Positions 1 through 64,000 of a stretch of 64,000 bases of DNA are shown one piece after another; positions within the stretch are counted from its first letter, which is position 1, and the number at the start of each line of letters is the position of its first letter. This DNA is from Sphingobacteriales bacterium 46-32. GTDB lineage: Bacteria > Bacteroidota > Bacteroidia > Chitinophagales > Chitinophagaceae. The stretch lies in assembly GCA_001898485.1 (NCBI GenBank), contig MKTY01000008.1:62001-126000 (forward strand). The letters run 5' to 3'. The notes under the pieces are model-generated. The model saw only the letters and a list, made by a program, of their open reading frames with translations. It had not been told where the DNA came from and did no database searches. The position numbers were made by a program, and so were the translations under genes.

Positions 1-1621
1 TTACAGGCAGTGCTTCGGCCGGCAGACTTTCGATCTGCACCTGCATGCTGGCATTATTGATCGTTTTGTCAAAAAGCTCTTTTACCTGGTTGCGTTCTTC
101 TTCGCTGAGCTGATGAACCGGTTCCTCACCTTTCTCTATTAATTTATCCAGCACATCCGCATCCACACGCTTAAGGCTGGTTTTTTCCAGCTTTTGCTCG
201 AGATGTGAGAGAAAGTGTGTGTCAATAGGCGAGTTCATCAGCAGCACATCGTATCCTTTTCTGGCAGCAGCCTGAATATAACTGTCCTGCGATTGCGGAT
301 CATGGCTGTACAGATATACCAGTGTCTCGTTTTTGTCTGTCTGAAAATCTTTCACTTTGGCCTGGTATTCTGCCAGTGTGAAATGCTGATTGGCTGTATT
401 GGTAAGCAGTAAAAAGTCTTTGGCTTTTTCATAAAATTTCTCGTCCGATATAGCGCCATACTTCACAAACAGACCGATATCGTTCCATTTCTCTTCATAC
501 CCTTTCCGGTCTTTTACAAACAATTCATTGAGCTTATCGGCAACTTTGCGGGAGATATAGCTGTTGATCTTTTTCACATTGCTGTCGGCCTGCAAAAAAG
601 AACGGCTTACATTGAGGGGAATATCCGGCGAATCGATTACGCCATGCAGCAGCAGCAGGAATTCCGGCACAATGTCTTTCACTTCATCTGTAATGAATAC
701 CTGGCGGCTAAAGAGTTTGATCTTGTTTTTCTGTATTTCAAAATCATTTTTCACTTTGGGGAAATACAGTACACCTGTAAGATTAAATGGATAATCCACA
801 TTGAGGTGTATCCAGAACAAGGGATCATCGGCAAAGGGATAGAGTTCGCGGTAAAAGTTGAGATAATCTTCATCCTTCAGTTCAGCCGGCGCCTTTACCC
901 AAACAGGTGTGGTATTGTTGATGATATTGTCGACCTCAACTGTTTTATATTTTGGTTTACCTGTTTCATCTTCGCCATCGGGTTCTGTCTGGCTGCGTGT
1001 ACCAAACTGTACCGGCACAGGCAGGAATTTGGCATACTTATCCAGTATAGCCTGTATACGGCTATTATCGAGAAACTCTTCTGATTCGGCATTAATATAC
1101 AGGATCACATCAGTGCCGCGGGTCGTACGCGTGCCGGAGGTGATTTCAAAGCTGGTGCTTCCATCGCAGGTCCATTGAGCGGGCTCTGCACCATCCTGGT
1201 AGCTGAGGGTTTGTATTTCCACTTTGTCGGCCACCATAAACGCAGAATAAAAACCCAGGCCAAACCGTCCGATGATCTCATTGGCATCTTTGGCTTCCCT
1301 GAATTTTTCCATGAACTCTGTGGCTCCTGAAAAAGCGACCTGGTTGATATATTTTTTGATCTCTTCTGCAGTCATACCAATTCCATTATCGGAAATGGTA
1401 ATGGTCCTGGCAGCTGCATCCACTGCAACCTTTACACGGATATCGCCCAGCTCCTGTGCATAATGACCGAGTGTGGCAAGGCGGCGTATCTTCTGGCTGG
1501 CGTCTACGGCATTGCTAACCAGCTCCCGTAAAAAGATTTCGTTGTCGGAATAGAGGAATTTTTTAATGATCGGAAATATGTTTTCCGTATTGATGGAAAT
1601 GGTGCCTTTTTCCTGTACCAT
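1..1621 (-). CDS. htpG: Chaperone HtpG (Hsp90 family), C-terminus cut by window edge
   Basis: ATP-dependent cytosolic Hsp90 chaperone. About 540 residues are visible, starting from an ATG whose complement is at 1619-1621; the stop lies beyond base 1. The GHKL ATPase domain comes first, with NAVDA (about residues 37-41, the Mg/ATP Asn and the Asp region), DNGIGM (about 78-83) and GRFGLGFYS (about 118-126). The middle domain follows with INNTTPVWVK and the SREVF/NVSRSFLQ-type segments. Bacteroidota HtpG proteins are somewhat over 600 residues, so only the end of the dimerisation domain is missing. The upstream neighbour on the same strand is a small hypothetical gene. The family call is certain from the N-terminal motifs. 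Confidence 0.97.
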   Translation of the reverse strand, partial: MVQEKGTISINTENIFPIIKKFLYSDNEIFLRELVSNAVDASQKIRRLATLGHYAQELGDIRVKVAVDAAARTITISDNGIGMTAEEIKKYINQVAFSGATEFMEKFREAKDANEIIGRFGLGFYSAFMVADKVEIQTLSYQDGAEPAQWTCDGSTSFEITSGTRTTRGTDVILYINAESEEFLDNSRIQAILDKYAKFLPVPVQFGTRSQTEPDGEDETGKPKYKTVEVDNIINNTTPVWVKAPAELKDEDYLNFYRELYPFADDPLFWIHLNVDYPFNLTGVLYFPKVKNDFEIQKNKIKLFSRQVFITDEVKDIVPEFLLLLHGVIDSPDIPLNVSRSFLQADSNVKKINSYISRKVADKLNELFVKDRKGYEEKWNDIGLFVKYGAISDEKFYEKAKDFLLLTNTANQHFTLAEYQAKVKDFQTDKNETLVYLYSHDPQSQDSYIQAAARKGYDVLLMNSPIDTHFLSHLEQKLEKTSLKRVDADVLDKLIEKGEEPVHQLSEEERNQVKELFDKTINNASMQVQIESLPAEALPV

Positions 1622-1728
1622 AGAATAAACTGTTTAAACTGATTAAAAGAATCAACCAGGTTTATCAATAGCTGTTCCAAACCGGCAAAATTGCCAGATT
1701 GACAGGGAAAAGGCAATCGGGACGGTCG

Positions 1729-2037
1729 TCAGGAAAGGGAGTGGGTCCAGGTAAGTCGGTTCTGGTCATCCTGCAGGCGGGTACAGGTAAAGAAGAAGCT
1801 GCTTATAAAAGGCATTTTAATAGCGTCGTCGCCGATGCTTAAATGAAAGCTACCTTTCATATAGGCTTCAATGGCCGACAGCTCGAGCAGCTCTCCGTCT
1901 GGCAGATCAACATGTTCTGTTTCGGAATACGGGCGGTAGGCCAGTTTCTCTACCAGCTCGCGGGTAAAGTTGAAATGGTCGAGGCTTACACTTACATCCA
2001 GCAGGTTTTTCCAGGGTTGGTTTTGATACTTTTTCAT
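1729..2037 (-). CDS. Conserved-looking hypothetical protein, 102 aa
   Basis: I do not recognise this protein. It starts MKKYQNQPWKNLL and has no signal peptide, membrane segment or cysteine cluster. The sequence alternates hydrophobic and polar stretches like a small soluble beta-rich fold, and its amino-acid composition is ordinary, unlike the overlapping shadow frames. It lies about 108 bp upstream of htpG on the same strand and may be co-transcribed with it. The opposite-strand frame over 1843-2046 has a poorer composition and was discarded. Function unknown. Confidence 0.65.
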   Translation of the reverse strand: MKKYQNQPWKNLLDVSVSLDHFNFTRELVEKLAYRPYSETEHVDLPDGELLELSAIEAYMKGSFHLSIGDDAIKMPFISSFFFTCTRLQDDQNRLTWTHSLS

Positions 2038-2238
2038 AGTGAGTAGTGTACAAATGGTTTTTAAAAATGGTTTAGGACCGGCAGATTTTCATGGATACGG
2101 ATTAAAGCAGGGTACGTCTTTTGCCAAACAATAAGCTAAGCTACCATCACAGACAGCCGAAAAAAATAGTCGCAGACATCATTCCCTTGTCCTTTGTTTT
2201 TCAGCCATGCTGTAGTCGTTTTACTACCCGCTTTCCCG

Positions 2239-2607
2239 TTTTACCGAAGAGAAATGGTCTTTACACACGGGGAAAGGGGTTCATTTCCTCCCCGAAACCG
2301 GCATTTTTCCGAAGAGAAAAGGATCAGTTCCCCACCGGTTTTCCACTTTTTTGCAGGGAGGGCATAGGTGTTTTTCCCTGACAAAAAAGGTCTATTTCTT
2401 TGGCGGCAGGAAGGAATCTTCATTGGAGAAAACAAAGAGGCCATCCCACAGGCATCCGCCAAAATAAGCCACCACACTGCATTTCAGCGATTTTCTTACT
2501 GAACAAAAACAGAAAGAAAAGTCGGATAAAAATCAGTTCCCCTTCGGAAAAAAGGGTTGCGGGAGGCTGATAAGGGATGGGGATATTCCCTTTTTCCGAA
2601 GGGAAAC
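2239..2607. repeat. Four dispersed copies of a TTTCYCTTCGGWAAAA motif
   Basis: The 670-bp gap between the hypothetical gene at 2037 and the SWIB gene at 2711 holds no convincing gene. It contains four copies of a roughly 16-bp motif: minus-strand copies at 2239-2255, 2304-2320 and 2588-2607, and a plus-strand copy at 2536-2556. The core CTTCGG can form a C(UUCG)G-like tetraloop. The sequence GATCAGTTCCCC near 2322 partly recurs near 2532. No function is assigned. The rest of the gap is A- and G-rich, low-complexity sequence. Confidence 0.6.
2536..2607. repeat. Long inverted repeat upstream of SWIB gene
   Basis: The arms 2536-2556 and 2588-2607 are near-perfect reverse complements of about 20 bp, separated by 31 bp. 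Both arms contain the CTTCGG core of the dispersed motif. The element ends about 50 bp before the likely promoter of the SWIB gene. It could be a terminator-like RNA hairpin or a protein-binding site; the sequence does not decide between them. Confidence 0.6.
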
Positions 2608-2655
2608 AGTGGAAAAAGAAAAATGGCGGAGATTTCTTTGGGAAAAGAAATAATC

Positions 2656-2663
2656 TATATTTG
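2656..2663 (+). promoter_or_regulatory. Candidate -7 element (TATATTTG) of the SWIB gene
   Basis: TATATTTG matches the Bacteroidota TAnnTTTG -7 consensus. A TTTG lies at 2637-2640, giving a 15-bp gap that is shorter than the usual 19-21, so the -33 element is uncertain. Transcription would start near 2670. A short imperfect hairpin (2666-2687, ATGGGT...ACCCAT) would then lie at or just after the start site. Confidence 0.45.
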
Positions 2664-2710
2664 GTATGGGTATTCCCAATAACCCATTAACATTCTAAAC
2701 TAAAAACAAG

Positions 2711-3088
2711 ATGGCAACAAAAACTGCAAAGAAAAAAGCTGCTGCAAAAAAGCCCGCAGCTAAAAAAGCTGTTAAGAAAGCAGCTCCCAAGAAAAAAGCA
2801 GCCGCTCCCAAAAAAGCCGCTAAGAAAAAATCTGCCCGCAAACCTTCTGCCGCTTTCATGAAAGCGCTTACTCCCAGTGCAGCGCTGGGTGCAGTAATTG
2901 GTACAAAAGCTCTGCCCCGTACAGAGGTAGTGAAAAAAATCTGGGCTTATATCAAAGCCAACAAACTGCAGGACAAAACCAACAAACGTATGATCAATGC
3001 TGACGCCAAGCTGAAACCCGTATTTGGCGGCAAAGCACAGGTATCTATGTTTGACATGGCGAAACACCTTGCCAAACACCTGAGCTAA
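2711..3088 (+). CDS. SWIB/MDM2-domain protein with Lys/Ala-rich histone-like tail
   Basis: This is a 125-residue basic protein in two parts. Residues 1 to about 47 are an almost pure Lys/Ala/Pro tail resembling histone H1 C-terminal tails. Residues about 48-125 form a SWIB/MDM2-type domain, with PSAALGAVIGTKALPRTEVV, IWAYIKANKLQD and VSMFDMAKHLAKHL. SWIB domains occur in eukaryotic chromatin complexes and also in Chlamydiae and Bacteroidota, where a tail like this suggests DNA binding. A nucleoid-associated role is inference. The gene is monocistronic: a candidate promoter lies upstream and two strong hairpins follow. Confidence 0.93.
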   Translation: MATKTAKKKAAAKKPAAKKAVKKAAPKKKAAAPKKAAKKKSARKPSAAFMKALTPSAALGAVIGTKALPRTEVVKKIWAYIKANKLQDKTNKRMINADAKLKPVFGGKAQVSMFDMAKHLAKHLS

Positions 3089-3104
3089 ATCAGGCGCATA
3101 TTAT

Positions 3105-3140
3105 AACGTTAAAAGCCCCCTATCGGGGGCTTTTAACGTT
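3105..3140. terminator. Perfect 16-bp stem terminator after the SWIB gene
   Basis: A perfect 36-nt palindrome with 16-bp arms and a TATC loop. The GCCCCC/GGGGGC core is flanked by AAAA/TTTT and AACGTT, so it reads as an intrinsic terminator on either strand. It starts 17 bp after the SWIB stop codon. Confidence 0.85.
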
Positions 3141-3141
3141 T

Positions 3142-3203
3142 AGGCAGAAGGACGAAAGGGTAAATGGTAGAAGGTAAACATTTTTTACCCTTTACCTTTC
3201 CCT
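3142..3203. repeat. Purine-rich AGGTAAA-type repeat with inverted half
   Basis: Degenerate units of the type GGGTAAA / TGGTAGA / AGGTAAA occupy about 3157-3179. They are followed at once by the complementary pyrimidine run (TTTACCCTTTACCTTTCCC-like, 3184-3203), so the segment can fold on itself. The same unit family recurs at 3282-3310, 57656-57790, 61386-61480 and 62950-63020. Confidence 0.55.
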
Positions 3204-3210
3204 CATACTA

Positions 3211-3245
3211 AATAACAAAAGCACCCAATGGGTGCTTTTGTTATT
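3211..3245. terminator. Perfect 16-bp stem terminator between convergent genes
   Basis: The arms 3211-3226 and 3230-3245 are perfect complements around an AAT loop. The GCACCC/GGGTGC core is flanked by A-rich and T-rich arms. It lies between the plus-strand SWIB gene and the minus-strand aconitase gene, so a bidirectional terminator is the natural reading. Confidence 0.85.
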
Positions 3246-3281
3246 AGTTGCAAAGAGTATCATCTTTCATTCATCACATTA

Positions 3282-3310
3282 CGCCTTCTACCTTTTACCT
3301 CTTATCCTTT
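3282..3310 (-). repeat. AGGTARA-type repeat supplying the aconitase stop codon
   Basis: Read on the minus strand, the aconitase reading frame ends GGA-TAA and runs straight into GAGGTAAA-AGGTAGA-AGGCG. The TAA stop therefore belongs to the first unit of a short purine-rich array. It is the same repeat family as at 3142-3203 and 61461-61480. Confidence 0.5.
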
Positions 3311-5575
3311 CTTAGCGAACTGCGCCCTGATCACATTCAGCGCACCGCCTGCTTTAAACCATTCAATCTGCTGCTCATTGTAAGTATGATTCACTTTAAT
3401 CTCATCTTTAGTGCCATCGGCATGATTGAGCACTACGGTGAGTTGCTGACCGGGAGCAAAGCTTTGCAGTCCCAGGATATCTATGCTGTCATCTTCCTGC
3501 ACTTTTTCGTAGTCTTCTTTATTGGCAAAAGTGAGGGCCAGCATACCCTGTTTTTTGAGGTTGGTTTCGTGAATACGGGCAAAGCTGCGTACGAGGATCG
3601 CACGTACCCCGAGGTGACGGGGCTCCATAGCCGCATGCTCGCGGGATGAGCCTTCACCATAGTTTTCATCACCCACTACCACGCTACCAATGCCAGCAGC
3701 CTTATAAGCGCGCTGAGTGGCAGGTACGGGACCATATTCGCCGGTAAGCTGATTTTTTACGCTGTCTGTTTTTTCGTTGTAGAAGTTCACAGCGCCTATG
3801 AGCATGTTATTACTGATATTATCGAGATGGCCGCGGAATTTGAGCCAGGGACCCGCCATAGAGATATGGTCGGTCGTACATTTTCCTTTGGCTTTGATAA
3901 GCAGCTTCAGTCCTTTCAGGTCAGTGCCTTCCCAGGCGGCAAATGGCGACAGCAGTTGCAGACGATTGCTGTCGGGGGCTACTACTACCTGTACGCTGCT
4001 GCCATCGGCAGCAGGTGCCTGATAGCCGGCATCTTCTACAGCAAATCCTTTGGGAGGCAGTTCATAACCTGTAGGCTCCTGCAGTTTCACCTTTTCTCCT
4101 TTCTCATTGGTAAGTGTATCTACCAGCGGATTGAAGCTGATACTGCCGGCAATGGCCATTGCTGTTACAATCTCGGGCGAAGCCACAAAAGCATGGGTGC
4201 TGGCCAGGCCGTCATTACGTTTGGCAAAGTTGCGGTTGAACGAAGTGATGATGGTATTTTTGCGGTTGGGGTCGTCGATATGACGTGCCCACTGACCGAT
4301 ACAGGGACCGCAGGCATTGGCCAGTACCACACCACCTACTTTCTCAAATGTATTAATAAACCCATCGCGTTCTATAGTGAACCGTACCTGCTCGCTACCG
4401 GGTGTAATGGTAAATTCAGATTGCGCTTTCAGCCCTTTGGCTACAGCATCTTCCACAATAGAAGCACTGCGGCTAATATCTTCATAGCTGGAGTTGGTAC
4501 AGCTACCGATAAGGGCCACTTCCAGTTTTTCGGGCCAGCCATTCTCTTTTACAGCGGCTGCCATCTGAGAAATAGGCGTTGCCAGATCGGGAGTAAAAGG
4601 TCCGTTTACATAAGGCTCCAGTGTGCTCAGGTCCAGTTCCAGCACCTGATCATAATATTTGGCGGGATCAGCATATACTTCCGCATCGGGACGCAGATGC
4701 TCCCTGATACCATCTGCCAGCGCAGCCACTTCTTCGCGGCCGGTAGCTTTCAGGTAAGCGCTCATTTTTTCATCGTAAGCAAAAAGCGAACAGGTAGCGC
4801 CGATCTCGGCACCCATGTTACAAACAGTACCTTTTCCGGTAGCACTCATGCTATCGGCACCCGGACCAAAGTATTCAACAATGGCACCGGTACCACCTTT
4901 TACAGTCAGCTGTCCGGCTACCCACAGAATCACATCCTTACAGCTTGTCCAGCCGCTCATTTTTCCAGTCAGTTTCACACCTATCAGTTTGGGCATTTTG
5001 AGCTCCCAGGGCAATCCGGCCATTACATCCACGGCATCTGCACCACCCACACCAATTGCCACCATACCCAAACCACCGGCATTGGGTGTATGGCTGTCTG
5101 TACCAATCATCATACCACCTGGAAACGCATAGTTTTCGAGCACTACCTGGTGAATGATGCCGGCTCCGGGCTTCCAGAAACCGATACCATATTTGTTGCT
5201 GATAGAGGAAAGGAAGTCGTATACTTCTTTGTTCGTCTCTTTGGCTACCTGCAGATCCGTAACGGCACCTACTTTGGCCTGGATCAGGTGATCACAGTGA
5301 ACGGTAGAAGGAACGGCTACCTGGTCGCGACCACAGGTGCTGAACTGAAGTAAGGCCATCTGGGCCGTTGCATCCTGCATCGCTACGCGATCGGGTGCAA
5401 AATCTACATAATCCTTACCCCGGGTATGCGGGGTAGAGGGGAGCGTACCAAACAGGTGCGCATAAAGAATTTTTTCGGTCAGAGTCAATGGCTTACCCAG
5501 AAGCTGACGGGCGGCTGCTACCTTACCCGGCATTTCAGCGTATACTTTCTTAATGAGGTCGAGATCAAATACCAT
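3302..5575 (-). CDS. acn: Aconitate hydratase, mitochondrial-type
   Basis: TCA-cycle enzyme that interconverts citrate and isocitrate with a [4Fe-4S] cluster in the cytoplasm. The 757-residue length fits the mitochondrial-type family rather than the longer AcnA/IRP type. Visible motifs are [12 protein letters not shown] (about 67-78), [11 protein letters not shown] (about 160-170), cluster cysteines C359 ([10 protein letters not shown]) and C422/C425 (CGPCIGQW), and the swivel-domain [10 protein letters not shown] near residue 640 with the catalytic Ser. The gene is monocistronic and convergent with the SWIB gene. Its stop codon lies inside a short purine-rich repeat. 2-oxoglutarate dehydrogenase genes at 52.9-57.0 kb belong to the same cycle. 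Confidence 0.97.
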
Positions 5576-5813
5576 GGAGATGAATTTTAATAATGTGGAT
5601 CAGAAAATGCAGGGGGATCGTCGGCCAGCAGGCGGAGCAAAACAAGAGGATGTAACTCAGGAGCTTAATCGTCTGCGGGCTATTAACCAACCGCACAATC
5701 CGTAAAGTGCTGCGAATTTACGACAAAGCATCCGCTTTTGGAAACAGAAAGCGGCTCTCTTAACGCTTCTTAATCCCCTTGCAGGATCTCGGGGTTTTAC
5801 CTAAATTAGCTGT

Positions 5814-6035
5814 ATGAACCGATTCAAGGATTTTGTGGAATGGAATGCCTTTGGGGTATGTGCCGCCATTGGCAACAGAATGGGTATTGCCACCAGTCGC
5901 ATCAGGCAGTATTTCATGTATGCCTCTATCCTCACCATGGGCTCCCCTATCATCGTATACATGATCCTTGCCTTCTGGCGCAATATGCGCAAATACATGT
6001 ACGCCGCTAAGCGAAACCCCTGGTACTATCTTTAG
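5814..6035 (+). CDS. Small PspC-like membrane protein, 73 aa
   Basis: Starts MNRFKDFVEWNAFGV. It resembles the short Bacteroidota PspC-domain proteins: the FGVCAAIGNRMGIATSRIR segment corresponds to the amphipathic start of PspC. It is followed by one strong membrane helix (about residues 34-53, ILTMGSPIIVYMILAFW) and a basic tail ending YYL. PspC homologues act in envelope stress, but these short versions lack the longer cytoplasmic parts, so the role is inferred. Convergent with the cysteine desulfurase gene, the two stop codons being about 45 bp apart. Confidence 0.75.
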   Translation: MNRFKDFVEWNAFGVCAAIGNRMGIATSRIRQYFMYASILTMGSPIIVYMILAFWRNMRKYMYAAKRNPWYYL

Positions 6036-6041
6036 TGGACA

Positions 6042-6085
6042 GTACTTTTATACTTTTATACCTTTAAACCTTTATACTTTTAAAC
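6042..6085 (-). repeat. Five 8-bp GTWTAAAR units at the cysteine desulfurase stop codon
   Basis: On the minus strand, 6085-6042 is five consecutive 8-bp units (GTTTAAAA, GTATAAAG, GTTTAAAG, GTATAAAA, GTATAAAA) followed by GTAC. The first unit encodes the last residue and stop of the cysteine desulfurase (GTT-TAA). The same unit family is found at 17567, 21570, 22402 and 62824. Confidence 0.75.
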
Positions 6086-7207
6086 CAGGTCTTTTACTTT
6101 CTCTATCACGCGATCCACTTCTTCCGTGGTATTGTGTTTGGAGAATGAAAAACGTACGGTCACCCGGTTGGGATCATTGTTAATAGCGCGGATCACATGC
6201 GAGCCCACATCGGCCCCGCTGCTGCAGGCACTCCCTCCTGATACACAAATATGGTTGATATCGAGATTGAACAGGATCATCTCCGACTTTTCATTTTTGG
6301 GAAACGCCACACTCAGCACTGTATACAGCGACCGGCCATCCACATCGCCGTTAAACTGTACACCGGGAATCTGTGCTGTCAGTTGCTGTTTCATATATTG
6401 TTTCAGCGAGAGGATATAAGCACTGTCTTTCTCATAATGCGTCATTGCCAGCTCCAGCGCCCGGGCAAAACCAACAATACCATACAGGTTTTCAGTTCCT
6501 GCCCGCATATTACGCTCCTGCCCGCCACCATAAATGAATGGCTTGATCTTTACATTATCGTTGATGTACAGGATACCCACTCCTTTGGGGCCATGAAATT
6601 TATGGCCGGCGCCGGAAATGAAATGCACAGGTGTATTACGGAGATCGAGGGGATAATGCCCTACTGTCTGTACACAATCTGAATGAAAAATGGCATTATA
6701 GGTCTTGCAGAGATTACCCACGGCATCGAGATCAAGCAGGTTACCGATCTCATTGTTGGCATGCATCAGGCTCACCAGGCAGCGAACGGTAGATTTTTTG
6801 AGTTGCTCTTCGAGATCGGCCAGGTCTACATGGCCATTGGGCAACAGTTTTACATAGCTGCTGGTCACCTCATCCTGATTGTCGTAATGCTCCACAGTAT
6901 GTAATACGGCATGATGCTCTATGGGAGAGGTTATGATATGCCGGCATCCCAGGTCGCGGATCGACGACAGGATGGCCGTATTGTTGCTTTCTGTACCACC
7001 ACTGGTAAAAAATATCTCACCCGGGTGGGCATTCAATAGCTTTGCCACCGTCTTACGGGCCGTTTCAATAGCCAGCCGCGATTCCCGGCCATAGGAATAA
7101 ATAGAGCTGGGGTTGCCAAAATGAGTGGTCATGTAGGGCAGCATAGCGTCCAGCACATCCCGGTCGAGGGAGGTAGTGGCGGCATTGTCAAAATAGATAC
7201 GGTCCAT
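6080..7207 (-). CDS. Cysteine desulfurase (NifS/IscS-like)
   Basis: PLP-dependent class V aminotransferase-fold enzyme that takes sulfur from cysteine for Fe-S clusters and thio-modified tRNA. 375 residues. Motifs: YFDNAATT at the N-terminus, TSGGTESNN (about 68-76), HSDCVQ (175-180), PLP lysine K203 in SGAGHKFHGPKG, and the sulfur-carrying C328 in SGGSACSSG. The short active-site loop resembles group I NifS/IscS. MnmA at 47.6 kb is a plausible sulfur consumer. The final Val and stop codon lie in an 8-bp repeat array. A perfect TAACTTTG promoter element lies upstream. Confidence 0.95.
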   Translation of the reverse strand: MDRIYFDNAATTSLDRDVLDAMLPYMTTHFGNPSSIYSYGRESRLAIETARKTVAKLLNAHPGEIFFTSGGTESNNTAILSSIRDLGCRHIITSPIEHHAVLHTVEHYDNQDEVTSSYVKLLPNGHVDLADLEEQLKKSTVRCLVSLMHANNEIGNLLDLDAVGNLCKTYNAIFHSDCVQTVGHYPLDLRNTPVHFISGAGHKFHGPKGVGILYINDNVKIKPFIYGGGQERNMRAGTENLYGIVGFARALELAMTHYEKDSAYILSLKQYMKQQLTAQIPGVQFNGDVDGRSLYTVLSVAFPKNEKSEMILFNLDINHICVSGGSACSSGADVGSHVIRAINNDPNRVTVRFSFSKHNTTEEVDRVIEKVKDLV

Positions 7208-7252
7208 AGCTGAAATCTAAAAAAGGGTTACCCGGTCCATGACCGGCCGGCG

Positions 7253-7281
7253 CAAAGTTAAGTATTGATACAGAAAACAAA
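7253..7281 (-). promoter_or_regulatory. Promoter of cysteine desulfurase gene (TTTG-N17-TAACTTTG)
   Basis: On the minus strand TTTG (7281-7278) and TAACTTTG (7260-7253) are separated by 17 bp. The -7 box is a perfect TAnnTTTG match. The predicted 5' UTR is about 40 nt. Confidence 0.6.
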
Positions 7282-7355
7282 TACGAGGGTTTGTATAAGA
7301 GAAAGCCGGGGCCGTACCGCCCAGTTTAAGTAATTTTATCCCAAACACTCCTTTC

Positions 7356-8627
7356 ATGAATTTTTCTGAGCTTTTACAGCGTGTAGCCCGGCATCAGCTT
7401 GATTTTTTCCAGTCGCAGGCGGATGCGCACCTGGTATACCATAACCTGCCCCATACCCAGGGGGTAGTGAAGGCCGCCAGCCAGATAGCCGACCATTATC
7501 AGTTGAATGAACGTGATTATTTCATAGTGGTATCTGCCGCCTGGTTTCATGATGCCGGTTACTATGTTGACTATTCCGATCATGAAAGCCGCGGCGCTGA
7601 TCTGGCCGCGACTTTCCTGCATGGCCAGGGCGTGGAGGAAGCGGTAATTGACGAAATACGCCAGTGCATACTGGCTACACGTATGCCCCAGGCGCCCCAT
7701 AACCTGCTGCAGCAAATAGTGTGCGATGCCGACCTCTTTCACCTGGGCACCAGCGAATTTTCAGAGAAAAACAAATTAATGCGGAAGGAAGCCGAACTCA
7801 AAAAAGGCCTGGCGATCAATAAAGACGAATGGCGGCTCGGCACCATACGGCTACTGGAAAGCCATCATTACTTTACCAGTTACTGCCAGCTCCTGCTCAA
7901 CGATACCAAGCAGGAAAACCTGAACAGGCTCAAAGGAAAAGCGGAAGAAAAAAAAGAAAAAGCCGCCCGTAAACTGGCTCAGCCGCCCATTGCCGAACCG
8001 GAGGTTTCTCCTCCATCTGCCACTACTGTGCCTGCAGAACCGGTTTCTCCGGCCGCTGATAACACTAAATCTGCAGAAAAAGAAAACAGGAATAAACGAC
8101 CCGACCGCGGCATCGAGACCATGTTTCGCATTACCAGCAACAACAATCAGCGCCTGAGCGATATGGCCGACAATAAAGCGCAGATCATGATTACCGTAAA
8201 CTCTATCATTCTTTCTGCGGTTATCAGCATTCTGCTGCGCAAACTCGAAGAATACAGCTACCTGGCCTGGCCTACCTATCTGATACTAACGGTAAGTGTG
8301 CTTACCATTATTTTTTCCATCCTGGCTACACGCCCCAGCCTGCCTACAGGTACATTTACCCAGCAGGATATGGATGAGAAAAAAGTGAACCTGCTGTTCT
8401 TCGGCAACTTTTACAAAATGAATCTGCCCGATTACAGCGCAGGCATGCTGCAGGTTATGAATGACCGCGATTTTCTTTATGGTACACTCATTAAAGATGT
8501 ATACGCACAGGGTGTGGTACTCGGTCGCAAGTATAAGCTGTTGCGTATTTCCTATAATATTTTCATGTTTGGCCTGATTGCCTCCGTACTGGCATTTGTT
8601 GCAGCTTCCATTCTCTCAGGAAAATAA
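7356..8627 (+). CDS. HD phosphohydrolase fused to Pycsar-effector-like (PycTM/DUF5706) membrane domain
   Basis: 423 residues in three parts. An HD metal-dependent phosphohydrolase domain spans about residues 25-185, with H33, H65-D66 (FHDAGY), H76 and D124 (CDADLFHLG) all present, so it should be active on a phosphoester or nucleotide. A charged then Pro/Ala-rich linker covers about 190-250. The C-terminal domain (about 254-423) starts MFRITSNNNQRLSDMADNKA, a DUF5706/PycTM signature, with membrane helices near 281-295, 305-324 and 402-420. PycTM proteins are effectors of Pycsar anti-phage systems, but no pyrimidine cyclase gene is nearby. Followed 24 bp later by ppk1, suggesting an operon linked to phosphate or nucleotide signalling. 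Confidence 0.85.
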   Translation: MNFSELLQRVARHQLDFFQSQADAHLVYHNLPHTQGVVKAASQIADHYQLNERDYFIVVSAAWFHDAGYYVDYSDHESRGADLAATFLHGQGVEEAVIDEIRQCILATRMPQAPHNLLQQIVCDADLFHLGTSEFSEKNKLMRKEAELKKGLAINKDEWRLGTIRLLESHHYFTSYCQLLLNDTKQENLNRLKGKAEEKKEKAARKLAQPPIAEPEVSPPSATTVPAEPVSPAADNTKSAEKENRNKRPDRGIETMFRITSNNNQRLSDMADNKAQIMITVNSIILSAVISILLRKLEEYSYLAWPTYLILTVSVLTIIFSILATRPSLPTGTFTQQDMDEKKVNLLFFGNFYKMNLPDYSAGMLQVMNDRDFLYGTLIKDVYAQGVVLGRKYKLLRISYNIFMFGLIASVLAFVAASILSGK

Positions 8628-8651
8628 AGATCAGTTATTAAACCCGGCATA

Positions 8652-10676
8652 GTGAACTACCCTTATTTTGACCGCGACCTCAGCTGGCTTTCTTTTAATG
8701 GCCGTGTATTAGATGAAGCTGCCAACCCGCAGGTTCCCCTGGTGGAACGTATCCGCTTTCTCAGCATTTACTCATCTAACCTGGATGAGTTTTACCGGGT
8801 TCGCATTCCTGCATTGATGGCCCTGCAAAAAATAAAAAAGAATAAAGAAAAAGTGAGTACTCCGGAACGGCTGCAGGCAGTGACAGAAAAAATACACGGT
8901 CAGCTAAGGCAGTTTGGAAGTATCATACAACAAAATATTTTGCCGGAACTGGCCGCTCAGCACATTCAGCTTATTTACGATGGCCAGATTCCTGAACCGA
9001 TCCGGCCACAGGTAGCAGATTATTTTTTCACCCATGTAATGGCCTTCCTGCAACCAGTGAACCTGGATAAAAAAAGTGACTTTTTCCCTGTTAACAATGA
9101 ACTATACCTGACCGTTTGCCTCCGGCAAAATGATCAGGATAAAACGTATCTGCTTAATATTCCTTCCGCCTCGCTGGGACGTTTTTTTATGACCACAGAC
9201 GGTGCCACTACCTATGTGTTATTTGTCGATGATATTATCCGGCACATGTTACCCACCATTTTCCCTGGCAGTGCTATTGGCGGAGCCTGGAGTATAAAGG
9301 TCACACGCGATGCAGAACTGGATCTGCAGGATGAGTTTGAAGGCGACCTGGCAGAAAAGATAGAGAAGCAGATAGCCCGCCGCGACCTGGGTTTTGCCAC
9401 GCGGCTCTTATACAGCCCGGGCATTCCAGATACAGTAACCAGCACACTGATACAGGCGCTGGGATTACGGCATGCTTCTGTAATGGAAGGCGGCCGCTAT
9501 CACCACCTGCGCGACCTGGCACAGTTTCCTGTACAGCATGCCACTCTTTGTTATCCCCGATGGCCGGGCAAACGGATGCCAATAGCTGATTCCCCGAGCC
9601 TGCTCGACAGCATTCTGCAACAGGACCTATTGCTGCACCCTCCTTATCATGACTACAACCTGGTGTTGCGCTTTTTTAATGAAGCTGCACTGGATACCGG
9701 CGTGCAGGAAATCTGGATTACTCTTTACCGTATTGCAGGTGATTCGCGTATTGCCACTGCCCTTATTACAGCAGCACGCAACGGTAAGCAGGTTACCGTT
9801 TTTGTGGAGCTGAAAGCCCGTTTTGACGAAGCCAATAATATCCGGTGGGCAAAAAAAATGAAGGAAGCCGGCGTACGTATCGTATACAGCATTCCCACGC
9901 TGAAAGTGCACGCCAAGATAGCCATGATTAAAAAGCAAGCCGGAAACCGGGTACACTATGCCGGTCTCCTGGCTACCGGCAACTTCAATGAAAGCACAGC
10001 CCGGTTTTATACCGATCATATCCTGTTTACCGCCAACGGCGAACTGCTGCAGGAACTGGAACTGCTTTTTCTCTTTCTTGCCAAACGCAAACATCCTGAT
10101 ACAGATAATCCCATTCATTTTCAACACCTGCTGGTGGCACAGTTCAACCTGCTGCAACAGTTTACTGCGCTCATTGACCGTGAGATCAGTTATGCCAGAG
10201 CCGGTCTGCCTGCCCGCATTCATATTAAACTGAACAATCTCGAAGAGTCGGTGTTAATAAACAAGCTCTATGAAGCCTCACAGGCGGGAGTGACCATACT
10301 ATTGCTCGTGCGTGGCATTTGCCGGCTGATACCGGGCGAACCAGGCATAAGTGAACGGATTGAAGTACGTCGTATAGTAGACCGCTATCTCGAACATGGA
10401 CGCATCTACTATTTCCACAACAATGGCAGCCCCGAAGTTTTTGCCGGCAGTGCCGATTGGATGGAACGGAATATTTACCGGCGTATTGAAGTTTGCTTTC
10501 CCATCGTACAAGCTGCACTACGGCAACAACTGATTGAGCTATTTGACCTGCAATGGTCAGACAACCAACAAGCCACCAGTCTTGACAACGCATTGCATAA
10601 CCAGCCTGTGCCCGTGCAGGGAGAACCGCTGCGCTCGCAGGAGGCTATCTGGAAAAAAATAAATTCAGATGATTAA
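8652..10676 (+). CDS. ppk1: Polyphosphate kinase 1
   Basis: Reversibly polymerises the ATP gamma-phosphate into inorganic polyphosphate. 674 residues, near family length. The start is a GTG (8652), because the family N-terminus FDRDLSWLSFNGRVL begins immediately and there is no in-frame ATG upstream. NLDEFYRVR lies at 43-51. The two phospholipase-D-like halves carry the catalytic histidines: H420 in KVHAKIAMI and H582 in LEHGRIYYF, followed by SADWMERNIYRRIE. Translationally coupled: the next gene starts 8 bp before this stop. Part of a plus-strand cluster with an HD-domain membrane protein, a phytase-like lipoprotein and a phosphoesterase. Confidence 0.96.
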   Translation: MNYPYFDRDLSWLSFNGRVLDEAANPQVPLVERIRFLSIYSSNLDEFYRVRIPALMALQKIKKNKEKVSTPERLQAVTEKIHGQLRQFGSIIQQNILPELAAQHIQLIYDGQIPEPIRPQVADYFFTHVMAFLQPVNLDKKSDFFPVNNELYLTVCLRQNDQDKTYLLNIPSASLGRFFMTTDGATTYVLFVDDIIRHMLPTIFPGSAIGGAWSIKVTRDAELDLQDEFEGDLAEKIEKQIARRDLGFATRLLYSPGIPDTVTSTLIQALGLRHASVMEGGRYHHLRDLAQFPVQHATLCYPRWPGKRMPIADSPSLLDSILQQDLLLHPPYHDYNLVLRFFNEAALDTGVQEIWITLYRIAGDSRIATALITAARNGKQVTVFVELKARFDEANNIRWAKKMKEAGVRIVYSIPTLKVHAKIAMIKKQAGNRVHYAGLLATGNFNESTARFYTDHILFTANGELLQELELLFLFLAKRKHPDTDNPIHFQHLLVAQFNLLQQFTALIDREISYARAGLPARIHIKLNNLEESVLINKLYEASQAGVTILLLVRGICRLIPGEPGISERIEVRRIVDRYLEHGRIYYFHNNGSPEVFAGSADWMERNIYRRIEVCFPIVQAALRQQLIELFDLQWSDNQQATSLDNALHNQPVPVQGEPLRSQEAIWKKINSDD

Positions 10677-11544
10677 ACAACTCTACTTATTTCTTTTTTC
10701 TTTTATCATAATCATTGTTTCCTGCAACAATAGCAAACAGGCAGAACCTGTAAGCAACCCGCCAGGCTATGACCTCGGCAAACCCGAAAAATATATCATG
10801 CCTGATGTATTGCTTGAAATTTCCGGTATCGCCTTCAGAAACGGCAATGCCGATACACTTTATGCCCAGCAGGATGAAGAGGGAAAAGTATTTGCACTGG
10901 CACCCGGTCAGAAAAAAAACAGGGAAACCCGCTTCGGCAAACGGGGCGACTATGAAGATATCGCTATCGCAAACGGATATGTTTTTCTGTTGCGCAGTGA
11001 TGGAACTATTTTCAGTTTCCCGGAGGCGGAATTACAATCGGACCATGCCGGTACTGTAAAAGAATGGGAAGGCCTGCTGCCCAAAGGTGAGTTTGAAGGT
11101 ATGTATGCCGACACCGCGGCGCATTTACTCTATGTGCTGTGCAAGCAGTGTAGTGAAGATAAAGGTTCAACCATGGTGACCGGGTATACTTTGCGCCTGG
11201 GCACAGATAGCATGCTGGTAAGAGACGCTGCCTTCAGCATCAATTCCGATCTGATTTTCGAAAAGGCGGAAAAGAAAAAAGGCAGGAAACAACGGTTTCA
11301 ACCTTCTGCTCTGGCACGGCACCCAAAAACCGGCGACTGGTTTATACTAAGCTCTGTAAATAAGTTGTTGGTGATAGTCAGTGCGCAATGGGAAGTAAAG
11401 GGCGCATATCCGCTTGATCCGTCAGGATTCCGTCAGCCCGAAGGCATCGCTTTCGATAAAGACGGTAACCTTTTTATATCCAATGAAGGCGATGAACTGT
11501 CGAACGGCAATGTGCTGCGATTTGCCTACCACTCACAACCATAA
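10669..11544 (+). CDS. SdiA-regulated/phytase-like beta-propeller lipoprotein
   Basis: 291 residues with a lipoprotein signal (hydrophobic 6-17, lipid Cys at about C19, IVSCNNS), so probably anchored in the envelope. The mature part resembles SdiA-regulated (PF06977) beta-propellers: LLEISGIAFRNGNADTLYA, GDYEDIAIANGYVFLL, GEFEGMYAD, FQPSALARHPKTGDWF and FRQPEGIAFDKDGNLFISNE recur like blades. The fold is related to phytase-like esterases, but I cannot assign a substrate. It overlaps ppk1 by 8 bp and precedes the metallophosphoesterase by 9 bp, so all are likely one operon. Confidence 0.85.
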   Translation: MIKQLYLFLFSFIIIIVSCNNSKQAEPVSNPPGYDLGKPEKYIMPDVLLEISGIAFRNGNADTLYAQQDEEGKVFALAPGQKKNRETRFGKRGDYEDIAIANGYVFLLRSDGTIFSFPEAELQSDHAGTVKEWEGLLPKGEFEGMYADTAAHLLYVLCKQCSEDKGSTMVTGYTLRLGTDSMLVRDAAFSINSDLIFEKAEKKKGRKQRFQPSALARHPKTGDWFILSSVNKLLVIVSAQWEVKGAYPLDPSGFRQPEGIAFDKDGNLFISNEGDELSNGNVLRFAYHSQP

Positions 11545-11553
11545 CCACGCGCT

Positions 11554-14500
11554 ATGACAAAAAGACTCTTATTTCTCTGCGCCCTGCTATGGACAATGCT
11601 GGCAGCAGCGCAGGACAGTGTATTACATCGCGTGATCCTCATTGGCGATGCAGGCGAAATGGATGCAGCGCAGCAATCGCTTATTCCCGATGCAGCAGGC
11701 CGGGTACTGCCCGGTCGTACTACTGTGCTTTACCTGGGCGACAACATCTATCCCCGTGGTATAGGCCTTCCCGGCAGCGCCGATCAAAGCAGGACCGAAA
11801 ACATTCTCCGCTCACAATGGCTGCCATTAAGAGCTGCTGGCTCTGCCGTGTATTTTATACCGGGCAATCATGACTGGGACCGCATGGGCAAAAACGGGCT
11901 GGCCAAAATAAAACGGCAATGGCAGTTTGTACAGGATCAACAGGATTCGCTGCTGCAACTGGTACCACCCAATGGCTGTCCCGATCCCGTAGCCATACCT
12001 GTTGGCGACAGCCTGGTGATCATCGCATTTGACTCTGAATGGTGGCTTTTCCCATTCGATAAACAAAACCCGCAGGCCGACTGTGACTGTCAGAGCCGCG
12101 ATGAAGTACTGGCACGTTTCAATGAGCTGTTTTATGAAAACCGTTACAAAATGATTCTGCTGGCCGCCCATCATCCGTTTCAGAGCTATGGCACCCACGG
12201 TGGGCGGTTTTCATGGAAAGACCACCTGTTTCCGCTCACAGTCGCCAATAAAAACCTTTATATCCCTCTTCCAGTAGTAGGTTCATTATACCCATTGTTG
12301 CGCAAAACATTTACCAATCCTGAAGATCTGGCACACCCACTGTACAAAGACATGCGCAGGCGTATTGATCTTATTATGGGGCAAACGCCAAATCTGGTGC
12401 ATGTAGCGGGGCATGAGCATGGCCTGCAGCTGATCCGCAATACCCACAGCGGCCAAACACAGGTCGTAAGTGGCAGCGGAGCCAAACTTAATTACACTAT
12501 CAAAGGCAAACATTCCCTTTTTGGCGAAGCCAGCAATGGCTATGTAATAGCCGACTGGTATAAAGGCAATAAGCTGGTGTTGAAATATTATACCCTTTCT
12601 GGCAATCAAATCTCACTGGCCTATCAGTACGAAGTGCCTTACCATGACGTACTAAAACAGGAGTGGGAAACCTATGCGGCCATACAGGGCGATAGCATGA
12701 CAGTACGCATTCGTCCAGAATACGACAGCGTCAGTGGTCTCAAGCGAAAACTATTTGGCGAAAACTACCGCAAGGAATTTGCCGCTTCTGTCACGCTGCC
12801 CGTAATCCGTCTTTCGCAACTTCATGGCGGGCTTACCCCGCAGAAAAGAGGTGGTGGTATGCAAACCATTTCCCTGCGGCTCGAAGATGCCAAAGGCCGC
12901 GAATGGGTGCTCCGTAATCTCGAAAAGAATCCCGACCCGCTGCTACCTGAAGAATTGCGCGGCACATTTGCCCGCGACTTCCTCGATGATTACATGAGTG
13001 CTCAAAACCCCTTTGCACCGCTGGTAGTGCCCGTACTGGCCACTGCTGCAGAAGTACCCCATGCCAACCCCATCATCGGCATCGTGGCACCAGACACGTT
13101 GTTGGGAAAATATCAACGGCTGTTTGCAGGCAGGGTAGCTCTGCTCGAAGAGCGGGAACCGGCCGGCAAGTCAGACAACACACCAGCAATGATGCAGAAG
13201 GTGCTTGCCGACAACGACAACACCGTTGACACCCGGACTTTTTTACGGGCAAGGCTGCTCGACCTGCTTATCAGCGACTGGGACCGGCACCCCGACCAGT
13301 GGCGCTGGGCAGATACCCGTAAAGGAAAGGAAAAACACTACGTACCGGTACCGCGTGACCGCGATCAGGCTCTTTATATCCGTGAAGGCATACTGCCACA
13401 GATTGCCTCCCGCTCCTGGGTATTGCCCACCTTGCAGGGATTCGGCAGCCGGATACCCAAGGTAAAATATTCGCTTATCAAGTCATCCTTTATCAGTCCA
13501 CTCATGGCCGATCAGTGGAATTATGAGGACTGGATGAATATAACGCAGCAGTTTGTAACCGCTATGTCCGATTCCGTCATAGAAAAAGCATTTCACCAGT
13601 TGCCCGCAGCTGCATTTAATCTTCGTGGTGAAAAGCTGATTCGCGAAATGAAAGAGCGCCGCGATCAGATACCCGCTGCCATGGAAGAATATTATCGCTT
13701 TACGAGCAGGATTGTGGACATACGTGGCACACAAAAAAATGAATTCGTCCGGATAACCGGTACAGATAATGGCGGCCTTCGTATCACAGCAAGGAAGATC
13801 AACAAAGAAGGCGAGCTCAAAGATCAGCTGATGGACCGGCATTTTGATCCTTCGGTGACCAAAGAGATTCGTATTTATCTCGAAGCCGGCCGTGACAGTG
13901 TTATGGTAGAAAACAATAGCTCCAACATTAAAATACGCATCATTGGAGGAGGGGGTTATAAAGCATACCAGGTCAACAGCAGTAAAAAGAAGATCAGGCT
14001 ATACGACCAAACCGCCTCTGTACACCTTCACGACCCCGGCAGGCGTGTACGCAGCAGGTTATCTGCCGATACGGCCATTACCAGCTTTGCACCAACAAAT
14101 CTTTATCACATCACCATGCCCCTGATTACAGCCGGCTACAACCTCGATGACGGGTTGATTTTCGGAATGGGTTTCAAACATACCCACCAGGGTTTTCGCA
14201 AAGTACCCTATGCCAGCACCCATCAGCTGCTGGCAGCTCACTCCTTCTCGACCAAAGCCTACAGAATACGTTACAAAAGCGAATGGATGCAGGTAGCCGG
14301 AAAAGCAGATCTGCTGCTGCAGGCACTCATAAAAGCACCGGATAATACCCAGAATTTCTTTGGCCGCGGCAACAACACGCCATTTTACAAAACCGATGGA
14401 TTTTTGCGGTATTACCGGGCGCGGTTCTCTATCTACCAGGCAGAGGCGGCCCTGCGCTGGCGGGGAGCCAAAGGGGCTTCCTTCAGTATTGGCCCGGCTA

Positions 14501-15165
14501 TGCAGCTTTACCGGTATGACCGCGATGAAAATGAAGGCCGTTTTATAAGCAACGCTGCGCTGATTGGTTCTTACGACAGCAGCAGTATGGAGAAACATAA
14601 ATTACACCTGGGTCTCTTCCTGAATTTTGAAAATGATACGCGCAACAATGCACTGATCCCAACCTGGGGTTCTCTTGTAAAATTGCGTATCCAGGGATAC
14701 CGGGGCATGAATACCGTAGCACGTTCATTTATCCAGATCAATCCCGAAATTTCAATATACAAAGCATTGAATGCACGTCGTAGTATTATACTCGCAGAAA
14801 GACTGGGTGGCGGCATTACTATCGGCAAAACAGCTTTCTACCAATCCCAGTTTATAGGGGGGCACGAAAACCTGCTCGGATACCGACAGTATCGTTTTGC
14901 CGGGCAGCATGCACTTTTCAATAACCTGGAGCTAAGGATCAAACTGGCCGATTTTGCCAGCTATATTTTACCCGGCCAGTTTGGGCTGACCGGCTTTTTT
15001 GATATCGGCCGGGTCTGGGAACCGGCAGAAGAATCCCGGAAATGGCACAATGGTTATGGCGGAGGTTTTTACTATGCACCTGCCCGCATGGCTATTTTAC
15101 AGCTGGTAGCCGGCTACTCAAAAGAAGGCTGGCTGCCTTATTTCACTGTTGGATTCCGGTTTTAA
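11554..15165 (+). CDS. Giant fusion: metallophosphoesterase, kinase-like middle, outer-membrane barrel
   Basis: 1203 residues with a signal peptide (cut near AAAQ/D21). Residues about 25-330 are a calcineurin-type phosphoesterase: GDAGE 31-35, GDN 62-64, GNHDW 104-108, HH 206-207 and GHEHG with H287/H289. The middle (about 420-720) contains ISDWDRHPDQW (D575, D577, R578, H579) and VPRDRDQA (D602, D604). That spacing recalls the catalytic and metal-binding loops of HipA/FAM20-like atypical kinases; this is inference. The last 350 residues are alternating, aromatic-rich beta strands ending YFTVGFRF, an Omp85/surface-antigen-type barrel with a terminal Phe. The phosphoesterase would therefore be attached to the outer membrane. 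Last gene of the ppk1 cluster. Confidence 0.88.
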   Translation: MTKRLLFLCALLWTMLAAAQDSVLHRVILIGDAGEMDAAQQSLIPDAAGRVLPGRTTVLYLGDNIYPRGIGLPGSADQSRTENILRSQWLPLRAAGSAVYFIPGNHDWDRMGKNGLAKIKRQWQFVQDQQDSLLQLVPPNGCPDPVAIPVGDSLVIIAFDSEWWLFPFDKQNPQADCDCQSRDEVLARFNELFYENRYKMILLAAHHPFQSYGTHGGRFSWKDHLFPLTVANKNLYIPLPVVGSLYPLLRKTFTNPEDLAHPLYKDMRRRIDLIMGQTPNLVHVAGHEHGLQLIRNTHSGQTQVVSGSGAKLNYTIKGKHSLFGEASNGYVIADWYKGNKLVLKYYTLSGNQISLAYQYEVPYHDVLKQEWETYAAIQGDSMTVRIRPEYDSVSGLKRKLFGENYRKEFAASVTLPVIRLSQLHGGLTPQKRGGGMQTISLRLEDAKGREWVLRNLEKNPDPLLPEELRGTFARDFLDDYMSAQNPFAPLVVPVLATAAEVPHANPIIGIVAPDTLLGKYQRLFAGRVALLEEREPAGKSDNTPAMMQKVLADNDNTVDTRTFLRARLLDLLISDWDRHPDQWRWADTRKGKEKHYVPVPRDRDQALYIREGILPQIASRSWVLPTLQGFGSRIPKVKYSLIKSSFISPLMADQWNYEDWMNITQQFVTAMSDSVIEKAFHQLPAAAFNLRGEKLIREMKERRDQIPAAMEEYYRFTSRIVDIRGTQKNEFVRITGTDNGGLRITARKINKEGELKDQLMDRHFDPSVTKEIRIYLEAGRDSVMVENNSSNIKIRIIGGGGYKAYQVNSSKKKIRLYDQTASVHLHDPGRRVRSRLSADTAITSFAPTNLYHITMPLITAGYNLDDGLIFGMGFKHTHQGFRKVPYASTHQLLAAHSFSTKAYRIRYKSEWMQVAGKADLLLQALIKAPDNTQNFFGRGNNTPFYKTDGFLRYYRARFSIYQAEAALRWRGAKGASFSIGPAMQLYRYDRDENEGRFISNAALIGSYDSSSMEKHKLHLGLFLNFENDTRNNALIPTWGSLVKLRIQGYRGMNTVARSFIQINPEISIYKALNARRSIILAERLGGGITIGKTAFYQSQFIGGHENLLGYRQYRFAGQHALFNNLELRIKLADFASYILPGQFGLTGFFDIGRVWEPAEESRKWHNGYGGGFYYAPARMAILQLVAGYSKEGWLPYFTVGFRF

Positions 15166-15190
15166 CCGGTATTGATACGGACGGTACGCC

Positions 15191-15198
15191 TAACTTTG
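15191..15198 (+). promoter_or_regulatory. TAACTTTG element 4 bp before the GAF-gene ATG
   Basis: A perfect TAnnTTTG, exactly 4 bp before the start codon at 15203. If it is used as a -7 box the mRNA would be leaderless or nearly so. A TTG lies 16 bp upstream. The same arrangement occurs at 37420 and 57796. Confidence 0.5.
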
Positions 15199-15202
15199 CA
15201 CT

Positions 15203-17572
15203 ATGCAACATCGCCTGATCACGTTTAAGTCTGCAGAAGATAAGAAAGATAAAGCCATTGATGCGCGTCTTTCCTTCAAACCATTTCTTGATTACGTCCG
15301 CAAACGCCTGGAAGATAAAGACGCCATCAAAAAAGAGATTTATGAACTGATTCTTGAAAAGTTTGCCAAATATCCCGAACTCGATGGAGTGATCAATGTA
15401 GAAGATGCAGGCCGGTATAAAGAATTACTCAACCTGCTGTACATTGTATTGTCTACTGTAGTTGAAGATGAGAAAAAAGTACTGTGGGGTATTTCGGTAC
15501 CGGTGACCCCGCAGCTCTTCTTTGGCTCAGATGCCCTTTATGAATTCCTGACAGAAGCCGACTCACAGGAGTTACGCGAAGAACTGCAAGATGACAAGGA
15601 AAGCCAGATGCATCGTCAGAAATGTGAAATGCTTTATTCCTTTCTGCTTGACAAATTCTATGATTTCAATTTCAACCAGCGCAATGCCATTATCAAGCCG
15701 CTGTTTGACAGGCAGACCGGCCTGCTGCGTTATTACCGGATCAACATCGATACCCGTTTTGTAGAGGTTACAACCAACGACCAGCTACCGGAGTTAAATC
15801 TCGAAAACCTGCAGGTACATTTGCACGAAGAGTCAGGTATCGATGTGCTCGAAAGAATTCTGCCTTTTAAACTATTCAGCTTTACCGGTTTTTCTATCCT
15901 CACCATCACAGATGTAACAGAGGATCAGGCAATGGAAAAGATGCGCGACCTGCTGGTAAACTCGCACGGCAAAGCCAATGAGGAAAATTATGAAGCCATC
16001 AACCAGAGCCTGAAAGCGCTGGCCGGCAGTAAGGATGTCGAATTCAGCCTGCTGCCAATATTCCGTATCAACAACAAAATTGTACAGGATTACGACGCCT
16101 ACTCGCACAGCATCCTCTTTTCGATGGGTAAACAGGAAGGCGTGATGAAAGATTTTTTCCTTCCACTGATCGAAAAGTTTGTCAGTAATCCCCGCATCGT
16201 TTACTTCCGCGACCTGGAGCAATCGCCTCCTGCTCAATTACAGGTAGGCAAGTTGTTTCAATTGTCGGGCGTAAAATCCTATTCACTGCTGCCGGTTATT
16301 TACAATGGAAATGTGATTGGTGCTTTTGAAATGTATTCGCGGGTAAAAGACGCACTGAATGAGCAGGTTTTTGCCCGTATTGACGCAGCTACTACACTGG
16401 TAGCTCAACTGATACAAAACAGTATCGACGACTTCAATGCCCGTATCAATGAAACCATCCGCGAAAAATTCACCTCTCTCCAGCCTTCTGTACAATGGAA
16501 ATTCAACGAAGCCGCCTGGGACTATATTTATCAAAGCCGGATGGATGGCAAACCTTCGGCCATCCGCAAAATCGAATTCCGCCAGGTATACCCTTTATAT
16601 GGTGCCATCGACATGCGCAATTCTACCATTGAGCGCAACCGTGCCGTACTATCCGATCTCCAGTATCAGTTTGACCTGTTGCACAGTGTACTGCAACAAC
16701 TGAAAGAGCGTGTTGGCTTTGCACTTACAGACGATTTCATTTTCAAGTGCCGTAAATGGCGCCGCCTGCTCGACGATATCCTTACAACGCACGACGAGAT
16801 TCGCATCAACCAGTTTGTGAATGACGAAGCCCATCCTTTCCTGAAACATTTTCAGCAATCGCACCCCGAACTGCAGCCTGTTATTAATGATTATTTTGCA
16901 CAGACAGACCCCGCTACCGGGCAGGCATGGCTCAACCGCAGGCAACTCGAAGAATCGATGCAGCTGATCAATGGAGCCGTCAACAACTACCTCGATCTCA
17001 TGAACGTTGAAATACAGCAGGCCTACCCCAGTTACTTTGAAAAATTCAGAACAGATGGTGTTGAATACGACATCTATATCGGTCAGTCGATTGCTCCCGA
17101 TCGTCCTTTTGACAGTGTTTACCTGAAAAATCTGCGTCTCTGGCAACTGGGATCTATGGCGGCCATTGCGCGACTGTCGAAAATGCTCATCCCCCGCATG
17201 CAGGTTCCGCTTGAAACCACCCAACTCATCTTTATCTATTCCAACCCCATCGACATCAGCTTCCGCAATGATGAGCGCCGCTTTGATGTGGAGGGCGGCT
17301 ATAATATCCGCTATCATATTCTCAAAAAGAGGATTGACAAGGTTCATATCCGCAACAGCCGCGAACGTCTCACGCAGCCCGGCAAAATTGCCCTGGTCTA
17401 TTTTGACCAGAAAGATGCCGATGAATATATCAGCTATATCCAGCATCTGCAGGAAAAAAATATCCTGAATAACGATCTTGAATTTCTGGAACTGGAAGAA
17501 TTGCAGGGCGTTAGCGGATTGCGGGCGATCAGAGTCGGCATTGTGACGGAGGACAGAAGTTTACAAGTATAA
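15203..17572 (+). CDS. Large cytoplasmic GAF-domain-like protein, 789 aa
   Basis: Resembles the long, uncharacterised GAF-domain proteins conserved in Bacteroidota. No signal peptide or membrane helix. A GAF-like stretch lies at about residues 320-420 (SVKSYSLLPVIYNGNVIGAFEMYS, then a helix with ATTLVAQLIQNSI). It is preceded and followed by helical regions and has no histidine-kinase, GGDEF or HD motif. The protein ends LQV. The final Val and stop codon are the first unit of a GTATAAA repeat. It has its own candidate promoter 38 bp after the barrel gene, so it may be expressed apart from the ppk1 cluster. Function unknown. Confidence 0.85.
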   Translation: MQHRLITFKSAEDKKDKAIDARLSFKPFLDYVRKRLEDKDAIKKEIYELILEKFAKYPELDGVINVEDAGRYKELLNLLYIVLSTVVEDEKKVLWGISVPVTPQLFFGSDALYEFLTEADSQELREELQDDKESQMHRQKCEMLYSFLLDKFYDFNFNQRNAIIKPLFDRQTGLLRYYRINIDTRFVEVTTNDQLPELNLENLQVHLHEESGIDVLERILPFKLFSFTGFSILTITDVTEDQAMEKMRDLLVNSHGKANEENYEAINQSLKALAGSKDVEFSLLPIFRINNKIVQDYDAYSHSILFSMGKQEGVMKDFFLPLIEKFVSNPRIVYFRDLEQSPPAQLQVGKLFQLSGVKSYSLLPVIYNGNVIGAFEMYSRVKDALNEQVFARIDAATTLVAQLIQNSIDDFNARINETIREKFTSLQPSVQWKFNEAAWDYIYQSRMDGKPSAIRKIEFRQVYPLYGAIDMRNSTIERNRAVLSDLQYQFDLLHSVLQQLKERVGFALTDDFIFKCRKWRRLLDDILTTHDEIRINQFVNDEAHPFLKHFQQSHPELQPVINDYFAQTDPATGQAWLNRRQLEESMQLINGAVNNYLDLMNVEIQQAYPSYFEKFRTDGVEYDIYIGQSIAPDRPFDSVYLKNLRLWQLGSMAAIARLSKMLIPRMQVPLETTQLIFIYSNPIDISFRNDERRFDVEGGYNIRYHILKKRIDKVHIRNSRERLTQPGKIALVYFDQKDADEYISYIQHLQEKNILNNDLEFLELEELQGVSGLRAIRVGIVTEDRSLQV

Positions 17573-17658
17573 AGTGTATAAAATGTTTAAAGGGGTTAAA
17601 GGGAGGTTTAATATTCGCTCCCTTTAAACATTTTATACCCTTTATACGCTTTAAACTC
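17567..17658. repeat. 9-bp GTWTAAARN array forming a ~30-bp hairpin at GAF-gene stop
   Basis: The left arm (17567-17605) is four 9-bp units (GTATAAAGT, GTATAAAAT, GTTTAAAGG, GGTTAAAGG). The right arm (17618-17658) is the reverse complement. The arms pair over about 30 bp with one extra unit bulged on the left and a loop of about 12 nt. The first unit supplies the last codon and stop (GTA-TAA) of the GAF gene. Probably acts as a terminator before the paoA-like gene. Confidence 0.75.
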
Positions 17659-17692
17659 TTTTCCTTAAATTTAGTACCACAACTTTTTTGCA

Positions 17693-18319
17693 ATGATCCA
17701 TCATGAAAAGGATCAGGAAGCCGGCTGTGCAGGAGAAAGCCGCCGCAGCTTCCTGAAAAAATCAACTGCACTTGCCGCACTGGCAGCCGCAAGTCCCGCC
17801 CTGATAAAAGCGGCTGAACAGGACGAAAAAATTGCTGCTCTTTTTGAACAACTATTTTTGCAGCTGGAAGTGAATGGAGTGTTTCATGAATTGTCGGTGG
17901 AGCCGCGTACCACCCTGCTTGATCTGCTGCGTGAACACTTTGGGCTCATGGGCACCAAAAAAGGATGTGATCATGGCCAGTGCGGTGCCTGCACCGTACT
18001 CGTAGACGGGCGCCGAATCAACTCCTGCCTGTCGCTGGCCATTATGAATCATGATAAAAAGGTGACTACAATAGAAGGCCTGGCCAAAGGAGATGAATTG
18101 CACCCCATGCAGGAGGCCTTTATCAAATTTGATGGCTTTCAGTGCGGCTACTGCACGCCCGGACAAATCATGTCGGCCATTGCCTGCATACGTGAAGGGC
18201 ACGCCAACAGTGAAGCAGAAATCCGCGAGTTTATGAGCGGCAACATCTGCCGATGTGGCGCTTACCCCAACATAGTAGACGCTATTATGGATGTAAAAAA
18301 AGGAGGGCATACCGTATGA
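17693..18319 (+). CDS. paoA: Aldehyde oxidoreductase [2Fe-2S] subunit (PaoA/YagT-like), Tat-exported
   Basis: Small electron-transfer subunit of a xanthine-oxidase-family molybdoenzyme. 208 residues. A twin-arginine signal (SRRSFLKK, about 17-24, followed by an Ala-rich hydrophobic run) predicts export of the folded complex to the periplasm. The plant-type [2Fe-2S] site is C92, C97, C100, C112; the second cluster uses C151, C154, C186, C188 (FQCGYCTPGQ and NICRCGAYPN). First gene of a three-gene operon; its stop overlaps the next start in an ATGA. The pao symbols follow resemblance to E. coli PaoABC; the true substrate is unknown. Confidence 0.93.
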   Translation: MIHHEKDQEAGCAGESRRSFLKKSTALAALAAASPALIKAAEQDEKIAALFEQLFLQLEVNGVFHELSVEPRTTLLDLLREHFGLMGTKKGCDHGQCGACTVLVDGRRINSCLSLAIMNHDKKVTTIEGLAKGDELHPMQEAFIKFDGFQCGYCTPGQIMSAIACIREGHANSEAEIREFMSGNICRCGAYPNIVDAIMDVKKGGHTV

Positions 18320-19302
18320 TCAACTTCGAATACATGCGGGTCAGTACGGTAAAAGCTGCCGTTGATGCACTCCGCAAATATCCCGATTCAGCCGTTATTG
18401 CCGGCGGCACCAACCTGGTCGACCTTATGAAAAAAGGGGTAACCAGTCCGGGGCGGCTGGTAGATATTACCAACCTGCCGTTGAAAGAAATCATTGATGA
18501 AGGCACTGGCCTTCGAATAGGGGCACTGGTAGCCAATAGCGACCTTGCCGATGATGCATCAGTACAGGCCGCCTATCCTTTGCTCTCACAGGCATTGAAA
18601 GCGGGAGCCTCGGCACAATTGCGGAATATGGCTACTGTTGGCGGCAACCTGCTGCAACGCACCCGCTGTGGATACTTCTATGATGTTGCCATGCCCTGCA
18701 ATAAGCGTAAACCCGGGAGTGGTTGCGGTGCGCTGCAGGGATATAACCGCATGCATGCCATCTTTGGCGGCTCAAGCAATTGTATTGCCGTACACCCCAG
18801 CGATATGTGTGTGGCACTGGCTGCACTCGATGCACAGGTACTGGTAAGCGGCCCCGCCGGCGATCGCAAAATTGCCTTTACCGATTTTCACCGGTTGCCG
18901 GGCGCGACACCAGAAAAAGATAATAACCTGAATAAAAACGAACTCATTACCGGCGTTTATATTCCTGCCAATCAGTTTGGCCACCGGGTGCATTACCTCA
19001 AAGTAAGAGACCGGGCGTCTTATGCCTTTGCCCTGGTATCGGTAGCCGCGGCACTCAACATCCGCGATGGCAGGATAGTGACCGCACGCCTGGCCATGGG
19101 TGGCGTGGCACATAAACCCTGGCGTCTTTTTGAAGCAGAAAAAAACCTGACAGGCAAGACCCCTTCTATACCTGTGTTTGAGCAGGCAGCTCAAATAGCG
19201 ATGAAAGGTGCTAAAGGCTACGGCGCCAACAATTTTAAACTAAAACTGGCTCCCGCTGCCCTTACAGAAGCACTGACCAGGGCCAGCGGTATTTCTGCCT
19301 GA
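18316..19302 (+). CDS. paoB: Aldehyde oxidoreductase FAD-binding subunit (PaoB/YagS-like)
   Basis: 328 residues that carry FAD between the Fe-S and molybdenum subunits. Start chosen at ATG 18316: an AGGAGGG ribosome-binding site sits at 18301-18307, the ATGA overlaps the previous stop, and the family N-terminus MINFEYMR begins there; the longer frame from 18253 is read-through. FAD motifs are AGGTNLVDLM (about 29-38) and ATVGGNLLQR (about 106-115). The insert with C118, C128, C137 and C156 (RCGYFYD, PCNKRKPGSGC, SNCIAVHPSD) matches the extra [4Fe-4S] site of E. coli PaoB, which most FAD subunits lack. Confidence 0.93.
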   Translation: MINFEYMRVSTVKAAVDALRKYPDSAVIAGGTNLVDLMKKGVTSPGRLVDITNLPLKEIIDEGTGLRIGALVANSDLADDASVQAAYPLLSQALKAGASAQLRNMATVGGNLLQRTRCGYFYDVAMPCNKRKPGSGCGALQGYNRMHAIFGGSSNCIAVHPSDMCVALAALDAQVLVSGPAGDRKIAFTDFHRLPGATPEKDNNLNKNELITGVYIPANQFGHRVHYLKVRDRASYAFALVSVAAALNIRDGRIVTARLAMGGVAHKPWRLFEAEKNLTGKTPSIPVFEQAAQIAMKGAKGYGANNFKLKLAPAALTEALTRASGISA

Positions 19303-19334
19303 TTTTCGGACCACAATAACTAAACGCATTTGCC

Positions 19335-21575
19335 ATGAACTATTCCGATACCAATTTTGCCGGATGGCCTCTGCCGGATGATCGTGTGGATGGTCGCGAT
19401 AAAGTAACCGGAAAAGCCCGTTATGCGGCCGAGCATATTATTCCCGGTATGACTTATGGCGTACTGGTAGGCAGTACTATTGCCAAAGGCAGCATCCGCC
19501 AGCTCGACACAAAAGCTGCTGCTGCTGCGCCGGGTGTACTGGGTGTGTTTTCGCATCTCAACACCATCCGTGTTCCCGGCTTCAAGCCTGTCGATAAAAA
19601 AGCGGATCCAAAAGGTCAGAACTGGGAAGGCTTAAAAGTTTTTTTTGACAACCAGATATATTCCAATGGGCAGCCTATTGCACTGGTTGTAGCCAACACT
19701 TATGAGCGGGCTGTGTATGCCGCCTCTTTAATAAAAGTGCAGTATGACCGCCAGCCTCATGAGACTGATTTTATAAAAAATCTTTCCAAAGCCACTGCGC
19801 CTAAAGGCGGATGGAACGCCCCTACATATACAAGAGGTGAAGCCAATGCCTGGAAAAAAGCAGCTGTGCAGATAGAGGCTGATTATATCGTACCGATAGA
19901 AACGCACAATCCCATGGAGCTGCATGCCATCATTGCTCATTGGGAAACACCCGATAAAGTAACGGTCTATACCAAAACGCAGGGACCTAAAGACACACAG
20001 GGAGCCGTCATGCAGGCGTTTGGATTAAAAGAAGACCAGGTGAAGGTAATTGCAGAATATGTGGGTGGAGGATTTGGCAGCGCCCTACGTACCTGGCCGC
20101 ATGAAATGGCTGCATTGATTGCCGCTAAAAAATTAATGCGGCCCGTAAAACTCATGTTAAGCCGCGATCAGATGTTTACCATGGTAGGCTATCGTCCTTT
20201 CGCCTGGCAACGCATAGCGCTGGGCGCTACAACCGACGGACAGCTTACCAGCCTCACACATGAAGCAGTCGGACTCACCTCTTCGTACGAAACATTTACA
20301 GAAGGCATTGTAAACGCCAGCAAATTTCTCTATAGCTGCCCAAACGTTAATACATCGTACAAAGTATTACCCCTCGATGTGAGTACGCCTATATGGATGC
20401 GCGGGCCTGGAGAAGCAACCGGCTGTTTTGCCCTGGAGTCTGCACTTGATGAACTATCCTACAAACTCAATATTGATCCGATCGAACTCCGCCTTCGCAA
20501 CTACGCAGATAGCGACCCCGAGCGTAATCTTCCCTGGTCAAGCAAGTTCCTCAAAGAATGTTATCAGCTGGGGGCAGAAAAGATCGGCTGGCAGGCCCGC
20601 CCCGCCAAACCCGGTTCTCTGAAAGAAGAAGGAATGCTTACCGGATATGGTATGGGTACGGGTGTTTTTAGTGCTATGCGGTGGCAGGCTGCAGCCCGTG
20701 GTATTCTGAAAGCCGATGGCACACTGGTATTACAAAGCGCCGTTAGCGATATGGGTCCGGGTACAGCTACGGCTATGGTAGAAATTGCCGCCAGTACACT
20801 GCAACTTCCCAAAGACAAAATCCGTTTCGAACTGGGCAATTCATCACTGCCTCCCGGTCCTACCCAGGGCGGTTCTGCCACCACCTCAACACTGGGCTCG
20901 GCTGTATTTGATATCTGCACGGAGATAAAAAGCAAACTAAAAGAACTGGCAGTAAAAGACCTGCATACCTATCTGGAACATGCGAAACCCGAAGACCTTG
21001 TTTTTGAAAGCGGGCAGGTATTTACCAATGCAGATAAAAACAAACGGATCAACTACTCAGATATCATGAACCGCAACCGTCTTCCGGAAATTGAAGTATT
21101 GAAAACTTCTGCCGGCGGGGGTGAATTGCGCAAGTACTCTTCTTACTCCTTTTCTGTTCACTTCGTGAAAGTACATGTGCATCCGCTTACAGGAGTAGTT
21201 CGTATTAAACAAATCGCAACAACAGGTGATGCCGGAAAGATCGTTAGCGAAAAAACAGCGCGTAGCCAGATGATCGGCGGCGCTGTGGGCGGCATCGGCA
21301 TGGCGCTGACGGAAGAGGCGGTAATTGATCACCGGTATGGCCGGTATGTCAATAACAATTTTGGCGACTACCATGTGCCGGTTCATGCAGATGTGCCCCA
21401 TATCGATGCGCTGTTTGTCAACAAACCCGACCCCATCCTCAACCCCATGGGAGCCAAAGGAATGGGCGAAATTGCGCTGATCGGCTTTGCAGCAGCGGTG
21501 GCCAATGCGGTTTATAATGCAACGGGAAAAAGAATAAGAACGCTGCCGATTACAGCAGATAAACTTATTGTTTAA
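19335..21575 (+). CDS. paoC: Aldehyde oxidoreductase molybdenum-binding subunit (PaoC/YagR-like)
   Basis: Catalytic subunit of the Mo-hydroxylase, 746 residues, binding molybdenum cofactor and oxidising aldehydes. Motifs: GRDKVTGKARYAAE near residue 21, VGGGFGSALRTWPHE (about 237-251), MRGPGEATGCFALESALDEL (about 355-374) and the base-catalyst Glu E712 in GAKGMGEIAL. No signal peptide of its own, consistent with hitch-hiking export on the Tat signal of the small subunit. No cofactor-insertion chaperone (PaoD/XdhC-like) or molybdopterin genes are in the window. Ends Val-stop inside a GTTTAAA repeat. Confidence 0.94.
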   Translation: MNYSDTNFAGWPLPDDRVDGRDKVTGKARYAAEHIIPGMTYGVLVGSTIAKGSIRQLDTKAAAAAPGVLGVFSHLNTIRVPGFKPVDKKADPKGQNWEGLKVFFDNQIYSNGQPIALVVANTYERAVYAASLIKVQYDRQPHETDFIKNLSKATAPKGGWNAPTYTRGEANAWKKAAVQIEADYIVPIETHNPMELHAIIAHWETPDKVTVYTKTQGPKDTQGAVMQAFGLKEDQVKVIAEYVGGGFGSALRTWPHEMAALIAAKKLMRPVKLMLSRDQMFTMVGYRPFAWQRIALGATTDGQLTSLTHEAVGLTSSYETFTEGIVNASKFLYSCPNVNTSYKVLPLDVSTPIWMRGPGEATGCFALESALDELSYKLNIDPIELRLRNYADSDPERNLPWSSKFLKECYQLGAEKIGWQARPAKPGSLKEEGMLTGYGMGTGVFSAMRWQAAARGILKADGTLVLQSAVSDMGPGTATAMVEIAASTLQLPKDKIRFELGNSSLPPGPTQGGSATTSTLGSAVFDICTEIKSKLKELAVKDLHTYLEHAKPEDLVFESGQVFTNADKNKRINYSDIMNRNRLPEIEVLKTSAGGGELRKYSSYSFSVHFVKVHVHPLTGVVRIKQIATTGDAGKIVSEKTARSQMIGGAVGGIGMALTEEAVIDHRYGRYVNNNFGDYHVPVHADVPHIDALFVNKPDPILNPMGAKGMGEIALIGFAAAVANAVYNATGKRIRTLPITADKLIV

Positions 21576-21650
21576 AAGTTTATCGATTTAAAAGGCTACA
21601 GGCAAGTGGGGTAAACTCATTTAAACCTTTAAACCCTTTAAACTTTTCTC
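21570..21650. repeat. GTTTAAA-type repeat pair after the aldehyde oxidoreductase operon
   Basis: Plus-strand units GTTTAAAA-GTTTATCG begin with the last codon and stop (GTT-TAA) of the Mo subunit. From 21611 to 21643 the reverse-complement units (TTTAAACC, TTTAAACCC, TTTAAAC) follow. The arms pair imperfectly and would make a terminator-like hairpin at the end of the operon. Confidence 0.65.
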
Positions 21651-21733
21651 TGTCCCTCTTTTTGAGTATTGCAGTACTTTTTATCTGCTTCTATCTTGCG
21701 GATCTCTTTAACCAATCAACAGGAGATCACCTT

Positions 21734-22399
21734 ATGAAACGAACAGGCCTTTTACTGCTTCTATTTATCCCGATCAGTACAATCACCTTCGCCAGACAGT
21801 ATACCCGCGAAAAAGCCAAAGCCGGCGTCTATGTCACTGCCGGATTAAACTATGCCAGTGCCACAGGATGGGATAATCCCTCCGAATCGGGGGTACAACG
21901 GATAGCAGGCTTTAATAGTGGGCTGACTTTTTTTGCCCTGTTTGGAAAACATGCCCGGACCATCCTGAATATTGAAGGCTACTTTTCGCAACAGGGGTTT
22001 GGCAATAAAGATGCGACCAACGATGATGATATCAAGAAACTGTACATCAACTACATCAATGTACCTGTAATTCTGAAATACAGGCCCATCAAATCTTTTC
22101 AGTCACTGTTTGTCGGAGCAGGCCCTCAGATCGGATTCCAGGTAGGCGGTCATGGTAAGACCCTGGGCGGAGAGAAGTTCGAACTTAATAAAGATGCGGT
22201 TAGTAAAAGTGTCTGGAGCGGCGTGGGAGTGGTTGGATTTAATTTTGATAAACTCGTTAACTGGGGTATAGAATTCAGCTACCAGCACAGCTTCAGCAAA
22301 TTCCTCGAGACCAGTCCAGACCTGCGGCATTCAGTGATGCAGGCCCGTCTTATCCTTCCGCTTGACTTTGTTTCAGATATGCTTTCTGCCTTTCAATGA
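21734..22399 (+). CDS. PorT-family outer-membrane beta-barrel protein
   Basis: 221 residues from ATG 21734, chosen because AGGAGAT lies at 21721-21727 and a signal peptide follows (MKRTGLLLLLFIPISTITFARQ); the frame extends further upstream without support. The mature part is an eight-strand-like barrel of the Bacteroidota PorT/outer-membrane-beta-barrel type: KAGVYVTAGLNY, INVPVILKYRPIKSFQSLFVGAGPQIGF, LVNWGIEFSYQHSF. No enzymatic residues are seen; function unknown. Convergent with glmM. Confidence 0.85.
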   Translation: MKRTGLLLLLFIPISTITFARQYTREKAKAGVYVTAGLNYASATGWDNPSESGVQRIAGFNSGLTFFALFGKHARTILNIEGYFSQQGFGNKDATNDDDIKKLYINYINVPVILKYRPIKSFQSLFVGAGPQIGFQVGGHGKTLGGEKFELNKDAVSKSVWSGVGVVGFNFDKLVNWGIEFSYQHSFSKFLETSPDLRHSVMQARLILPLDFVSDMLSAFQ

Positions 22400-22401
22400 T
22401 A

Positions 22402-22502
22402 GGGTATAAAGGGTATAAAAAGTTTAAAGCGTTTAAAGTGATGAAGGTTGGTAACACCTATTAAACGCTTTAAACTCTTTATACCCTTTATACTCTTTAT
22501 AC
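22402..22502. repeat. 9-bp GTWTAAAGN inverted repeat between convergent genes, includes glmM stop
   Basis: The left arm 22402-22436 and right arm 22461-22495 pair over 35 bp with two mismatches around a 24-nt loop. Each arm is built of 9-bp units (on the minus strand GTATAAAGA, GTATAAAGG, GTATAAAGA, GTTTAAAGC). The glmM end (GTA-TAA, 22502-22497) is the first unit of the right arm. Likely a bidirectional terminator. Confidence 0.8.
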
Positions 22503-23876
22503 AAACTCTTTTATATCCTGCATCAACCTGCTGGCGATATTATTCGCTTTTGATTCAAAATCGCTTTCGGCGTAGATGCGAATGATAGGCTCGGTGTTGG
22601 ATGTGCGGAGATGCACCCAGTCATTATCAAATTCTATTTTCAAACCGTCTTCTGTATTGACGGGATTTTTAGGATATTTATTCCTGATCTTTTCAAAAAT
22701 ACCTTTTACATCCACTCCTTTTTCGAGTTCTATTTTATTTTTTGAAATAAAATAATCCGGGTAATTACTGCGCAACGACTTCATGCCACCCTTCTGACCA
22801 GCCAGGTGTGTAAGGAATAAACCGATCCCGATCAGTGCATCGCGGCCATAGTGGAAATCGGGAACAATAATGCCCCCATTACCTTCACCACCGATTACAG
22901 CAGATTTTTCTTTCATCTTATTTACCACATTCACCTCTCCCACGGCCGAAGGAAAATATTCGCCACCATGCTTTAGGGTAATTTCTTTCAGTGCCTTGGT
23001 GCTGCTCATATTACTCACTGTATTTCCCTTGCGGTGTTTAAGAATATAATCAGCAACCGCTACCAGTGTGTACTCTTCGCCAAACATGCTACCGTCTTCA
23101 CATACAAATGCCAGACGGTCTACATCCGGGTCAACTGCAATACCGAGGTCTGCTTTTTGTTTGACCACTTCGGCACTCAATTGGGTTAGATGTTCGGGCA
23201 GAGGCTCGGGGTTATGGGCAAAACGGCCATTTACTTCTTCATTCAATACAATTACCTGCTCTACTCCCAGGGCTTTCAGCAGCGCGGGAACGAAGGTTGC
23301 ACCGGTAGAATTTACGGCATCTACCACGACCTTAAAGTTGCGGCGGGCAATTGCTTCCTTATCAACCAGTGGATAGGCAAGTATAGCGTCAATATGCTTC
23401 TGCAAATAGGAATCATCTGACCGGACCTTTCCAAGTTTATCTACTGTTACAAAATGGAAGGATTCTGCTGCAGCTATTTCCAGTACACGTGCCCCTATGG
23501 CTGCAGAAATGAATTCACCTTCGCTGTTCAGCAACTTAAGTGCATTCCACTCTTTGGGATTGTGGCTGGCCGTAAGGATAATACCTCCGTCTGCCTTTTC
23601 CATTACCACTGCCATCTCCACCGTTGGTGTGGTAGAAAGCCCCAGATCCACTACATCTATACCCAGGCCGGTTAAGGTACTGGCCACGAGGTCGCGAACC
23701 ATTGGACCGCTGATGCGCCCGTCGCGGCCCAGCACTACCGTGGGCGTCTTTTTTTCTTCGAGGAGAATAGTACCATAGGCAGCTGCAAACTTTACAATAT
23801 CAATAGGACTCAGGTTTTCTCCGGGTACCCCACCAATCGTTCCCCTGATCCCGGATATACTTTTAATCAATGCCAC
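22497..23876 (-). CDS. glmM: Phosphoglucosamine mutase
   Basis: Converts glucosamine-6-phosphate to glucosamine-1-phosphate for peptidoglycan and LPS precursors in the cytoplasm. 459 residues of the alpha-D-phosphohexomutase family. The phosphoserine loop TASHNPKEWNALKLL puts the catalytic Ser at 104. The metal loop DPDVDRLAF lies near residue 250, the sugar-binding loop GEGNGGIIVPDFHYGRDA near 330, and the phosphate-binding loop RTSNTEPIIRIYAES near the end. A related phosphomannomutase/phosphoglucomutase function cannot be fully excluded, but the pattern is that of Bacteroidota GlmM. Its stop codon is part of the adjacent inverted repeat. Confidence 0.9.
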   Translation of the reverse strand: MALIKSISGIRGTIGGVPGENLSPIDIVKFAAAYGTILLEEKKTPTVVLGRDGRISGPMVRDLVASTLTGLGIDVVDLGLSTTPTVEMAVVMEKADGGIILTASHNPKEWNALKLLNSEGEFISAAIGARVLEIAAAESFHFVTVDKLGKVRSDDSYLQKHIDAILAYPLVDKEAIARRNFKVVVDAVNSTGATFVPALLKALGVEQVIVLNEEVNGRFAHNPEPLPEHLTQLSAEVVKQKADLGIAVDPDVDRLAFVCEDGSMFGEEYTLVAVADYILKHRKGNTVSNMSSTKALKEITLKHGGEYFPSAVGEVNVVNKMKEKSAVIGGEGNGGIIVPDFHYGRDALIGIGLFLTHLAGQKGGMKSLRSNYPDYFISKNKIELEKGVDVKGIFEKIRNKYPKNPVNTEDGLKIEFDNDWVHLRTSNTEPIIRIYAESDFESKANNIASRLMQDIKEFV

Positions 23877-24088
23877 AATAAAAAATTGATTTTTAAATAC
23901 TTATGAAAAATCTACAGGCGTTGCCGAAGTAAGGACAGCGGCCTGCCGATCAGTGCAAAAATACGGGTTTCCGGGGTCTCAAACACCAGGTTTGCCGTTG
24001 GTTAAAGAACCTTTTATGAGTCTGTTCACTATAAATAGGGATTATGTAAATCACTTATATCGCCGTATTTTACCGCAAAACTGTACAA

Positions 24089-24559
24089 ATGAAAAAAATC
24101 ACCGTTCTCCTGGCCACCATCTTCGTACTCTCCTCTTCTGTATTTGCCCAGGTTACTGATGAACAGAAGGAAACAAAAAAACTGGAAGTAATGGGCGGAT
24201 TATGCGCCGGCTATATGTACAATACCTATATCACCGTGGGAGCTGTAGCTGATGCGTTCGTGTCGGAACAGTACGATAAAGCTCGTTCCATTGAGCTCAT
24301 GAAAGAACAAATTGGCATGATCGGCAGCATAGTAAAAATGATGCAGGATATGCTGGATATGAAAGCGCTCAAAGCACAATCCGATATAGATTATACCAAA
24401 GAGGTAATTGTGGTTTTGAAAGGACTATCTCAGCAGGCACAGTATGTTATCGATTTTGCTGAAAAAAAGACAGATGACGCCTCTGCCAAATACGATAAGC
24501 AGCGTCTTTCCAACTGGTCCAAGATCAGTAAACTGCTGGGTTTGGATGATGAAGAATAA
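24089..24559 (+). CDS. Small secreted helical protein, unknown function
   Basis: 156 residues with a clear signal peptide (MKKITVLLATIFVLSSSVFAQ, cut after about residue 20). The mature part is predicted to be almost all helix, rich in Met, Lys and Asp (for example MKEQIGMIGSIVKMMQDMLDM), and ends with an acidic tail LGLDDEE. One Cys in the mature protein. No domain recognised. It is an isolated gene, convergent with the TlpA-like gene 12 bp away. Confidence 0.75.
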   Translation: MKKITVLLATIFVLSSSVFAQVTDEQKETKKLEVMGGLCAGYMYNTYITVGAVADAFVSEQYDKARSIELMKEQIGMIGSIVKMMQDMLDMKALKAQSDIDYTKEVIVVLKGLSQQAQYVIDFAEKKTDDASAKYDKQRLSNWSKISKLLGLDDEE

Positions 24560-24571
24560 GCGGATCAGCGC

Positions 24572-25651
24572 TTAGTTACAGCCCAATATTTCACAAAGCT
24601 TTTCTTCCAGGTCGGGACCGCGGAGGTTCTTTGCAATAATTCGCCCATCGGGGCCGACCAGGAAGTTTTGTGGTATACTTTGTACACGATATTGCTGTGC
24701 CACCGCATTGTTCCAGAACTGAAGATCGCTCACATGTGTCCAGGTAAGATTATCGGCATGAATGGCCTGGAGCCAGCGATCTTTCTGCCCTGGCCGGTCG
24801 AGTGAAATGCCCAGTACGGTAAAATTCTTTTCCCTGAACTTCTGAAAATTGGCTACCACATTGGGGTTCTCTGCACGGCAGGGACCACACCAGCTGGCCC
24901 AGAAGTCGAGCAACACATATTTTCCCCTGAATGAAGAAAGTGAAACGGGCAACCCTGCCGTATCAGCCTGGGTGAAGTCCATAGCCTGACTGCCAATGGC
25001 GGTAATTTTGGCTTCTGCCACCGCCTCCTTTACATAAATGCCGTACATATTGCCCAAGGCATCGGGCTTGAGCTGATTCAGTCTTTTTTCTGTCAGCAAT
25101 ATATCTTCGGTTAGCTGATAAGTAGCCGCCAGAACAAAAGCGCTCACGGGCGACTCTTTATTAGCGGAGATATAACTATCCACGCCGTCCTGTATCTTCT
25201 GACGGGTTTCATCCATTTGCATACGCAAACTATCTGAGCGGTTGCCCATTTGTGCTTCCTGATTGATCTTTACGAGCGATTCAAAAAGCGGGTCAAAGGT
25301 TTGCTGAAATTTTTTGAATTCGTTGGGCGTTGGAGAGCCTGCAAACTTTATATCCTTCAGTTTATTTACATCTCCGTTGATACGGAGTTTTCCCGGTGAT
25401 ATAAACGACATGATACTTTTACCGGCAGCAAGGTTGAAATTTACCAGCAATGGTTCCTTCAGTTCGGCATTGAGCACAAATGTGCCTTTTTTCACCATGC
25501 CACGCGCGAGTGTGTCATCGGGCCGGTTGGCATCGGTCAGCGAAACCAACGACCCTTCTTTCAATCCAGTTATCTTACCATTAATGATCAGCTTCTCCTG
25601 ACCTATACTGCACAATGGCCACAACAGTAAAAACAGCATGCGTGCTTTCAT
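24572..25651 (-). CDS. DUF4369-TlpA thiol-disulfide oxidoreductase
   Basis: 359 residues. Signal peptide (MKARMLFLLLWPLCSIGQ), then an N-terminal DUF4369-like beta domain (KLIINGKITGLKEGSLVSL, about 20-120), a helical linker, and a C-terminal TlpA/ResA thioredoxin domain with the active site FWASWCGPCRAENP (cysteines near 252 and 255). Envelope-located, so likely reduces disulfides, for example during cytochrome maturation; the partner is not known. It lies 106 bp downstream of trpA on the same strand with no obvious terminator between, so read-through from the trp operon is possible. Confidence 0.92.
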   Translation of the reverse strand: MKARMLFLLLWPLCSIGQEKLIINGKITGLKEGSLVSLTDANRPDDTLARGMVKKGTFVLNAELKEPLLVNFNLAAGKSIMSFISPGKLRINGDVNKLKDIKFAGSPTPNEFKKFQQTFDPLFESLVKINQEAQMGNRSDSLRMQMDETRQKIQDGVDSYISANKESPVSAFVLAATYQLTEDILLTEKRLNQLKPDALGNMYGIYVKEAVAEAKITAIGSQAMDFTQADTAGLPVSLSSFRGKYVLLDFWASWCGPCRAENPNVVANFQKFREKNFTVLGISLDRPGQKDRWLQAIHADNLTWTHVSDLQFWNNAVAQQYRVQSIPQNFLVGPDGRIIAKNLRGPDLEEKLCEILGCN

Positions 25652-25757
25652 AGTTTATCAGCTTCTTTAGCGTGTAAAGATACTCAGGTTTTACTGATCA
25701 TACATACGCGAGCCAGCACATTTCCGGATCGGCCAGTCTGTTAACATTTCTACAACA

Positions 25758-26528
25758 TCAGGCCAGCACCGTACGCACAAACTGCTGTGCGTCTTTTACC
25801 TCATTGTCACTGTTTTCAAGGGCCTGTACAAAAGCGCTGCCAATGATGGCGCCGTTGGCATGGAGGCAGGCCGCATCAAAACTGGCTTTATCGCGTATAC
25901 CAAAGCCTACCAATACGGGATTTTTCAGCTGCATCTGCTGCAGTCGCCGGAGGTAGGCAGCCACCGCATTCATATCCTTGTCTGTACCGGTTGTGGAAGA
26001 AGATGAAACCGCATAGAGAAAACCACTGCTCAGGCTATCCAGCCGGCGCAACCTAACCGGATCAGTTTCGGGTGTCACCAGGAATATGAAGTCAAGTCCG
26101 TGTTTTTTTATTATTGCTCCGTAGATTGTTTCGAATTCATATTCGGGAAGATCCGGAAGGATAAGCCCATCAACACCTACTGTAGCAGCATCGGCACAAA
26201 ATCGTTCAAAGCCGTATTGCAATACCGGGTTCATGTACCCCATAAGTACAATGGGAATATGAACGGTTCTGCGCAATTCGCGGAGCTGCTGAAATAAACG
26301 CTCCATCGTCATTCCATTTTCTAATGCAATGGTACTGCTATGCTGAATCACCGGGCCATCGGCCAGCGGATCGCTATAAGGCATACCCAACTCTGCCATA
26401 TCGGCCCCGGCTTCCTGTACCGCCTCCAGTACTTTGAGAGTACTGTCTGCATGCGGATAACCGGCTGTACAGTAAATATTCAATACGCGTTCTTTCTTTT
26501 GCGCAAATAACTGTTGTAAACGGCTCAT
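25758..26528 (-). CDS. trpA: Tryptophan synthase alpha subunit
   Basis: Cleaves indole-3-glycerol phosphate to indole, which is channelled to TrpB. 256 residues, a TIM barrel. The catalytic pair E46 (DMAELGMPYSDP) and D57 (LADGPVIQ) is present. The phosphate-binding loops are near GFGI and the C-terminal NGAIIGSAFV. Last gene of the trp operon. It is separated from trpB by a small lipoprotein gene, which is unusual because trpB and trpA normally adjoin. Confidence 0.97.
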   Translation of the reverse strand: MSRLQQLFAQKKERVLNIYCTAGYPHADSTLKVLEAVQEAGADMAELGMPYSDPLADGPVIQHSSTIALENGMTMERLFQQLRELRRTVHIPIVLMGYMNPVLQYGFERFCADAATVGVDGLILPDLPEYEFETIYGAIIKKHGLDFIFLVTPETDPVRLRRLDSLSSGFLYAVSSSSTTGTDKDMNAVAAYLRRLQQMQLKNPVLVGFGIRDKASFDAACLHANGAIIGSAFVQALENSDNEVKDAQQFVRTVLA

Positions 26529-26541
26529 GATACTTGTAAGA

Positions 26542-26910
26542 TTAATAGTCTTCCCGGGTCATGGGAAATGTGTTGTCATCAATAGTAATGAATCGATATG
26601 CCGGATAGCTGTCTATATCGAGGATCACATCAAATGTTGCCAGCGGAGCTGTTGCTCCTTTTGTATCAAAACGTACCACTACGGTATCACCTTTTCTTTC
26701 TGCAATTACCCGGCGCTGCTTTTCATCATCGGGCAGGCACTTCTGAAATTCAAAACGTTCGCCACCTATATTCGATATACTGCGCATGGCAGCGCTTACT
26801 GAGGCGCATCCGTCTGCCACTCTCGACAACTTTACTTTACTGGTCACATATTCATCGCGGTTACACGCGCAAAGAATTACAACAAAAGCAAAAAAGAAGA
26901 TAAATTTCAT
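26542..26910 (-). CDS. Small lipoprotein inserted between trpB and trpA
   Basis: 122 residues. Lipoprotein signal: hydrophobic MKFIFFFAFVVILCAC with the lipid Cys at about residue 16 and N, R, D following. The mature domain has two Cys (ADGCASV and FQKCLPDD) and beta-rich segments (DTVVVRFDTKG, ATFDVILDIDSYPAYRFITI). It follows trpB by 7 bp and precedes trpA by 13 bp on the same strand, so it must be co-transcribed and share trp attenuation. No known tryptophan-related function; I do not recognise a family. Confidence 0.8.
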   Translation of the reverse strand: MKFIFFFAFVVILCACNRDEYVTSKVKLSRVADGCASVSAAMRSISNIGGERFEFQKCLPDDEKQRRVIAERKGDTVVVRFDTKGATAPLATFDVILDIDSYPAYRFITIDDNTFPMTREDY

Positions 26911-26917
26911 GCAGGGC

Positions 26918-28120
26918 TCATTTTATGAATTGCATATATGTAGCCAGGTCTTTATCGCCACGGCCGCTCAGGCAAACCACCACCTTATCGCTGTCTGTAA
27001 ATTTCAGCTGATGCAGCGCCGCCAGCGCATGTGAACTTTCGAGGGCGGGAATGATACCTTCCAGCCGGGCCAGTTCAAAGGCGGCATCCACTGCTTCCTG
27101 GTCGGTAGCGCTAAGAAAACGGGCCCGGCCGGATACGAATAAATGCGCATGCAGCGGACCAATACCAGGATAGTCGAGGCCGGCCGAAATACTATGCGGT
27201 TCCACCACTTGTCCGTCTGCGGTTTGCATTACCAGGCTTTTGCTGCCATGCAGAATACCCGGACGACCCAGTTGTGAAGTAGCAGCAGTGTGTCCGCTAT
27301 TGACGCCCAACCCGGCGGCTTCTACAGCAACCAGTTGTACGGCCGGCTCATCAAGGAAATGATAAAATGCACCGGCTGCATTACTACCACCGCCCACGCA
27401 GGCCAGCACATGTGTAGGCAATTCGCTGCCCGTTTTTTCTTCAAGCTGCCACCGTATCTCTTCACTGATCACCGACTGAAAACGGGCTACCATATCCGGG
27501 TAAGGATGTGGTCCCACCACGCTGCCAATGATATAGTGTGTATCGGCCGGATGATTGATCCAGTCGCGTATAGCTTCATTCGTAGCATCTTTCAGTGTTT
27601 TGCTGCCCGATGTAGCGGCTACCACCGTAGCGCCAAGCATTTTCATACGTGCTACATTGGGCGCCTGGCGTTCGATATCTTTTTCGCCCATGTATACAAT
27701 ACAGTTGAGTCCTTTGAGCGCGCAAACAGTGGCAGTAGCCACACCATGTTGCCCCGCTCCTGTTTCTGCAATGATCCTTTTTTTACCCAGACGTTGCGCC
27801 AGTAAGATCTGACCAATGGTATTATTGATTTTATGCGCTCCGGTATGGCACAGGTCTTCCCGTTTAAGGTAAACAGCAGTACCATGCTTTTCGCTTAACC
27901 GCTGTGCCAGGTAAAGTGGTGTGGGGCGTCCGGCATAATCTTTCAGCAATTGCCTGAATTCAGCCACAAAACCGGGATCCTTGATGATATCGAGATAGCG
28001 TGAACGCAGATCTTCTACGTTGCCATACAGCATTTCCGGAATGAATGCGCCGCCAAACTCTCCATAATAGCCACGCTCGCTGGGCGATGTATAACCGGTT
28101 GTTGATTGTTGTGTTTCCAT
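26918..28120 (-). CDS. trpB: Tryptophan synthase beta subunit
   Basis: PLP enzyme that condenses indole with serine to tryptophan. 400 residues, TrpB1 type. The N-terminal [15 protein letters not shown] is characteristic. The PLP lysine K97 lies in HTGAHKINN, the substrate loop in [11 protein letters not shown] and the phosphate-binding loop in [10 protein letters not shown]. The C-terminal CLSGRGDKD is also present. In the trp operon between trpF (44 bp upstream) and the lipoprotein gene. Confidence 0.98.
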
Positions 28121-28164
28121 GTCTCCTGTCTGCGACAGGTAATCTGTTTGCAGATTTCCCTGTA

Positions 28165-28848
28165 CTATTTTTCTTTTAGTTTTTGTACAAATTCGGCCAC
28201 CCGGGTCATATCCTTTACACCTGCACTGACCTCAAAGCGGCTATTGATATCAACGGAGAATAATCGTTTTCCGGCTTCTTCCGCTGCAAAGTCGCGCAGC
28301 GTATCCTCATCGCCGGGTTCTATTCCTCCGCTCAGAAAAAACAATTTATCCAGCTGCGCTTCCCGCAGCACGGTCCAGTCGAATTTTTTTCCCGTACCTC
28401 CATATCCTGCACCCATGGTATCGAACATAAACATATCGGAGCTGTCATGATACGGGCGTGTAATCCATTCTATAGGATCATTGTCTGACAACCGAAATGC
28501 CTTGATCACAGTTACATAATTGGCCACTTTTTCGCAGAAGAAAGCTGACTCATCGCCATGCAGCTGCACCATATCGAGCCGGTAGTCTTCCACCGTACGC
28601 ATCAGCTCCTCGTACGGTGCATTCACAAATACGCCTACTTTGGCAATCCTGCCCCTGATCTGCCGCATTTTCTGAGGCGATATCTTTTGCGCCATATAGC
28701 GTGGCGATTTGGGATAAAAGATAAAGCCGGCAAAATCGACTCCCATATCATCGAGTGCATTTACCTGCTCGGGCAATGTCATGCCGCATACTTTGATGCG
28801 CATTGCCGATCGGGGGCGTGCAGCCGGAATGCTTGTGTTCTCCTGCAT
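28165..28848 (-). CDS. trpF: Phosphoribosylanthranilate isomerase
   Basis: Amadori isomerase of tryptophan synthesis. 227 residues as drawn. The family motif MRIKVCGMT begins 15 codons inside, so the start may instead be the ATG at 28803; neither start has a strong Shine-Dalgarno. Catalytic Cys in KVCGMT, general-acid Asp in [19 protein letters not shown], and the ligand loop [12 protein letters not shown] stand-alone gene, not fused to trpC as in enterobacteria. Confidence 0.95.
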
Positions 28849-28885
28849 AATTATACCAGTTTTATGATGAACTGGCCTGCAATCG

Positions 28886-29695
28886 TTAATAAGTGTGTTG
28901 CGCTATACGCAGTTTTTCTACAAACGTTTCGAAGGCAATACCGGGCTCCGGTTCTTTCATGAAGTTTTCACCTATAAGAAATCCGCTGAAGCCGGCCTGT
29001 CTTAAAGTTACGATCGTTTCTACATTACTGATGCCGCTCTCAGCCACCGCCACTTTATCTGTTGGGATTTTGTTGATAAGCTGCAGCGAAGTATTAATAT
29101 CCACCTCAAATGTTTTAAGGTTACGGTTATTCACACCTACCATATCTACTTCATCGCAGATATGATCCAGCTCTTCTTCATTATGTATTTCCAGCAATAC
29201 CTCCAGCCCGATAGTGCGTGCAAAAATGGCCATCTCCTTTACTTCACGAGGCGAAAGACAGGCTGCAATAAGCAGGATTACATCTGCACCGAAAGCGCGG
29301 GCTTCTGCTATCTGCCAGGGATCGATCATAAAATCCTTGCGCAATACCGGTATATCAGAGATCACTTTAGCCTGGATAAGATCATCGAGGTCTCCGCCGA
29401 AAAACTGCTGATCGGTAAGGATCGACATACCCGCTGCGCCTTTATCATTATAAGCTCTTACCACCGGTTCTACTTCCAGTTCTTTCGGTTTAAACCAGCC
29501 TTTGCTGGGGCTTTTTCGTTTAAACTCGGCAATGATACCACTGCTGCCCGGCACGAGCAGATAGTCGCGCAGTGAGCGTGTCGCCACCTCCCAGAAAAAA
29601 CCTTCGCGCCGGAAACGTTCAATACTGCTTAGTGGTTTGAGCGCTTCAATCTCTTTTCGCTTTTGCGCTACTATCGTATCAAGGATATTACTCAT
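28886..29695 (-). CDS. trpC: Indole-3-glycerol-phosphate synthase
   Basis: TIM-barrel enzyme that closes the indole ring. 269 residues. The catalytic lysines lie in IAEFKRKSPSKG (about residue 57) and VLRKDFMID; glutamates in LEVLLEIHNEEE and VAESGIS; Asn in GVNNRNL. Its start overlaps the trpD stop by 4 bp, indicating translational coupling. Confidence 0.97.
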   Translation of the reverse strand: MSNILDTIVAQKRKEIEALKPLSSIERFRREGFFWEVATRSLRDYLLVPGSSGIIAEFKRKSPSKGWFKPKELEVEPVVRAYNDKGAAGMSILTDQQFFGGDLDDLIQAKVISDIPVLRKDFMIDPWQIAEARAFGADVILLIAACLSPREVKEMAIFARTIGLEVLLEIHNEEELDHICDEVDMVGVNNRNLKTFEVDINTSLQLINKIPTDKVAVAESGISNVETIVTLRQAGFSGFLIGENFMKEPEPGIAFETFVEKLRIAQHTY

Positions 29696-30684
29696 TGTAA
29701 ACTCAACAGTTTTTTAAGTGAAGCATATGCGCGACCACTTTCATGGCTTTCCACTGCCGCAAGATAAGCATCTTCATAGCTGGAATATCCTCCTGTACTG
29801 AATAAGGCCATCGCAGCATTGGCCAGTACTACGGCGTGCTGCGCCCAGGTACCCTCGCCCTTAATTACCTGCAGGAAAATATCTGCCGCCTGCTCCACGC
29901 TAGTGCCGCCATAAATATCTGCCGGATATACCATCCGCTTGCCCAGCTGTTCGGGAGTCATAATCTTTTCACCGGCGCGGGTGATTACCTTAGTATCGTT
30001 TGTAAGTGATATCTCATCGTACCCGTCAAGACTATGAATGATAGTAAATGCGGTGTCTGTTTCCTGCAGCAGGTAATTATATACCCGCGCCATCTCGAGG
30101 CTATACACACCAACCAGCTGATATTTCGGATTACTCGGATTCACCATAGGTCCCAGCATATTGAAGAACGTACGCATGCCCAGGTTGCGGCGGATCGGGG
30201 CCACCGTGCGAAGTGCCGGATGAAACAGAGGGGCGTGCAGAAAACAGAAACCGGCCTCATCTACCTCTCGTTGCAAAGCAGCTGTATCATTTTTGAACTT
30301 ATAACCCAGTTGTTCCATTACATTGGATGCACCGCTCACAGAAGACGCTCCATAGTTGCCATGCTTTGTCACTTTCTGTCCCGCACCCGCCACAATAAAG
30401 CAGGCGAGAGTAGAAATATTGAATGTATCTTTCCCATCGCCACCTGTACCTACGATGTCAAGCGTATCGTATCCCGTAACGGGAAGCGGCACACATAGTT
30501 CGAGCAACGCATCCCGGAAACCGTGCAATTCTTCGATAGTAATGCTGCGCATCAAAAAAGCGGTCATAAATGCGGTCACCTCATGTTCATTATAAACACC
30601 CCGGCCTATATTTACCAGCACGTCCTTTGCAGCAGCCCTGCTGAGGGTCTTATGTTCAAATAAAAGGGTCAGTATTTTTTTCAT
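29692..30684 (-). CDS. trpD: Anthranilate phosphoribosyltransferase
   Basis: Transfers phosphoribose from PRPP to anthranilate. 330 residues. PRPP-binding GTGGDGKDTFNIST (about 81-94), KHGNYGASSVSGASN, and the anthranilate-side motif FHPALRTVAPIRRNLGMRTFFN are all seen. A separate protein, not fused to TrpG. Ends in a 4-bp overlap with trpC. Confidence 0.97.
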   Translation of the reverse strand: MKKILTLLFEHKTLSRAAAKDVLVNIGRGVYNEHEVTAFMTAFLMRSITIEELHGFRDALLELCVPLPVTGYDTLDIVGTGGDGKDTFNISTLACFIVAGAGQKVTKHGNYGASSVSGASNVMEQLGYKFKNDTAALQREVDEAGFCFLHAPLFHPALRTVAPIRRNLGMRTFFNMLGPMVNPSNPKYQLVGVYSLEMARVYNYLLQETDTAFTIIHSLDGYDEISLTNDTKVITRAGEKIMTPEQLGKRMVYPADIYGGTSVEQAADIFLQVIKGEGTWAQHAVVLANAAMALFSTGGYSSYEDAYLAAVESHESGRAYASLKKLLSLQ

Positions 30685-30731
30685 ATTCCGAGTTCTCTTT
30701 TTCTTTTAATATTCATTCAACACCGCCTTAT

Positions 30732-31316
30732 TTATTGCTGCAGCCAGTTACGAAGCATTTTTTCGCCTTGTGGAGTAAGTACACTTTCGGGGTGAAACTG
30801 CACCCCCTGCACATCGTATTTACGATGCCTCAGTGCCATTATATATCCGTTTGAATCGCGGGCGGTGATTTCCAGTTCGGCCGGAAAATCTTCTTCCGCC
30901 ACTACCCAGCTATGATAACGCCCGACTTCCAGTTCGGGAGCAAGGCCATCGAGTAAAGAAGGGAAATTGCCGGGTACCAAACCACTTACCTGCTGAATGG
31001 GCGTAGCGACCCCATGGTATACCGTAGAGAGGTTGACCAGTTTGCCGCCAAAAGCCTGTCCGATTGCCTGATGTCCCAGGCATACGCCCAGTATCGATTT
31101 TACCGCCGCATATTCTTTAATCAATGGCAGCAGCAGGCCGGCTTCTTCGGGAATACCAGGACCCGGTGAAAGAATGATTTTGTCGTATGCGGCAACATTA
31201 TCCAGCGCTATCTGATCGTTGCGGCAGACATCTACCCGCTGATGCAGGATTTTTTCTACCAGGTGCACCAGGTTGTAGGTAAAAGAGTCGTAATTGTCGA
31301 ATACTAATATTTTCAC
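30732..31316 (-). CDS. trpG: Anthranilate synthase component II (glutamine amidotransferase)
   Basis: Supplies ammonia from glutamine to TrpE. Start chosen at a GTG (31316), so the protein begins VKILVFDNYDSFTYN, the standard TrpG/PabA N-terminus. An ATG at 31352 in the same frame would add 12 unrelated residues and overlap trpE. About 194 residues. Class I triad: C79 in GVCLGHQAIG, H175 and E177 in QFHPES. It could also serve folate synthesis as PabA, as in other bacteria with a single amidotransferase; no pabB is seen here. Confidence 0.95.
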   Translation of the reverse strand: MKILVFDNYDSFTYNLVHLVEKILHQRVDVCRNDQIALDNVAAYDKIILSPGPGIPEEAGLLLPLIKEYAAVKSILGVCLGHQAIGQAFGGKLVNLSTVYHGVATPIQQVSGLVPGNFPSLLDGLAPELEVGRYHSWVVAEEDFPAELEITARDSNGYIMALRHRKYDVQGVQFHPESVLTPQGEKMLRNWLQQ

Positions 31317-31341
31317 AGCACGATTATTTCCGGTAATATGA

Positions 31342-32763
31342 TTAACGCACATCCTCGCCCAGTTGAATAGCTTTTTTGAGTGCGCCGAGTTTATTGTTTA
31401 CTTCCTGTAGTTCGTTTTCAGGCTGACTGGCCGCTACCACTCCGGCACCTGCCTGGTAAGTCAGCGTATTGAGGCGGCTCAGGATGGTACGGATCATAAT
31501 GGCATGTACACAACTGCCATCAAAACCGATGAAGCCCAGGGCGCCACCATAAAAGCTGCGTGCGGTAGGCTCCAGTTCATCAATACGTTCCATTGCCCTG
31601 AACTTTGGCGCGCCGCTCAATGTGCCGGCGGGGAAAGTTTTGGCCAGCAGTGCAAAGGGATTGCTGCCGGGTCGAACACTTCCTGTCACTTCACTCACCA
31701 TATGAATCACATGTGAGTAATACTGAATTTGCTTATAGCGGGCCACCTCCACATCATCACAAAGACGGCTGAGGTCGTTGCGTGCCAGGTCTACCAACAT
31801 TACATGCTCTGCATTTTCTTTGGCATCCTGTAGCAACCGTTCTGTTTCGAGGCGGTCAACTGCATCATCGCCGCTACGCCTGAATGTTCCGGCAATAGGA
31901 TGCACGACTGCTTTGCCGTCGTGAATGAGTATCTGAGCTTCAGGCGATGAACCCATCAGTTTGTAGTCACCATAATCAAAAAAGAAAAGATAGGGCGAGG
32001 GATTTACACTCCTTAATGCACGGTACACATTAAACTCATCACCGGCAAATGCCTGCTGAAAACGCCGGCTAAGCACAATCTGAAAAACATCACCCCGCAT
32101 ACAGCTGCTGATACCGCTTTTGACCATCTGGCGGTACTCCTCATCGGTCATGTTAGACGATTCACTGCCTTTTACCTGAAACGGATATACCGGCACATCC
32201 CTGCTTCTTATCAGCGATTCGAGCAGGGTGCGCTCGCTCTCCATTTCCCCTACCCTGTTTTCACAGATAAACAATTCGTCTTTGAAATGATTAAATGCGA
32301 TCACATACTGATAGAGCCGGTAGCGCATGAGCGGTATGGGTGTGGCTGTATCCTTCTTCTTATCCTTTAAGTGAATGGTTTCAAAAAAGCGAACGGCATC
32401 ATAAGTAGTATATCCATACAAACCCTGGCCAAATCTTGCTTCGCGGCTGCCATCTGTTTTGGCATCGAAACGCTGCATATAATTCCACAGCAATGCCGGC
32501 ACATCGGTATCTGCTTTCAGTGTCTGACGACGGGGGGGCTGACCGGGTATTTTATATTCTACTTCTTCCGCATTGCGTATCTCCATGCCGCCAATGGCAT
32601 TGATACAAATAAATGAATAACTGTTTTCTGCCAGATGGTGATCGGTGCTCTCCAGCAGAATGGTATCCCTGAACCGGTCGCGCAGGCGCAGATAAATACC
32701 TACCGGGGTATATACATCTGCCAGCATGCGGCTACAGGAAGTAAATAACTCAATTTTATTCAT
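31342..32763 (-). CDS. trpE: Anthranilate synthase component I
   Basis: Converts chorismate to anthranilate, the first and feedback-inhibited step. 473 residues from ATG 32763, chosen because AAAGGAA precedes it at suitable spacing; a longer frame begins with a TTG inside the attenuator. The allosteric site LLESTDHHLAENSYSFI lies near the N-terminus. Chorismate-binding motifs are QIVLSRRFQQ, PSPYLFFFDYG, LMGSSPEAQI, HPIAGTFRRSG, HVMLVDLARNDL and FPAGTLSGAPKFRAMERI. First enzyme gene after the trp leader. Confidence 0.97.
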   Translation of the reverse strand: MNKIELFTSCSRMLADVYTPVGIYLRLRDRFRDTILLESTDHHLAENSYSFICINAIGGMEIRNAEEVEYKIPGQPPRRQTLKADTDVPALLWNYMQRFDAKTDGSREARFGQGLYGYTTYDAVRFFETIHLKDKKKDTATPIPLMRYRLYQYVIAFNHFKDELFICENRVGEMESERTLLESLIRSRDVPVYPFQVKGSESSNMTDEEYRQMVKSGISSCMRGDVFQIVLSRRFQQAFAGDEFNVYRALRSVNPSPYLFFFDYGDYKLMGSSPEAQILIHDGKAVVHPIAGTFRRSGDDAVDRLETERLLQDAKENAEHVMLVDLARNDLSRLCDDVEVARYKQIQYYSHVIHMVSEVTGSVRPGSNPFALLAKTFPAGTLSGAPKFRAMERIDELEPTARSFYGGALGFIGFDGSCVHAIMIRTILSRLNTLTYQAGAGVVAASQPENELQEVNNKLGALKKAIQLGEDVR

Positions 32764-32802
32764 ACAGATCATTTCCTTTAATGCATCCGCCGTGGCGGAT
32801 AT

Positions 32803-32831
32803 AAACAAAAAGCCCCGGATTATTCCGGGGC
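32803..32831 (-). terminator. trp attenuator terminator hairpin
   Basis: On the minus strand GCCCCGGA (32831-32824), loop ATAA and TCCGGGGC (32819-32812) form a perfect 8-bp stem followed by CTTTTTGTTT. It lies between the trp leader peptide and trpE. The 5' arm can instead pair with CCGGGGUU at codons 17-19 of the leader, giving a mutually exclusive antiterminator. Confidence 0.88.
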
Positions 32832-32861
32832 CTGAATTACTTTATATACAAAGCAATGACA

Positions 32862-32924
32862 TTACAGCAACCCCGGGGATTGTGTATGCCACCACCACTG
32901 AATAGTATTGAATTGTTGTTTCAT
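32862..32924 (-). CDS. trpL: trp operon leader peptide with three consecutive Trp codons
   Basis: A 20-codon reading frame from ATG (32924-32922) to TAA (32864-32862). It starts M-K-Q-Q-F and codons 10-12 are TGG-TGG-TGG; the rest is H-T-Q-S-P-G-L-L. It ends 31 bp before the attenuator hairpin. Codons 17-18 (CCG-GGG) are the strand that can sequester the terminator 5' arm. A ribosome stalled at Trp codons would leave them free; one reaching the stop codon would cover them. This is the classical ribosome-mediated attenuation layout. A candidate promoter lies just upstream. Confidence 0.9.
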   Translation of the reverse strand: MKQQFNTIQWWWHTQSPGLL

Positions 32925-32930
32925 TGTTTG

Positions 32931-32962
32931 CAAATATGAATGCAAAAAAGGAAATCATCAAA
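32931..32962 (-). promoter_or_regulatory. trp operon promoter (TTTG-N20-CATATTTG)
   Basis: On the minus strand TTTG (32962-32959) and CATATTTG (32938-32931) are 20 bp apart; the -7 box matches TAnnTTTG at 7 of 8 positions. The leader ATG begins 6 bp downstream, so the transcript would have an extremely short 5' UTR before trpL. Confidence 0.6.
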
Positions 32963-33014
32963 TTTTTTTATGAAATTCAGCTAATATGAACACCCATTAG
33001 TTAAACCTCCAGCT

Positions 33015-33206
33015 ATGAGTAAAATAAGTTGCTGCCTCGTTTTGATGGCATTGGCCGCCTGTGGTGGCCTTTCTCAAAGCCATACAATCATTAAATGCGC
33101 AAAGAGGAGCCGGCAAAGCCACATATGCCCACCTGTTTTACAATGGATACCAGTAATTGCCGGTGAAAGTAACCCTGTTGTCCTTTCCCTGAATTTGTAT
33201 GATTAG
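33015..33206 (+). pseudogene. Possible remnant or small secreted-protein gene
   Basis: A 63-codon frame starts MSKISCCLVLMALAACGG, which looks like a signal peptide. The rest (KCAKRSRQSHICPPVLQW...) is unlike a normal secreted domain, and the frames further downstream are interrupted by stops. A strong plus-strand terminator at 33344-33372 implies a transcript through here. It may be a decayed secreted-protein gene, a small peptide gene, or a non-coding RNA. From 33207 to 33340 I see no gene. Confidence 0.3.
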
Positions 33207-33343
33207 AGCATACTTCGTGGGGCAGCCGGTTGATCAATGTGGGAAATAAAGGATATATCAATTCATCGGCGGGTCCTGGCAGCTGGCCGGATGGCTTACA
33301 ATTGCTGCAACAACTTTATTAAGTCATTTTCCAATATACCACA

Positions 33344-33372
33344 AGCCCCGGCCAGGCCGGGGCTGTTTTTTT
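33344..33372 (+). terminator. Strong intrinsic terminator (10-bp GC stem plus T-run)
   Basis: AGCCCCGGCC and GGCCGGGGCT (33344-33353 and 33355-33364) are separated by a single A and followed by GTTTTTTT. The T-run is on the plus strand. It therefore most directly ends a plus-strand transcript from about 33.0 kb, and may also serve the convergent barrel gene. Confidence 0.85.
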
Positions 33373-33389
33373 AAAACCACACATTCTAT

Positions 33390-33968
33390 TTATTTCTTTG
33401 TGCCAAAACGATAGCCTATTGTCAGCTGAAGGCCGGTATTTTTGATATCAGCATTGTTGTCTGAAATATCAGTAAGTCCTTTTACAAAGCGCAGATCGGC
33501 CAGGAAACCGTTTTTAAGCTCATACGTAGCTCCCAGCAGCCAGGCAAAATCGCCCCCTTTTAAGTTGTCTTTTACATCCTCCTTATTGCCCATATACTTG
33601 ATTTTGGCAGATGCCAGAAAACCAAGCTGGGGACCTGTATGCAAATGCAGGTTGTTCCATACATTATAGCGAACGGTAATGGGCAGATTAATGTAATTGA
33701 AATCATAGGAGCCTTCTCCTTCTTTGGCGCCCTGCATAGAATAAAGCAGTTCGGATTGCACAGAAAGTTTGGGTTGGATCTGGTAAGTACCCAATGCGCC
33801 AATCACAAGACCTGTTTTGCCTTTCAGTTCATTATCGGCATTCTCAGAAAAATTGGTAACGCCCGCTCCGGCTTTCACGCCCACACTGAACTGTGCGTTT
33901 GCACTCATGGTAAACAGGGAGGCCATCAGCAAGGCCATTGCGGTCACAATAATGGAGATTTTTTTCAT
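33390..33968 (-). CDS. PorT-family outer-membrane beta-barrel protein
   Basis: 192 residues. Signal peptide (MKKISIIVTAMALLMASLFTMSANAQ). The mature barrel has alternating strands: FSVGVKAGAGVTNF, KLSVQSELLYSMQG, YDFNYINLPITVRYNVWNNLHLHTGPQLGF, GFLADLRFVKGLTDI and the terminal LQLTIGYRFGTKK. This is the common Bacteroidota PorT-like outer-membrane fold; no specific role is visible. Similar in size and layout to the protein at 21734. Divergent from the S9 peptidase gene. Confidence 0.9.
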   Translation of the reverse strand: MKKISIIVTAMALLMASLFTMSANAQFSVGVKAGAGVTNFSENADNELKGKTGLVIGALGTYQIQPKLSVQSELLYSMQGAKEGEGSYDFNYINLPITVRYNVWNNLHLHTGPQLGFLASAKIKYMGNKEDVKDNLKGGDFAWLLGATYELKNGFLADLRFVKGLTDISDNNADIKNTGLQLTIGYRFGTKK

Positions 33969-34188
33969 ACAAAAGGTTTAAATGATTAAATGGATGCGCA
34001 AAGCTAGGGCCCCTGCCGTGCGAGTCTGCTGTCAGATGAGCAAATGGATAAATTGAACCAGTTAATGGCATTATGGCTGTGTCTGCCGTTTATCAGATGG
34101 CCCGGCTCTTTTATCCGCTAATCAGTATCTTCGGCAACCGGCCTCCGGGCCGGTATTACTGACTGTTCACATCCAAAACAATGCATAT

Positions 34189-36633
34189 ATGAAACGCTTT
34201 CGTATTGCTCTCTTCACGTTGTGTTTACCCATTTTAGCAGCTGCCCAGGACGATGGCAGTTATAAGACTCCTCCCAAAGACATTATGGACATGTTGTTGG
34301 CCAAACCAACTCCCAATGTAAGTATTGATGACAAAGGAGAATGGATGATACTGACGGAAAGCAGCAGTTATCCTTCGGTAGAAGAACTGGCCCGGCCTGA
34401 ATTAAAAATTGCGGGTCTGCGTCTCAACCCGGCCAACTTTGCGCCCAGCCGGCAGAATTTCATCAACAACATTTCTTTACGTAATCTCAAGACAGGTAAA
34501 GAGAGTAAAATAACAGGCCTGCCTTCTCCGCTTTATGCAGGTGCTGTAAGCTGGAGCCCCGACGATCGCAAAATCGCTTTTACGCATACAACTGCCAGCC
34601 GGGTTGACCTCTATGTAATTGATGTAGCTACGCAGAAAGCCACCCGGATTAATAAGACCGCGCTGAACACTGCTTATGGCGGCTATCAGTGGTTTGATCG
34701 TAATACACTTCTGTATCGCGCCATCATAAAACCTGTTTCTGCAGCACCTGTCAAACCTCTTCTGCCCAAAGGTCCGGCCACGCAGGAAAATTATGGCAAG
34801 GCTTCACCGCGCCCCACATATCAGGATATGATTAAAAGCCCGTATGATGAGCAGCTGTTTGAATTTTATACAACCACCCAACTGGTAAAGAATGTAAATG
34901 GTGTGGAAACGCGTATCGGACAACCGGCCATTTACAGCAGCATTGATGTTTCGCCCGACAAAAAATACCTGCTGATCCGCACGATTAAAAAGCCATTTTC
35001 GTACCTGGTTCCGGCCGGAGGTTTTCCCAGCACACTGGCGATCACCGATGTGAATGGCAAACTGGTGAAACAGGTTGCAGACCTGCCTTCCTCCGAAACT
35101 GCTCCTTCGGGCAACGACAATGTGCAACCGGTAGCACGTGGCTTTGAATGGCGCGACGATGAGCCAGCCACGCTGGTTTGGTGCGAGCCACTGGATAGTG
35201 GCCTCATCAAAAAGCAAGTAGAATATCACGATGCCGTATTTGCACAATCTGCTCCATTTACCGAAAAACCGCGCGAACTGTTTAAAACAAAAATGCGGTA
35301 CCGCGGCACCACCTGGGGCGATCAGTCAGTAGCCCTGGTAACCGAAGGTCTGACGGGCAAGCAGATCACCCAACTGGATCGCTACAGCAGCATCACCGGT
35401 GATCTGGAAAAACTGATCACACGCAATACAACAGATGCCTATGCCAACCCCGGATTCCCTATTACTGCTCCTAACAAATATGACCGCAGCGTATTGCTGA
35501 CTATCGACAATGGTAATAAGATTTTGCTCAACAATACTACAGGGAGTTCACCCAAAGGCGACCTTCCCTTCCTTTTGTCGTATGACATTCATACAAAAAA
35601 AGCAGACACGCTCTGGCGTTGCCCCGAAGGCACTTTTGAAACGGTGGTACGTGTGCTGGATGCCAACCGGCTGACGCTGGTTACCCGTCGTGAGTCAGAA
35701 AAAGATATGCCCAACTACTGGCTCAAAGACCTGAAAGCACGTATTGCGGACCGGCCACTTACCCGGTTTACCAATCCCTACCCGCAACTGGACGGCGTAA
35801 GCAAACAAAAAATAAAATACAAACGGGCCGATGGCATTGATCTTACCGGCGACCTGTATCTGCCCAAAGGATATGACGCTAAAAGAGACGGTCCTCTTCC
35901 CGTATTTATCTGGGCCTACCCGGCAGAATACAACTCGGCTGCTGATGCGGCACAGATACGTGGCAGCGAACACCGCTTTACGCTGCTAAACTGGGGATCA
36001 CCTGTATTTTATGTAACACAGGGATATGCTGTTCTCAACAATGCGGAAATGCCTATTGTAGCTACTGATAAAGACAAAAAACCTAATGACAATTTTGTAG
36101 ACCAGTTAAAAATGAATGCCGAAGCGGCTATTAATACCCTGGCCGACATGGGTGTGGGAGACCGTAACCGGGTTGCTGTGGGCGGCCATAGCTATGGTGC
36201 ATTCATGACTGCCAATCTGCTGGCACATACCAACCTTTTCAAAGCCGGCATTGCCCGGAGCGGCGCTTATAATCGTACGCTTACCCCATTTGGTTTCCAG
36301 AACGAAGATCGCACTTACTGGCAGGCACCCGATCTGTACAATACCATGAGCCCATTCAGCTATGCCGATAAGATCAAAACTCCCCTCCTGCTGATACATG
36401 GCGATGCCGACAATAATACAGGCACCTACCCCATTCAAAGTGAGCGGATGTTTAATGCCATTAAAGGTCATGGAGGAACGGCTAAATATATCAGCCTGCC
36501 GTATGAAAGCCATGGCTATGCCGGCAGAGAAAACATTTTGCACGTACTGGCCGAGCAGTTTAGCTGGCTGGAGAAATATGTAAAACAGGCGCCTAAAACT
36601 ACAGGGGCGCCTACTGAACCCAGGGCATTCTAA
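34189..36633 (+). CDS. S9D-type prolyl oligopeptidase family peptidase (glutamyl endopeptidase-like)
   Basis: 814 residues, exported (signal peptide MKRFRIALFTLCLPILAAAQ). An N-terminal beta-propeller (about 60-520, with repeats such as AVSWSPDDRKIAFTH and SSIDVSPDKKYLLIR) precedes an alpha/beta-hydrolase domain. The triad is S668 (GGHSYGAFMTANL), D739 or D741 (HGDADNNTGTYP) and H775 (YESHGYAGRE). The stretch around IARSGAYNRTLTPFGFQNED closely matches the chloroplast glutamyl endopeptidase CGEP, the S9D subfamily, as I recall that sequence. Cleavage after Glu in the periplasm is inferred from family. Monocistronic, with a terminator after the gene. Confidence 0.92.
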   Translation: MKRFRIALFTLCLPILAAAQDDGSYKTPPKDIMDMLLAKPTPNVSIDDKGEWMILTESSSYPSVEELARPELKIAGLRLNPANFAPSRQNFINNISLRNLKTGKESKITGLPSPLYAGAVSWSPDDRKIAFTHTTASRVDLYVIDVATQKATRINKTALNTAYGGYQWFDRNTLLYRAIIKPVSAAPVKPLLPKGPATQENYGKASPRPTYQDMIKSPYDEQLFEFYTTTQLVKNVNGVETRIGQPAIYSSIDVSPDKKYLLIRTIKKPFSYLVPAGGFPSTLAITDVNGKLVKQVADLPSSETAPSGNDNVQPVARGFEWRDDEPATLVWCEPLDSGLIKKQVEYHDAVFAQSAPFTEKPRELFKTKMRYRGTTWGDQSVALVTEGLTGKQITQLDRYSSITGDLEKLITRNTTDAYANPGFPITAPNKYDRSVLLTIDNGNKILLNNTTGSSPKGDLPFLLSYDIHTKKADTLWRCPEGTFETVVRVLDANRLTLVTRRESEKDMPNYWLKDLKARIADRPLTRFTNPYPQLDGVSKQKIKYKRADGIDLTGDLYLPKGYDAKRDGPLPVFIWAYPAEYNSAADAAQIRGSEHRFTLLNWGSPVFYVTQGYAVLNNAEMPIVATDKDKKPNDNFVDQLKMNAEAAINTLADMGVGDRNRVAVGGHSYGAFMTANLLAHTNLFKAGIARSGAYNRTLTPFGFQNEDRTYWQAPDLYNTMSPFSYADKIKTPLLLIHGDADNNTGTYPIQSERMFNAIKGHGGTAKYISLPYESHGYAGRENILHVLAEQFSWLEKYVKQAPKTTGAPTEPRAF

Positions 36634-36654
36634 TAGTTCTCAACATTTCTTAAT

Positions 36655-36685
36655 AAAGGCTGTCTTTGGGCAGCCTTTTCTTTTA
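36655..36685 (+). terminator. Terminator after S9D peptidase
   Basis: AAAGGCTG (36655-36662) and CAGCCTTT (36671-36678) form an 8-bp stem with an 8-nt loop, followed by TCTTTTAT. It starts 22 bp after the stop codon. Confidence 0.7.
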
Positions 36686-36775
36686 TCCGGAAATTATCAA
36701 CAGTTCATGCACGAAAAACGAGAACGCGAACTACGAACAGGTTAATCCTGTATCTTTAGACAAATCAGGAACGGC

Positions 36776-37345
36776 ATGCGCTATCGTCTACTTATTATCG
36801 GTTTACTGGCAGGTGTCATCACACAGGCACAGGCTTTTACCGAAATGGAAAAAGACAGCCTGGTTACCGCCCTTTTTCAACGAAAGACGGCTGTAGTAAA
36901 AGAGGACGCCGCTGATAATGATCTTTCCGATTTTTCTTTTACCTGGAATGGCCGCACTTTTACCAAAGAATCACTTATTGGCAAAACAGTGCTTCTGCAG
37001 TTCTGGCCTGACCTCGAAAAATCAGCTGTTGCCGAACTACAACTACTGAATGAATTGTACAATTCATTGCGCAGCCATTCAAACTTTGAGTGCATTGGCT
37101 TTGTACAGGGCTCTGCCGACTCTGTGAGCGCACTTTGTAAACGCTACGATATTGGGTTCAAACTCATCTCCCTTTCTCCTGAGGAAAGCATACGCCTGAA
37201 CAATGAGCATACGCGGGGCGGAAGCATCCTGCTCGATCAGCGGGGACTCGTTCGCTACAGAAGCCGCGCCGCCCAACTTGAAAAATGGAAAGCTACCAAA
37301 AACGTCTTCCTGCAGCTATACCCTGTCATTAAAGAATTTTTGTAG
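36776..37345 (+). CDS. Thioredoxin-fold secreted protein lacking the CxxC motif
   Basis: 189 residues with a signal peptide (MRYRLLIIGLLAGVITQAQA). The domain from about 50 to 189 follows a TlpA/redoxin plan: DFSFTWNGRTFTKESLIGKTVLLQFW, then GGSILLDQRGLVRYRS as in the cis-Pro and beta-strand end of TlpA. Where the active site WCxxC should be, the sequence is W77-P-D-L-E, so both catalytic Cys are gone and no dithiol chemistry is possible. Perhaps a scaffold or binding protein. A TATCTTTA box lies at 36751-36758. Confidence 0.75.
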   Translation: MRYRLLIIGLLAGVITQAQAFTEMEKDSLVTALFQRKTAVVKEDAADNDLSDFSFTWNGRTFTKESLIGKTVLLQFWPDLEKSAVAELQLLNELYNSLRSHSNFECIGFVQGSADSVSALCKRYDIGFKLISLSPEESIRLNNEHTRGGSILLDQRGLVRYRSRAAQLEKWKATKNVFLQLYPVIKEFL

Positions 37346-37419
37346 CTCCCTCTTCTACCGTTCTACCGCCTGTTTTACAAAACCGCAAGAATCGGATAGG
37401 ATAGGGTGCCAGGGTAAGT

Positions 37420-37427
37420 TATTTTTG
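37420..37427 (+). promoter_or_regulatory. TATTTTTG element 4 bp before the ada-like ATG
   Basis: Perfect TAnnTTTG, 4 bp upstream of ATG 37432. No TTTG is seen at the expected -33 distance, as expected for a promoter that depends on an activator such as Ada itself (inference). Confidence 0.45.
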
Positions 37428-37431
37428 CCCT

Positions 37432-38313
37432 ATGCAATCAATAGCACATACTACGCACACACATTTTGCCCAGATAAAAGAGGCTATTGCCTATATCAGT
37501 GCGCATTTTACCCATCAGCCTTCTCTGGAGGAGGTGGCAGCACGCGTACACCTGAGCCCTTATCATTTTCATCGGATTTTTACTGATTGGGCCGGCGTGA
37601 GTCCAAAAAAATTTTTACAGTATATCACCCTGCAGCATGCCAAGCAAATGCTCAATTCGGGACATCGTTCGTTGAGCGATACGGCATACACAAATGGGCT
37701 TTCGGGCATCAGCCGGCTGCACGATTTGTTTATCAAGCTGGAAGGCATGACGCCGGGTGAATATAAAAAAGGAGGTAAAGGCATCACCATCCGGTATCAG
37801 TATGCCGATTCACTTTTTGGAAAACTGCTGATTGCATCTACTCAAAAAGGTATTTGCTACATGGCTTTTGCAGATGATGAGGCCGTGGCTATGAACGAAC
37901 TGACCCGGCTTTTTCCGTATGCCCACTATATCGAGGAGCCTGATGAATACCAGGCACATGCCCTGGCTGTGATCAGCGGTACAGGAAAGGATATCGGAGA
38001 AATAAAACTACACCTGAAAGCCACCCCTTTTCAGCTACGGGTATGGGAACTACTGCTCCGTATTCCACAGGGCCAGGCCTGCAGTTATGGTCAGCTGGCA
38101 CACGCTATCGGACAACCAGGCGCTGCCCGGGCGGTAGGCACTGCGGTTGGCGACAACCCTGTAGCATTCCTTATTCCCTGCCATCGCGTAATCCGGTCGA
38201 GTGGTATCGTAGGCGACTATCATTGGGGCAGTGACCGCAAAATGGCCTTACTGGGCTGGGAGTCGGCACAGGCAGATCAATTCATAGCCAGTGGAGCATC
38301 AACACACGACTGA
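37432..38313 (+). CDS. ada: Ada-type AraC regulator fused to O6-alkylguanine-DNA alkyltransferase
   Basis: 293 residues. Residues about 14-110 form an AraC-type double helix-turn-helix (LEEVAARVHLSPYHFHRIF, then SLSDTAYTNGLSGISRLHDLF). Residues about 125-285 are the methylguanine methyltransferase, with the acceptor Cys C250 in IPCHRVIRSSG and the helix QGQACSYGQLAHAIGQPGAARAVG before it. The N-terminal Ada zinc domain is absent; a separate gene encoding such a domain overlaps its 3' end. Likely senses or repairs alkylated DNA and regulates the operon with alkB. Confidence 0.94.
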   Translation: MQSIAHTTHTHFAQIKEAIAYISAHFTHQPSLEEVAARVHLSPYHFHRIFTDWAGVSPKKFLQYITLQHAKQMLNSGHRSLSDTAYTNGLSGISRLHDLFIKLEGMTPGEYKKGGKGITIRYQYADSLFGKLLIASTQKGICYMAFADDEAVAMNELTRLFPYAHYIEEPDEYQAHALAVISGTGKDIGEIKLHLKATPFQLRVWELLLRIPQGQACSYGQLAHAIGQPGAARAVGTAVGDNPVAFLIPCHRVIRSSGIVGDYHWGSDRKMALLGWESAQADQFIASGASTHD

Positions 38314-38548
38314 CCAGGACTTGTGGCGCCTTATACGTTCCCGCCAGATAAAATGGGCCGGGCATAAAAGGCTGAAGATTTATGGCACACTGCATTGCCG
38401 GTCGGGCAAACGGATGAAAAGGGAAAACCGGATATTTTTTACTGACGAAAAAGCTGCTTTACGAGCCGGTTTCAGACCATGTGCACATTGCTGCCGGGCA
38501 GCTTATTTAAAATGGAAACATGACACTCTTCACCAGCACTCCGATTGA
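38291..38548 (+). CDS. Stand-alone Ada metal-binding domain protein, 85 aa
   Basis: Matches the N-terminal zinc domain of Ada: GTLHCRSGKRMKRENRIFF and GFRPCAHCCRAAYLKW. Cysteines C36, C64 and C67 (plus C68) are present, but the position of Ada Cys42 is K40, so the usual four-Cys zinc site is incomplete. Similar short Ada-domain proteins with CxSGKRMK are familiar in bacteria. It overlaps the upstream gene by 23 bp and the downstream alkB by 29 bp, so translation is coupled. Whether C36 can accept methyl groups from phosphotriesters is unknown. Confidence 0.85.
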   Translation: MEHQHTTDQDLWRLIRSRQIKWAGHKRLKIYGTLHCRSGKRMKRENRIFFTDEKAALRAGFRPCAHCCRAAYLKWKHDTLHQHSD

Positions 38549-39122
38549 AAACATCTTGCCCTTTGACGGGCATGCTTCTTACCTGCCTGATCTCTTAACT
38601 GCTGCGGAAGCAGCAGCAACCTATCAGGCTTTGCTGCATTCGATCGAATGGAAACATGATGAAGCTTTCATTTTTGGCCGCCATATTATTACCAACCGTA
38701 AAGTGGCCTGGTATGGCGACGGGAATTTTGATTATGCTTATTCTAAAATAACCAGAACAGCCCTGCCGTGGACTGCCGAGTTGCAATCGGTTCGCACCCG
38801 GATTGAAGCGACTTGCTGCTTCAGTTTCAACTCCTGCCTGCTCAACCTGTATCACAATGGCACAGAAGGTATGGCCTGGCATAGCGATGATGAAAAATGT
38901 ATGGGCGACAAGCCCTTTATAGCTTCACTCAGCCTGGGTGCTGCCCGCCGCTTTTCTTTTAAACATAAACGTAGCGGCGACAAAGTAGATATCTTACTGG
39001 AGCCGGGCAGCCTGCTTATCATGAAGGAAAATACGCAAACCAACTGGCTGCATTGCTTACCCAAAAGCGCGCGGGTACACAGCCCACGCATCAACCTTAC
39101 ATTCCGTCGTTTTATTGAATAA
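38520..39122 (+). CDS. alkB: AlkB-like Fe(II)/2-oxoglutarate DNA dealkylase
   Basis: 200 residues, of the short ALKBH2/3-like type. Fe ligands are H121 and D123 (AWHSDDE) and H178 (NWLHCLPKS); 2-oxoglutarate binding uses R190 and R196 (SPRINLTFRR). The PGSLLIMKENTQTNWLH stretch is typical. Oxidatively removes 1-methyladenine and 3-methylcytosine damage. Third gene of an alkylation-repair operon with the Ada-like regulator and Ada-domain protein. Followed directly by a 26-bp tandem array. Confidence 0.95.
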   Translation: MTLFTSTPIENILPFDGHASYLPDLLTAAEAAATYQALLHSIEWKHDEAFIFGRHIITNRKVAWYGDGNFDYAYSKITRTALPWTAELQSVRTRIEATCCFSFNSCLLNLYHNGTEGMAWHSDDEKCMGDKPFIASLSLGAARRFSFKHKRSGDKVDILLEPGSLLIMKENTQTNWLHCLPKSARVHSPRINLTFRRFIE

Positions 39123-39126
39123 ATAA

Positions 39127-39230
39127 ATGGCCGGTCACTGGCAGGTCTCTGACTGGCCGGTCACTGGCAGGTCTCTGACTGGCCGGTCACTGGCCGGTCT
39201 CTGACTGGCCGGTCTATGACCGGCCAGTGA
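39127..39230. repeat. Four 26-bp tandem repeats filling a convergent gap
   Basis: Copies at 39127-39152, 39153-39178, 39179-39204 and 39205-39230, each 26 bp with core CTGGCCGGTCACTGGCAGGT. Copies 1 and 2 differ by one base, copy 3 has one change, and copy 4 is diverged in the middle so that it becomes partly palindromic (GGTC...GACC). The array fills the 109-bp space between the alkB stop and the opposite gene's stop almost exactly. There are no unique spacers, so it is not CRISPR. Confidence 0.9.
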
Positions 39231-39231
39231 A

Positions 39232-40497
39232 TCATTTTTTATCGAACGGTCTAAAATCAAGAGGCAGCATTTCGGCCATTTTTTCACTCCACCCCCAGTA
39301 CGCACTGGAAAACACCTGATCGGGCGGATAATAACTGCCATCGGGATATATGGCAATCGTAACCGGATTGATCAGCCACACGAGTGAACGTTGAAAAGTA
39401 ACACTTCGTTTTTCGCGATGATATGCCAGATAAGCAGGATCTTCCGTTTCTTTCTTATAGGTGATCAGCAGGTAATTGGGAAAGTATATCTCTTTATAAC
39501 CCGGGTGAACTGCATACAGCAAGCTGTCGGCCGTAAGTGTTTCCCGCGCATATACATCTGTATAATCATCCTGGTTTAAGATACGTGTATAATAGGCTGA
39601 TGAATCTGCACCGGTGCTGTCTTTACCTTGAATAACAGGCGCACTGCCATTACCCACACGTACCGAAAGTACGTTGCCGCTGCTAACCCTCGCCCGTTCA
39701 CGATAAAGTTCTTTTACCCGCTGTTTTTCCAGGTTATAGTGACGAACCATGCGGCGCACTTCAAAACCTTCTGCCACCAGGGTATTTTCATAGGCAGCAC
39801 GCATAAAATGCATCATGCTCCCATAAAATGCCTTATCGCGTGACTGCCGCCAGCGCCGTCTTACTTCTTTTTTCTTTTCATCCATATCCTCAAACAGGGC
39901 AAACCCAGTATAAGAAGAAGATCCTTCTCTGAATTTCACTTCAAAACTTTCGAGCTGGTATTTAATACGATAGCCCAGCGATTTGTTTTCAACGATAACC
40001 GGTTCGTCGCAATAAGCGATAATGCGGTTGCTCTTTTTATAATAGCGAAAACGAATACTCTTTTCATTTTTGATCTTGCATTGTTCAGCTGCCGGCGTCA
40101 TGCCCAAAAAGTTTTCAGTAAAAAGGCGCCCCCACTTATCCCAGCCTTCTTCAACGGAAGGCTCCACCACTACATTTTCCAGCTCACGCACCTTTACCTG
40201 CATTTCAACTTTCAGATTGAGCGGCAATTGGGTTGAGCTGAAAGAAAACGCATTGGTCTCATATCCCACACTCGAGATAACCAGGTCGTATTTACCAGCT
40301 GCAATATCACTTAATTCAAACTGTCCGTTTTTATCAGATACGGTACCTTTCGAGGTATTACTGATAAACACGCTGGCACCTGCCACTGGCTCCTGGCTGA
40401 CAGCATTGACCACCCTGCCCTTAATGACAGATTGAGCGATCCCCTGCAGCGAGATCAGCGTACAAAACAGGAAAAGAAAAGCCGGTATGCGTAACAT
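39232..40497 (-). CDS. Secreted CarboxypepD_reg-like domain protein
   Basis: 421 residues. Signal peptide (MLRIPAFLFLFCTLISLQGIAQ), then a carboxypeptidase-regulatory-like beta-sandwich (about 23-100: SVIKGRVVNAVSQEPVAGAS, NGQFELSDIAAGKYDLVIS), the fold that starts many SusC-type proteins. The rest (about 115-421) has no TonB-dependent barrel. It is a basic, Tyr-rich domain of unknown function seen in similar Bacteroidota proteins. It ends FDKK one base before the 26-bp array. Likely envelope-located; the role is not known. Confidence 0.85.
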   Translation of the reverse strand: MLRIPAFLFLFCTLISLQGIAQSVIKGRVVNAVSQEPVAGASVFISNTSKGTVSDKNGQFELSDIAAGKYDLVISSVGYETNAFSFSSTQLPLNLKVEMQVKVRELENVVVEPSVEEGWDKWGRLFTENFLGMTPAAEQCKIKNEKSIRFRYYKKSNRIIAYCDEPVIVENKSLGYRIKYQLESFEVKFREGSSSYTGFALFEDMDEKKKEVRRRWRQSRDKAFYGSMMHFMRAAYENTLVAEGFEVRRMVRHYNLEKQRVKELYRERARVSSGNVLSVRVGNGSAPVIQGKDSTGADSSAYYTRILNQDDYTDVYARETLTADSLLYAVHPGYKEIYFPNYLLITYKKETEDPAYLAYHREKRSVTFQRSLVWLINPVTIAIYPDGSYYPPDQVFSSAYWGWSEKMAEMLPLDFRPFDKK

Positions 40498-40551
40498 ACC
40501 GGCAATATAAAAGAAGATTGCCGAATATAACCGGCATTAACGGTAATTAAC

Positions 40552-41874
40552 TTATTCCAGGCCAAACATGCCTTTATTGAGCTGTTGCAGGATCTGCGTT
40601 TTATATTCTGCAGAAATCAATAAGGAGATATTGTGCGGGCTACCTCCATACGACACCATACGCACAGGAATATTCATGATAGAGCCGAACAGTTTTTTCA
40701 CGATATCTGTTGTCTGGCCAATTTCATTACCTACCACAGAAATAATTGTCTGGTTGTGATCGACCTCGGTAGTACCAAACGGCTCCAGTTCTTTCAATAT
40801 CTCTTTGAGATGCAGTGAGCTATCGATAGTGAGTGATACCGCTACTTCCGAAGTAGTGATCATATCGATGGGAGTACGGTATTTTTCAAATACTTCGAAT
40901 ATTTTCCGTAAAAAACCATAAGCCAGGAGCATGCGGCTGCTTTTGATGCGGATTGCAATGATATTATCTTTTGCAGCAACAGCTTTAACCCCTACGCTTC
41001 CGGCCTGCTCTGTAATGAGCGTGCCCTTTGCTTCCGGCTCCATGGTATTGAGCAGTTTTACCGGCACCTTATATTGCTGTGCGGGCCAGATACTGGCAGG
41101 GTGAAGGATTTTGGCACCAAAGTAAGCGAGCTCGGCTGCTTCGTCAAAACTCAATTGCTCAATGGGCACTGTCTTCTTCACGACGCGGGGATCGTTGTTG
41201 TGCATGCCATCGATGTCGGTCCATATCTCACATACGCTGGCGTTGATGGCCGCAGCGATCAATGAAGCGGAGTAATCGCTTCCGCCACGTTTCAGGTTAT
41301 CTACCTCACCACGGCTGTTGCGGCAGATATAACCCTGTGTTACAAAAAGTTTTTTATCCGAATGCTGCTGCAGCAGCTGACTCAATTTAGCTTTTATGCT
41401 GCTAATCTGCGGCTCGTCGTTAGCGTCAATTGACATAAACTCCAGCGCTGGCAGAAGTGAGTGGGGAATACCCTGCTCTTCGAGATAAGTACAGAACAGT
41501 TTGGTAGAAAGCAATTCACCCTGTGCCAGGATATCCTTGCTAAGTGCTTCGCTGAAAGAAATTTTGAGAATGATATTCAGAAATTCGAAATGCTCGGCCA
41601 CGATTGCCTTTGCCTTCGCAATGGTTTCGGGCTTCGATACCAGGCTTGTAATAAAGTTATGATAATGCGCTTCCAGCTTATCGATGCACTCCCTGGCCGT
41701 ATCGCGCTGACCTTTTGCGATATTATCACCTATTTCCACCAGTGCATTGGTGGTGCCAGACAGGGCCGATAAAACCACAATGGTTGGCTCTGTCTCACGG
41801 GTCACCAGTGATACAATATGGTGCATGCGCTCAGGCTTGCCCACACTGGTGCCTCCAAACTTCATTACTTTCAT
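40552..41874 (-). CDS. lysC: Aspartate kinase
   Basis: Phosphorylates aspartate, the first step to lysine, threonine and methionine. 440 residues, monofunctional. The N-terminal MKVMKFGGTSVGK and VLSALSGTTNALVE mark the amino-acid-kinase domain; RGGSDYSASLIAAAINA and WTDIDGMHNNDPR follow. Two C-terminal ACT domains (from about residue 300, with TSEVAVSLTID and PVRMVSYGGSPHNISLLI) suggest feedback control. Not fused to homoserine dehydrogenase. A TATCTTTG box lies about 50 bp upstream. Confidence 0.95.
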   Translation of the reverse strand: MKVMKFGGTSVGKPERMHHIVSLVTRETEPTIVVLSALSGTTNALVEIGDNIAKGQRDTARECIDKLEAHYHNFITSLVSKPETIAKAKAIVAEHFEFLNIILKISFSEALSKDILAQGELLSTKLFCTYLEEQGIPHSLLPALEFMSIDANDEPQISSIKAKLSQLLQQHSDKKLFVTQGYICRNSRGEVDNLKRGGSDYSASLIAAAINASVCEIWTDIDGMHNNDPRVVKKTVPIEQLSFDEAAELAYFGAKILHPASIWPAQQYKVPVKLLNTMEPEAKGTLITEQAGSVGVKAVAAKDNIIAIRIKSSRMLLAYGFLRKIFEVFEKYRTPIDMITTSEVAVSLTIDSSLHLKEILKELEPFGTTEVDHNQTIISVVGNEIGQTTDIVKKLFGSIMNIPVRMVSYGGSPHNISLLISAEYKTQILQQLNKGMFGLE

Positions 41875-41920
41875 GATTGGTTCCCCCTTACCGAAATTTT
41901 ACAGTTTAATAAATGGAGGG

Positions 41921-41928
41921 CAAAGATA
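41921..41928 (-). promoter_or_regulatory. Candidate -7 element (TATCTTTG) of lysC
   Basis: A perfect TAnnTTTG on the minus strand, 46 bp before the lysC ATG. No TTTG is seen at the right distance for a -33 box. Confidence 0.45.
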
Positions 41929-41976
41929 GGAGAAGTGGTAAAAACGCGTGTTAGCAGAATGCCGTATGGAGCTTCT

Positions 41977-42846
41977 TTACCGGTAAATAAAAGCAATTTT
42001 GTAAAATATGGTGGGCGACCAGTTATCTTCCTGCCAGATGTAGAGTGGCAAGCCGTCGGCCCGGTTTTGCGAACGGTAAGTAATGATATAAGGATCTGGC
42101 CCGCTGCCAAACTGCTCACTGGACCAGTAGTGCTCAAACTTCCCTAACACCCCATCATTATCATCGGCCAGGTGAACGGGGTATACGGGCAATAGATCTT
42201 TTAGCGGATTCTTTGCTCCGGTAAAAACTGCCTTGTAATAATCACTAAAAACAATCCCCCCCGATTCGTCACATCTTTCTTCATGAATCATTCCGGAAGA
42301 CTGGAGAACGGTAAAGGACATTTCGATCTCCTCTAAATCCAATGGAGTTGAATTTCCCCAATCATAAGTATAGGTGCGTCTTGAAACGTTTACCTTATTG
42401 CCATTAATAACATAATCATTTGCTACGCGATATCGCAATTCCAAATTAGGACGTCCGGGAGGAACTTTGGACCATAAAACAGATGAATCCGCACTAACCA
42501 GATTGTTTGAATACGTATAAAAAGTACTATCTATTTCCAGATCATCATCCTCGCGGGAGGTTTCAACTTGCAGATAGGGCTCTTTCGAACTGCCACGATA
42601 AAAGAATTCAGTAAGTACGGTAAACCCATCAAAAGGATCAAGCAAAAGCATTTGGGTCAACCGGTTTTGCGCATCGTAGGTTAGGGTAGTTTTATCAACC
42701 GTGTCCAGACCCACAGGGCGGGTCGTATCGAGATAGATGATTTCACGCAATAATTCCTGTTGTGTTTGTTGGGGCAATTCTTCATCTACCTCACGCTGGC
42801 AGGATAGGAGAAAAACGGGGATAAGGAGTAAGAATAAATATTTCAT
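41977..42846 (-). CDS. Lipoprotein of unknown function, 289 aa
   Basis: Lipoprotein signal MKYLFLLLIPVFLLSCQRE, lipid Cys about residue 16. The mature part has segments such as LTYDAQNRLTQMLLLD and FYRGSSKEPYLQ that resemble the repeated sugar-like/YD-type strands of Bacteroidota surface lipoproteins. No catalytic motif recognised. It starts 1 bp after the stop of the upstream dehydrogenase gene, so the two are probably one transcript, although a functional link is not evident. Confidence 0.8.
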   Translation of the reverse strand: MKYLFLLLIPVFLLSCQREVDEELPQQTQQELLREIIYLDTTRPVGLDTVDKTTLTYDAQNRLTQMLLLDPFDGFTVLTEFFYRGSSKEPYLQVETSREDDDLEIDSTFYTYSNNLVSADSSVLWSKVPPGRPNLELRYRVANDYVINGNKVNVSRRTYTYDWGNSTPLDLEEIEMSFTVLQSSGMIHEERCDESGGIVFSDYYKAVFTGAKNPLKDLLPVYPVHLADDNDGVLGKFEHYWSSEQFGSGPDPYIITYRSQNRADGLPLYIWQEDNWSPTIFYKIAFIYR

Positions 42847-42847
42847 A

Positions 42848-43942
42848 TTAAGATTTAAGAACAGGCAAATCTAGCTCAAATCGTCTACCTAATTGCTGCA
42901 GATCTTCCCACACGACCGGCAGCAGCGGGATACCCTGCTGTAACCTTTCTGCCTGCATTTCGCGCTCAGGATCGCCGGGTACCAGTACTTTTTGCTGACC
43001 TGGAGCCGGCTTTGCCTCTCTGAAACCGCGAATCCAGTGGTCCATACTGGCTTTAAACTCGTCTGCAGGCCGGAACGCATCTACACGCATGGCCCCAAGA
43101 AAGTGGCCGATGCCTTTGCCCGGCTGCTGGCTGGGCAGTGGCACATAAGCGGGAAATGGCGGCACCCAGGGCGCATAGTTGGCGCCACTTAACAGGGCTG
43201 AAAAAATATCTACAATAGCCCCCAGTGCATATCCTTTATGGCTGCCGTGATCGCGATCCCCACCCAGCGGCAGCAATGCACCTCCTTTTTTCAGAATATG
43301 CGGATCATTGCTTGGGTTACCTTCGGCATCCTGAACCCAACCGTCAGGTGTCGGCTGACTTTTGCGTTGAAGGATTTCGAGTTTACCGTTGGCAGCGGTA
43401 GTAGTCGCCAGATCAGCCACAAACGGAGGTTCTTCCCCGGCAGGAGCCACTACGCAAATGGGATTTGTACCCAGCATTTTATCGATGGAGAAAGTAGGTG
43501 CTACCAATGGACTGGCATTGGTCATCGCAATTCCCATCATATCATATTCCAACGCCATCATGGCATGACAGGCAGCAATCCCGAAATGATTACTGTTTTG
43601 CACACTCACCCAACCTGTGCCTACCTGCTTTGCTTTTTCAATAGCCAGCTTCATGGCAAAGGGCGCTACTACCAGCCCCAGTCCGCTATCACCATCGACT
43701 ACCGCCGTAGAAGGCGTTTCATGAATAACCCGGATATCGGGAGTCGCATTTACGCGTTTATTTTCCCATAACCGCACATATCCGCTAAGGCGGGCTACAC
43801 CATGAGAATCTATACCCCTGAGATCGGCTGACAATAAGGTTTCAGCAGCTGTGGCAGCCTGTTGTTCGGGACAACCTATTGCAATAAACACGTGGCGTGT
43901 GAAAGCCAGTAGCTGGCTATAATCAAAGACAAATTCCTGCAT
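42848..43942 (-). CDS. Ldh_2-family NAD(P)-dependent malate/lactate dehydrogenase-like enzyme
   Basis: 364 residues, cytoplasmic. The Ldh_2 (malate/L-lactate/ureidoglycolate dehydrogenase) family is recognised by DLRGIDSHGVARLSGYV (about residues 36-52), VQNSNHFGIAACHAMMAL with the catalytic His, TNASPLVAPTF, GTNPICVVAPAG and the nucleotide-binding DHGSHKGYALG. The substrate cannot be chosen from the sequence: malate, sulfolactate, lactate and ureidoglycolate enzymes share these motifs. Upstream of the lipoprotein gene on the same strand. Confidence 0.9.
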   Translation of the reverse strand: MQEFVFDYSQLLAFTRHVFIAIGCPEQQAATAAETLLSADLRGIDSHGVARLSGYVRLWENKRVNATPDIRVIHETPSTAVVDGDSGLGLVVAPFAMKLAIEKAKQVGTGWVSVQNSNHFGIAACHAMMALEYDMMGIAMTNASPLVAPTFSIDKMLGTNPICVVAPAGEEPPFVADLATTTAANGKLEILQRKSQPTPDGWVQDAEGNPSNDPHILKKGGALLPLGGDRDHGSHKGYALGAIVDIFSALLSGANYAPWVPPFPAYVPLPSQQPGKGIGHFLGAMRVDAFRPADEFKASMDHWIRGFREAKPAPGQQKVLVPGDPEREMQAERLQQGIPLLPVVWEDLQQLGRRFELDLPVLKS

Positions 43943-43976
43943 GCAGTAAGAATCAACACTTTTAGAGCTGGTTATA

Positions 43977-44007
43977 ATTAAGCCGCAGCAATATGCTGCG
44001 GCTTAAT
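43977..44007. terminator. Perfect 14-bp stem terminator after ssb
   Basis: Arms 43977-43990 and 43994-44007 (ATTAAGCCGCAGCA and complement) around an ATA loop, 10 bp after the ssb stop codon on the minus strand. Confidence 0.8.
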
Positions 44008-44016
44008 CTACTAATA

Positions 44017-44469
44017 TCAGAATGGCAGATCATCAGCAGCATCCGCACCAGCATCACTGCCGGAAGACACGGCACTATTGCCACTATTGTAGCTATTGTT
44101 GTTATTACCTGCACCGGAATACGCCCCAGCATTACCGCCACCACCTTCAGTACCTCTGCCACCCAGCAATTGAATTTCACGGATTCTCAGCACCAGTGAT
44201 GCTCCGGACGTGCCGTCATTGCGCTGAAAGGAACGCACCTCAGGCTGGCCTTCTGCAAAAACCTGTTTGCCTTTGGTAAGATATTGAGCAACAGCCGTAC
44301 GATCGGTCCAGTAAGAACAATCCACCCAGGTCGTCTTTTCCTGCAGATTACCCTGCGCGTCTTTATACTTCTCTGTATGGGCAACGGTAAAGTTGATCAC
44401 ATTCTTGCCATTCACGGTATTCACCACGCAATCCTTGCCGAGGTTACCAATAACTTGCATTTTTATCAT
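44017..44469 (-). CDS. ssb: Single-stranded DNA-binding protein
   Basis: 150 residues. The OB fold covers about 1-108 (VIGNLGKDCVVN, NFTVAHTEKYKD, TTWVDCSYW, VFAEGQPEVRSF). A Gly/Asn/Ser-rich flexible linker and the acidic C-terminal tip DDLPF, which recruits repair and replication partners, follow. Binds ssDNA as a tetramer. Start at ATG 44469; an ATG three codons later would give the more usual MQVIGN start, and the two cannot be separated. Confidence 0.97.
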   Translation of the reverse strand: MIKMQVIGNLGKDCVVNTVNGKNVINFTVAHTEKYKDAQGNLQEKTTWVDCSYWTDRTAVAQYLTKGKQVFAEGQPEVRSFQRNDGTSGASLVLRIREIQLLGGRGTEGGGGNAGAYSGAGNNNNSYNSGNSAVSSGSDAGADAADDLPF

Positions 44470-44647
44470 AATGGTAGATTTTTACAATTTAAAACAAAGC
44501 GGCAAGTTAGTATTATTATCGGGCCTGTCAGCGCCGGAAGAGAACAAGGCACCAGAGCCTGACAGGTTTGTTAATAACTTTTACTAACCTACCGCCAACT
44601 ACCCCATGTATGCAAGATACAATTGGCGGGCAGCCTGTTCCAAGAGA

Positions 44648-44695
44648 AAAAAACAGGAATTTCAGGAGAAAAACCTCACCGAATTCCTGTTTTTT
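44648..44695. terminator. Inverted-repeat terminator downstream of M14 peptidase
   Basis: Arms AAAAAACAGGAATT (44648-44661) and AATTCCTGTTTTTT (44682-44695) pair perfectly over 14 bp around a 20-nt loop, 27 bp past the stop of the minus-strand peptidase gene. Confidence 0.7.
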
Positions 44696-44721
44696 AAACG
44701 CTTTAATTCTGTATAAACCCG

Positions 44722-47286
44722 TCAGTCTTCTGTACGGGCGCTTGCCGCATCAATCGTACGGCCAAAAAAGATGGCATTCATAAACAACCGGGTTCCACCC
44801 AGCCAGAATGCCCGAAAATTAGGATTGTCGGCGATATTGATAACCCTTCCGCTTCCCACTGTATTCACCACTACCGCTGCCGATTGCTGAATAGCTTCAA
44901 GGTTTTCGCGGCTCACCCATCCGCTTTGCAGCGGTTTGGCACCATAAGCAAATGGAGTAGCATAAGGATTTTTGCTCTTTTCCATAAACACCCGGTTGGC
45001 CTTAAACATACTTACCACCGGCTGGCGGTAACCCCAGGCCAGCGGATGAGAAAGATCGGCCCTGGCTTCAAAAATAGCTCCGCTTACCTGCTGCGCTCCC
45101 GCAACCTGCTCCCTGTCGGCATAGGTCAGCTTTTGCATACTGTCAGTTGCTGGTTTTACCTTTTTAAAAGTTACCCCCGAGATACCGTTTTGCGCAGCCC
45201 AGCTTACCGCTTCTTCGAGTAAAATAAGCGTACCACCCGCCTGTACCCAGCTTTTTAATTTTTCCTTATTCAGATCCTGGTAACTCCCTCCTACCATAAT
45301 AAGTGTATTATAACGATCCGCATTTACCCGATTAAACTGCGACTGCTCCAGATGTGTGGCAGGCATATCCATTCGCTGATCGAGGAGAAACCATGCCTCA
45401 CCTGCATCGGTGGCGTTTACACCACTGCCTACTATCATAGCAACAGCTGGTGTTGTAAGTGGAGCAAAACGGCTGCTGCCGAGGTCGCTGCCGCTGGCAG
45501 AACTTCCGGACCCCACAGCATATACATTCAATCCATTTTCTTCTGCCGCCTGTCTTATCTGTTCATAGAGAGCCGCACTGTTCATCGATTGCAGCGATAC
45601 GGGAATTTCAATAGTGCCATAATTGAATTTGCGCAATTGCCCGTTTGCCAGTATTTCAAATGGCTGCGTGGCTACCCGTGTAAGCACTCCTTTCTTTTGT
45701 AAGGTATATAATGCCCGTGGAGCCAGCAGCTCGTCCCATTCAAACAAATAGGCATAGGCCGATTGTCCGCCTGTTACCTGCCCTTTTTCAAATACGGCTT
45801 CGTCTACCCTTTTACCCAGTGCAGCGGCAGCCGGCAATACCTGCATGGAAGGAAGACCAAATGCCAGCGGCATGGTCCAGGAAGTGATATCATAGAAAAG
45901 ACTGTCGCGATAAGTAGTGGTACGATCAAATATGGCTTTTATCAGCCTGGCCTGAGGTTGCTGCAGCGGCACTGCAAAAGAGGTACCGGGTTCAAAATTT
46001 TGTGTTTCCGTTTTTATACCGGCTCTCAGGTCATATACCTCTATCTGGTGACGCAACAGCATCTGCACAAAGAGAGAAGTCTTACGCTTATCGGTTGCAG
46101 AGCCGAATACATATACAGACGGAGCTCCTGCTGCCTGCACAGCTGTGCGATAAAATTCCCGCTGCCATTGTAAAAAATCTTTACGCAACGCACGGGCTCC
46201 TTCGAGTGTAGACAACGTTGTTACAAACTGATTACGGATAGTAAAAGGAAAGCTCAGTAATCCATTGCTGGTTTGCTGCAGGTGCCCGCGCGAACTGGCC
46301 TGCTCAAACAAAATACCTATAGCTCCGTTTACATCGGGATACGTAGATCCTTTTCCGTAATAGAAGTCATCATAATTTTCTTTGGTAAAATAAAGTGATC
46401 CGATACGATCGAGATAGCGGGCATGAAACTGTCCCAGCCGGGCAGTCAGCTCCTGGTTTTTATCGGGCGTTAGCGGATTGACACGCGAAGGAACACCTGG
46501 CTGAAAAAAGAAAGTAGCATTACTACCCTGCTCATGATGATCGGTAAGAATATTAGGTTTCCATTTATGAAACCATGCCAGCCGGTTCTGGCTTTCTACA
46601 TGTACTGCAGGCAGCCAGTCTCTGTTAAGGTCAAACCAGTAGTGGTTGAAGCGGCCACCGGGCCATACCTCGTTAAACTCGCGCGATGCCGGATCACTGA
46701 CCAGGTTTTTGCTGCGATGCTGATTGGCCCATGTCGAAAAACGCTGTAATCCATCCGGATTAAAAGATGGGTCGAATAGTATCACCACATTGTCGAGCAG
46801 TGCTTCAATTTGTGGCCCCTGTGCCGCTGCCAGATAATAGGCGCTTACCAGTGCTGCATTGGCGCCACTGGGCTCATTGCCATGAATAGAATGTCCGATG
46901 TATACAACTATCGGCATATCATCAATCGGCAGACTGGCCGATTGACTGGGATCCGTCAGCTGCACATGCTGCTTACGGATTTCTTCGAGACGCTGATGAT
47001 TGCGCGGAGACGTAATAATCAGTAAGACCTGTGGTCTTTTTTCATACGTAAACCCCATCACTTCCAGTTTGATGCGATCGGGTGCCGCTGCCGCTACGGC
47101 TTTCATATAATTGACCAGCCGGTCATGCGTCACATGATATTCACCTACTTCATGGTAGATCACGTCTTTGGGACGGGGAATAGCGGGATTGTACTTTACA
47201 CTGTCGGGCAGATAATAGGAAAGATCCTGCCCCTGAGCCAGGCCCGCCAGCAGCACACAGCCCAGCATAAAGAAAAATTTTCTCAT
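44722..47286 (-). CDS. Secreted M14 family zinc carboxypeptidase, 854 aa
   Basis: Signal peptide (MRKFFFMLGCVLLAGLAQGQ). An M14 domain covers about 50-360: zinc ligands H135 and E138 (GHSIHGNEPSGAN), a third His in DHHEQGSN (about 250), the substrate region FNPDGLQRFS, and the catalytic Glu E328 in GILFEQASSRG. The remaining 450 residues include a glutamine-amidotransferase-like beta/alpha region (NTLIMVGGSYQDL, TLILLEEAVSWA near 650-690), as in other large Bacteroidota M14 proteins. Likely releases C-terminal residues from peptides in the periplasm or outside the cell. Confidence 0.92.
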   Translation of the reverse strand: MRKFFFMLGCVLLAGLAQGQDLSYYLPDSVKYNPAIPRPKDVIYHEVGEYHVTHDRLVNYMKAVAAAAPDRIKLEVMGFTYEKRPQVLLIITSPRNHQRLEEIRKQHVQLTDPSQSASLPIDDMPIVVYIGHSIHGNEPSGANAALVSAYYLAAAQGPQIEALLDNVVILFDPSFNPDGLQRFSTWANQHRSKNLVSDPASREFNEVWPGGRFNHYWFDLNRDWLPAVHVESQNRLAWFHKWKPNILTDHHEQGSNATFFFQPGVPSRVNPLTPDKNQELTARLGQFHARYLDRIGSLYFTKENYDDFYYGKGSTYPDVNGAIGILFEQASSRGHLQQTSNGLLSFPFTIRNQFVTTLSTLEGARALRKDFLQWQREFYRTAVQAAGAPSVYVFGSATDKRKTSLFVQMLLRHQIEVYDLRAGIKTETQNFEPGTSFAVPLQQPQARLIKAIFDRTTTYRDSLFYDITSWTMPLAFGLPSMQVLPAAAALGKRVDEAVFEKGQVTGGQSAYAYLFEWDELLAPRALYTLQKKGVLTRVATQPFEILANGQLRKFNYGTIEIPVSLQSMNSAALYEQIRQAAEENGLNVYAVGSGSSASGSDLGSSRFAPLTTPAVAMIVGSGVNATDAGEAWFLLDQRMDMPATHLEQSQFNRVNADRYNTLIMVGGSYQDLNKEKLKSWVQAGGTLILLEEAVSWAAQNGISGVTFKKVKPATDSMQKLTYADREQVAGAQQVSGAIFEARADLSHPLAWGYRQPVVSMFKANRVFMEKSKNPYATPFAYGAKPLQSGWVSRENLEAIQQSAAVVVNTVGSGRVINIADNPNFRAFWLGGTRLFMNAIFFGRTIDAASARTED

Positions 47287-47346
47287 AGATTGTTGATTGA
47301 TTGGAACGGGGAAGATAGGGAAATGAGGGGATTTGAAGAGGAGGGA

Positions 47347-47444
47347 GTAATGTGCTGATGTGCTAATGTGCTGATGTGCTAATGTGCTGATGTGCTAATG
47401 TGCTGATGGGCTGATGGGCTGATGTGCTAATGTGCTGATGCTGA
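47347..47444. repeat. Array of about twelve 8-bp ATGTGCTR units in a divergent gap
   Basis: Alternating ATGTGCTG and ATGTGCTA units (16-bp dimers), with a few ATGGGCTG variants. Inverted copies CCCATCAGCACATTAC (47539-47554) lie about 100 bp further on, so the segment can form a large hairpin. A GTTTAAAG unit follows at about 47446. The array lies in the 361-bp divergent region between the M14 peptidase and mnmA starts and contains no gene. Confidence 0.85.
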
Positions 47445-47647
47445 GTTTAAAGTGATTTCTTTAAATTACTTATACCCTTTATCTCTGGCCACAGACACTA
47501 GTGATCTTCAAATCGTCAGGGACGCAAAGAGTTATTAACCCATCAGCACATTACTCAGATTCTCACATCATCCTAAACCTTCCACTTCTTCAATTGTAGT
47601 ATCTTTGCCTCTTGCCCGGGCGTCAAAACCGGGTGTAAGTGTTTTTT

Positions 47648-48757
47648 ATGAGCAGAAATGGAAAAGTGCTGGTAGCGATGAGCGGCGGTATTGACAGTAC
47701 CGTTACGGCCCTCATGCTCAATGATCAGGGTTATGAAGTTGTGGGTATAACCATGAAGACCTGGGATTACAGCAGCAGTGGTGGCGGTAAGAAAGAAACC
47801 GGCTGCTGCAATGTTGATAGTTTTAATGATGCCCGCCAGGCCGCTGTCGAGCACGGCTTTCCCCATTATATTCTTGATATCCGCGAAGAGTTTGGTGATT
47901 TTGTGATCAACAATTTTGTGGACGAATATCTTGCTGGCCGCACTCCCAATCCCTGCGTGCTCTGTAATACACATATTAAATGGCGTGCCCTTCTCAAACG
48001 TGCCGATGCACTGGGCTGCGATTATATTGCCACCGGGCATTACGCCAAAATAGCCCGGCATAGCAATGACCGCTTTTACGTAAGTAAAGCTGTAGACGAA
48101 ACGAAGGACCAGAGTTATGTACTCTGGGGGCTGCAGCAGGATTTGCTAAGCCGGACATTACTACCCCTCGGTCCTTACCGCAAAACGGAGATCCGCCAAA
48201 TGGCAATGGACTACGGATACCCAGCCCTCGCTACCAAAAGCGAAAGCTATGAGATCTGTTTTGTACCCGACAACGATTACCGGGGTTTTCTAAAACGCCG
48301 TGTGGAAGGCCTTGAAGACAAAGTGGCCGGTGGCCTGTTTGTTGATAAAGACGGAAATGTTTTAGGAAAACATAAAGGCTACCCCTTTTATACAATTGGT
48401 CAGCGCAAGGGACTGGACATTGCACTGGGCCGACCCGTATTTGTAACCCGTATTGACCCCGCATCCAATACCGTTACGCTCGGCGATGAGGCAGACCTGG
48501 AGCAAAACGAAATGATCGTGGGCAAACTCAACATGCTTAAATATGATACGGTAACCCCGGGCATGGAAGCCACGACCAAGATTCGTTATAAAGACAGCGG
48601 CTCACTTTCAAACCTGTATCCCGAAAACGGTACCATGAAAGTGCATTTCTATCAGCATGCCAAGGGCATTGCTCCCGGACAAAGTGCTGTTTTTTATGAA
48701 GGCGATGATGTAATCGGAGGTGGTATTATTCAAATGGGCACCCGATTGCCAGGCTGA
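47648..48757 (+). CDS. mnmA: tRNA-specific 2-thiouridylase
   Basis: Adds sulfur to U34 of Lys, Glu and Gln tRNAs using ATP and a persulfide relay. 369 residues from ATG 47648; a GTG three codons upstream is less likely. PP-loop VAMSGGIDSTVT (9-20). Catalytic Cys C103 (NPCVLCN) and C204 (YEICFVPDN). Also GHYAKIAR and YTIGQRKGLDIALG in the central and C-terminal beta domains. The cysteine desulfurase at 6.1 kb could be the sulfur donor. A TATCTTTG box lies at 47600-47607. Confidence 0.97.
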   Translation: MSRNGKVLVAMSGGIDSTVTALMLNDQGYEVVGITMKTWDYSSSGGGKKETGCCNVDSFNDARQAAVEHGFPHYILDIREEFGDFVINNFVDEYLAGRTPNPCVLCNTHIKWRALLKRADALGCDYIATGHYAKIARHSNDRFYVSKAVDETKDQSYVLWGLQQDLLSRTLLPLGPYRKTEIRQMAMDYGYPALATKSESYEICFVPDNDYRGFLKRRVEGLEDKVAGGLFVDKDGNVLGKHKGYPFYTIGQRKGLDIALGRPVFVTRIDPASNTVTLGDEADLEQNEMIVGKLNMLKYDTVTPGMEATTKIRYKDSGSLSNLYPENGTMKVHFYQHAKGIAPGQSAVFYEGDDVIGGGIIQMGTRLPG

Positions 48758-48892
48758 TCAAAACGCAATAAAAACTCCCCCTTCACGTTTTATCCAGTTG
48801 GTTATCAATACCACCTGTGGATTAAAATGCAAATAATTGCGTTTCACGGTTTTATGATTTTCAATTTGTATCCTGGAGCTAACTAAACGCTT

Positions 48893-49663
48893 ATGACTTC
48901 CTTTTTACGCCTGCGGCTGGGTCTGATTGCTCTTTCCTGCATCAGCCTCTTTTCCTGTTCTGACAAGAAAGAAGACCTGCAGCTGGAACCTGTCTCCGAT
49001 TATATCCCCGTGCAGGTGGGTAAGTACATTACTTACCGCCTCGATTCCCTGGTATTTGTCGATTTTCAGCGCCACCCGGAAACACATAGTTATCTGGTAA
49101 AACATGTTGTAGATGCACAAATCACCGATGGTCAGGGCAATCCCAGTTATCGCATCTACCGCTATATAAAAAATGCAGATGGCTCGGGCGAATGGAATGC
49201 CAATGGTTCTTATGTGATCACCCCGTTCAATAACCGGATTGAACTGGTAGAAGATAATCTCCGCTTTATCAAATTACAGGCCCCTGTGAGAGAGGGAACA
49301 ACCTGGCGGGGCAACACATACCTGCCCACAGACCCTTATGATTCATATGGTTTCAATTTCAGTAACGATGATGATATCCGTACCTGGGATTTTTATTACC
49401 AGTTATTCGAATCCAGCTATAGCGTAAATGGCGAAACCTATGCTGATGTATGGACAGTAGAACAACAGGATGACTTTTCAAATGTGCCGGTAGCTGATCC
49501 TGAAAGTTATGGATATAAAAGCCGCTCGGTAGAAAAATACAGCAAGGGCATCGGACTGGTTTACCGCGAATATGAATTATGGGAATACCAACCTAACCTC
49601 AGCGGTCCCGACCCTTATTATACAGGCTTTGGCATCACGATGTGGATGGTGGACCATAACTAA
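48893..49663 (+). CDS. Lipoprotein of unknown function, 256 aa
   Basis: Signal MTSFLRLRLGLIALSCISLFSCSDKK with the lipid Cys at about residue 22. The mature domain is beta-rich with many Tyr and Asp (YIPVQVGKYITYRLDSLVF, GTTWRGNTYLPTDPYDSYG, YSKGIGLVYREYELWEYQPN). This resembles the small surface lipoproteins common in Bacteroidota; no named domain recognised. The subtilase gene follows 41 bp downstream on the same strand. The 48758-48892 gap shows only A/T-rich sequence with short inverted bits. Confidence 0.8.
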   Translation: MTSFLRLRLGLIALSCISLFSCSDKKEDLQLEPVSDYIPVQVGKYITYRLDSLVFVDFQRHPETHSYLVKHVVDAQITDGQGNPSYRIYRYIKNADGSGEWNANGSYVITPFNNRIELVEDNLRFIKLQAPVREGTTWRGNTYLPTDPYDSYGFNFSNDDDIRTWDFYYQLFESSYSVNGETYADVWTVEQQDDFSNVPVADPESYGYKSRSVEKYSKGIGLVYREYELWEYQPNLSGPDPYYTGFGITMWMVDHN

Positions 49664-49704
49664 AACCCAATTGCCTAACTTTGAAGAAGGCAATGTGGAG
49701 TTTT

Positions 49705-51681
49705 ATGAAATACCTTCTTTGTACAATACTGCTTCTATGCTCACTGCTGCCAGAGGCAGGTGCGCAATACAACCGATACCTGGTTCAGTTTAAACACAAA
49801 GGTGCTACTACTTTCAGTCTTGCCAACCCCGCAGCTTACCTGTCTGCACGCGCGCTGGAACGCCGCAGCCGGTTTCAGATTCCAGTCGACAGTACAGATA
49901 TTCCCATACCAGCCAGCTACATTGAGCAGATACAGCAAATAGCCGGTGTAACGATCCTTAACCAGTCACGCTGGCTCAATGCTATCAGCATTCAAACCAG
50001 CAGCAGCGCCTCCATTAGCAGTATTGAAGCCTTACCGTTTGTACGCAGCGTAAGCGGACTCGCTGCACGTGGTATTGCTCCCCGTATGCCCAAAGAAGAA
50101 GAACTGCTGGCAGATCCTCCACTGGTGCGTCGTGCACAAAGACAATTAACCAATGACTATTACGAGTATGGCAATAACTCTTTCGCAGAAATTCATTTGC
50201 ACAATGGAGAGTTTTTGCACAACATAGGTCTGCGTGGACAGGGTATGCATATAGCCATGCTCGATGGAGGTTTTTTTAACTATACCAGTCTGCGTGCATT
50301 TGACAGCATCAATATCAACGGCCAGGTATTAAGCACCTGGGATTTTGTAGCACGGAATGCCAGTGTTGCAGAAGACAACTCACATGGTATGATGTGCCTC
50401 TCTACAATTGCGGCTAATATACCCGGAGAGTTTATCGGTAAAGCCCCCAAAGCAAGCTTTCATCTTTTCCGTACCGAAGATGTGTCATCTGAATACCCGA
50501 TCGAGGAATTCAACTGGGCCTGCGGGGCTGAACGGGCAGACAGTATAGGTGCCGATATTATCTCCAGTTCGCTGGGTTATGGATATGAATTCAGTTCACC
50601 TGTAGCCGATTATCCATTCAGCGATCTGGATGGCAACACCACCATCTCAGCACGTGCTGCTGATATAGCTGCGGCCAAAGGGTTGCTGGTGTTTAACTCT
50701 GCCGGCAACTCAGGTAATGATTACTGGAAACGTATTACTACACCTGCCGATGGCGATAGTGTGGTAGCCGTCGGTGCCGTAAATATTGATGGTGTGGTGG
50801 GAACGTTTTCCAGCTACGGACCTTCGGCCGATGGCCGCGTAAAACCAGACCTTGCATCGGTTGGTGTAGCAGCATTGGTCCAGTCTACTGCAAATACCAT
50901 CAGCGCATCGAATGGTACCTCTTTTGCCTGCCCCAATATGGCGGGACTGGCAACCTGTCTCTGGCAGGGCTTTCCGGAATTTTCGAATATGCAAATCGTA
51001 CAGGCATTGAAAGAAGCCAGTAGCATTTATAATAGCCCCAACAACCGGATCGGCTATGGCATTCCGGATATGAAAAAAGCTGTGGGAGATTTGCTGGTGG
51101 CTTTTTCTACTGCCAGTATTACACAGACAGCCTGCACGGTAAAAATCAATTGGACCAGTAAGGATGTCTCTGCCATGCGGTATGAAATTGAACGGTTACT
51201 GCCCGGAGAAACGCAGTTTAAGAAAGTAGATATGCTCGCAGCAACTGCTGGCACTACGCTGCATACTCATTCTTATGAGCGCAGTCTCTCGCTCGATAGT
51301 CTCGGCAAAGGCCTTATCACCTATCGCATCCGGCAGATTATTGATACAGCAGCAGCCAGTTTTACAGCCCGTTATATTGATACGGTCAGCGTGGTAGTAA
51401 CAGATCTTTGTCCGCCGGTTCAGCACGACAGGGCATATCTTTCGCCCAATCCATCTGGCGGCAATACCAACCTCGTGATCGAAAGCATAAAAAACCTGCC
51501 TGGCTTTACTATTCGTATTTATGATATGGCCGGCCATCTCATTTATCAGCAGCAGGCCAGCAAGGAAGCAGGCAGAACCGTATATAATCTTCCCAGTCAG
51601 TTGTGGGCCAAAGGCCAGTACCTGGTTAATATTTTTTCAGGAAAAGAAATATTCAGTCAGCTGACTTTGCTACGGCTATAA
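49705..51681 (+). CDS. Secreted S8 subtilisin-like protease with T9SS sorting domain
   Basis: 658 residues from ATG 49705, which has GGAG just upstream and starts the signal peptide MKYLLCTILLLCSLLPEAGAQ; the frame extends upstream from a TTG without support. The catalytic triad is D187 (AMLDGGFF), H227 (NSHGMM) and S406 (NGTSFACPNMAG), with oxyanion Asn in VFNSAGNSGND. The last 80 residues (from about YLSPNPSGG, with RIYDMAGHLIY and GQYLVNIFSGKE) are a type A T9SS C-terminal sorting domain, so the protease is exported to the cell surface. Its stop overlaps the convergent methyltransferase gene by 6 bp. Confidence 0.95.
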   Translation: MKYLLCTILLLCSLLPEAGAQYNRYLVQFKHKGATTFSLANPAAYLSARALERRSRFQIPVDSTDIPIPASYIEQIQQIAGVTILNQSRWLNAISIQTSSSASISSIEALPFVRSVSGLAARGIAPRMPKEEELLADPPLVRRAQRQLTNDYYEYGNNSFAEIHLHNGEFLHNIGLRGQGMHIAMLDGGFFNYTSLRAFDSININGQVLSTWDFVARNASVAEDNSHGMMCLSTIAANIPGEFIGKAPKASFHLFRTEDVSSEYPIEEFNWACGAERADSIGADIISSSLGYGYEFSSPVADYPFSDLDGNTTISARAADIAAAKGLLVFNSAGNSGNDYWKRITTPADGDSVVAVGAVNIDGVVGTFSSYGPSADGRVKPDLASVGVAALVQSTANTISASNGTSFACPNMAGLATCLWQGFPEFSNMQIVQALKEASSIYNSPNNRIGYGIPDMKKAVGDLLVAFSTASITQTACTVKINWTSKDVSAMRYEIERLLPGETQFKKVDMLAATAGTTLHTHSYERSLSLDSLGKGLITYRIRQIIDTAAASFTARYIDTVSVVVTDLCPPVQHDRAYLSPNPSGGNTNLVIESIKNLPGFTIRIYDMAGHLIYQQQASKEAGRTVYNLPSQLWAKGQYLVNIFSGKEIFSQLTLLRL

Positions 51682-52830
51682 TTTTTTTCTTAATAAAACT
51701 CCAAAAAGCGTATCGGCTTTCAACTGATAGCCAGTAAAGAGTTGTTGCTGTATTGTCTCAAATCCGGCTTCACATAACCATGCTGCCTGTATCTCGTTTT
51801 CCTCCTTAAAAACAGAACAGGTAATGTAAAGAAAATAGCCGCCTGGTTTTACAAAATGAATTGCCTGGCTCAGAATCTTCCGTTGCAGCGAAGCATATTC
51901 TGCTATCTTCTTTTCTTCAAAAAAATATAACTGCTCCGGGGTGCGGCTCCAGGTACCACTGCCTGAGCAGGGCACATCAGCAATCACTAAGTCATAAGCA
52001 GAGAGCGGCGGGCGGATTTTCGACACAGACATATCTGCCCTGAACAGTTCATATTTTTTTATTCCCGCTACCGCAAACCGTTTACGCAGATTGGCGAGAA
52101 TGGATTCCCGTATATCGGACACTGTAAGTTCGATGCCCGGCATGAGATCGTAGGCAAGAATCGACTTACCTCCGCTGGCGGCACAACAATCCCAAACCTG
52201 TTGTATGGTTGCCGATGGAATAAGCTGCAATAAGTTCCCTATCTGTTGTGAACTATAATCCTGGATCACCACTTCTTTATCTATCATCAGCAGTTCATCT
52301 GCTTTCACCGCATTGTCGAGCGCCACACAACGGTCATTCATTTTCCGAAAAGCCAGGCCGGCCTGTTGTAATTGCTCCTTCACTTTCTGCTCATAGCCCG
52401 GCCTTATACGTAAAAAAAGATCTGGTTGCACGAGCATGCTTTCTGCAAATGCCGTTGTATCTACTCCTTCACTCAACTGAGATTGCCAGGGGAAAATGCG
52501 TGCTGGCGACAACTGCACAAGGTTGAATTTATCTGTCAGCGGCAGGGTAATTGAATCATTCCACTCCGGAATAAGCTGAAGCGTCATTTCATCGGCAAAC
52601 ATGCTGGTAAGAAATAATCCTGTCAGTATTTGTTGCTGTATTGACAGATGCCGGGCCGCATACCCCAGCCGGAGGCAGCTGTAACAGAGGCGGGCAATAC
52701 TTTTCCGGTCTTTGGAGCCATATTTTTTATGCTGACGGAAAAACTCGCGGATAAAGTGATGAAATGGTTGAGCACCCTGATAGCGTGTCAGTATAGTTTG
52801 AGCCGTATTAAGATGCGAGAAATATTTCAT
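51676..52830 (-). CDS. RsmB/NOP2-like (cytosine-5) RNA methyltransferase
   Basis: 384 residues from ATG 52830 (MKYFSHLNTAQ); a TTG three codons earlier is less likely. SAM-dependent m5C methyltransferase of the RsmB/Sun/NOP2 family: WDCCAASGGKSILAYDL (SAM motif I), VIADVPCSGSGTWSRTPEQ (motif IV Cys) and FLYITCSVFKEENE (motif VI catalytic Cys). The N-terminal helical part resembles NusB-like domains of RsmB (KDRKSIARLCYSCLRLG). The likely target is 16S rRNA, but the exact cytosine is not decided. Convergent with the subtilase. Confidence 0.92.
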   Translation of the reverse strand: MKYFSHLNTAQTILTRYQGAQPFHHFIREFFRQHKKYGSKDRKSIARLCYSCLRLGYAARHLSIQQQILTGLFLTSMFADEMTLQLIPEWNDSITLPLTDKFNLVQLSPARIFPWQSQLSEGVDTTAFAESMLVQPDLFLRIRPGYEQKVKEQLQQAGLAFRKMNDRCVALDNAVKADELLMIDKEVVIQDYSSQQIGNLLQLIPSATIQQVWDCCAASGGKSILAYDLMPGIELTVSDIRESILANLRKRFAVAGIKKYELFRADMSVSKIRPPLSAYDLVIADVPCSGSGTWSRTPEQLYFFEEKKIAEYASLQRKILSQAIHFVKPGGYFLYITCSVFKEENEIQAAWLCEAGFETIQQQLFTGYQLKADTLFGVLLRKKL

Positions 52831-52868
52831 ACACTGCAATATAACAATCCTGATTGGCTTTGCTCTTT

Positions 52869-52904
52869 AATAAGAAGGGCTCCCGCAAAGGAGCCCTTCT
52901 TATT
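52869..52904. terminator. Perfect 15-bp stem terminator after sucB
   Basis: Arms 52869-52883 and 52890-52904 (AATAAGAAGGGCTCC and complement) with a 6-nt loop. It begins about 20 bp after the sucB stop, between it and the methyltransferase gene on the same strand. Confidence 0.82.
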
Positions 52905-52923
52905 TTATCTGGGAGAAAATCAT

Positions 52924-54162
52924 TTATAATTCCAGCAGTGTTTTTACCGGATCTTTTCCGATGAGCAGCTGCTCAGGGCTTTCCAGCAATTCTTTCACAC
53001 GTACCAGGAAGCTTACCGATTCGCGTCCGTCGATGATGCGGTGATCGTAACTAAGTGCGATGTACATCATCGGGCGAATCACTACCTGGCCATTGATGGC
53101 CATCGGGCGCTCCTGTATTTTGTGCATACCCAGAATAGCACTCTGAGGTATATTGATAATAGGTGTACTCATGAGCGAACCAAACACACCACCGTTGGTG
53201 ATAGTAAATGTACCGCCGGTTAGTTCTTCTGCAGTGAGTTTGCTGTCGCGTGCCTTTCCTGCCAGTTCAATTACTTTTTTCTCGATATCGGCCATAGAAA
53301 GACTTTCTACATTGCGGATCACAGGAACGGTAAGACCGCGGGGCGTGCTCACGGCAATAGAGATATCGGCATAATCATGATACACCAGCTGATCGCCATC
53401 GATGTAGGCATTTACAGAAGGCCATTCTGCCAGAGCTACTGCACAGGCTTTGGCAAAAAAGCTCATAAAGCCGAGTCCAACGCCATGTATTTCCTTGAAC
53501 TTATCCTTGTACTTACCCCGGATATCCATGATACGGGTCATGTCCACTTCATTGAAAGTGGTGAGCATGGCTGTGGTATTCTTGGATTCTACGAGGCGAC
53601 GTGAAATAGTTTTGCGCAGGTTGCTCATCTTTTCTGTACGCACATTACGGCTGAAAAGTTCGGTGCCGGCAAAAGCTTTGCGTCCGGGATTTGACAGAGC
53701 TGCCAGTACATCTTCCTTCAGTATCTTACCCTGGAAGCCGCTGGGAGTAACCGATTTGGGATCAACTTTTTTATCAGCAATAATTGCAGAGGCCACGGGT
53801 GTGGCTTTAATATCGTTGGGCACAGCTGTAACCGGCGCTGCCGATGCAGGAGCGGCCGCCTTTGGAGCTTCTGCTTTGGGTGCTTCCTGCTTAGGTGCAG
53901 GTGCAGCAGATGATGCTGCTGGTTTCGCTGCTGTTTCGTCAATGCTGGCCAGTACATCGCCAATTTTAAGTGTATCTCCTTCCTGGGCACCTGTTTTCAG
54001 CACACCAGCCTGCTCGGCATTTACCTCAAAAGTGGCTTTTTCACTTTCCAGTTCGGCTATCACTTCATCGCGGTCCACATATTCTCCATCCTTCTTGATC
54101 CATTTCAGCAGGGTCACTTCGCTAATAGACTCCCCTACTGTTGGTACTTTAATATCTATCAT
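52924..54162 (-). CDS. sucB: 2-oxoglutarate dehydrogenase E2, dihydrolipoamide succinyltransferase
   Basis: Core of the 2-oxoglutarate dehydrogenase complex (TCA cycle). 412 residues. One lipoyl domain at about 1-75 with lipoyl-lysine K42 ([12 protein letters not shown]), an Ala/Pro-rich linker, a peripheral-subunit-binding domain (about 120-160, [20 protein letters not shown]), and the catalytic domain ending in [13 protein letters not shown] with H374 and D378. The N-terminal [16 protein letters not shown] is typical of SucB. Co-transcribed with sucA (52-bp gap). The E3 subunit (lpd) is not in the window. Confidence 0.97.
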
Positions 54163-54214
54163 TAAACTGTCTTTTTATGTGATGCTATCTGTTGTTTAGT
54201 TGTTGATGCTGCTA

Positions 54215-56959
54215 TCAGATACTGAATGCGGTTTCGATGATCTCTTCCTGCTCCTGCTTATGCACTTTCATATAACCGGTAGCGGGTGAGGCAGCCGGCT
54301 GGCGACTGATCACTCCATAGTTAATTGTTTTGAGCTGCATTTGCAGATAAGATGCTGCACCCATATTGAGCGGCTCTTCCTGTACCCAGAACCAGGTGGC
54401 CTTATTGTATTTCTGATACAGTTCCTCCAGCTGACGGTAAGGCAGGGGGTATAACTGCTCCAGTCTTATAATAGCTACATCTTTACGCTGCTCTTTTTCT
54501 TTCCGCTCAGCGAGATCAAAATAAATCTTGCCACTGCAGAAAAGAACTTTTTTCACGTCGGCTTCATTGGCACTGGCATCATCTATCAGTTCACGGAAGC
54601 CTCCCTGCAGAAACTCGCTCTTGCTTGAGTAGCTGCCGGGATGGCGAAGGTTTGCTTTGGGTGAGAAATTGATCAATGGTTTACGGAAGGGCCATTCGAT
54701 CTGGCGGCGCATAGCATGGAAATAGTTGGCGGCTGTAGTGATGTTGGTAATAACCATATTCAGCTCGGCGCAGGATTGCAGGAATCGCTCCAGGCGGGCG
54801 CTGCTATGTTCAGGCCCCTGGCCTTCATACCCATGCGGCAGTAACATCACGAGACCATTCATCCGGTTCCATTTCTGCTCACCGGCGCTGATAAACTGAT
54901 CGATCATGGTTTGTGCGCCGTTCACAAAATCGCCAAACTGGGCTTCCCATAATACCAGCGCATTGGGATTGGCCAGTGAATAACCATATTCGAATCCGAG
55001 TACACCATATTCGCTCAGGAAAGAGTTGTAGATAAGAAAACGTCCTTGGGCATCGGGTATACGACTCAGGCGGTTGTAGGCGCTGTCATTATTCTCATCG
55101 CGCAATACAGCATGGCGGTGAGAGAAGGTGCCACGGCGTATATCCTGACCACTCATGCGCACATCCTTGCCATCGATCAGCAGACTGCCATAAGCCATCA
55201 GTTCGCCACTCGACCAGTCAAGTTTCTGTTCTGTTTCATACAGCTTCACTTTGTCCTGGATGATCTTCTCGATCTTGCGAAGGGGTTTAAACTCTGCCGG
55301 CCATTTCATCATAGCATCAAACACAGCATTGAACTGTTCTTCACTGATGGCAGTTACGGGTGAGTGGTCAAAATCTTCTTCTGTTGCCTTACGCAGATTA
55401 CGCCACCAGATTTCCGGCTGCTGATAATGATAGGGAAGTGGTTTTTGTTTTACTTCATCCAGTCGCTCCTGCAGGTCGGCCCAGAATTTTTTCTCCATCT
55501 CTTCAGCCAGTGCTTTGGCATCCGGCTCTCCATTCTGCATCAGGTAATTAATGTATACTTCGCGGGGATTGAGATGTTTCTCAATCAAAGCATATAAATG
55601 CGGCTGTGTAAATTTGGGATCATCGCCTTCATTGTGGCCATGTTTGCGGTAACATACCATATCAATGAATACGTCTGAATTAAATTCCTGGCGGTAGCGT
55701 GTGGCAATCTCTGCACATTTCAGCACTGCTTCCGGATCGTCACCATTTACGTGAAAAACAGGAGCCTGAATGGCCGCTGCGAGTGATGTACAGTAATCGG
55801 AGCTGCGGGCCTCATCAAAATCTGTAGTAAAGCCAATCTGGTTATTGATGACAAAGTGAACAGTGCCGCCGGTATAATAACCGCTCAGCTTGCTCATTTG
55901 CATTACTTCGTACATGATGCCCTGACCAGCTATTGAAGCGTCGCCATGTATGAGTATCGGCAGTATTTTCTCGTACTCGGATTCGTACAGCACATCTGCC
56001 TTGGCACGGGCAAAGCCTACTACTACCGGATTTACAGCCTCGAGGTGCGAAGGATTGGGCATCAGTTTGAGATGAATCACCTTATTGGTTGGCGTGGTCA
56101 CTTCGCTGCCAAAGCCCATATGATATTTTACATCGCCACTACCCATTGTCTGATCTACCTGGGCGGTGCCTTCAAATTCGCTGAATATCTGCTCATAGGT
56201 TTTACCCATGATATTGGCCAGCACATTCAGGCGGCCACGGTGGGCCATACCAATCACCACTTCCTGCACATCATAATCAACTGCCGTATTGATTATTGCA
56301 TCGAGTGCGGGAATGGTGGTTTCGCCACCTTCGAGCGAGAACCTTTTCTGGCCTACATATTTTTTGTGAAGGAATTCTTCAAACATCACACCCTGGTTAA
56401 GCTTTTCCAGAATGCGTTTCTTTTTTTCCAGCGGCACGGGATCGGCAAATTTCTTTTCCATCTCGGTAGCCAGCCAGTTTACCCGGTTTTGGTCGCTGAT
56501 ATATTTATATTCGATACCTACAGGGCCTGCATATACTTTCTGCAGATGGCCCAGGATATTACGCAGCGTAGTAGCCCCCAGTCCAATCCGCTCCCCCACC
56601 TGAAAGGTTTTATCCATATCCTGTTCATCCAGTCCAAAGAATGAAAGCGTAAGATTGGCATTACGATCGCGGCGTTCGCGAATGGGGTTTGTTTTTGCGA
56701 TAAGGTGGCCTTTGTTGCGATAGCCAAGGATCATACGATAGGCCCCCAACTCCTTACGCCAGTTGCTGTCTGCACCGGTTGCCGCAGCAGTACCGTTTTG
56801 AGCAGGAGTGGCTGCATGTCCATTGCCTATGGCAAAGTCGAAGCCTTCAAAAAATTTCCGGAGATCGGGATCTACGCTTTCAGGGTTTTTGACAAACTCG
56901 CTATACAGGTTTTCAATAAACGCAGGGTGAGAATTCGTGATATATGAGAAATCCTTCAT
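54215..56959 (-). CDS. sucA: 2-oxoglutarate dehydrogenase E1
   Basis: Thiamine-diphosphate E1, decarboxylating 2-oxoglutarate and passing the succinyl group to SucB. 914 residues, in the normal range for this family. Motifs: NSHPAFIENLYSEFVKN near the N-terminus, VVIGMAHRGRLNVLANIMGK, IHGDASIAGQGIMYEVMQ, FVINNQIGFTTD (ThDP/Mg), HGHNEGDDPKFTQP and LPHGYEGQGPEHSSARLERF. First gene of the sucA-sucB pair. The 390-bp region upstream (56960-57349) contains no gene I can support, only the divergent rpsT promoter and a 16-bp inverted repeat. Confidence 0.98.
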   Translation of the reverse strand: MKDFSYITNSHPAFIENLYSEFVKNPESVDPDLRKFFEGFDFAIGNGHAATPAQNGTAAATGADSNWRKELGAYRMILGYRNKGHLIAKTNPIRERRDRNANLTLSFFGLDEQDMDKTFQVGERIGLGATTLRNILGHLQKVYAGPVGIEYKYISDQNRVNWLATEMEKKFADPVPLEKKKRILEKLNQGVMFEEFLHKKYVGQKRFSLEGGETTIPALDAIINTAVDYDVQEVVIGMAHRGRLNVLANIMGKTYEQIFSEFEGTAQVDQTMGSGDVKYHMGFGSEVTTPTNKVIHLKLMPNPSHLEAVNPVVVGFARAKADVLYESEYEKILPILIHGDASIAGQGIMYEVMQMSKLSGYYTGGTVHFVINNQIGFTTDFDEARSSDYCTSLAAAIQAPVFHVNGDDPEAVLKCAEIATRYRQEFNSDVFIDMVCYRKHGHNEGDDPKFTQPHLYALIEKHLNPREVYINYLMQNGEPDAKALAEEMEKKFWADLQERLDEVKQKPLPYHYQQPEIWWRNLRKATEEDFDHSPVTAISEEQFNAVFDAMMKWPAEFKPLRKIEKIIQDKVKLYETEQKLDWSSGELMAYGSLLIDGKDVRMSGQDIRRGTFSHRHAVLRDENNDSAYNRLSRIPDAQGRFLIYNSFLSEYGVLGFEYGYSLANPNALVLWEAQFGDFVNGAQTMIDQFISAGEQKWNRMNGLVMLLPHGYEGQGPEHSSARLERFLQSCAELNMVITNITTAANYFHAMRRQIEWPFRKPLINFSPKANLRHPGSYSSKSEFLQGGFRELIDDASANEADVKKVLFCSGKIYFDLAERKEKEQRKDVAIIRLEQLYPLPYRQLEELYQKYNKATWFWVQEEPLNMGAASYLQMQLKTINYGVISRQPAASPATGYMKVHKQEQEEIIETAFSI

Positions 56960-57256
56960 GAATGTGGATATTTTCGGCGGTACCTGTTTGCTGTCTGCAA
57001 CTGCTTTTCTCCGCTGCCTTAGCCGATATGGTCGTGGGTTGTAAACCCTGCTATTGCCTCGTAGCCGCCTGCAGACATGCTACTTTTATTTTGGGACACA
57101 AATATCGCCTAAAAAGTCTGAAAATCAGGGGGGATTTTGGTTAAAAAAGCAGATTTTCGGGCCTCTTTGGCCGGGAGTGGTTTACGGAAACGTTTTCATG
57201 CCGGCCGGCTATGCCCTGATTTACAGCATCCTGCTGCCCAAAGGGCCGGTCTGATT

Positions 57257-57298
57257 AAATTTTGAGCATTTTCCAGCCAGGAAAAATGCTCAAAATTT
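57257..57298. repeat. Perfect 16-bp inverted repeat overlapping the rpsT promoter
   Basis: Arms 57257-57272 and 57283-57298 (AAATTTTGAGCATTTT and complement) around a 10-nt loop. The right arm contains most of the TTTG used as -33 box of rpsT. Could be an operator, or an A/T-rich terminator for upstream transcription. Confidence 0.75.
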
Positions 57299-57327
57299 GG
57301 TGATTACCTATATCCCCCTTACCTTTG
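57296..57327 (+). promoter_or_regulatory. rpsT promoter (TTTG-N20-TACCTTTG)
   Basis: TTTG 57296-57299 and TACCTTTG 57320-57327 are 20 bp apart, matching the Bacteroidota TTTG-N19-21-TAnnTTTG consensus exactly. The predicted 5' UTR is about 15-20 nt before ATG 57350. The best promoter match in the window. Confidence 0.75.
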
Positions 57328-57349
57328 CCGTCCTTAAAATTGATACGAA

Positions 57350-57601
57350 ATGGCTAATCACAAGGCTACGAAAAAAGATGTGCGCCAGGCTGCAAAACGC
57401 CGTGAAAGAAATAAATACTATGGCAAAACTACACGTAATGCCATCCGTGACCTGAAAGCAGCAAAAGGTAACGAAGCGTCTGAGCAACTGCCTGGAGTAG
57501 CCTCTATGATTGACAAGCTGGCCAAACGTGGTGTTATTCATAAGAATAAAGCCGCTAACCTGAAGAGCAAACTGGCCAAGCGTATAGCTGCCGCTAAATA
57601 A
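57350..57601 (+). CDS. rpsT: 30S ribosomal protein S20
   Basis: 83 residues, the normal length for S20. Very basic three-helix protein: [62 protein letters not shown]. Binds 16S rRNA in the 30S body. Single-gene unit with its own consensus promoter and a 23-bp terminator stem. Confidence 0.97.
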
Positions 57602-57609
57602 GAAGTTTT

Positions 57610-57658
57610 TTTATAAAGCAGAAAGGCAACCCATTGGGTTGCCTTTCTGCTTTATAAA
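57610..57658. terminator. Perfect 23-bp stem terminator after rpsT
   Basis: Arms 57610-57632 and 57636-57658 are perfect complements around an ATT loop. The core AGAAAGGCAACCC is flanked by TTTATAAAGC. Exceptionally long for an intrinsic terminator; 8 bp after the rpsT stop codon. Confidence 0.88.
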
Positions 57659-57790
57659 AGGTAAATGGCATAAGGTACAGGGTAAAAAAAGGATCCCGAT
57701 ATCAACCCGTTTCAACAGATCACTTCGATTTCCACTCGGTTGACTCGCTTACCAGCAGCCTAAGCCCTCAGCCTTTCGCCTTCCACCTTT
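57656..57790 (+). repeat. Degenerate AGGTAAA-type purine and pyrimidine tracts between rpsT and M14 gene
   Basis: From 57657 the units AGGTAAA-TGGCATA-AGGTACA-GGGTAAA run on the plus strand. Near 57770-57790 complementary tracts (CTTTCGCCTTCCACC-like) follow, so the whole gap is framed by the family also seen at 3142-3310 and 61386-61480. Nothing gene-like in between. Confidence 0.4.
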
Positions 57791-57795
57791 CTTCC

Positions 57796-57803
57796 TACAT
57801 TTG
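57796..57803 (+). promoter_or_regulatory. TACATTTG element 4 bp before the M14 peptidase ATG
   Basis: Perfect TAnnTTTG 4 bp upstream of ATG 57808; TTTC lies 18 bp upstream. Suggests a leaderless transcript, as at 15191 and 37420. Confidence 0.45.
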
Positions 57804-57807
57804 GTTC

Positions 57808-59535
57808 ATGAGAAAACTATTGCTCGCAGCCCTTCTGCTGCCCTTGCTGGCCCAGTCCCAGACCATCACCACCCGGTTTGAACAGTCGAAAGGCACCCAG
57901 ACCCCCACCTACTCCGAAATCATCGACTGGTGGCAAAAACTGGATGCAGCTTCCGGAAAAGTTAAAATGCTCACTATGGGTATGACCGATGCCGGATACC
58001 CGCTGCACCTGGTAGTGGTTTCCAGTAACGGGGATTACAATTTTGCCAACATCCGCAAAAACAATAAAAGGATCGTACTGATCAATAACGGTATTCATCC
58101 CGGCGAGCCTGATGGCATTGATGCCAGCATGCTGCTGGCCCGCGATATCGTAGCCAACAAATGGAAATTGCCGGATAATATTGTACTGGCTTTCATTCCA
58201 GTTTACAATATCGGCGGATGTCTTAACCGTAGCGCCAACTATCGCGTAGACCAGGATGGACCGGAAGAATTTGGCTTCCGCGGTAACTCACAGAACCTCG
58301 ATCTTAACCGCGATTTCATTAAATGCGACTCACGCGATGCGCGCGCTTTTGCAGAAATATTCCATTTGCTCGACCCCGATGTTTTTGTAGACAATCATGT
58401 AAGCAATGGAGCCGACTACCAGCATGTAATGACCCTGCTTCCCACACAGCATAATAAACTGGGCGGTGCTATGGGCGACTTTATGAATGCCCAGTTTGAA
58501 CCAGGCCTGTATGCAGGCATGAAAGATAAAGGTTATGACCTCATTCCCTACGTAAACTCTTTTGGCGAAACACCCGAAAAAGGCTGGCCGGCATTTTGGG
58601 ACAGTCCCCGCTATGGCACCGGCTTTGGCGCCCTGTTTCATACCTTTTCTTTTATGCCCGAAAGCCATATGTTGAAACCGTACGACCAACGCGTAAAAGC
58701 ATCCTACGCATTGATGCAGACTTTTATTGATTTTACGAGCAAAAACAGTAGCACCATCCGTGAGCTTCGTGCCAAAAGTAAACAGGCTGTTCGCACGCAA
58801 ACAGAATTTGCCCTTAGCTGGACACTCGACAGAAGCCGTTCGCAGAACTTCCTGTACAAGGGTTTTGCCTCTGGCAAAAAGCCCAGCGAAGTATCTGGCC
58901 TGCCCCGGCTTTATTACGATCGCAGTAAACCTTACGAAAAACAAATTCCTATTTACAATCAGTATGTGGCCAAAGAGTTTATTAAAAAACCGGTGGCCTA
59001 TGTCATACCCCAGGGTTGGTGGAAAGTAATTGACCTGCTGAAAATTAATAAGGTCAATATGCAGCAGTTGAAAAAGGATACTACCATTGAAGTGGAAGTA
59101 TATCGTATTACGGACTATAAAGCCGGTGCCCGCCAGTATGAAATGCATCACATAAATACAGAAGTAAAAACCAGCAGTTCATTTCAACAGATCCGTTTCC
59201 GTAAAGGAGATTGGCTGATTCCGATGAACCAGGACGCCAACCGCTTCCTGATTGAAGTACTGGAGCCCCGTGCAGAGGATTCTTATTTTACCTGGAATTT
59301 CTTTGATGCCATACTGGGCCAGAAAGAAGGTTACTCGGCCTATGCCTTCGAAGATATTGCAGCCGAATACCTGAAAAACAATAAGGAACTGCAGCAGAAA
59401 CTGAATGACCGCCGTAACAGCGATACCGCCTTTGCAAAGAGTGGTCGTGATCAGCTAAACTTCGTCTTCCAGCAATCGCCCTGGTTCGAGCCTGCATACC
59501 TGCAATACCCGGTATACCGGATCATATCCAAATAA
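57808..59535 (+). CDS. Secreted M14 family zinc peptidase, 575 aa
   Basis: Signal peptide (MRKLLLAALLLPLLAQSQ). M14 domain: zinc ligands H97 and E100 (NNGIHPGEPDG) and H197 (VDNHVSNGADY), the substrate stretch GNSQNLDLNRDFIK, and a Glu in MPESHML (E285) as likely catalytic base. The C-terminal half (about 300-575) has no recognised domain. A different lineage from the 854-residue M14 protein at 44.7 kb. Probably a periplasmic or surface carboxypeptidase in peptide scavenging. Confidence 0.9.
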   Translation: MRKLLLAALLLPLLAQSQTITTRFEQSKGTQTPTYSEIIDWWQKLDAASGKVKMLTMGMTDAGYPLHLVVVSSNGDYNFANIRKNNKRIVLINNGIHPGEPDGIDASMLLARDIVANKWKLPDNIVLAFIPVYNIGGCLNRSANYRVDQDGPEEFGFRGNSQNLDLNRDFIKCDSRDARAFAEIFHLLDPDVFVDNHVSNGADYQHVMTLLPTQHNKLGGAMGDFMNAQFEPGLYAGMKDKGYDLIPYVNSFGETPEKGWPAFWDSPRYGTGFGALFHTFSFMPESHMLKPYDQRVKASYALMQTFIDFTSKNSSTIRELRAKSKQAVRTQTEFALSWTLDRSRSQNFLYKGFASGKKPSEVSGLPRLYYDRSKPYEKQIPIYNQYVAKEFIKKPVAYVIPQGWWKVIDLLKINKVNMQQLKKDTTIEVEVYRITDYKAGARQYEMHHINTEVKTSSSFQQIRFRKGDWLIPMNQDANRFLIEVLEPRAEDSYFTWNFFDAILGQKEGYSAYAFEDIAAEYLKNNKELQQKLNDRRNSDTAFAKSGRDQLNFVFQQSPWFEPAYLQYPVYRIISK

Positions 59536-59557
59536 TTATTATTGAATAAATAAAGCT

Positions 59558-59584
59558 AATAAGGCCGGCTTTGCCGGTCTTATT
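59558..59584. terminator. 12-bp stem terminator between convergent genes
   Basis: AATAAGGCCGGC (59558-59569), loop TTT, GCCGGTCTTATT (59573-59584), one G-T pair. Overlaps the last codons of the minus-strand lipoprotein gene. Confidence 0.65.
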
Positions 59585-60062
59585 TATTTTCCAAGCGGAA
59601 GCCATTGGCTTTCGCCAGTTCCTGTTGCGCCTTCTGCATTTTTGCTACTACTGCTTCCAGTTCTGTTTCGAGTCGTATCATCTTTTGCCGCTCCTGCTCA
59701 CGGCTCGAATCCCCCTGTGCCCTGCCATACGATTTATAGGAAGCATAAATGTTGCGCACATGGGAAAAATATAGTAGTGATGCCCGTTGAAAAGCTTCAC
59801 CGCCTTTTACATTGGGCAAAGGTAATTGCTCCACGTCTGCCAGTTTGTTTGCGGCTACTGTCTCCATCTGCTGGCTGATGATAGCAAGACTATCCATCAG
59901 TCCCTCCTTCATATAATGACCGACCTGCGGCTGAGCCTCATTCACAGAGTCAATCAACTGCCGCTGCAGTGCTACCACGTCTTCGCTATACTTCAGCGCC
60001 GATTCTGTATTGCAGGAAGTAAGAAGAAAAAGAAATGAAGAAATGATTATTAAAATGCGCAT
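59580..60062 (-). CDS. Small helical lipoprotein, 160 aa
   Basis: Lipoprotein signal MRILIIISSFLFLLTSCNTE, lipid Cys about residue 17. The rest is charged and helical with heptad-like stretches (QERQKMIRLETELEAVVAKMQKAQQ), predicted coiled coil at about 118-152. No domain recognised. It is downstream of the MFS gene on the same strand (38 bp gap), perhaps co-transcribed. Confidence 0.8.
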   Translation of the reverse strand: MRILIIISSFLFLLTSCNTESALKYSEDVVALQRQLIDSVNEAQPQVGHYMKEGLMDSLAIISQQMETVAANKLADVEQLPLPNVKGGEAFQRASLLYFSHVRNIYASYKSYGRAQGDSSREQERQKMIRLETELEAVVAKMQKAQQELAKANGFRLENK

Positions 60063-60100
60063 AGGCTATAATTGATTAGACCGCTAATCCCCAACATACC

Positions 60101-61357
60101 TTACACTGCGCTGTTGTCTTCTCCTGCAGGTACGGCTACAGCACCAGTGGCCGTCTGTTTGTCCATAGAAGAAAAAAGCAGCCGACCTAAAACAAGGCTT
60201 ACTATCAGCACCACTATACTCACATACCCCAGCCAGTCGAAGTGCATGATACGACCCGACTTTTCTTTGATCACTATATAACCAGCCACTACAGAGGCCA
60301 GACCGGTTCCCAATTGTTGAATACTGCCATTGAAGCTCATAAAACTTCCCCTGTGTTCTGGTTCTACGACCTCGCTGATCATAGCCTGTGCTGTAACAGC
60401 ACGCCCTGTGGCGAATATAAACCAGATAGCAAAAAACAGGAGTACGAGTGTAAATGGCAAAGGCGGCATCCGTGTGATGACGATCACCATAAAAAGTGAG
60501 AGAAATACACAGGCAGAAAATACCGGCAGCTTACCAATCTTATCCGAAAGGCGGCCCAGTAATAAAGCTGCAAGCAGGGAAGCCGAGCCTCCAACCAAAA
60601 AAATCAGCGGCGTCTGATCTTTCGAAAACCCTTTATTGAATTCAAGAAAAGGATTGATAAATGGGATAATCAGAAAATGCCCCATCATGAGTAAGCCTGA
60701 AAATATAAGCGCGGATCGGGCTGCAGGATTGGAAAATACGGTAGAGAGAATTTCGCGTGAGCTTCTTTGCGGCCTGTTATCCCTTAAGTGAGCCGCCATG
60801 GAAGGCAATTTCCAGATAATTAATGGCACTAAAACTATTCCCACACCAGCTGCAAGTAAAAAGGGGATATGCCAGTCTTCTGCAAAATAATTGGTCAGCT
60901 TTAAAGAAAAAGGCACACCCAGGATGGAGGCAATGGCAAACGCACTCATCACGGTTCCCATAGCCTGCCCCCTGCGCTCATAGGTAAATAGATCGGCAAC
61001 TATCGCCAGCACCTGCGCACCAATAATACCGCCGAATAATCCAGCCATGACACGTGCGGCAAAAAGAAAAGAATAGGTATTAGCCAACCCGCAGGCAAGG
61101 GTGCCGATAAGAAAAAAAGAATAAGATATCAGCAGTACTTTTTTGCGATCGAACCGGTCTACAATTAACGCTGCCCCGATACCGGCCACAAAAGCGCTGA
61201 TGGAGTAAGCGCTTACCAGCCAGGTAAACTGACTGGCAGATATATCAAACGCCGGCATCAGGTAATTACCCAATGGCATCATGATCATAAAATCAAGAAT
61301 ATGGGTAAAATTGAGCCCTGCCAGCAAAATCAGTATGATGCGTTCCTTTTTGCTCAT
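60101..61357 (-). CDS. MFS transporter (DHA1-like)
   Basis: 418 residues from ATG 61357 (MSKKERIILILLAG); the upstream TTG of the frame is not supported. Twelve predicted membrane helices. The loop between helices 2 and 3 carries the MFS motif A variant DRFDRKKVLL, and ARVMAGLFGGIIGAQVLAIV resembles the helix 4-5 region of drug:H+ antiporters. A charged loop separates the two halves (AAHLRDNRPQRSSRE). Substrate unknown; efflux of sugars, amino acids or drugs is possible. Confidence 0.9.
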   Translation of the reverse strand: MSKKERIILILLAGLNFTHILDFMIMMPLGNYLMPAFDISASQFTWLVSAYSISAFVAGIGAALIVDRFDRKKVLLISYSFFLIGTLACGLANTYSFLFAARVMAGLFGGIIGAQVLAIVADLFTYERRGQAMGTVMSAFAIASILGVPFSLKLTNYFAEDWHIPFLLAAGVGIVLVPLIIWKLPSMAAHLRDNRPQRSSREILSTVFSNPAARSALIFSGLLMMGHFLIIPFINPFLEFNKGFSKDQTPLIFLVGGSASLLAALLLGRLSDKIGKLPVFSACVFLSLFMVIVITRMPPLPFTLVLLFFAIWFIFATGRAVTAQAMISEVVEPEHRGSFMSFNGSIQQLGTGLASVVAGYIVIKEKSGRIMHFDWLGYVSIVVLIVSLVLGRLLFSSMDKQTATGAVAVPAGEDNSAV

Positions 61358-61385
61358 TACTGCAAGCGCCAAAGATCGTAAAAAA

Positions 61386-61480
61386 GTTGTAAGTAGGGTA
61401 AAAGGAATGAGGTCAAAGGAAAAAGGGCCTCACCTTACTCATGGAACCTTAAAACCCTCAACCTTTTACCTTCTACCTTA
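61386..61480 (-). repeat. Purine-rich AGGTARA repeat that supplies the Gfo/Idh/MocA stop codon
   Basis: On the minus strand the oxidoreductase frame ends AGG-TAG and continues AAGGTAAAAGGTTGAGGG (61475-61458). The stop is thus in the first repeat unit (AGGTAGA-AGGTAAA-AGGTTGA). Further units on the other strand (GTAGGGTAAAAGG, 61393-61405) complete an imperfect inverted pair. Confidence 0.5.
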
Positions 61481-62789
61481 TGGGTTGCCAGCCTTTCTCA
61501 TACTTTCTTCCCCACAATTTCATGGCAGCCTGACTATTACGTATATGTCCATTGGATGGGTCACAAATGAGCGTCTGGCCGGTACGTTGCGCAATATTGG
61601 CCAGGTGACAAAGCAATACCGATTTATGACCTTCACTTACCGGTGAAGTCAGTTTTGTTTCACCGCGTACCGTCTGTATGAAATTATTGAAGTGATAATA
61701 ATCAAGATTGCCGCTGGCAGCAACGGGATTGGTAGGATCATTTTTTGCATCGCTTTTTACTTCCTTCACCAGTTTATTATCATAATCATAGATGCGGTAA
61801 TCGTCATTGCCTTTATTGACCAGCGTACCTTTTGTACCATAGATCACAAATCCTCGACCGGCACCTTCTACAGGGAAAATATTACAGCTACGCCCTTCCC
61901 AGGTAATGGCTTTACCGGGACCAAATTCAAAACTCGCTACCTGTGTGTCGGGCGTTTCCCAGTCATCCGTAAAAGCATAGCGTCCACCAGCAGAGGTTAC
62001 TTTGGTGGGGAAATCAGTTCCCAGAAACCAACGGCAGCAGTCTACTTCATGCGTGCCATTGTTACAGGTCTCCGCTGTTCCCCAATGCCAGAACCAATGC
62101 CAGTTATAATGTACCAGGTTGTCGCGGTAAGGCAGCCTGGGTGCCGGTCCCTGCCAGAGATCAAAATCGAGCGTAGACGGCACGGGCACCTGTTTGCCAC
62201 GGCCTATTGATTTGCGGTTATTCGCATACCATGCTTTACCCAGATAGGTTTCGCCAATTACCTTTTCTTCTTTCACCAGCCTCACAGCTTCAATGAGGTT
62301 AGGAAATGAACGGCGTTGATTACCCATCTGAATCAATTTATCGTACTTCTTTTCAGCCGCTGCCAGCCATTCGCCCTCAAGCGCATTATGTCCGCAGGGC
62401 TTTTCCACATATACATGTTTGCCATTTGCCACAGCCATCAATGCAGCTGGTGCGTGCCAGTGATCCGGAGCAGCAATGATGAGCGCATCAAAATCTTTTT
62501 TTGTTACCAGCTCGCGTACATCTTTTATCACCTGCGGTTTACGCGCCGCATTGGCAAATGGTTTAAGTCCATTGGCAATAGCAGCGTCTTCCACATCACA
62601 GATATAAGCCACCTCTACATTGGGCAGTTTGGAAAAACACTCGGCCAGGTAAGCACCGCGACTGTTGACACCCATCACGGCTACCACCACTTTATTGGAG
62701 GGCGAATTTTTCCCAAACACGGGAAAATTAAGAATGGTAATACCGGCAGCTGTAATAGATGCCTGGCGAACAAAGTCTCTGCGATTCAT
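61473..62789 (-). CDS. Gfo/Idh/MocA family oxidoreductase, Tat-exported
   Basis: 438 residues. A twin-arginine signal (MNRRDFVRQASITAAGITIL) predicts export of the folded cofactor-bound enzyme. NAD(P)-binding Rossmann domain (VVVAVMGVNSRGAYLAECF), catalytic-region VEKPCGHNALEG (about 127-138), and the Gfo C-domain with HYNWHWFWHWGTAETCNNGTHEVDCC. This family oxidises or epimerises sugars; the DUF1080 neighbour suggests action on 3-keto or other modified glycosides. The reaction is not fixed by the sequence. Its stop lies in a purine repeat. Confidence 0.93.
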   Translation of the reverse strand: MNRRDFVRQASITAAGITILNFPVFGKNSPSNKVVVAVMGVNSRGAYLAECFSKLPNVEVAYICDVEDAAIANGLKPFANAARKPQVIKDVRELVTKKDFDALIIAAPDHWHAPAALMAVANGKHVYVEKPCGHNALEGEWLAAAEKKYDKLIQMGNQRRSFPNLIEAVRLVKEEKVIGETYLGKAWYANNRKSIGRGKQVPVPSTLDFDLWQGPAPRLPYRDNLVHYNWHWFWHWGTAETCNNGTHEVDCCRWFLGTDFPTKVTSAGGRYAFTDDWETPDTQVASFEFGPGKAITWEGRSCNIFPVEGAGRGFVIYGTKGTLVNKGNDDYRIYDYDNKLVKEVKSDAKNDPTNPVAASGNLDYYHFNNFIQTVRGETKLTSPVSEGHKSVLLCHLANIAQRTGQTLICDPSNGHIRNSQAAMKLWGRKYEKGWQPIR

Positions 62790-62797
62790 AGTATTTA

Positions 62798-62855
62798 GTT
62801 GACAGTTGACAGATGACAGTTAAGTATAAAAGTATAAAGGTTTAAAAGTTTAAAG
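62798..62855 (+). repeat. 7-bp TTGACAG array followed by four 8-bp GTWTAAAR units
   Basis: TTGACAG-TTGACAG-ATGACAG covers 62799-62819. Then GTATAAAA-GTATAAAG-GTTTAAAA-GTTTAAAG (62824-62855) continues on the plus strand, 34 bp upstream of the minus-strand oxidoreductase start. Pyrimidine-rich AGGTARA-complement tracts follow at 62950-63010. The 62790-63020 gap holds no gene. Confidence 0.65.
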
Positions 62856-63020
62856 GCAGGGGAGGCTTAAAGGTTAGAAATGTGTACACGCTTGGCCGGG
62901 GAGTTTAGAAGCGGACGACTCTTTTATCCACCTAATCTCACATACCTATACACTTCTCCCTTTTCCCCTTTACCTTCTGCCCTATACCTTCTCTTCTACT
63001 TATTACTTAAAACTTACCAC

Positions 63021-64000
63021 TTACAACTCTTTAATCTTTATGCTGCGGAACTGCACAGCATTGCCGTGGTCCTGCAACAAAATATGTCCTTTTGGAGCTT
63101 CACCGAAATTGGGCCATACTTTGTACTTACTGATAGCTACCAGCCCGCGAAACGCTGCTGAACCGCGATCATACTCCAGCACTTTAATACCATTGAGATA
63201 ATGCTCCACATGATTGTTGGGATAAACAACAATACGCCCCCAGTTCCATTCGCCTGGCTGATGTATGAAACGGCTTTGTTTTTCGGCTTTGATAAGATCA
63301 TAGAGAGATGCCAGCGTTCTGTTACCATCACGGCCCAGTTTGGCATCGGGATGCAGCGTATCATCCAGTAATTGATATTCGAGGCCAATGGCGGAGCCAC
63401 TATTATTTTCTGCCAGCGTTACAAAATATTTCACTCCGCTGTTGGCACCCGGCGCAAGCTTAAATTCGAAAGAAAGGTCAAAGGCACTGAATTGCGCTGT
63501 TGTCACAATATCGCCGCCATTGGTCGACTCGGCTCCATCAGAAGGTAATACACTCAATATGCCGTCCTTTATTTCCCATCCTTTGGCAGGAAATTCATTT
63601 TTATAGGCTCCTTTCCAGCCGGTAGTGCTTTTGCCATCGAACAACAGTTTCCAGCCGCCTGCCTTTTCAAATGATGTAAGCGTATTGGGAATGGTATTGA
63701 CAGCATAAATAGATGCAGGAAAAGGTAGTGGTTCAACGTGACCGGTGCGGATACGGATATTTTTCCACCAGATACGTTTACCAGCCATAGAAGCCTTGCC
63801 AATGCTATGCACCTGCAATGCTATAAAACCTGATGCATCGGCGCGATCTATGAGGCAGGCGGCAGGCTTATCGTTGATCCATGTCTTAATCGTCTCACCC
63901 ATGCACTGCACTCTTACGCGGTTGTATACACCAACCTCAAGCCGGTCTTGCGCAGATGGGTTGAGCGAAAGCGGGTATAACCAGTCGCGGCGGCCTTCAT
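63021..64000 (-). CDS. DUF1080 (3-keto-disaccharide hydrolase-like) protein, 5' end outside window
   Basis: About 326 residues visible; the frame continues past base 64000, so the N-terminus is missing. Two DUF1080-type LamG-fold units are evident: the end of one (SGFIALQVHSIGK then KRIWWKNIRIR) and a complete second (WKLLFDGKSTTGWKGAY, GWEIKDGILSVLP, FDLSFEFKLAPGANSGVKYF, HVEHYLNGIKVLEYDRGS, and the terminal VQFRSIKIKEL). Such proteins bind or hydrolyse 3-keto-glycosides and often sit beside Gfo/Idh/MocA oxidoreductases, as here. Ends GAG-TTG-TAA at the start of a GTAAG/AGAAGG repeat tract. Confidence 0.88.
   Translation of the reverse strand, partial: EGRRDWLYPLSLNPSAQDRLEVGVYNRVRVQCMGETIKTWINDKPAACLIDRADASGFIALQVHSIGKASMAGKRIWWKNIRIRTGHVEPLPFPASIYAVNTIPNTLTSFEKAGGWKLLFDGKSTTGWKGAYKNEFPAKGWEIKDGILSVLPSDGAESTNGGDIVTTAQFSAFDLSFEFKLAPGANSGVKYFVTLAENNSGSAIGLEYQLLDDTLHPDAKLGRDGNRTLASLYDLIKAEKQSRFIHQPGEWNWGRIVVYPNNHVEHYLNGIKVLEYDRGSAAFRGLVAISKYKVWPNFGEAPKGHILLQDHGNAVQFRSIKIKEL

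Follow-up and report, generated by a model that had tools for sequence, protein, structure and literature searches.

Ahead of trpE in the window, the 64,000-nt stretch of Sphingobacteriales bacterium 46-32 DNA that we analyzed, a minus-strand reading frame of 20 codons with three consecutive tryptophan codons is followed by a GC-rich hairpin. Do these elements together form a switch that responds to tryptophan supply, or do they have another origin and another role? As in a classical trp attenuator, a leader ORF with a Trp run precedes the first trp gene and an intrinsic terminator lies between them. We find that the locus is very probably a ribosome-mediated transcription attenuator that couples trpEGDCFBA expression to charged tRNA-Trp; this account, put forward earlier in a sequence-only reading, is the one best supported by the conserved Trp codons, the pairing and the terminator. 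The features of the locus, with the evidence for each, are:

32931-32962, minus strand: Bacteroidota-type -33/-7 promoter-like pair, TTTG at 32962-32959, a 20-nt spacer and the -7 box CATATTTG at 32938-32931 (sequence)
32862-32924, minus strand: trpL leader ORF, MKQQFNTIQWWWHTQSPGLL and stop (direct reading, recomputation, Chitinophagaceae comparison)
32882-32891, minus strand: 5′ side of the 1:2 (protector) helix, the third Trp codon and CAT ACA C (pair counts in 57 rows, fold)
32869-32876, minus strand: antiterminator strand 2, CCGGGGUU, codons 17-19 (recomputation, permutations, pair counts)
32857-32867, minus strand: 3′ side of the 1:2 helix, around the leader stop codon (pair counts in 57 rows)
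32825-32832, minus strand: strand 3, GGCCCCGG, terminator 5′ arm and partner of strand 2 (pairing computation)
32803-32831, minus strand: intrinsic terminator, GCCCCGG/CCGGGGC hairpin at 32831-32812 and U-tract at 32811-32803 (fold, comparison)
31345-32763, minus strand: trpE, first structural gene, stop codon at 31342-31344 (NCBIfam trpE_most)
25758-31352, minus strand: remainder of the trp operon (ORFs and NCBIfam), comprising the next seven lines
31352-30732, minus strand: trpG (NCBIfam trpG_papA, over the curated cut-off)
30684-29692, minus strand: trpD (NCBIfam trpD, over the curated cut-off)
29695-28886, minus strand: trpC (NCBIfam TrpC, over the curated cut-off)
28848-28165, minus strand: trpF (matches to TrpF models, below their cut-offs)
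28120-26918, minus strand: trpB (NCBIfam trpB, over the curated cut-off)
26910-26542, minus strand: 122-aa ORF between trpB and trpA (ORF list)
26528-25758, minus strand: trpA (NCBIfam trpA, over the curated cut-off)

The trpL frame consists of 20 codons and a TAA stop, with TGG at codons 10-12 (32897-32889, minus strand). Re-reading and recomputation returned the frame at 32924-32862 with its WWW run, the promoter-like TTTG-N20-CATATTTG ending 6 nt ahead of the leader ATG, the perfect GC-rich hairpin with its T-run at 32831-32803 and the pairing of codons 17-19 with the terminator 5′ arm just as the sequence-only reading had given them; its coordinates and pairings are correct save for a single base, in that the gap between the leader stop and the hairpin exists as claimed and measures 30 nt, not 31. 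Counted from the ATG, the Trp codons occupy nt 28-36, strand 2 nt 49-56, the stop nt 61-63 and strand 3 nt 93-100, and the terminator 3′ arm begins at nt 107. We take the ATG at 32763, 39 nt past the T-run, as the start of trpE; a second in-frame ATG lies at 32772. Against NCBIfam trpE_most the gene scores 404.6 bits (E 5.9e-121), below the curated cut-off of 517.7. The closest named TrpE matches are 60-75% identical, and most are labelled Chitinophagaceae or with the genera Flavihumibacter, Niastella, Sediminibacterium, Terrimonas and Chitinophaga, which we take to belong to that family; the others are labelled just Bacteroidetes or Sphingobacteriales, and one, oddly, Williamsia. The gene order downstream of the leader is trpE-G-D-C-F-B-(122-aa ORF)-A, all on the minus strand. 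The 122-aa ORF has a lipoprotein-like start and returned zero matches in an NCBIfam search at E ≤ 1e-10. Between the terminator and trpE stands a palindrome, ATCCGCC-AC-GGCGGAT (32785-32800, minus strand), whose core TCCGCC-AC-GGCGGA occurs once in the genome; it is possibly an operator or a translation-level hairpin.

The leader RNA has the pairing capacity of a four-strand switch. The terminator hairpin, GCCCCGG-AATAAT-CCGGGGC followed by TTTTTGTTT up to 32803, has a free energy of -17.7 kcal/mol together with a U-rich tail, and strand 2, CCGGGGUU, can pair with strand 3, GGCCCCGG, at eight positions, two of them G-U. The 127-nt leader RNA folds with z = -3.89 against 200 shuffles, and its fold contains a hairpin over the 1:2 stretch. 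Masking nt 1-46 in an RNA that still lacks the 3′ arm gives an antiterminator fold of -19.4 kcal/mol; when nt 1-75 are masked instead, there is no competitor before the 3′ arm appears (-0.8), and the terminator then folds at -18.9. In the complete RNA the terminator is present in all folds run, also under the stalled-ribosome mask of nt 1-46. Consequently, the switch would have to be kinetic, as it is in the classical system. A ribosome usually covers about 15 nt 3′ of its P site, and with this footprint a stall at any of the three Trp codons frees strand 2, while a ribosome at the stop codon covers it. The geometry, the folds and the permutations described below all point to an antiterminator that excludes the terminator, with covariation that is just moderate.

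In the mechanism that we propose, transcription would start at the leader ATG or 1-2 nt ahead of it, and a ribosome would load at the nearly 5′-terminal AUG and translate trpL behind RNA polymerase. When charged tRNA-Trp is scarce, the ribosome would stall at codons 10-12 and cover the 5′ side of the 1:2 helix, leaving strand 2 (nt 49-56) free to pair with strand 3 (nt 93-100) before the terminator 3′ arm exists; polymerase would then continue into trpE. The pairing in this step comes from computation and comparison, and its kinetics we infer. When tryptophan is plentiful, the ribosome would reach the stop at nt 61-63 and cover strand 2, and the 3:4 terminator would form. In the absence of a ribosome, the 1:2 helix would form, and the terminator with it.

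How much of this could arise by chance? Among 5000 dinucleotide shuffles of the window's 400 nt before trpE, none contained a WWW ORF and 260 contained a WW ORF, so the window by itself is suggestive, not overwhelming. A chance origin is excluded by the sequence comparison across Chitinophagaceae. A TrpE search of 117 genomes of the family, the window's own included, gave 86 with a match, and we examined the upstream stretches of all 86 trpE loci, two of them shortened by contig ends. Within 400 nt of trpE, 82 of the 86 carry a WW leader ORF (73 WWW, 9 WW only), and two of the remaining four have a WWW leader farther upstream, for a total of 84/86; the shuffle expectation among 86 loci is 1.75 for WW and 0.05 for WWW. 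The last two, L067 and L082 (genomes G053 and G075), lacked a WW leader in longer upstream stretches, except for a remote TTG-start ORF in L067. A GC-rich terminator-like hairpin stands ahead of trpE in L067, away from any WW leader ORF; the leader may have been lost there, or the sequence may be in error. A hairpin of -9.5 kcal/mol or better plus a U-rich tail follows 81 of the 82 leaders, compared with 2.8% of shuffled stretches. Of 80 named loci, 79 extend far enough upstream to be judged, and 71 of these have a WW leader ORF with an ATG within 600 nt; because some of the named loci are contigs also found in the 86-locus set, they do not form an independent sample.

For the pairing, 17 of the 82 leaders without the shared motif and 3 that failed the T-run rule were set aside, leaving 62, and five more rows were dropped (the near-duplicates L003 and L022 and the divergent L071, L072 and L085), which left 57 aligned rows; L003 was also omitted from the promoter and codon counts, which cover 81 leaders. 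In these 57 rows, which were selected for the shared motif and whose shared descent inflates shuffle and permutation tests, the 1:2 helix (third Trp codon, CAT ACA AA, with UUGUAAUGNCA at the stop) is paired in 86.0% of cells with two-sided changes at 3 of 10 pairs, and the terminator helix 3:4 is paired in 97.8% with two-sided changes at 5 of 7. Jointly, the two helices are paired in 90.7% of cells, against 34-42% after sliding; 8 of their 17 pairs have changed on both sides, in a total of 28 cells, where shuffles give 3.7 pairs and 6.4 cells. The expectation of the sequence-only reading, that Trp codons and hairpin pairing would be kept in relatives, is borne out by these two-sided changes and by the 84 leaders.

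The antiterminator, counted in a single register over the same 57 rows, is paired in 82.5% of cells, against 34-68% when slid, and shows two-sided changes at 3 pairs, and 117 of 500 shuffles show at least as many; the register fits RGL-type leaders and lies about one base off for the SGV type, whose count is therefore low. When strand 2 was paired with its own terminator arm across 78 unique leaders, the energies summed to -1113.0, against -970.0 (sd 20.3) for permuted arms, and 0 of 20000 permutations did as well. The signal is weaker within the 46 RGL-type leaders (29/20000) and absent within the 16 SGV-type leaders (3644/20000), and 16 of 81 leaders have a strand 2 that pairs with its own arm no better than with the mean of swapped arms. 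For the antiterminator the comparative evidence is good, though less strong than for the 1:2 and terminator helices. A striking single case is L066, in which strand 2 reads CGAGGC and the arm GCCUCG where the majority have CGGGG and CCCCG. In L064, L074, L075 and L077 the leader end, CGCTGTG, matches the terminator 3′ arm and loop, CACAGCG, and not the 5′ arm, which suggests an antiterminator that takes the descending arm.

RNAalifold on the 57-row MAFFT alignment recovered the leader hairpin only and missed the terminator, likely because that alignment is gappy and because rows L012, L024, L048 and L066 were ended early by the end rule; pair counts on the named structures were used in its place. 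Model R1, built from the 57 rows and scored on the best 99 candidates in each genome, matched 24 of 40 Chitinophagaceae genomes strongly (E ≤ 2e-11), once in each and at trpE; many of these leaders belong to R1's own alignment, and 30 of the 40 genomes have trpE by the TrpE search. The window's genome has a single R1 match at E ≤ 0.1. A weak second match in G006 lies in a stretch that holds no WW ORF.

Conservation extends upstream to the promoter. In 65 of 81 Chitinophagaceae leaders, compared with 13.0% of shuffles, a -7-like box that agrees with the consensus at 5 or more of its 6 bases has its end 3-9 nt ahead of the leader ATG; the distance is most often 7 nt, and matches peak again at 34-36 nt, which corresponds to the upstream TTTG. 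In F. johnsoniae, PMC6847099 places the start site of probable promoters 4-5 nt after the -7 element, a rule that, combined with the box spacing, predicts a 5′ UTR of 1-2 nt for the window. The trpL transcript is thus probably almost leaderless in Chitinophagaceae, and the near absence of a 5′ UTR, noted from the window's sequence at the outset, would be a conserved feature of the family as judged by promoter-box spacing. Such starts are uncommon in three other members of the phylum: 87% of those F. johnsoniae transcripts have leaders longer than 10 nt (PMC6847099), 5.5% of F. psychrophilum mRNAs are leaderless (PMC9723704), and in B. thetaiotaomicron 5′ UTRs of under 10 nt make up about 3.7% of the total (PMC7366714).

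Could the conserved element act in another way? The TnaC nascent peptide arrests the ribosome with free tryptophan bound, and a nascent TrpL peptide (Asn-x-x-Trp-Trp-Trp) could likewise sense free tryptophan and arrest the ribosome, the arrest then controlling the hairpins. An Asn does stand three residues ahead of the Trp run in 64 of 81 leaders and, being coded by both AAT (53) and AAC (11), looks like the object of selection on the residue. Outside the class, however, it is present in just 6 of 19 leaders that retain the Trp run. Helix 1:2 includes the His and Thr codons that follow the run, and the RGL or SGV end belongs to strand 2 and helix 1:2, so that most of the peptide's conservation is accounted for by RNA pairing. 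With this order of hairpins, moreover, arrest by free tryptophan would raise expression at high tryptophan, which is the wrong sign for a biosynthetic operon. We consider such a peptide sensor very unlikely. As regards the codons themselves, the Asn at -3 falls in none of the counted helices, and the Asn codon two places past the conserved His, AAC in 51 of 53, is also outside them.

A same-strand gene ends at 33390, about 0.5 kb ahead of the leader, and an unregulated terminator might shield trp from upstream transcription, with the ORF incidental. Against this stand the 0 of 5000 shuffles of the region with a WWW run, the co-occurrence of leader and terminator in 81 of 82 loci and the promoter-like box directly ahead of the leader in 65 of 81, which together make simple shielding extremely improbable. 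The plainer combination of a chance ORF and an ordinary terminator was rejected on the shuffles and the conservation. The terminated product would be a nearly leaderless small mRNA of ~120 nt, like rnTrpL of S. meliloti (PMC7298713), and it or its peptide might act mainly in trans, as rnTrpL/peTrpL do, with cis attenuation secondary; but most of the conserved bases are those required in cis, and we give a predominantly trans role little credence. Ribosome-mediated attenuation in cis is the reading that we retain.

How widely does this arrangement extend? The further samples were scored for leader ORFs. In a draw across the phylum, 27 of 29 other Bacteroidia trpE loci have a WW leader with an ATG and the other 2 have WLW; a draw across the order yielded 12 non-family loci, two of them uncounted repeats of earlier genomes, and 9 WW leaders among the other 10. 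Pooled, these further Bacteroidia loci give 36/39. Outside Bacteroidia, where 35 of 104 TrpE matches were chosen to spread across families, 19 of the 35 trpE loci have a WW leader. The shuffle means are 0.10, 0.03 and 0.42 for the sets of 29, 10 and 35 loci, respectively. Other operons carry comparable leaders. HHH leader ORFs lie ahead of hisG in 27 of 30 Chitinophagaceae loci (L206-L235), and the window's genome (L227) has the His leader ORF MQLYIHIHHHHLALSGVGSDGIM, which lies 172 nt upstream of the hisG match, with a hairpin and T-run after it. Ahead of ilvD, a strict rule found Ile/Leu/Val-run ORFs in 11 of 29 Chitinophagaceae loci (L236-L264), of which the one in L255 is probably a chance ORF; in the window's genome (L257) the Ile/Val-run leader ORF MHSGKKHTITGLITAIIIVVVIIIPATHGGGTCM lies 1168 nt before the ilvD match.

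The 84/86, 36/39 and 19/35 loci with WW leaders, set against the 11 of 148 phylum genomes in which the Rfam model RF01692 passes its cut-off, all from one family (f5), indicate that attenuation is likely the default for the trp pathway in a major phylum. A broader proposal, to which we assign even chances of being right or wrong, is that trp leader-peptide attenuation is ancestral and near-universal in Bacteroidota and reaches its sister classes, so that it is not simply gamma-proteobacterial in origin; that reference models miss most examples, since sequences diverge even as the logic persists; and that in Chitinophagaceae the ribosome loads on an almost 5′-terminal AUG. If so, Chitinophagaceae trpL would provide a natural test of how ribosomes initiate on leaderless RNA in a phylum that lacks Shine-Dalgarno sites in its mRNAs and seldom has leaderless ones, and trp leaders would offer a clean example of transcription coupled to translation where Shine-Dalgarno sites are absent. 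The broad set of trp leaders also allows better models to be built.

What stood out to the sequence-only reading was a full attenuator in a Bacteroidota operon, a claim to novelty that is weakened by RF01692 and by two papers on F. psychrophilum (PMC6414381, PMC9723704). RF01692, Bacteroid-trp (Bacteroidete tryptophan peptide leader RNA), is listed in the 2010 paper PMC2864571. The window resembles it in its UGG-UGG-UGG leader ORF, in the pairing around the Trp codons and in a terminator 5′ arm that falls at the end of the model, before trpE, and, like it, places a WWW leader RNA ahead of trpE in a Bacteroidota genome. A search of the window with RF01692 gave no match at E ≤ 10 (gathering cut-off 49 bits). 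None of 60 Chitinophagaceae genomes reaches the cut-off under stricter search filters, and the 17 weak matches in them include 7 directly before trpE. Unlike RF01692, the Chitinophagaceae leaders have the antiterminator core CGGGG/CCCCG, and a -7-like box 3-9 nt before the ATG occurs in 5 of 15 leaders of f5, the family that RF01692 detects, compared with the 65 of 81 in Chitinophagaceae. The F. psychrophilum papers mention the RF01692 element before trp and attenuation-type leaders ahead of amino-acid operons (PMC6414381; PMC9723704), with 5′ elements before hisG and pheA (PMC9723704); these inferred leader-peptide attenuators share the phylum and the kind of operon with the window, but belong to Flavobacteriaceae, not Chitinophagaceae, and to an organism with 5.5% leaderless mRNAs (PMC9723704). 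Searches of an open-access library listed no paper recognized as describing trp leader attenuation for Chitinophagaceae or phylum-wide. Vitreschak 2004, to which PMC2864571 refers, is said to mention Bacteroidetes/Chlorobi in its abstract.

The window stretch has 13 Rfam matches at E ≤ 10, which we take as chance, all being under their gathering scores and many overlapping the terminator alone; one of them is a leader family for another amino acid, Phe_leader, at 20.7 of 55 bits, and RF00513, Trp_leader (gathering cut-off 41 bits), is not among the 13. In three Chitinophagaceae relatives RF00513 has sub-threshold matches of 24.6-32.0 bits, against the same cut-off of 41. The E. coli trp attenuator described by RF00513 has its Trp codons in strand 1, a 2:3 antiterminator and a 3:4 terminator, and this four-strand logic is common to the window. 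The E. coli leader differs in having WW in place of WWW, a Shine-Dalgarno site and a longer 5′ UTR, whereas the window has a promoter-like pair of the sigma-ABfr type. The precedent for a leaderless trpL is S. meliloti rnTrpL: by the description in PMC7298713, trpLE(G) resembles the window in its run of Trp codons and in an RNA that starts at the trpL ATG, and differs in a peptide of 14 aa with known trans roles, against the 20-codon trpL. The kind of element is known, and the window's member of it is divergent; what is added here is its breadth beyond the reference model, a probable near-leaderless start, and the his and ilv leaders.
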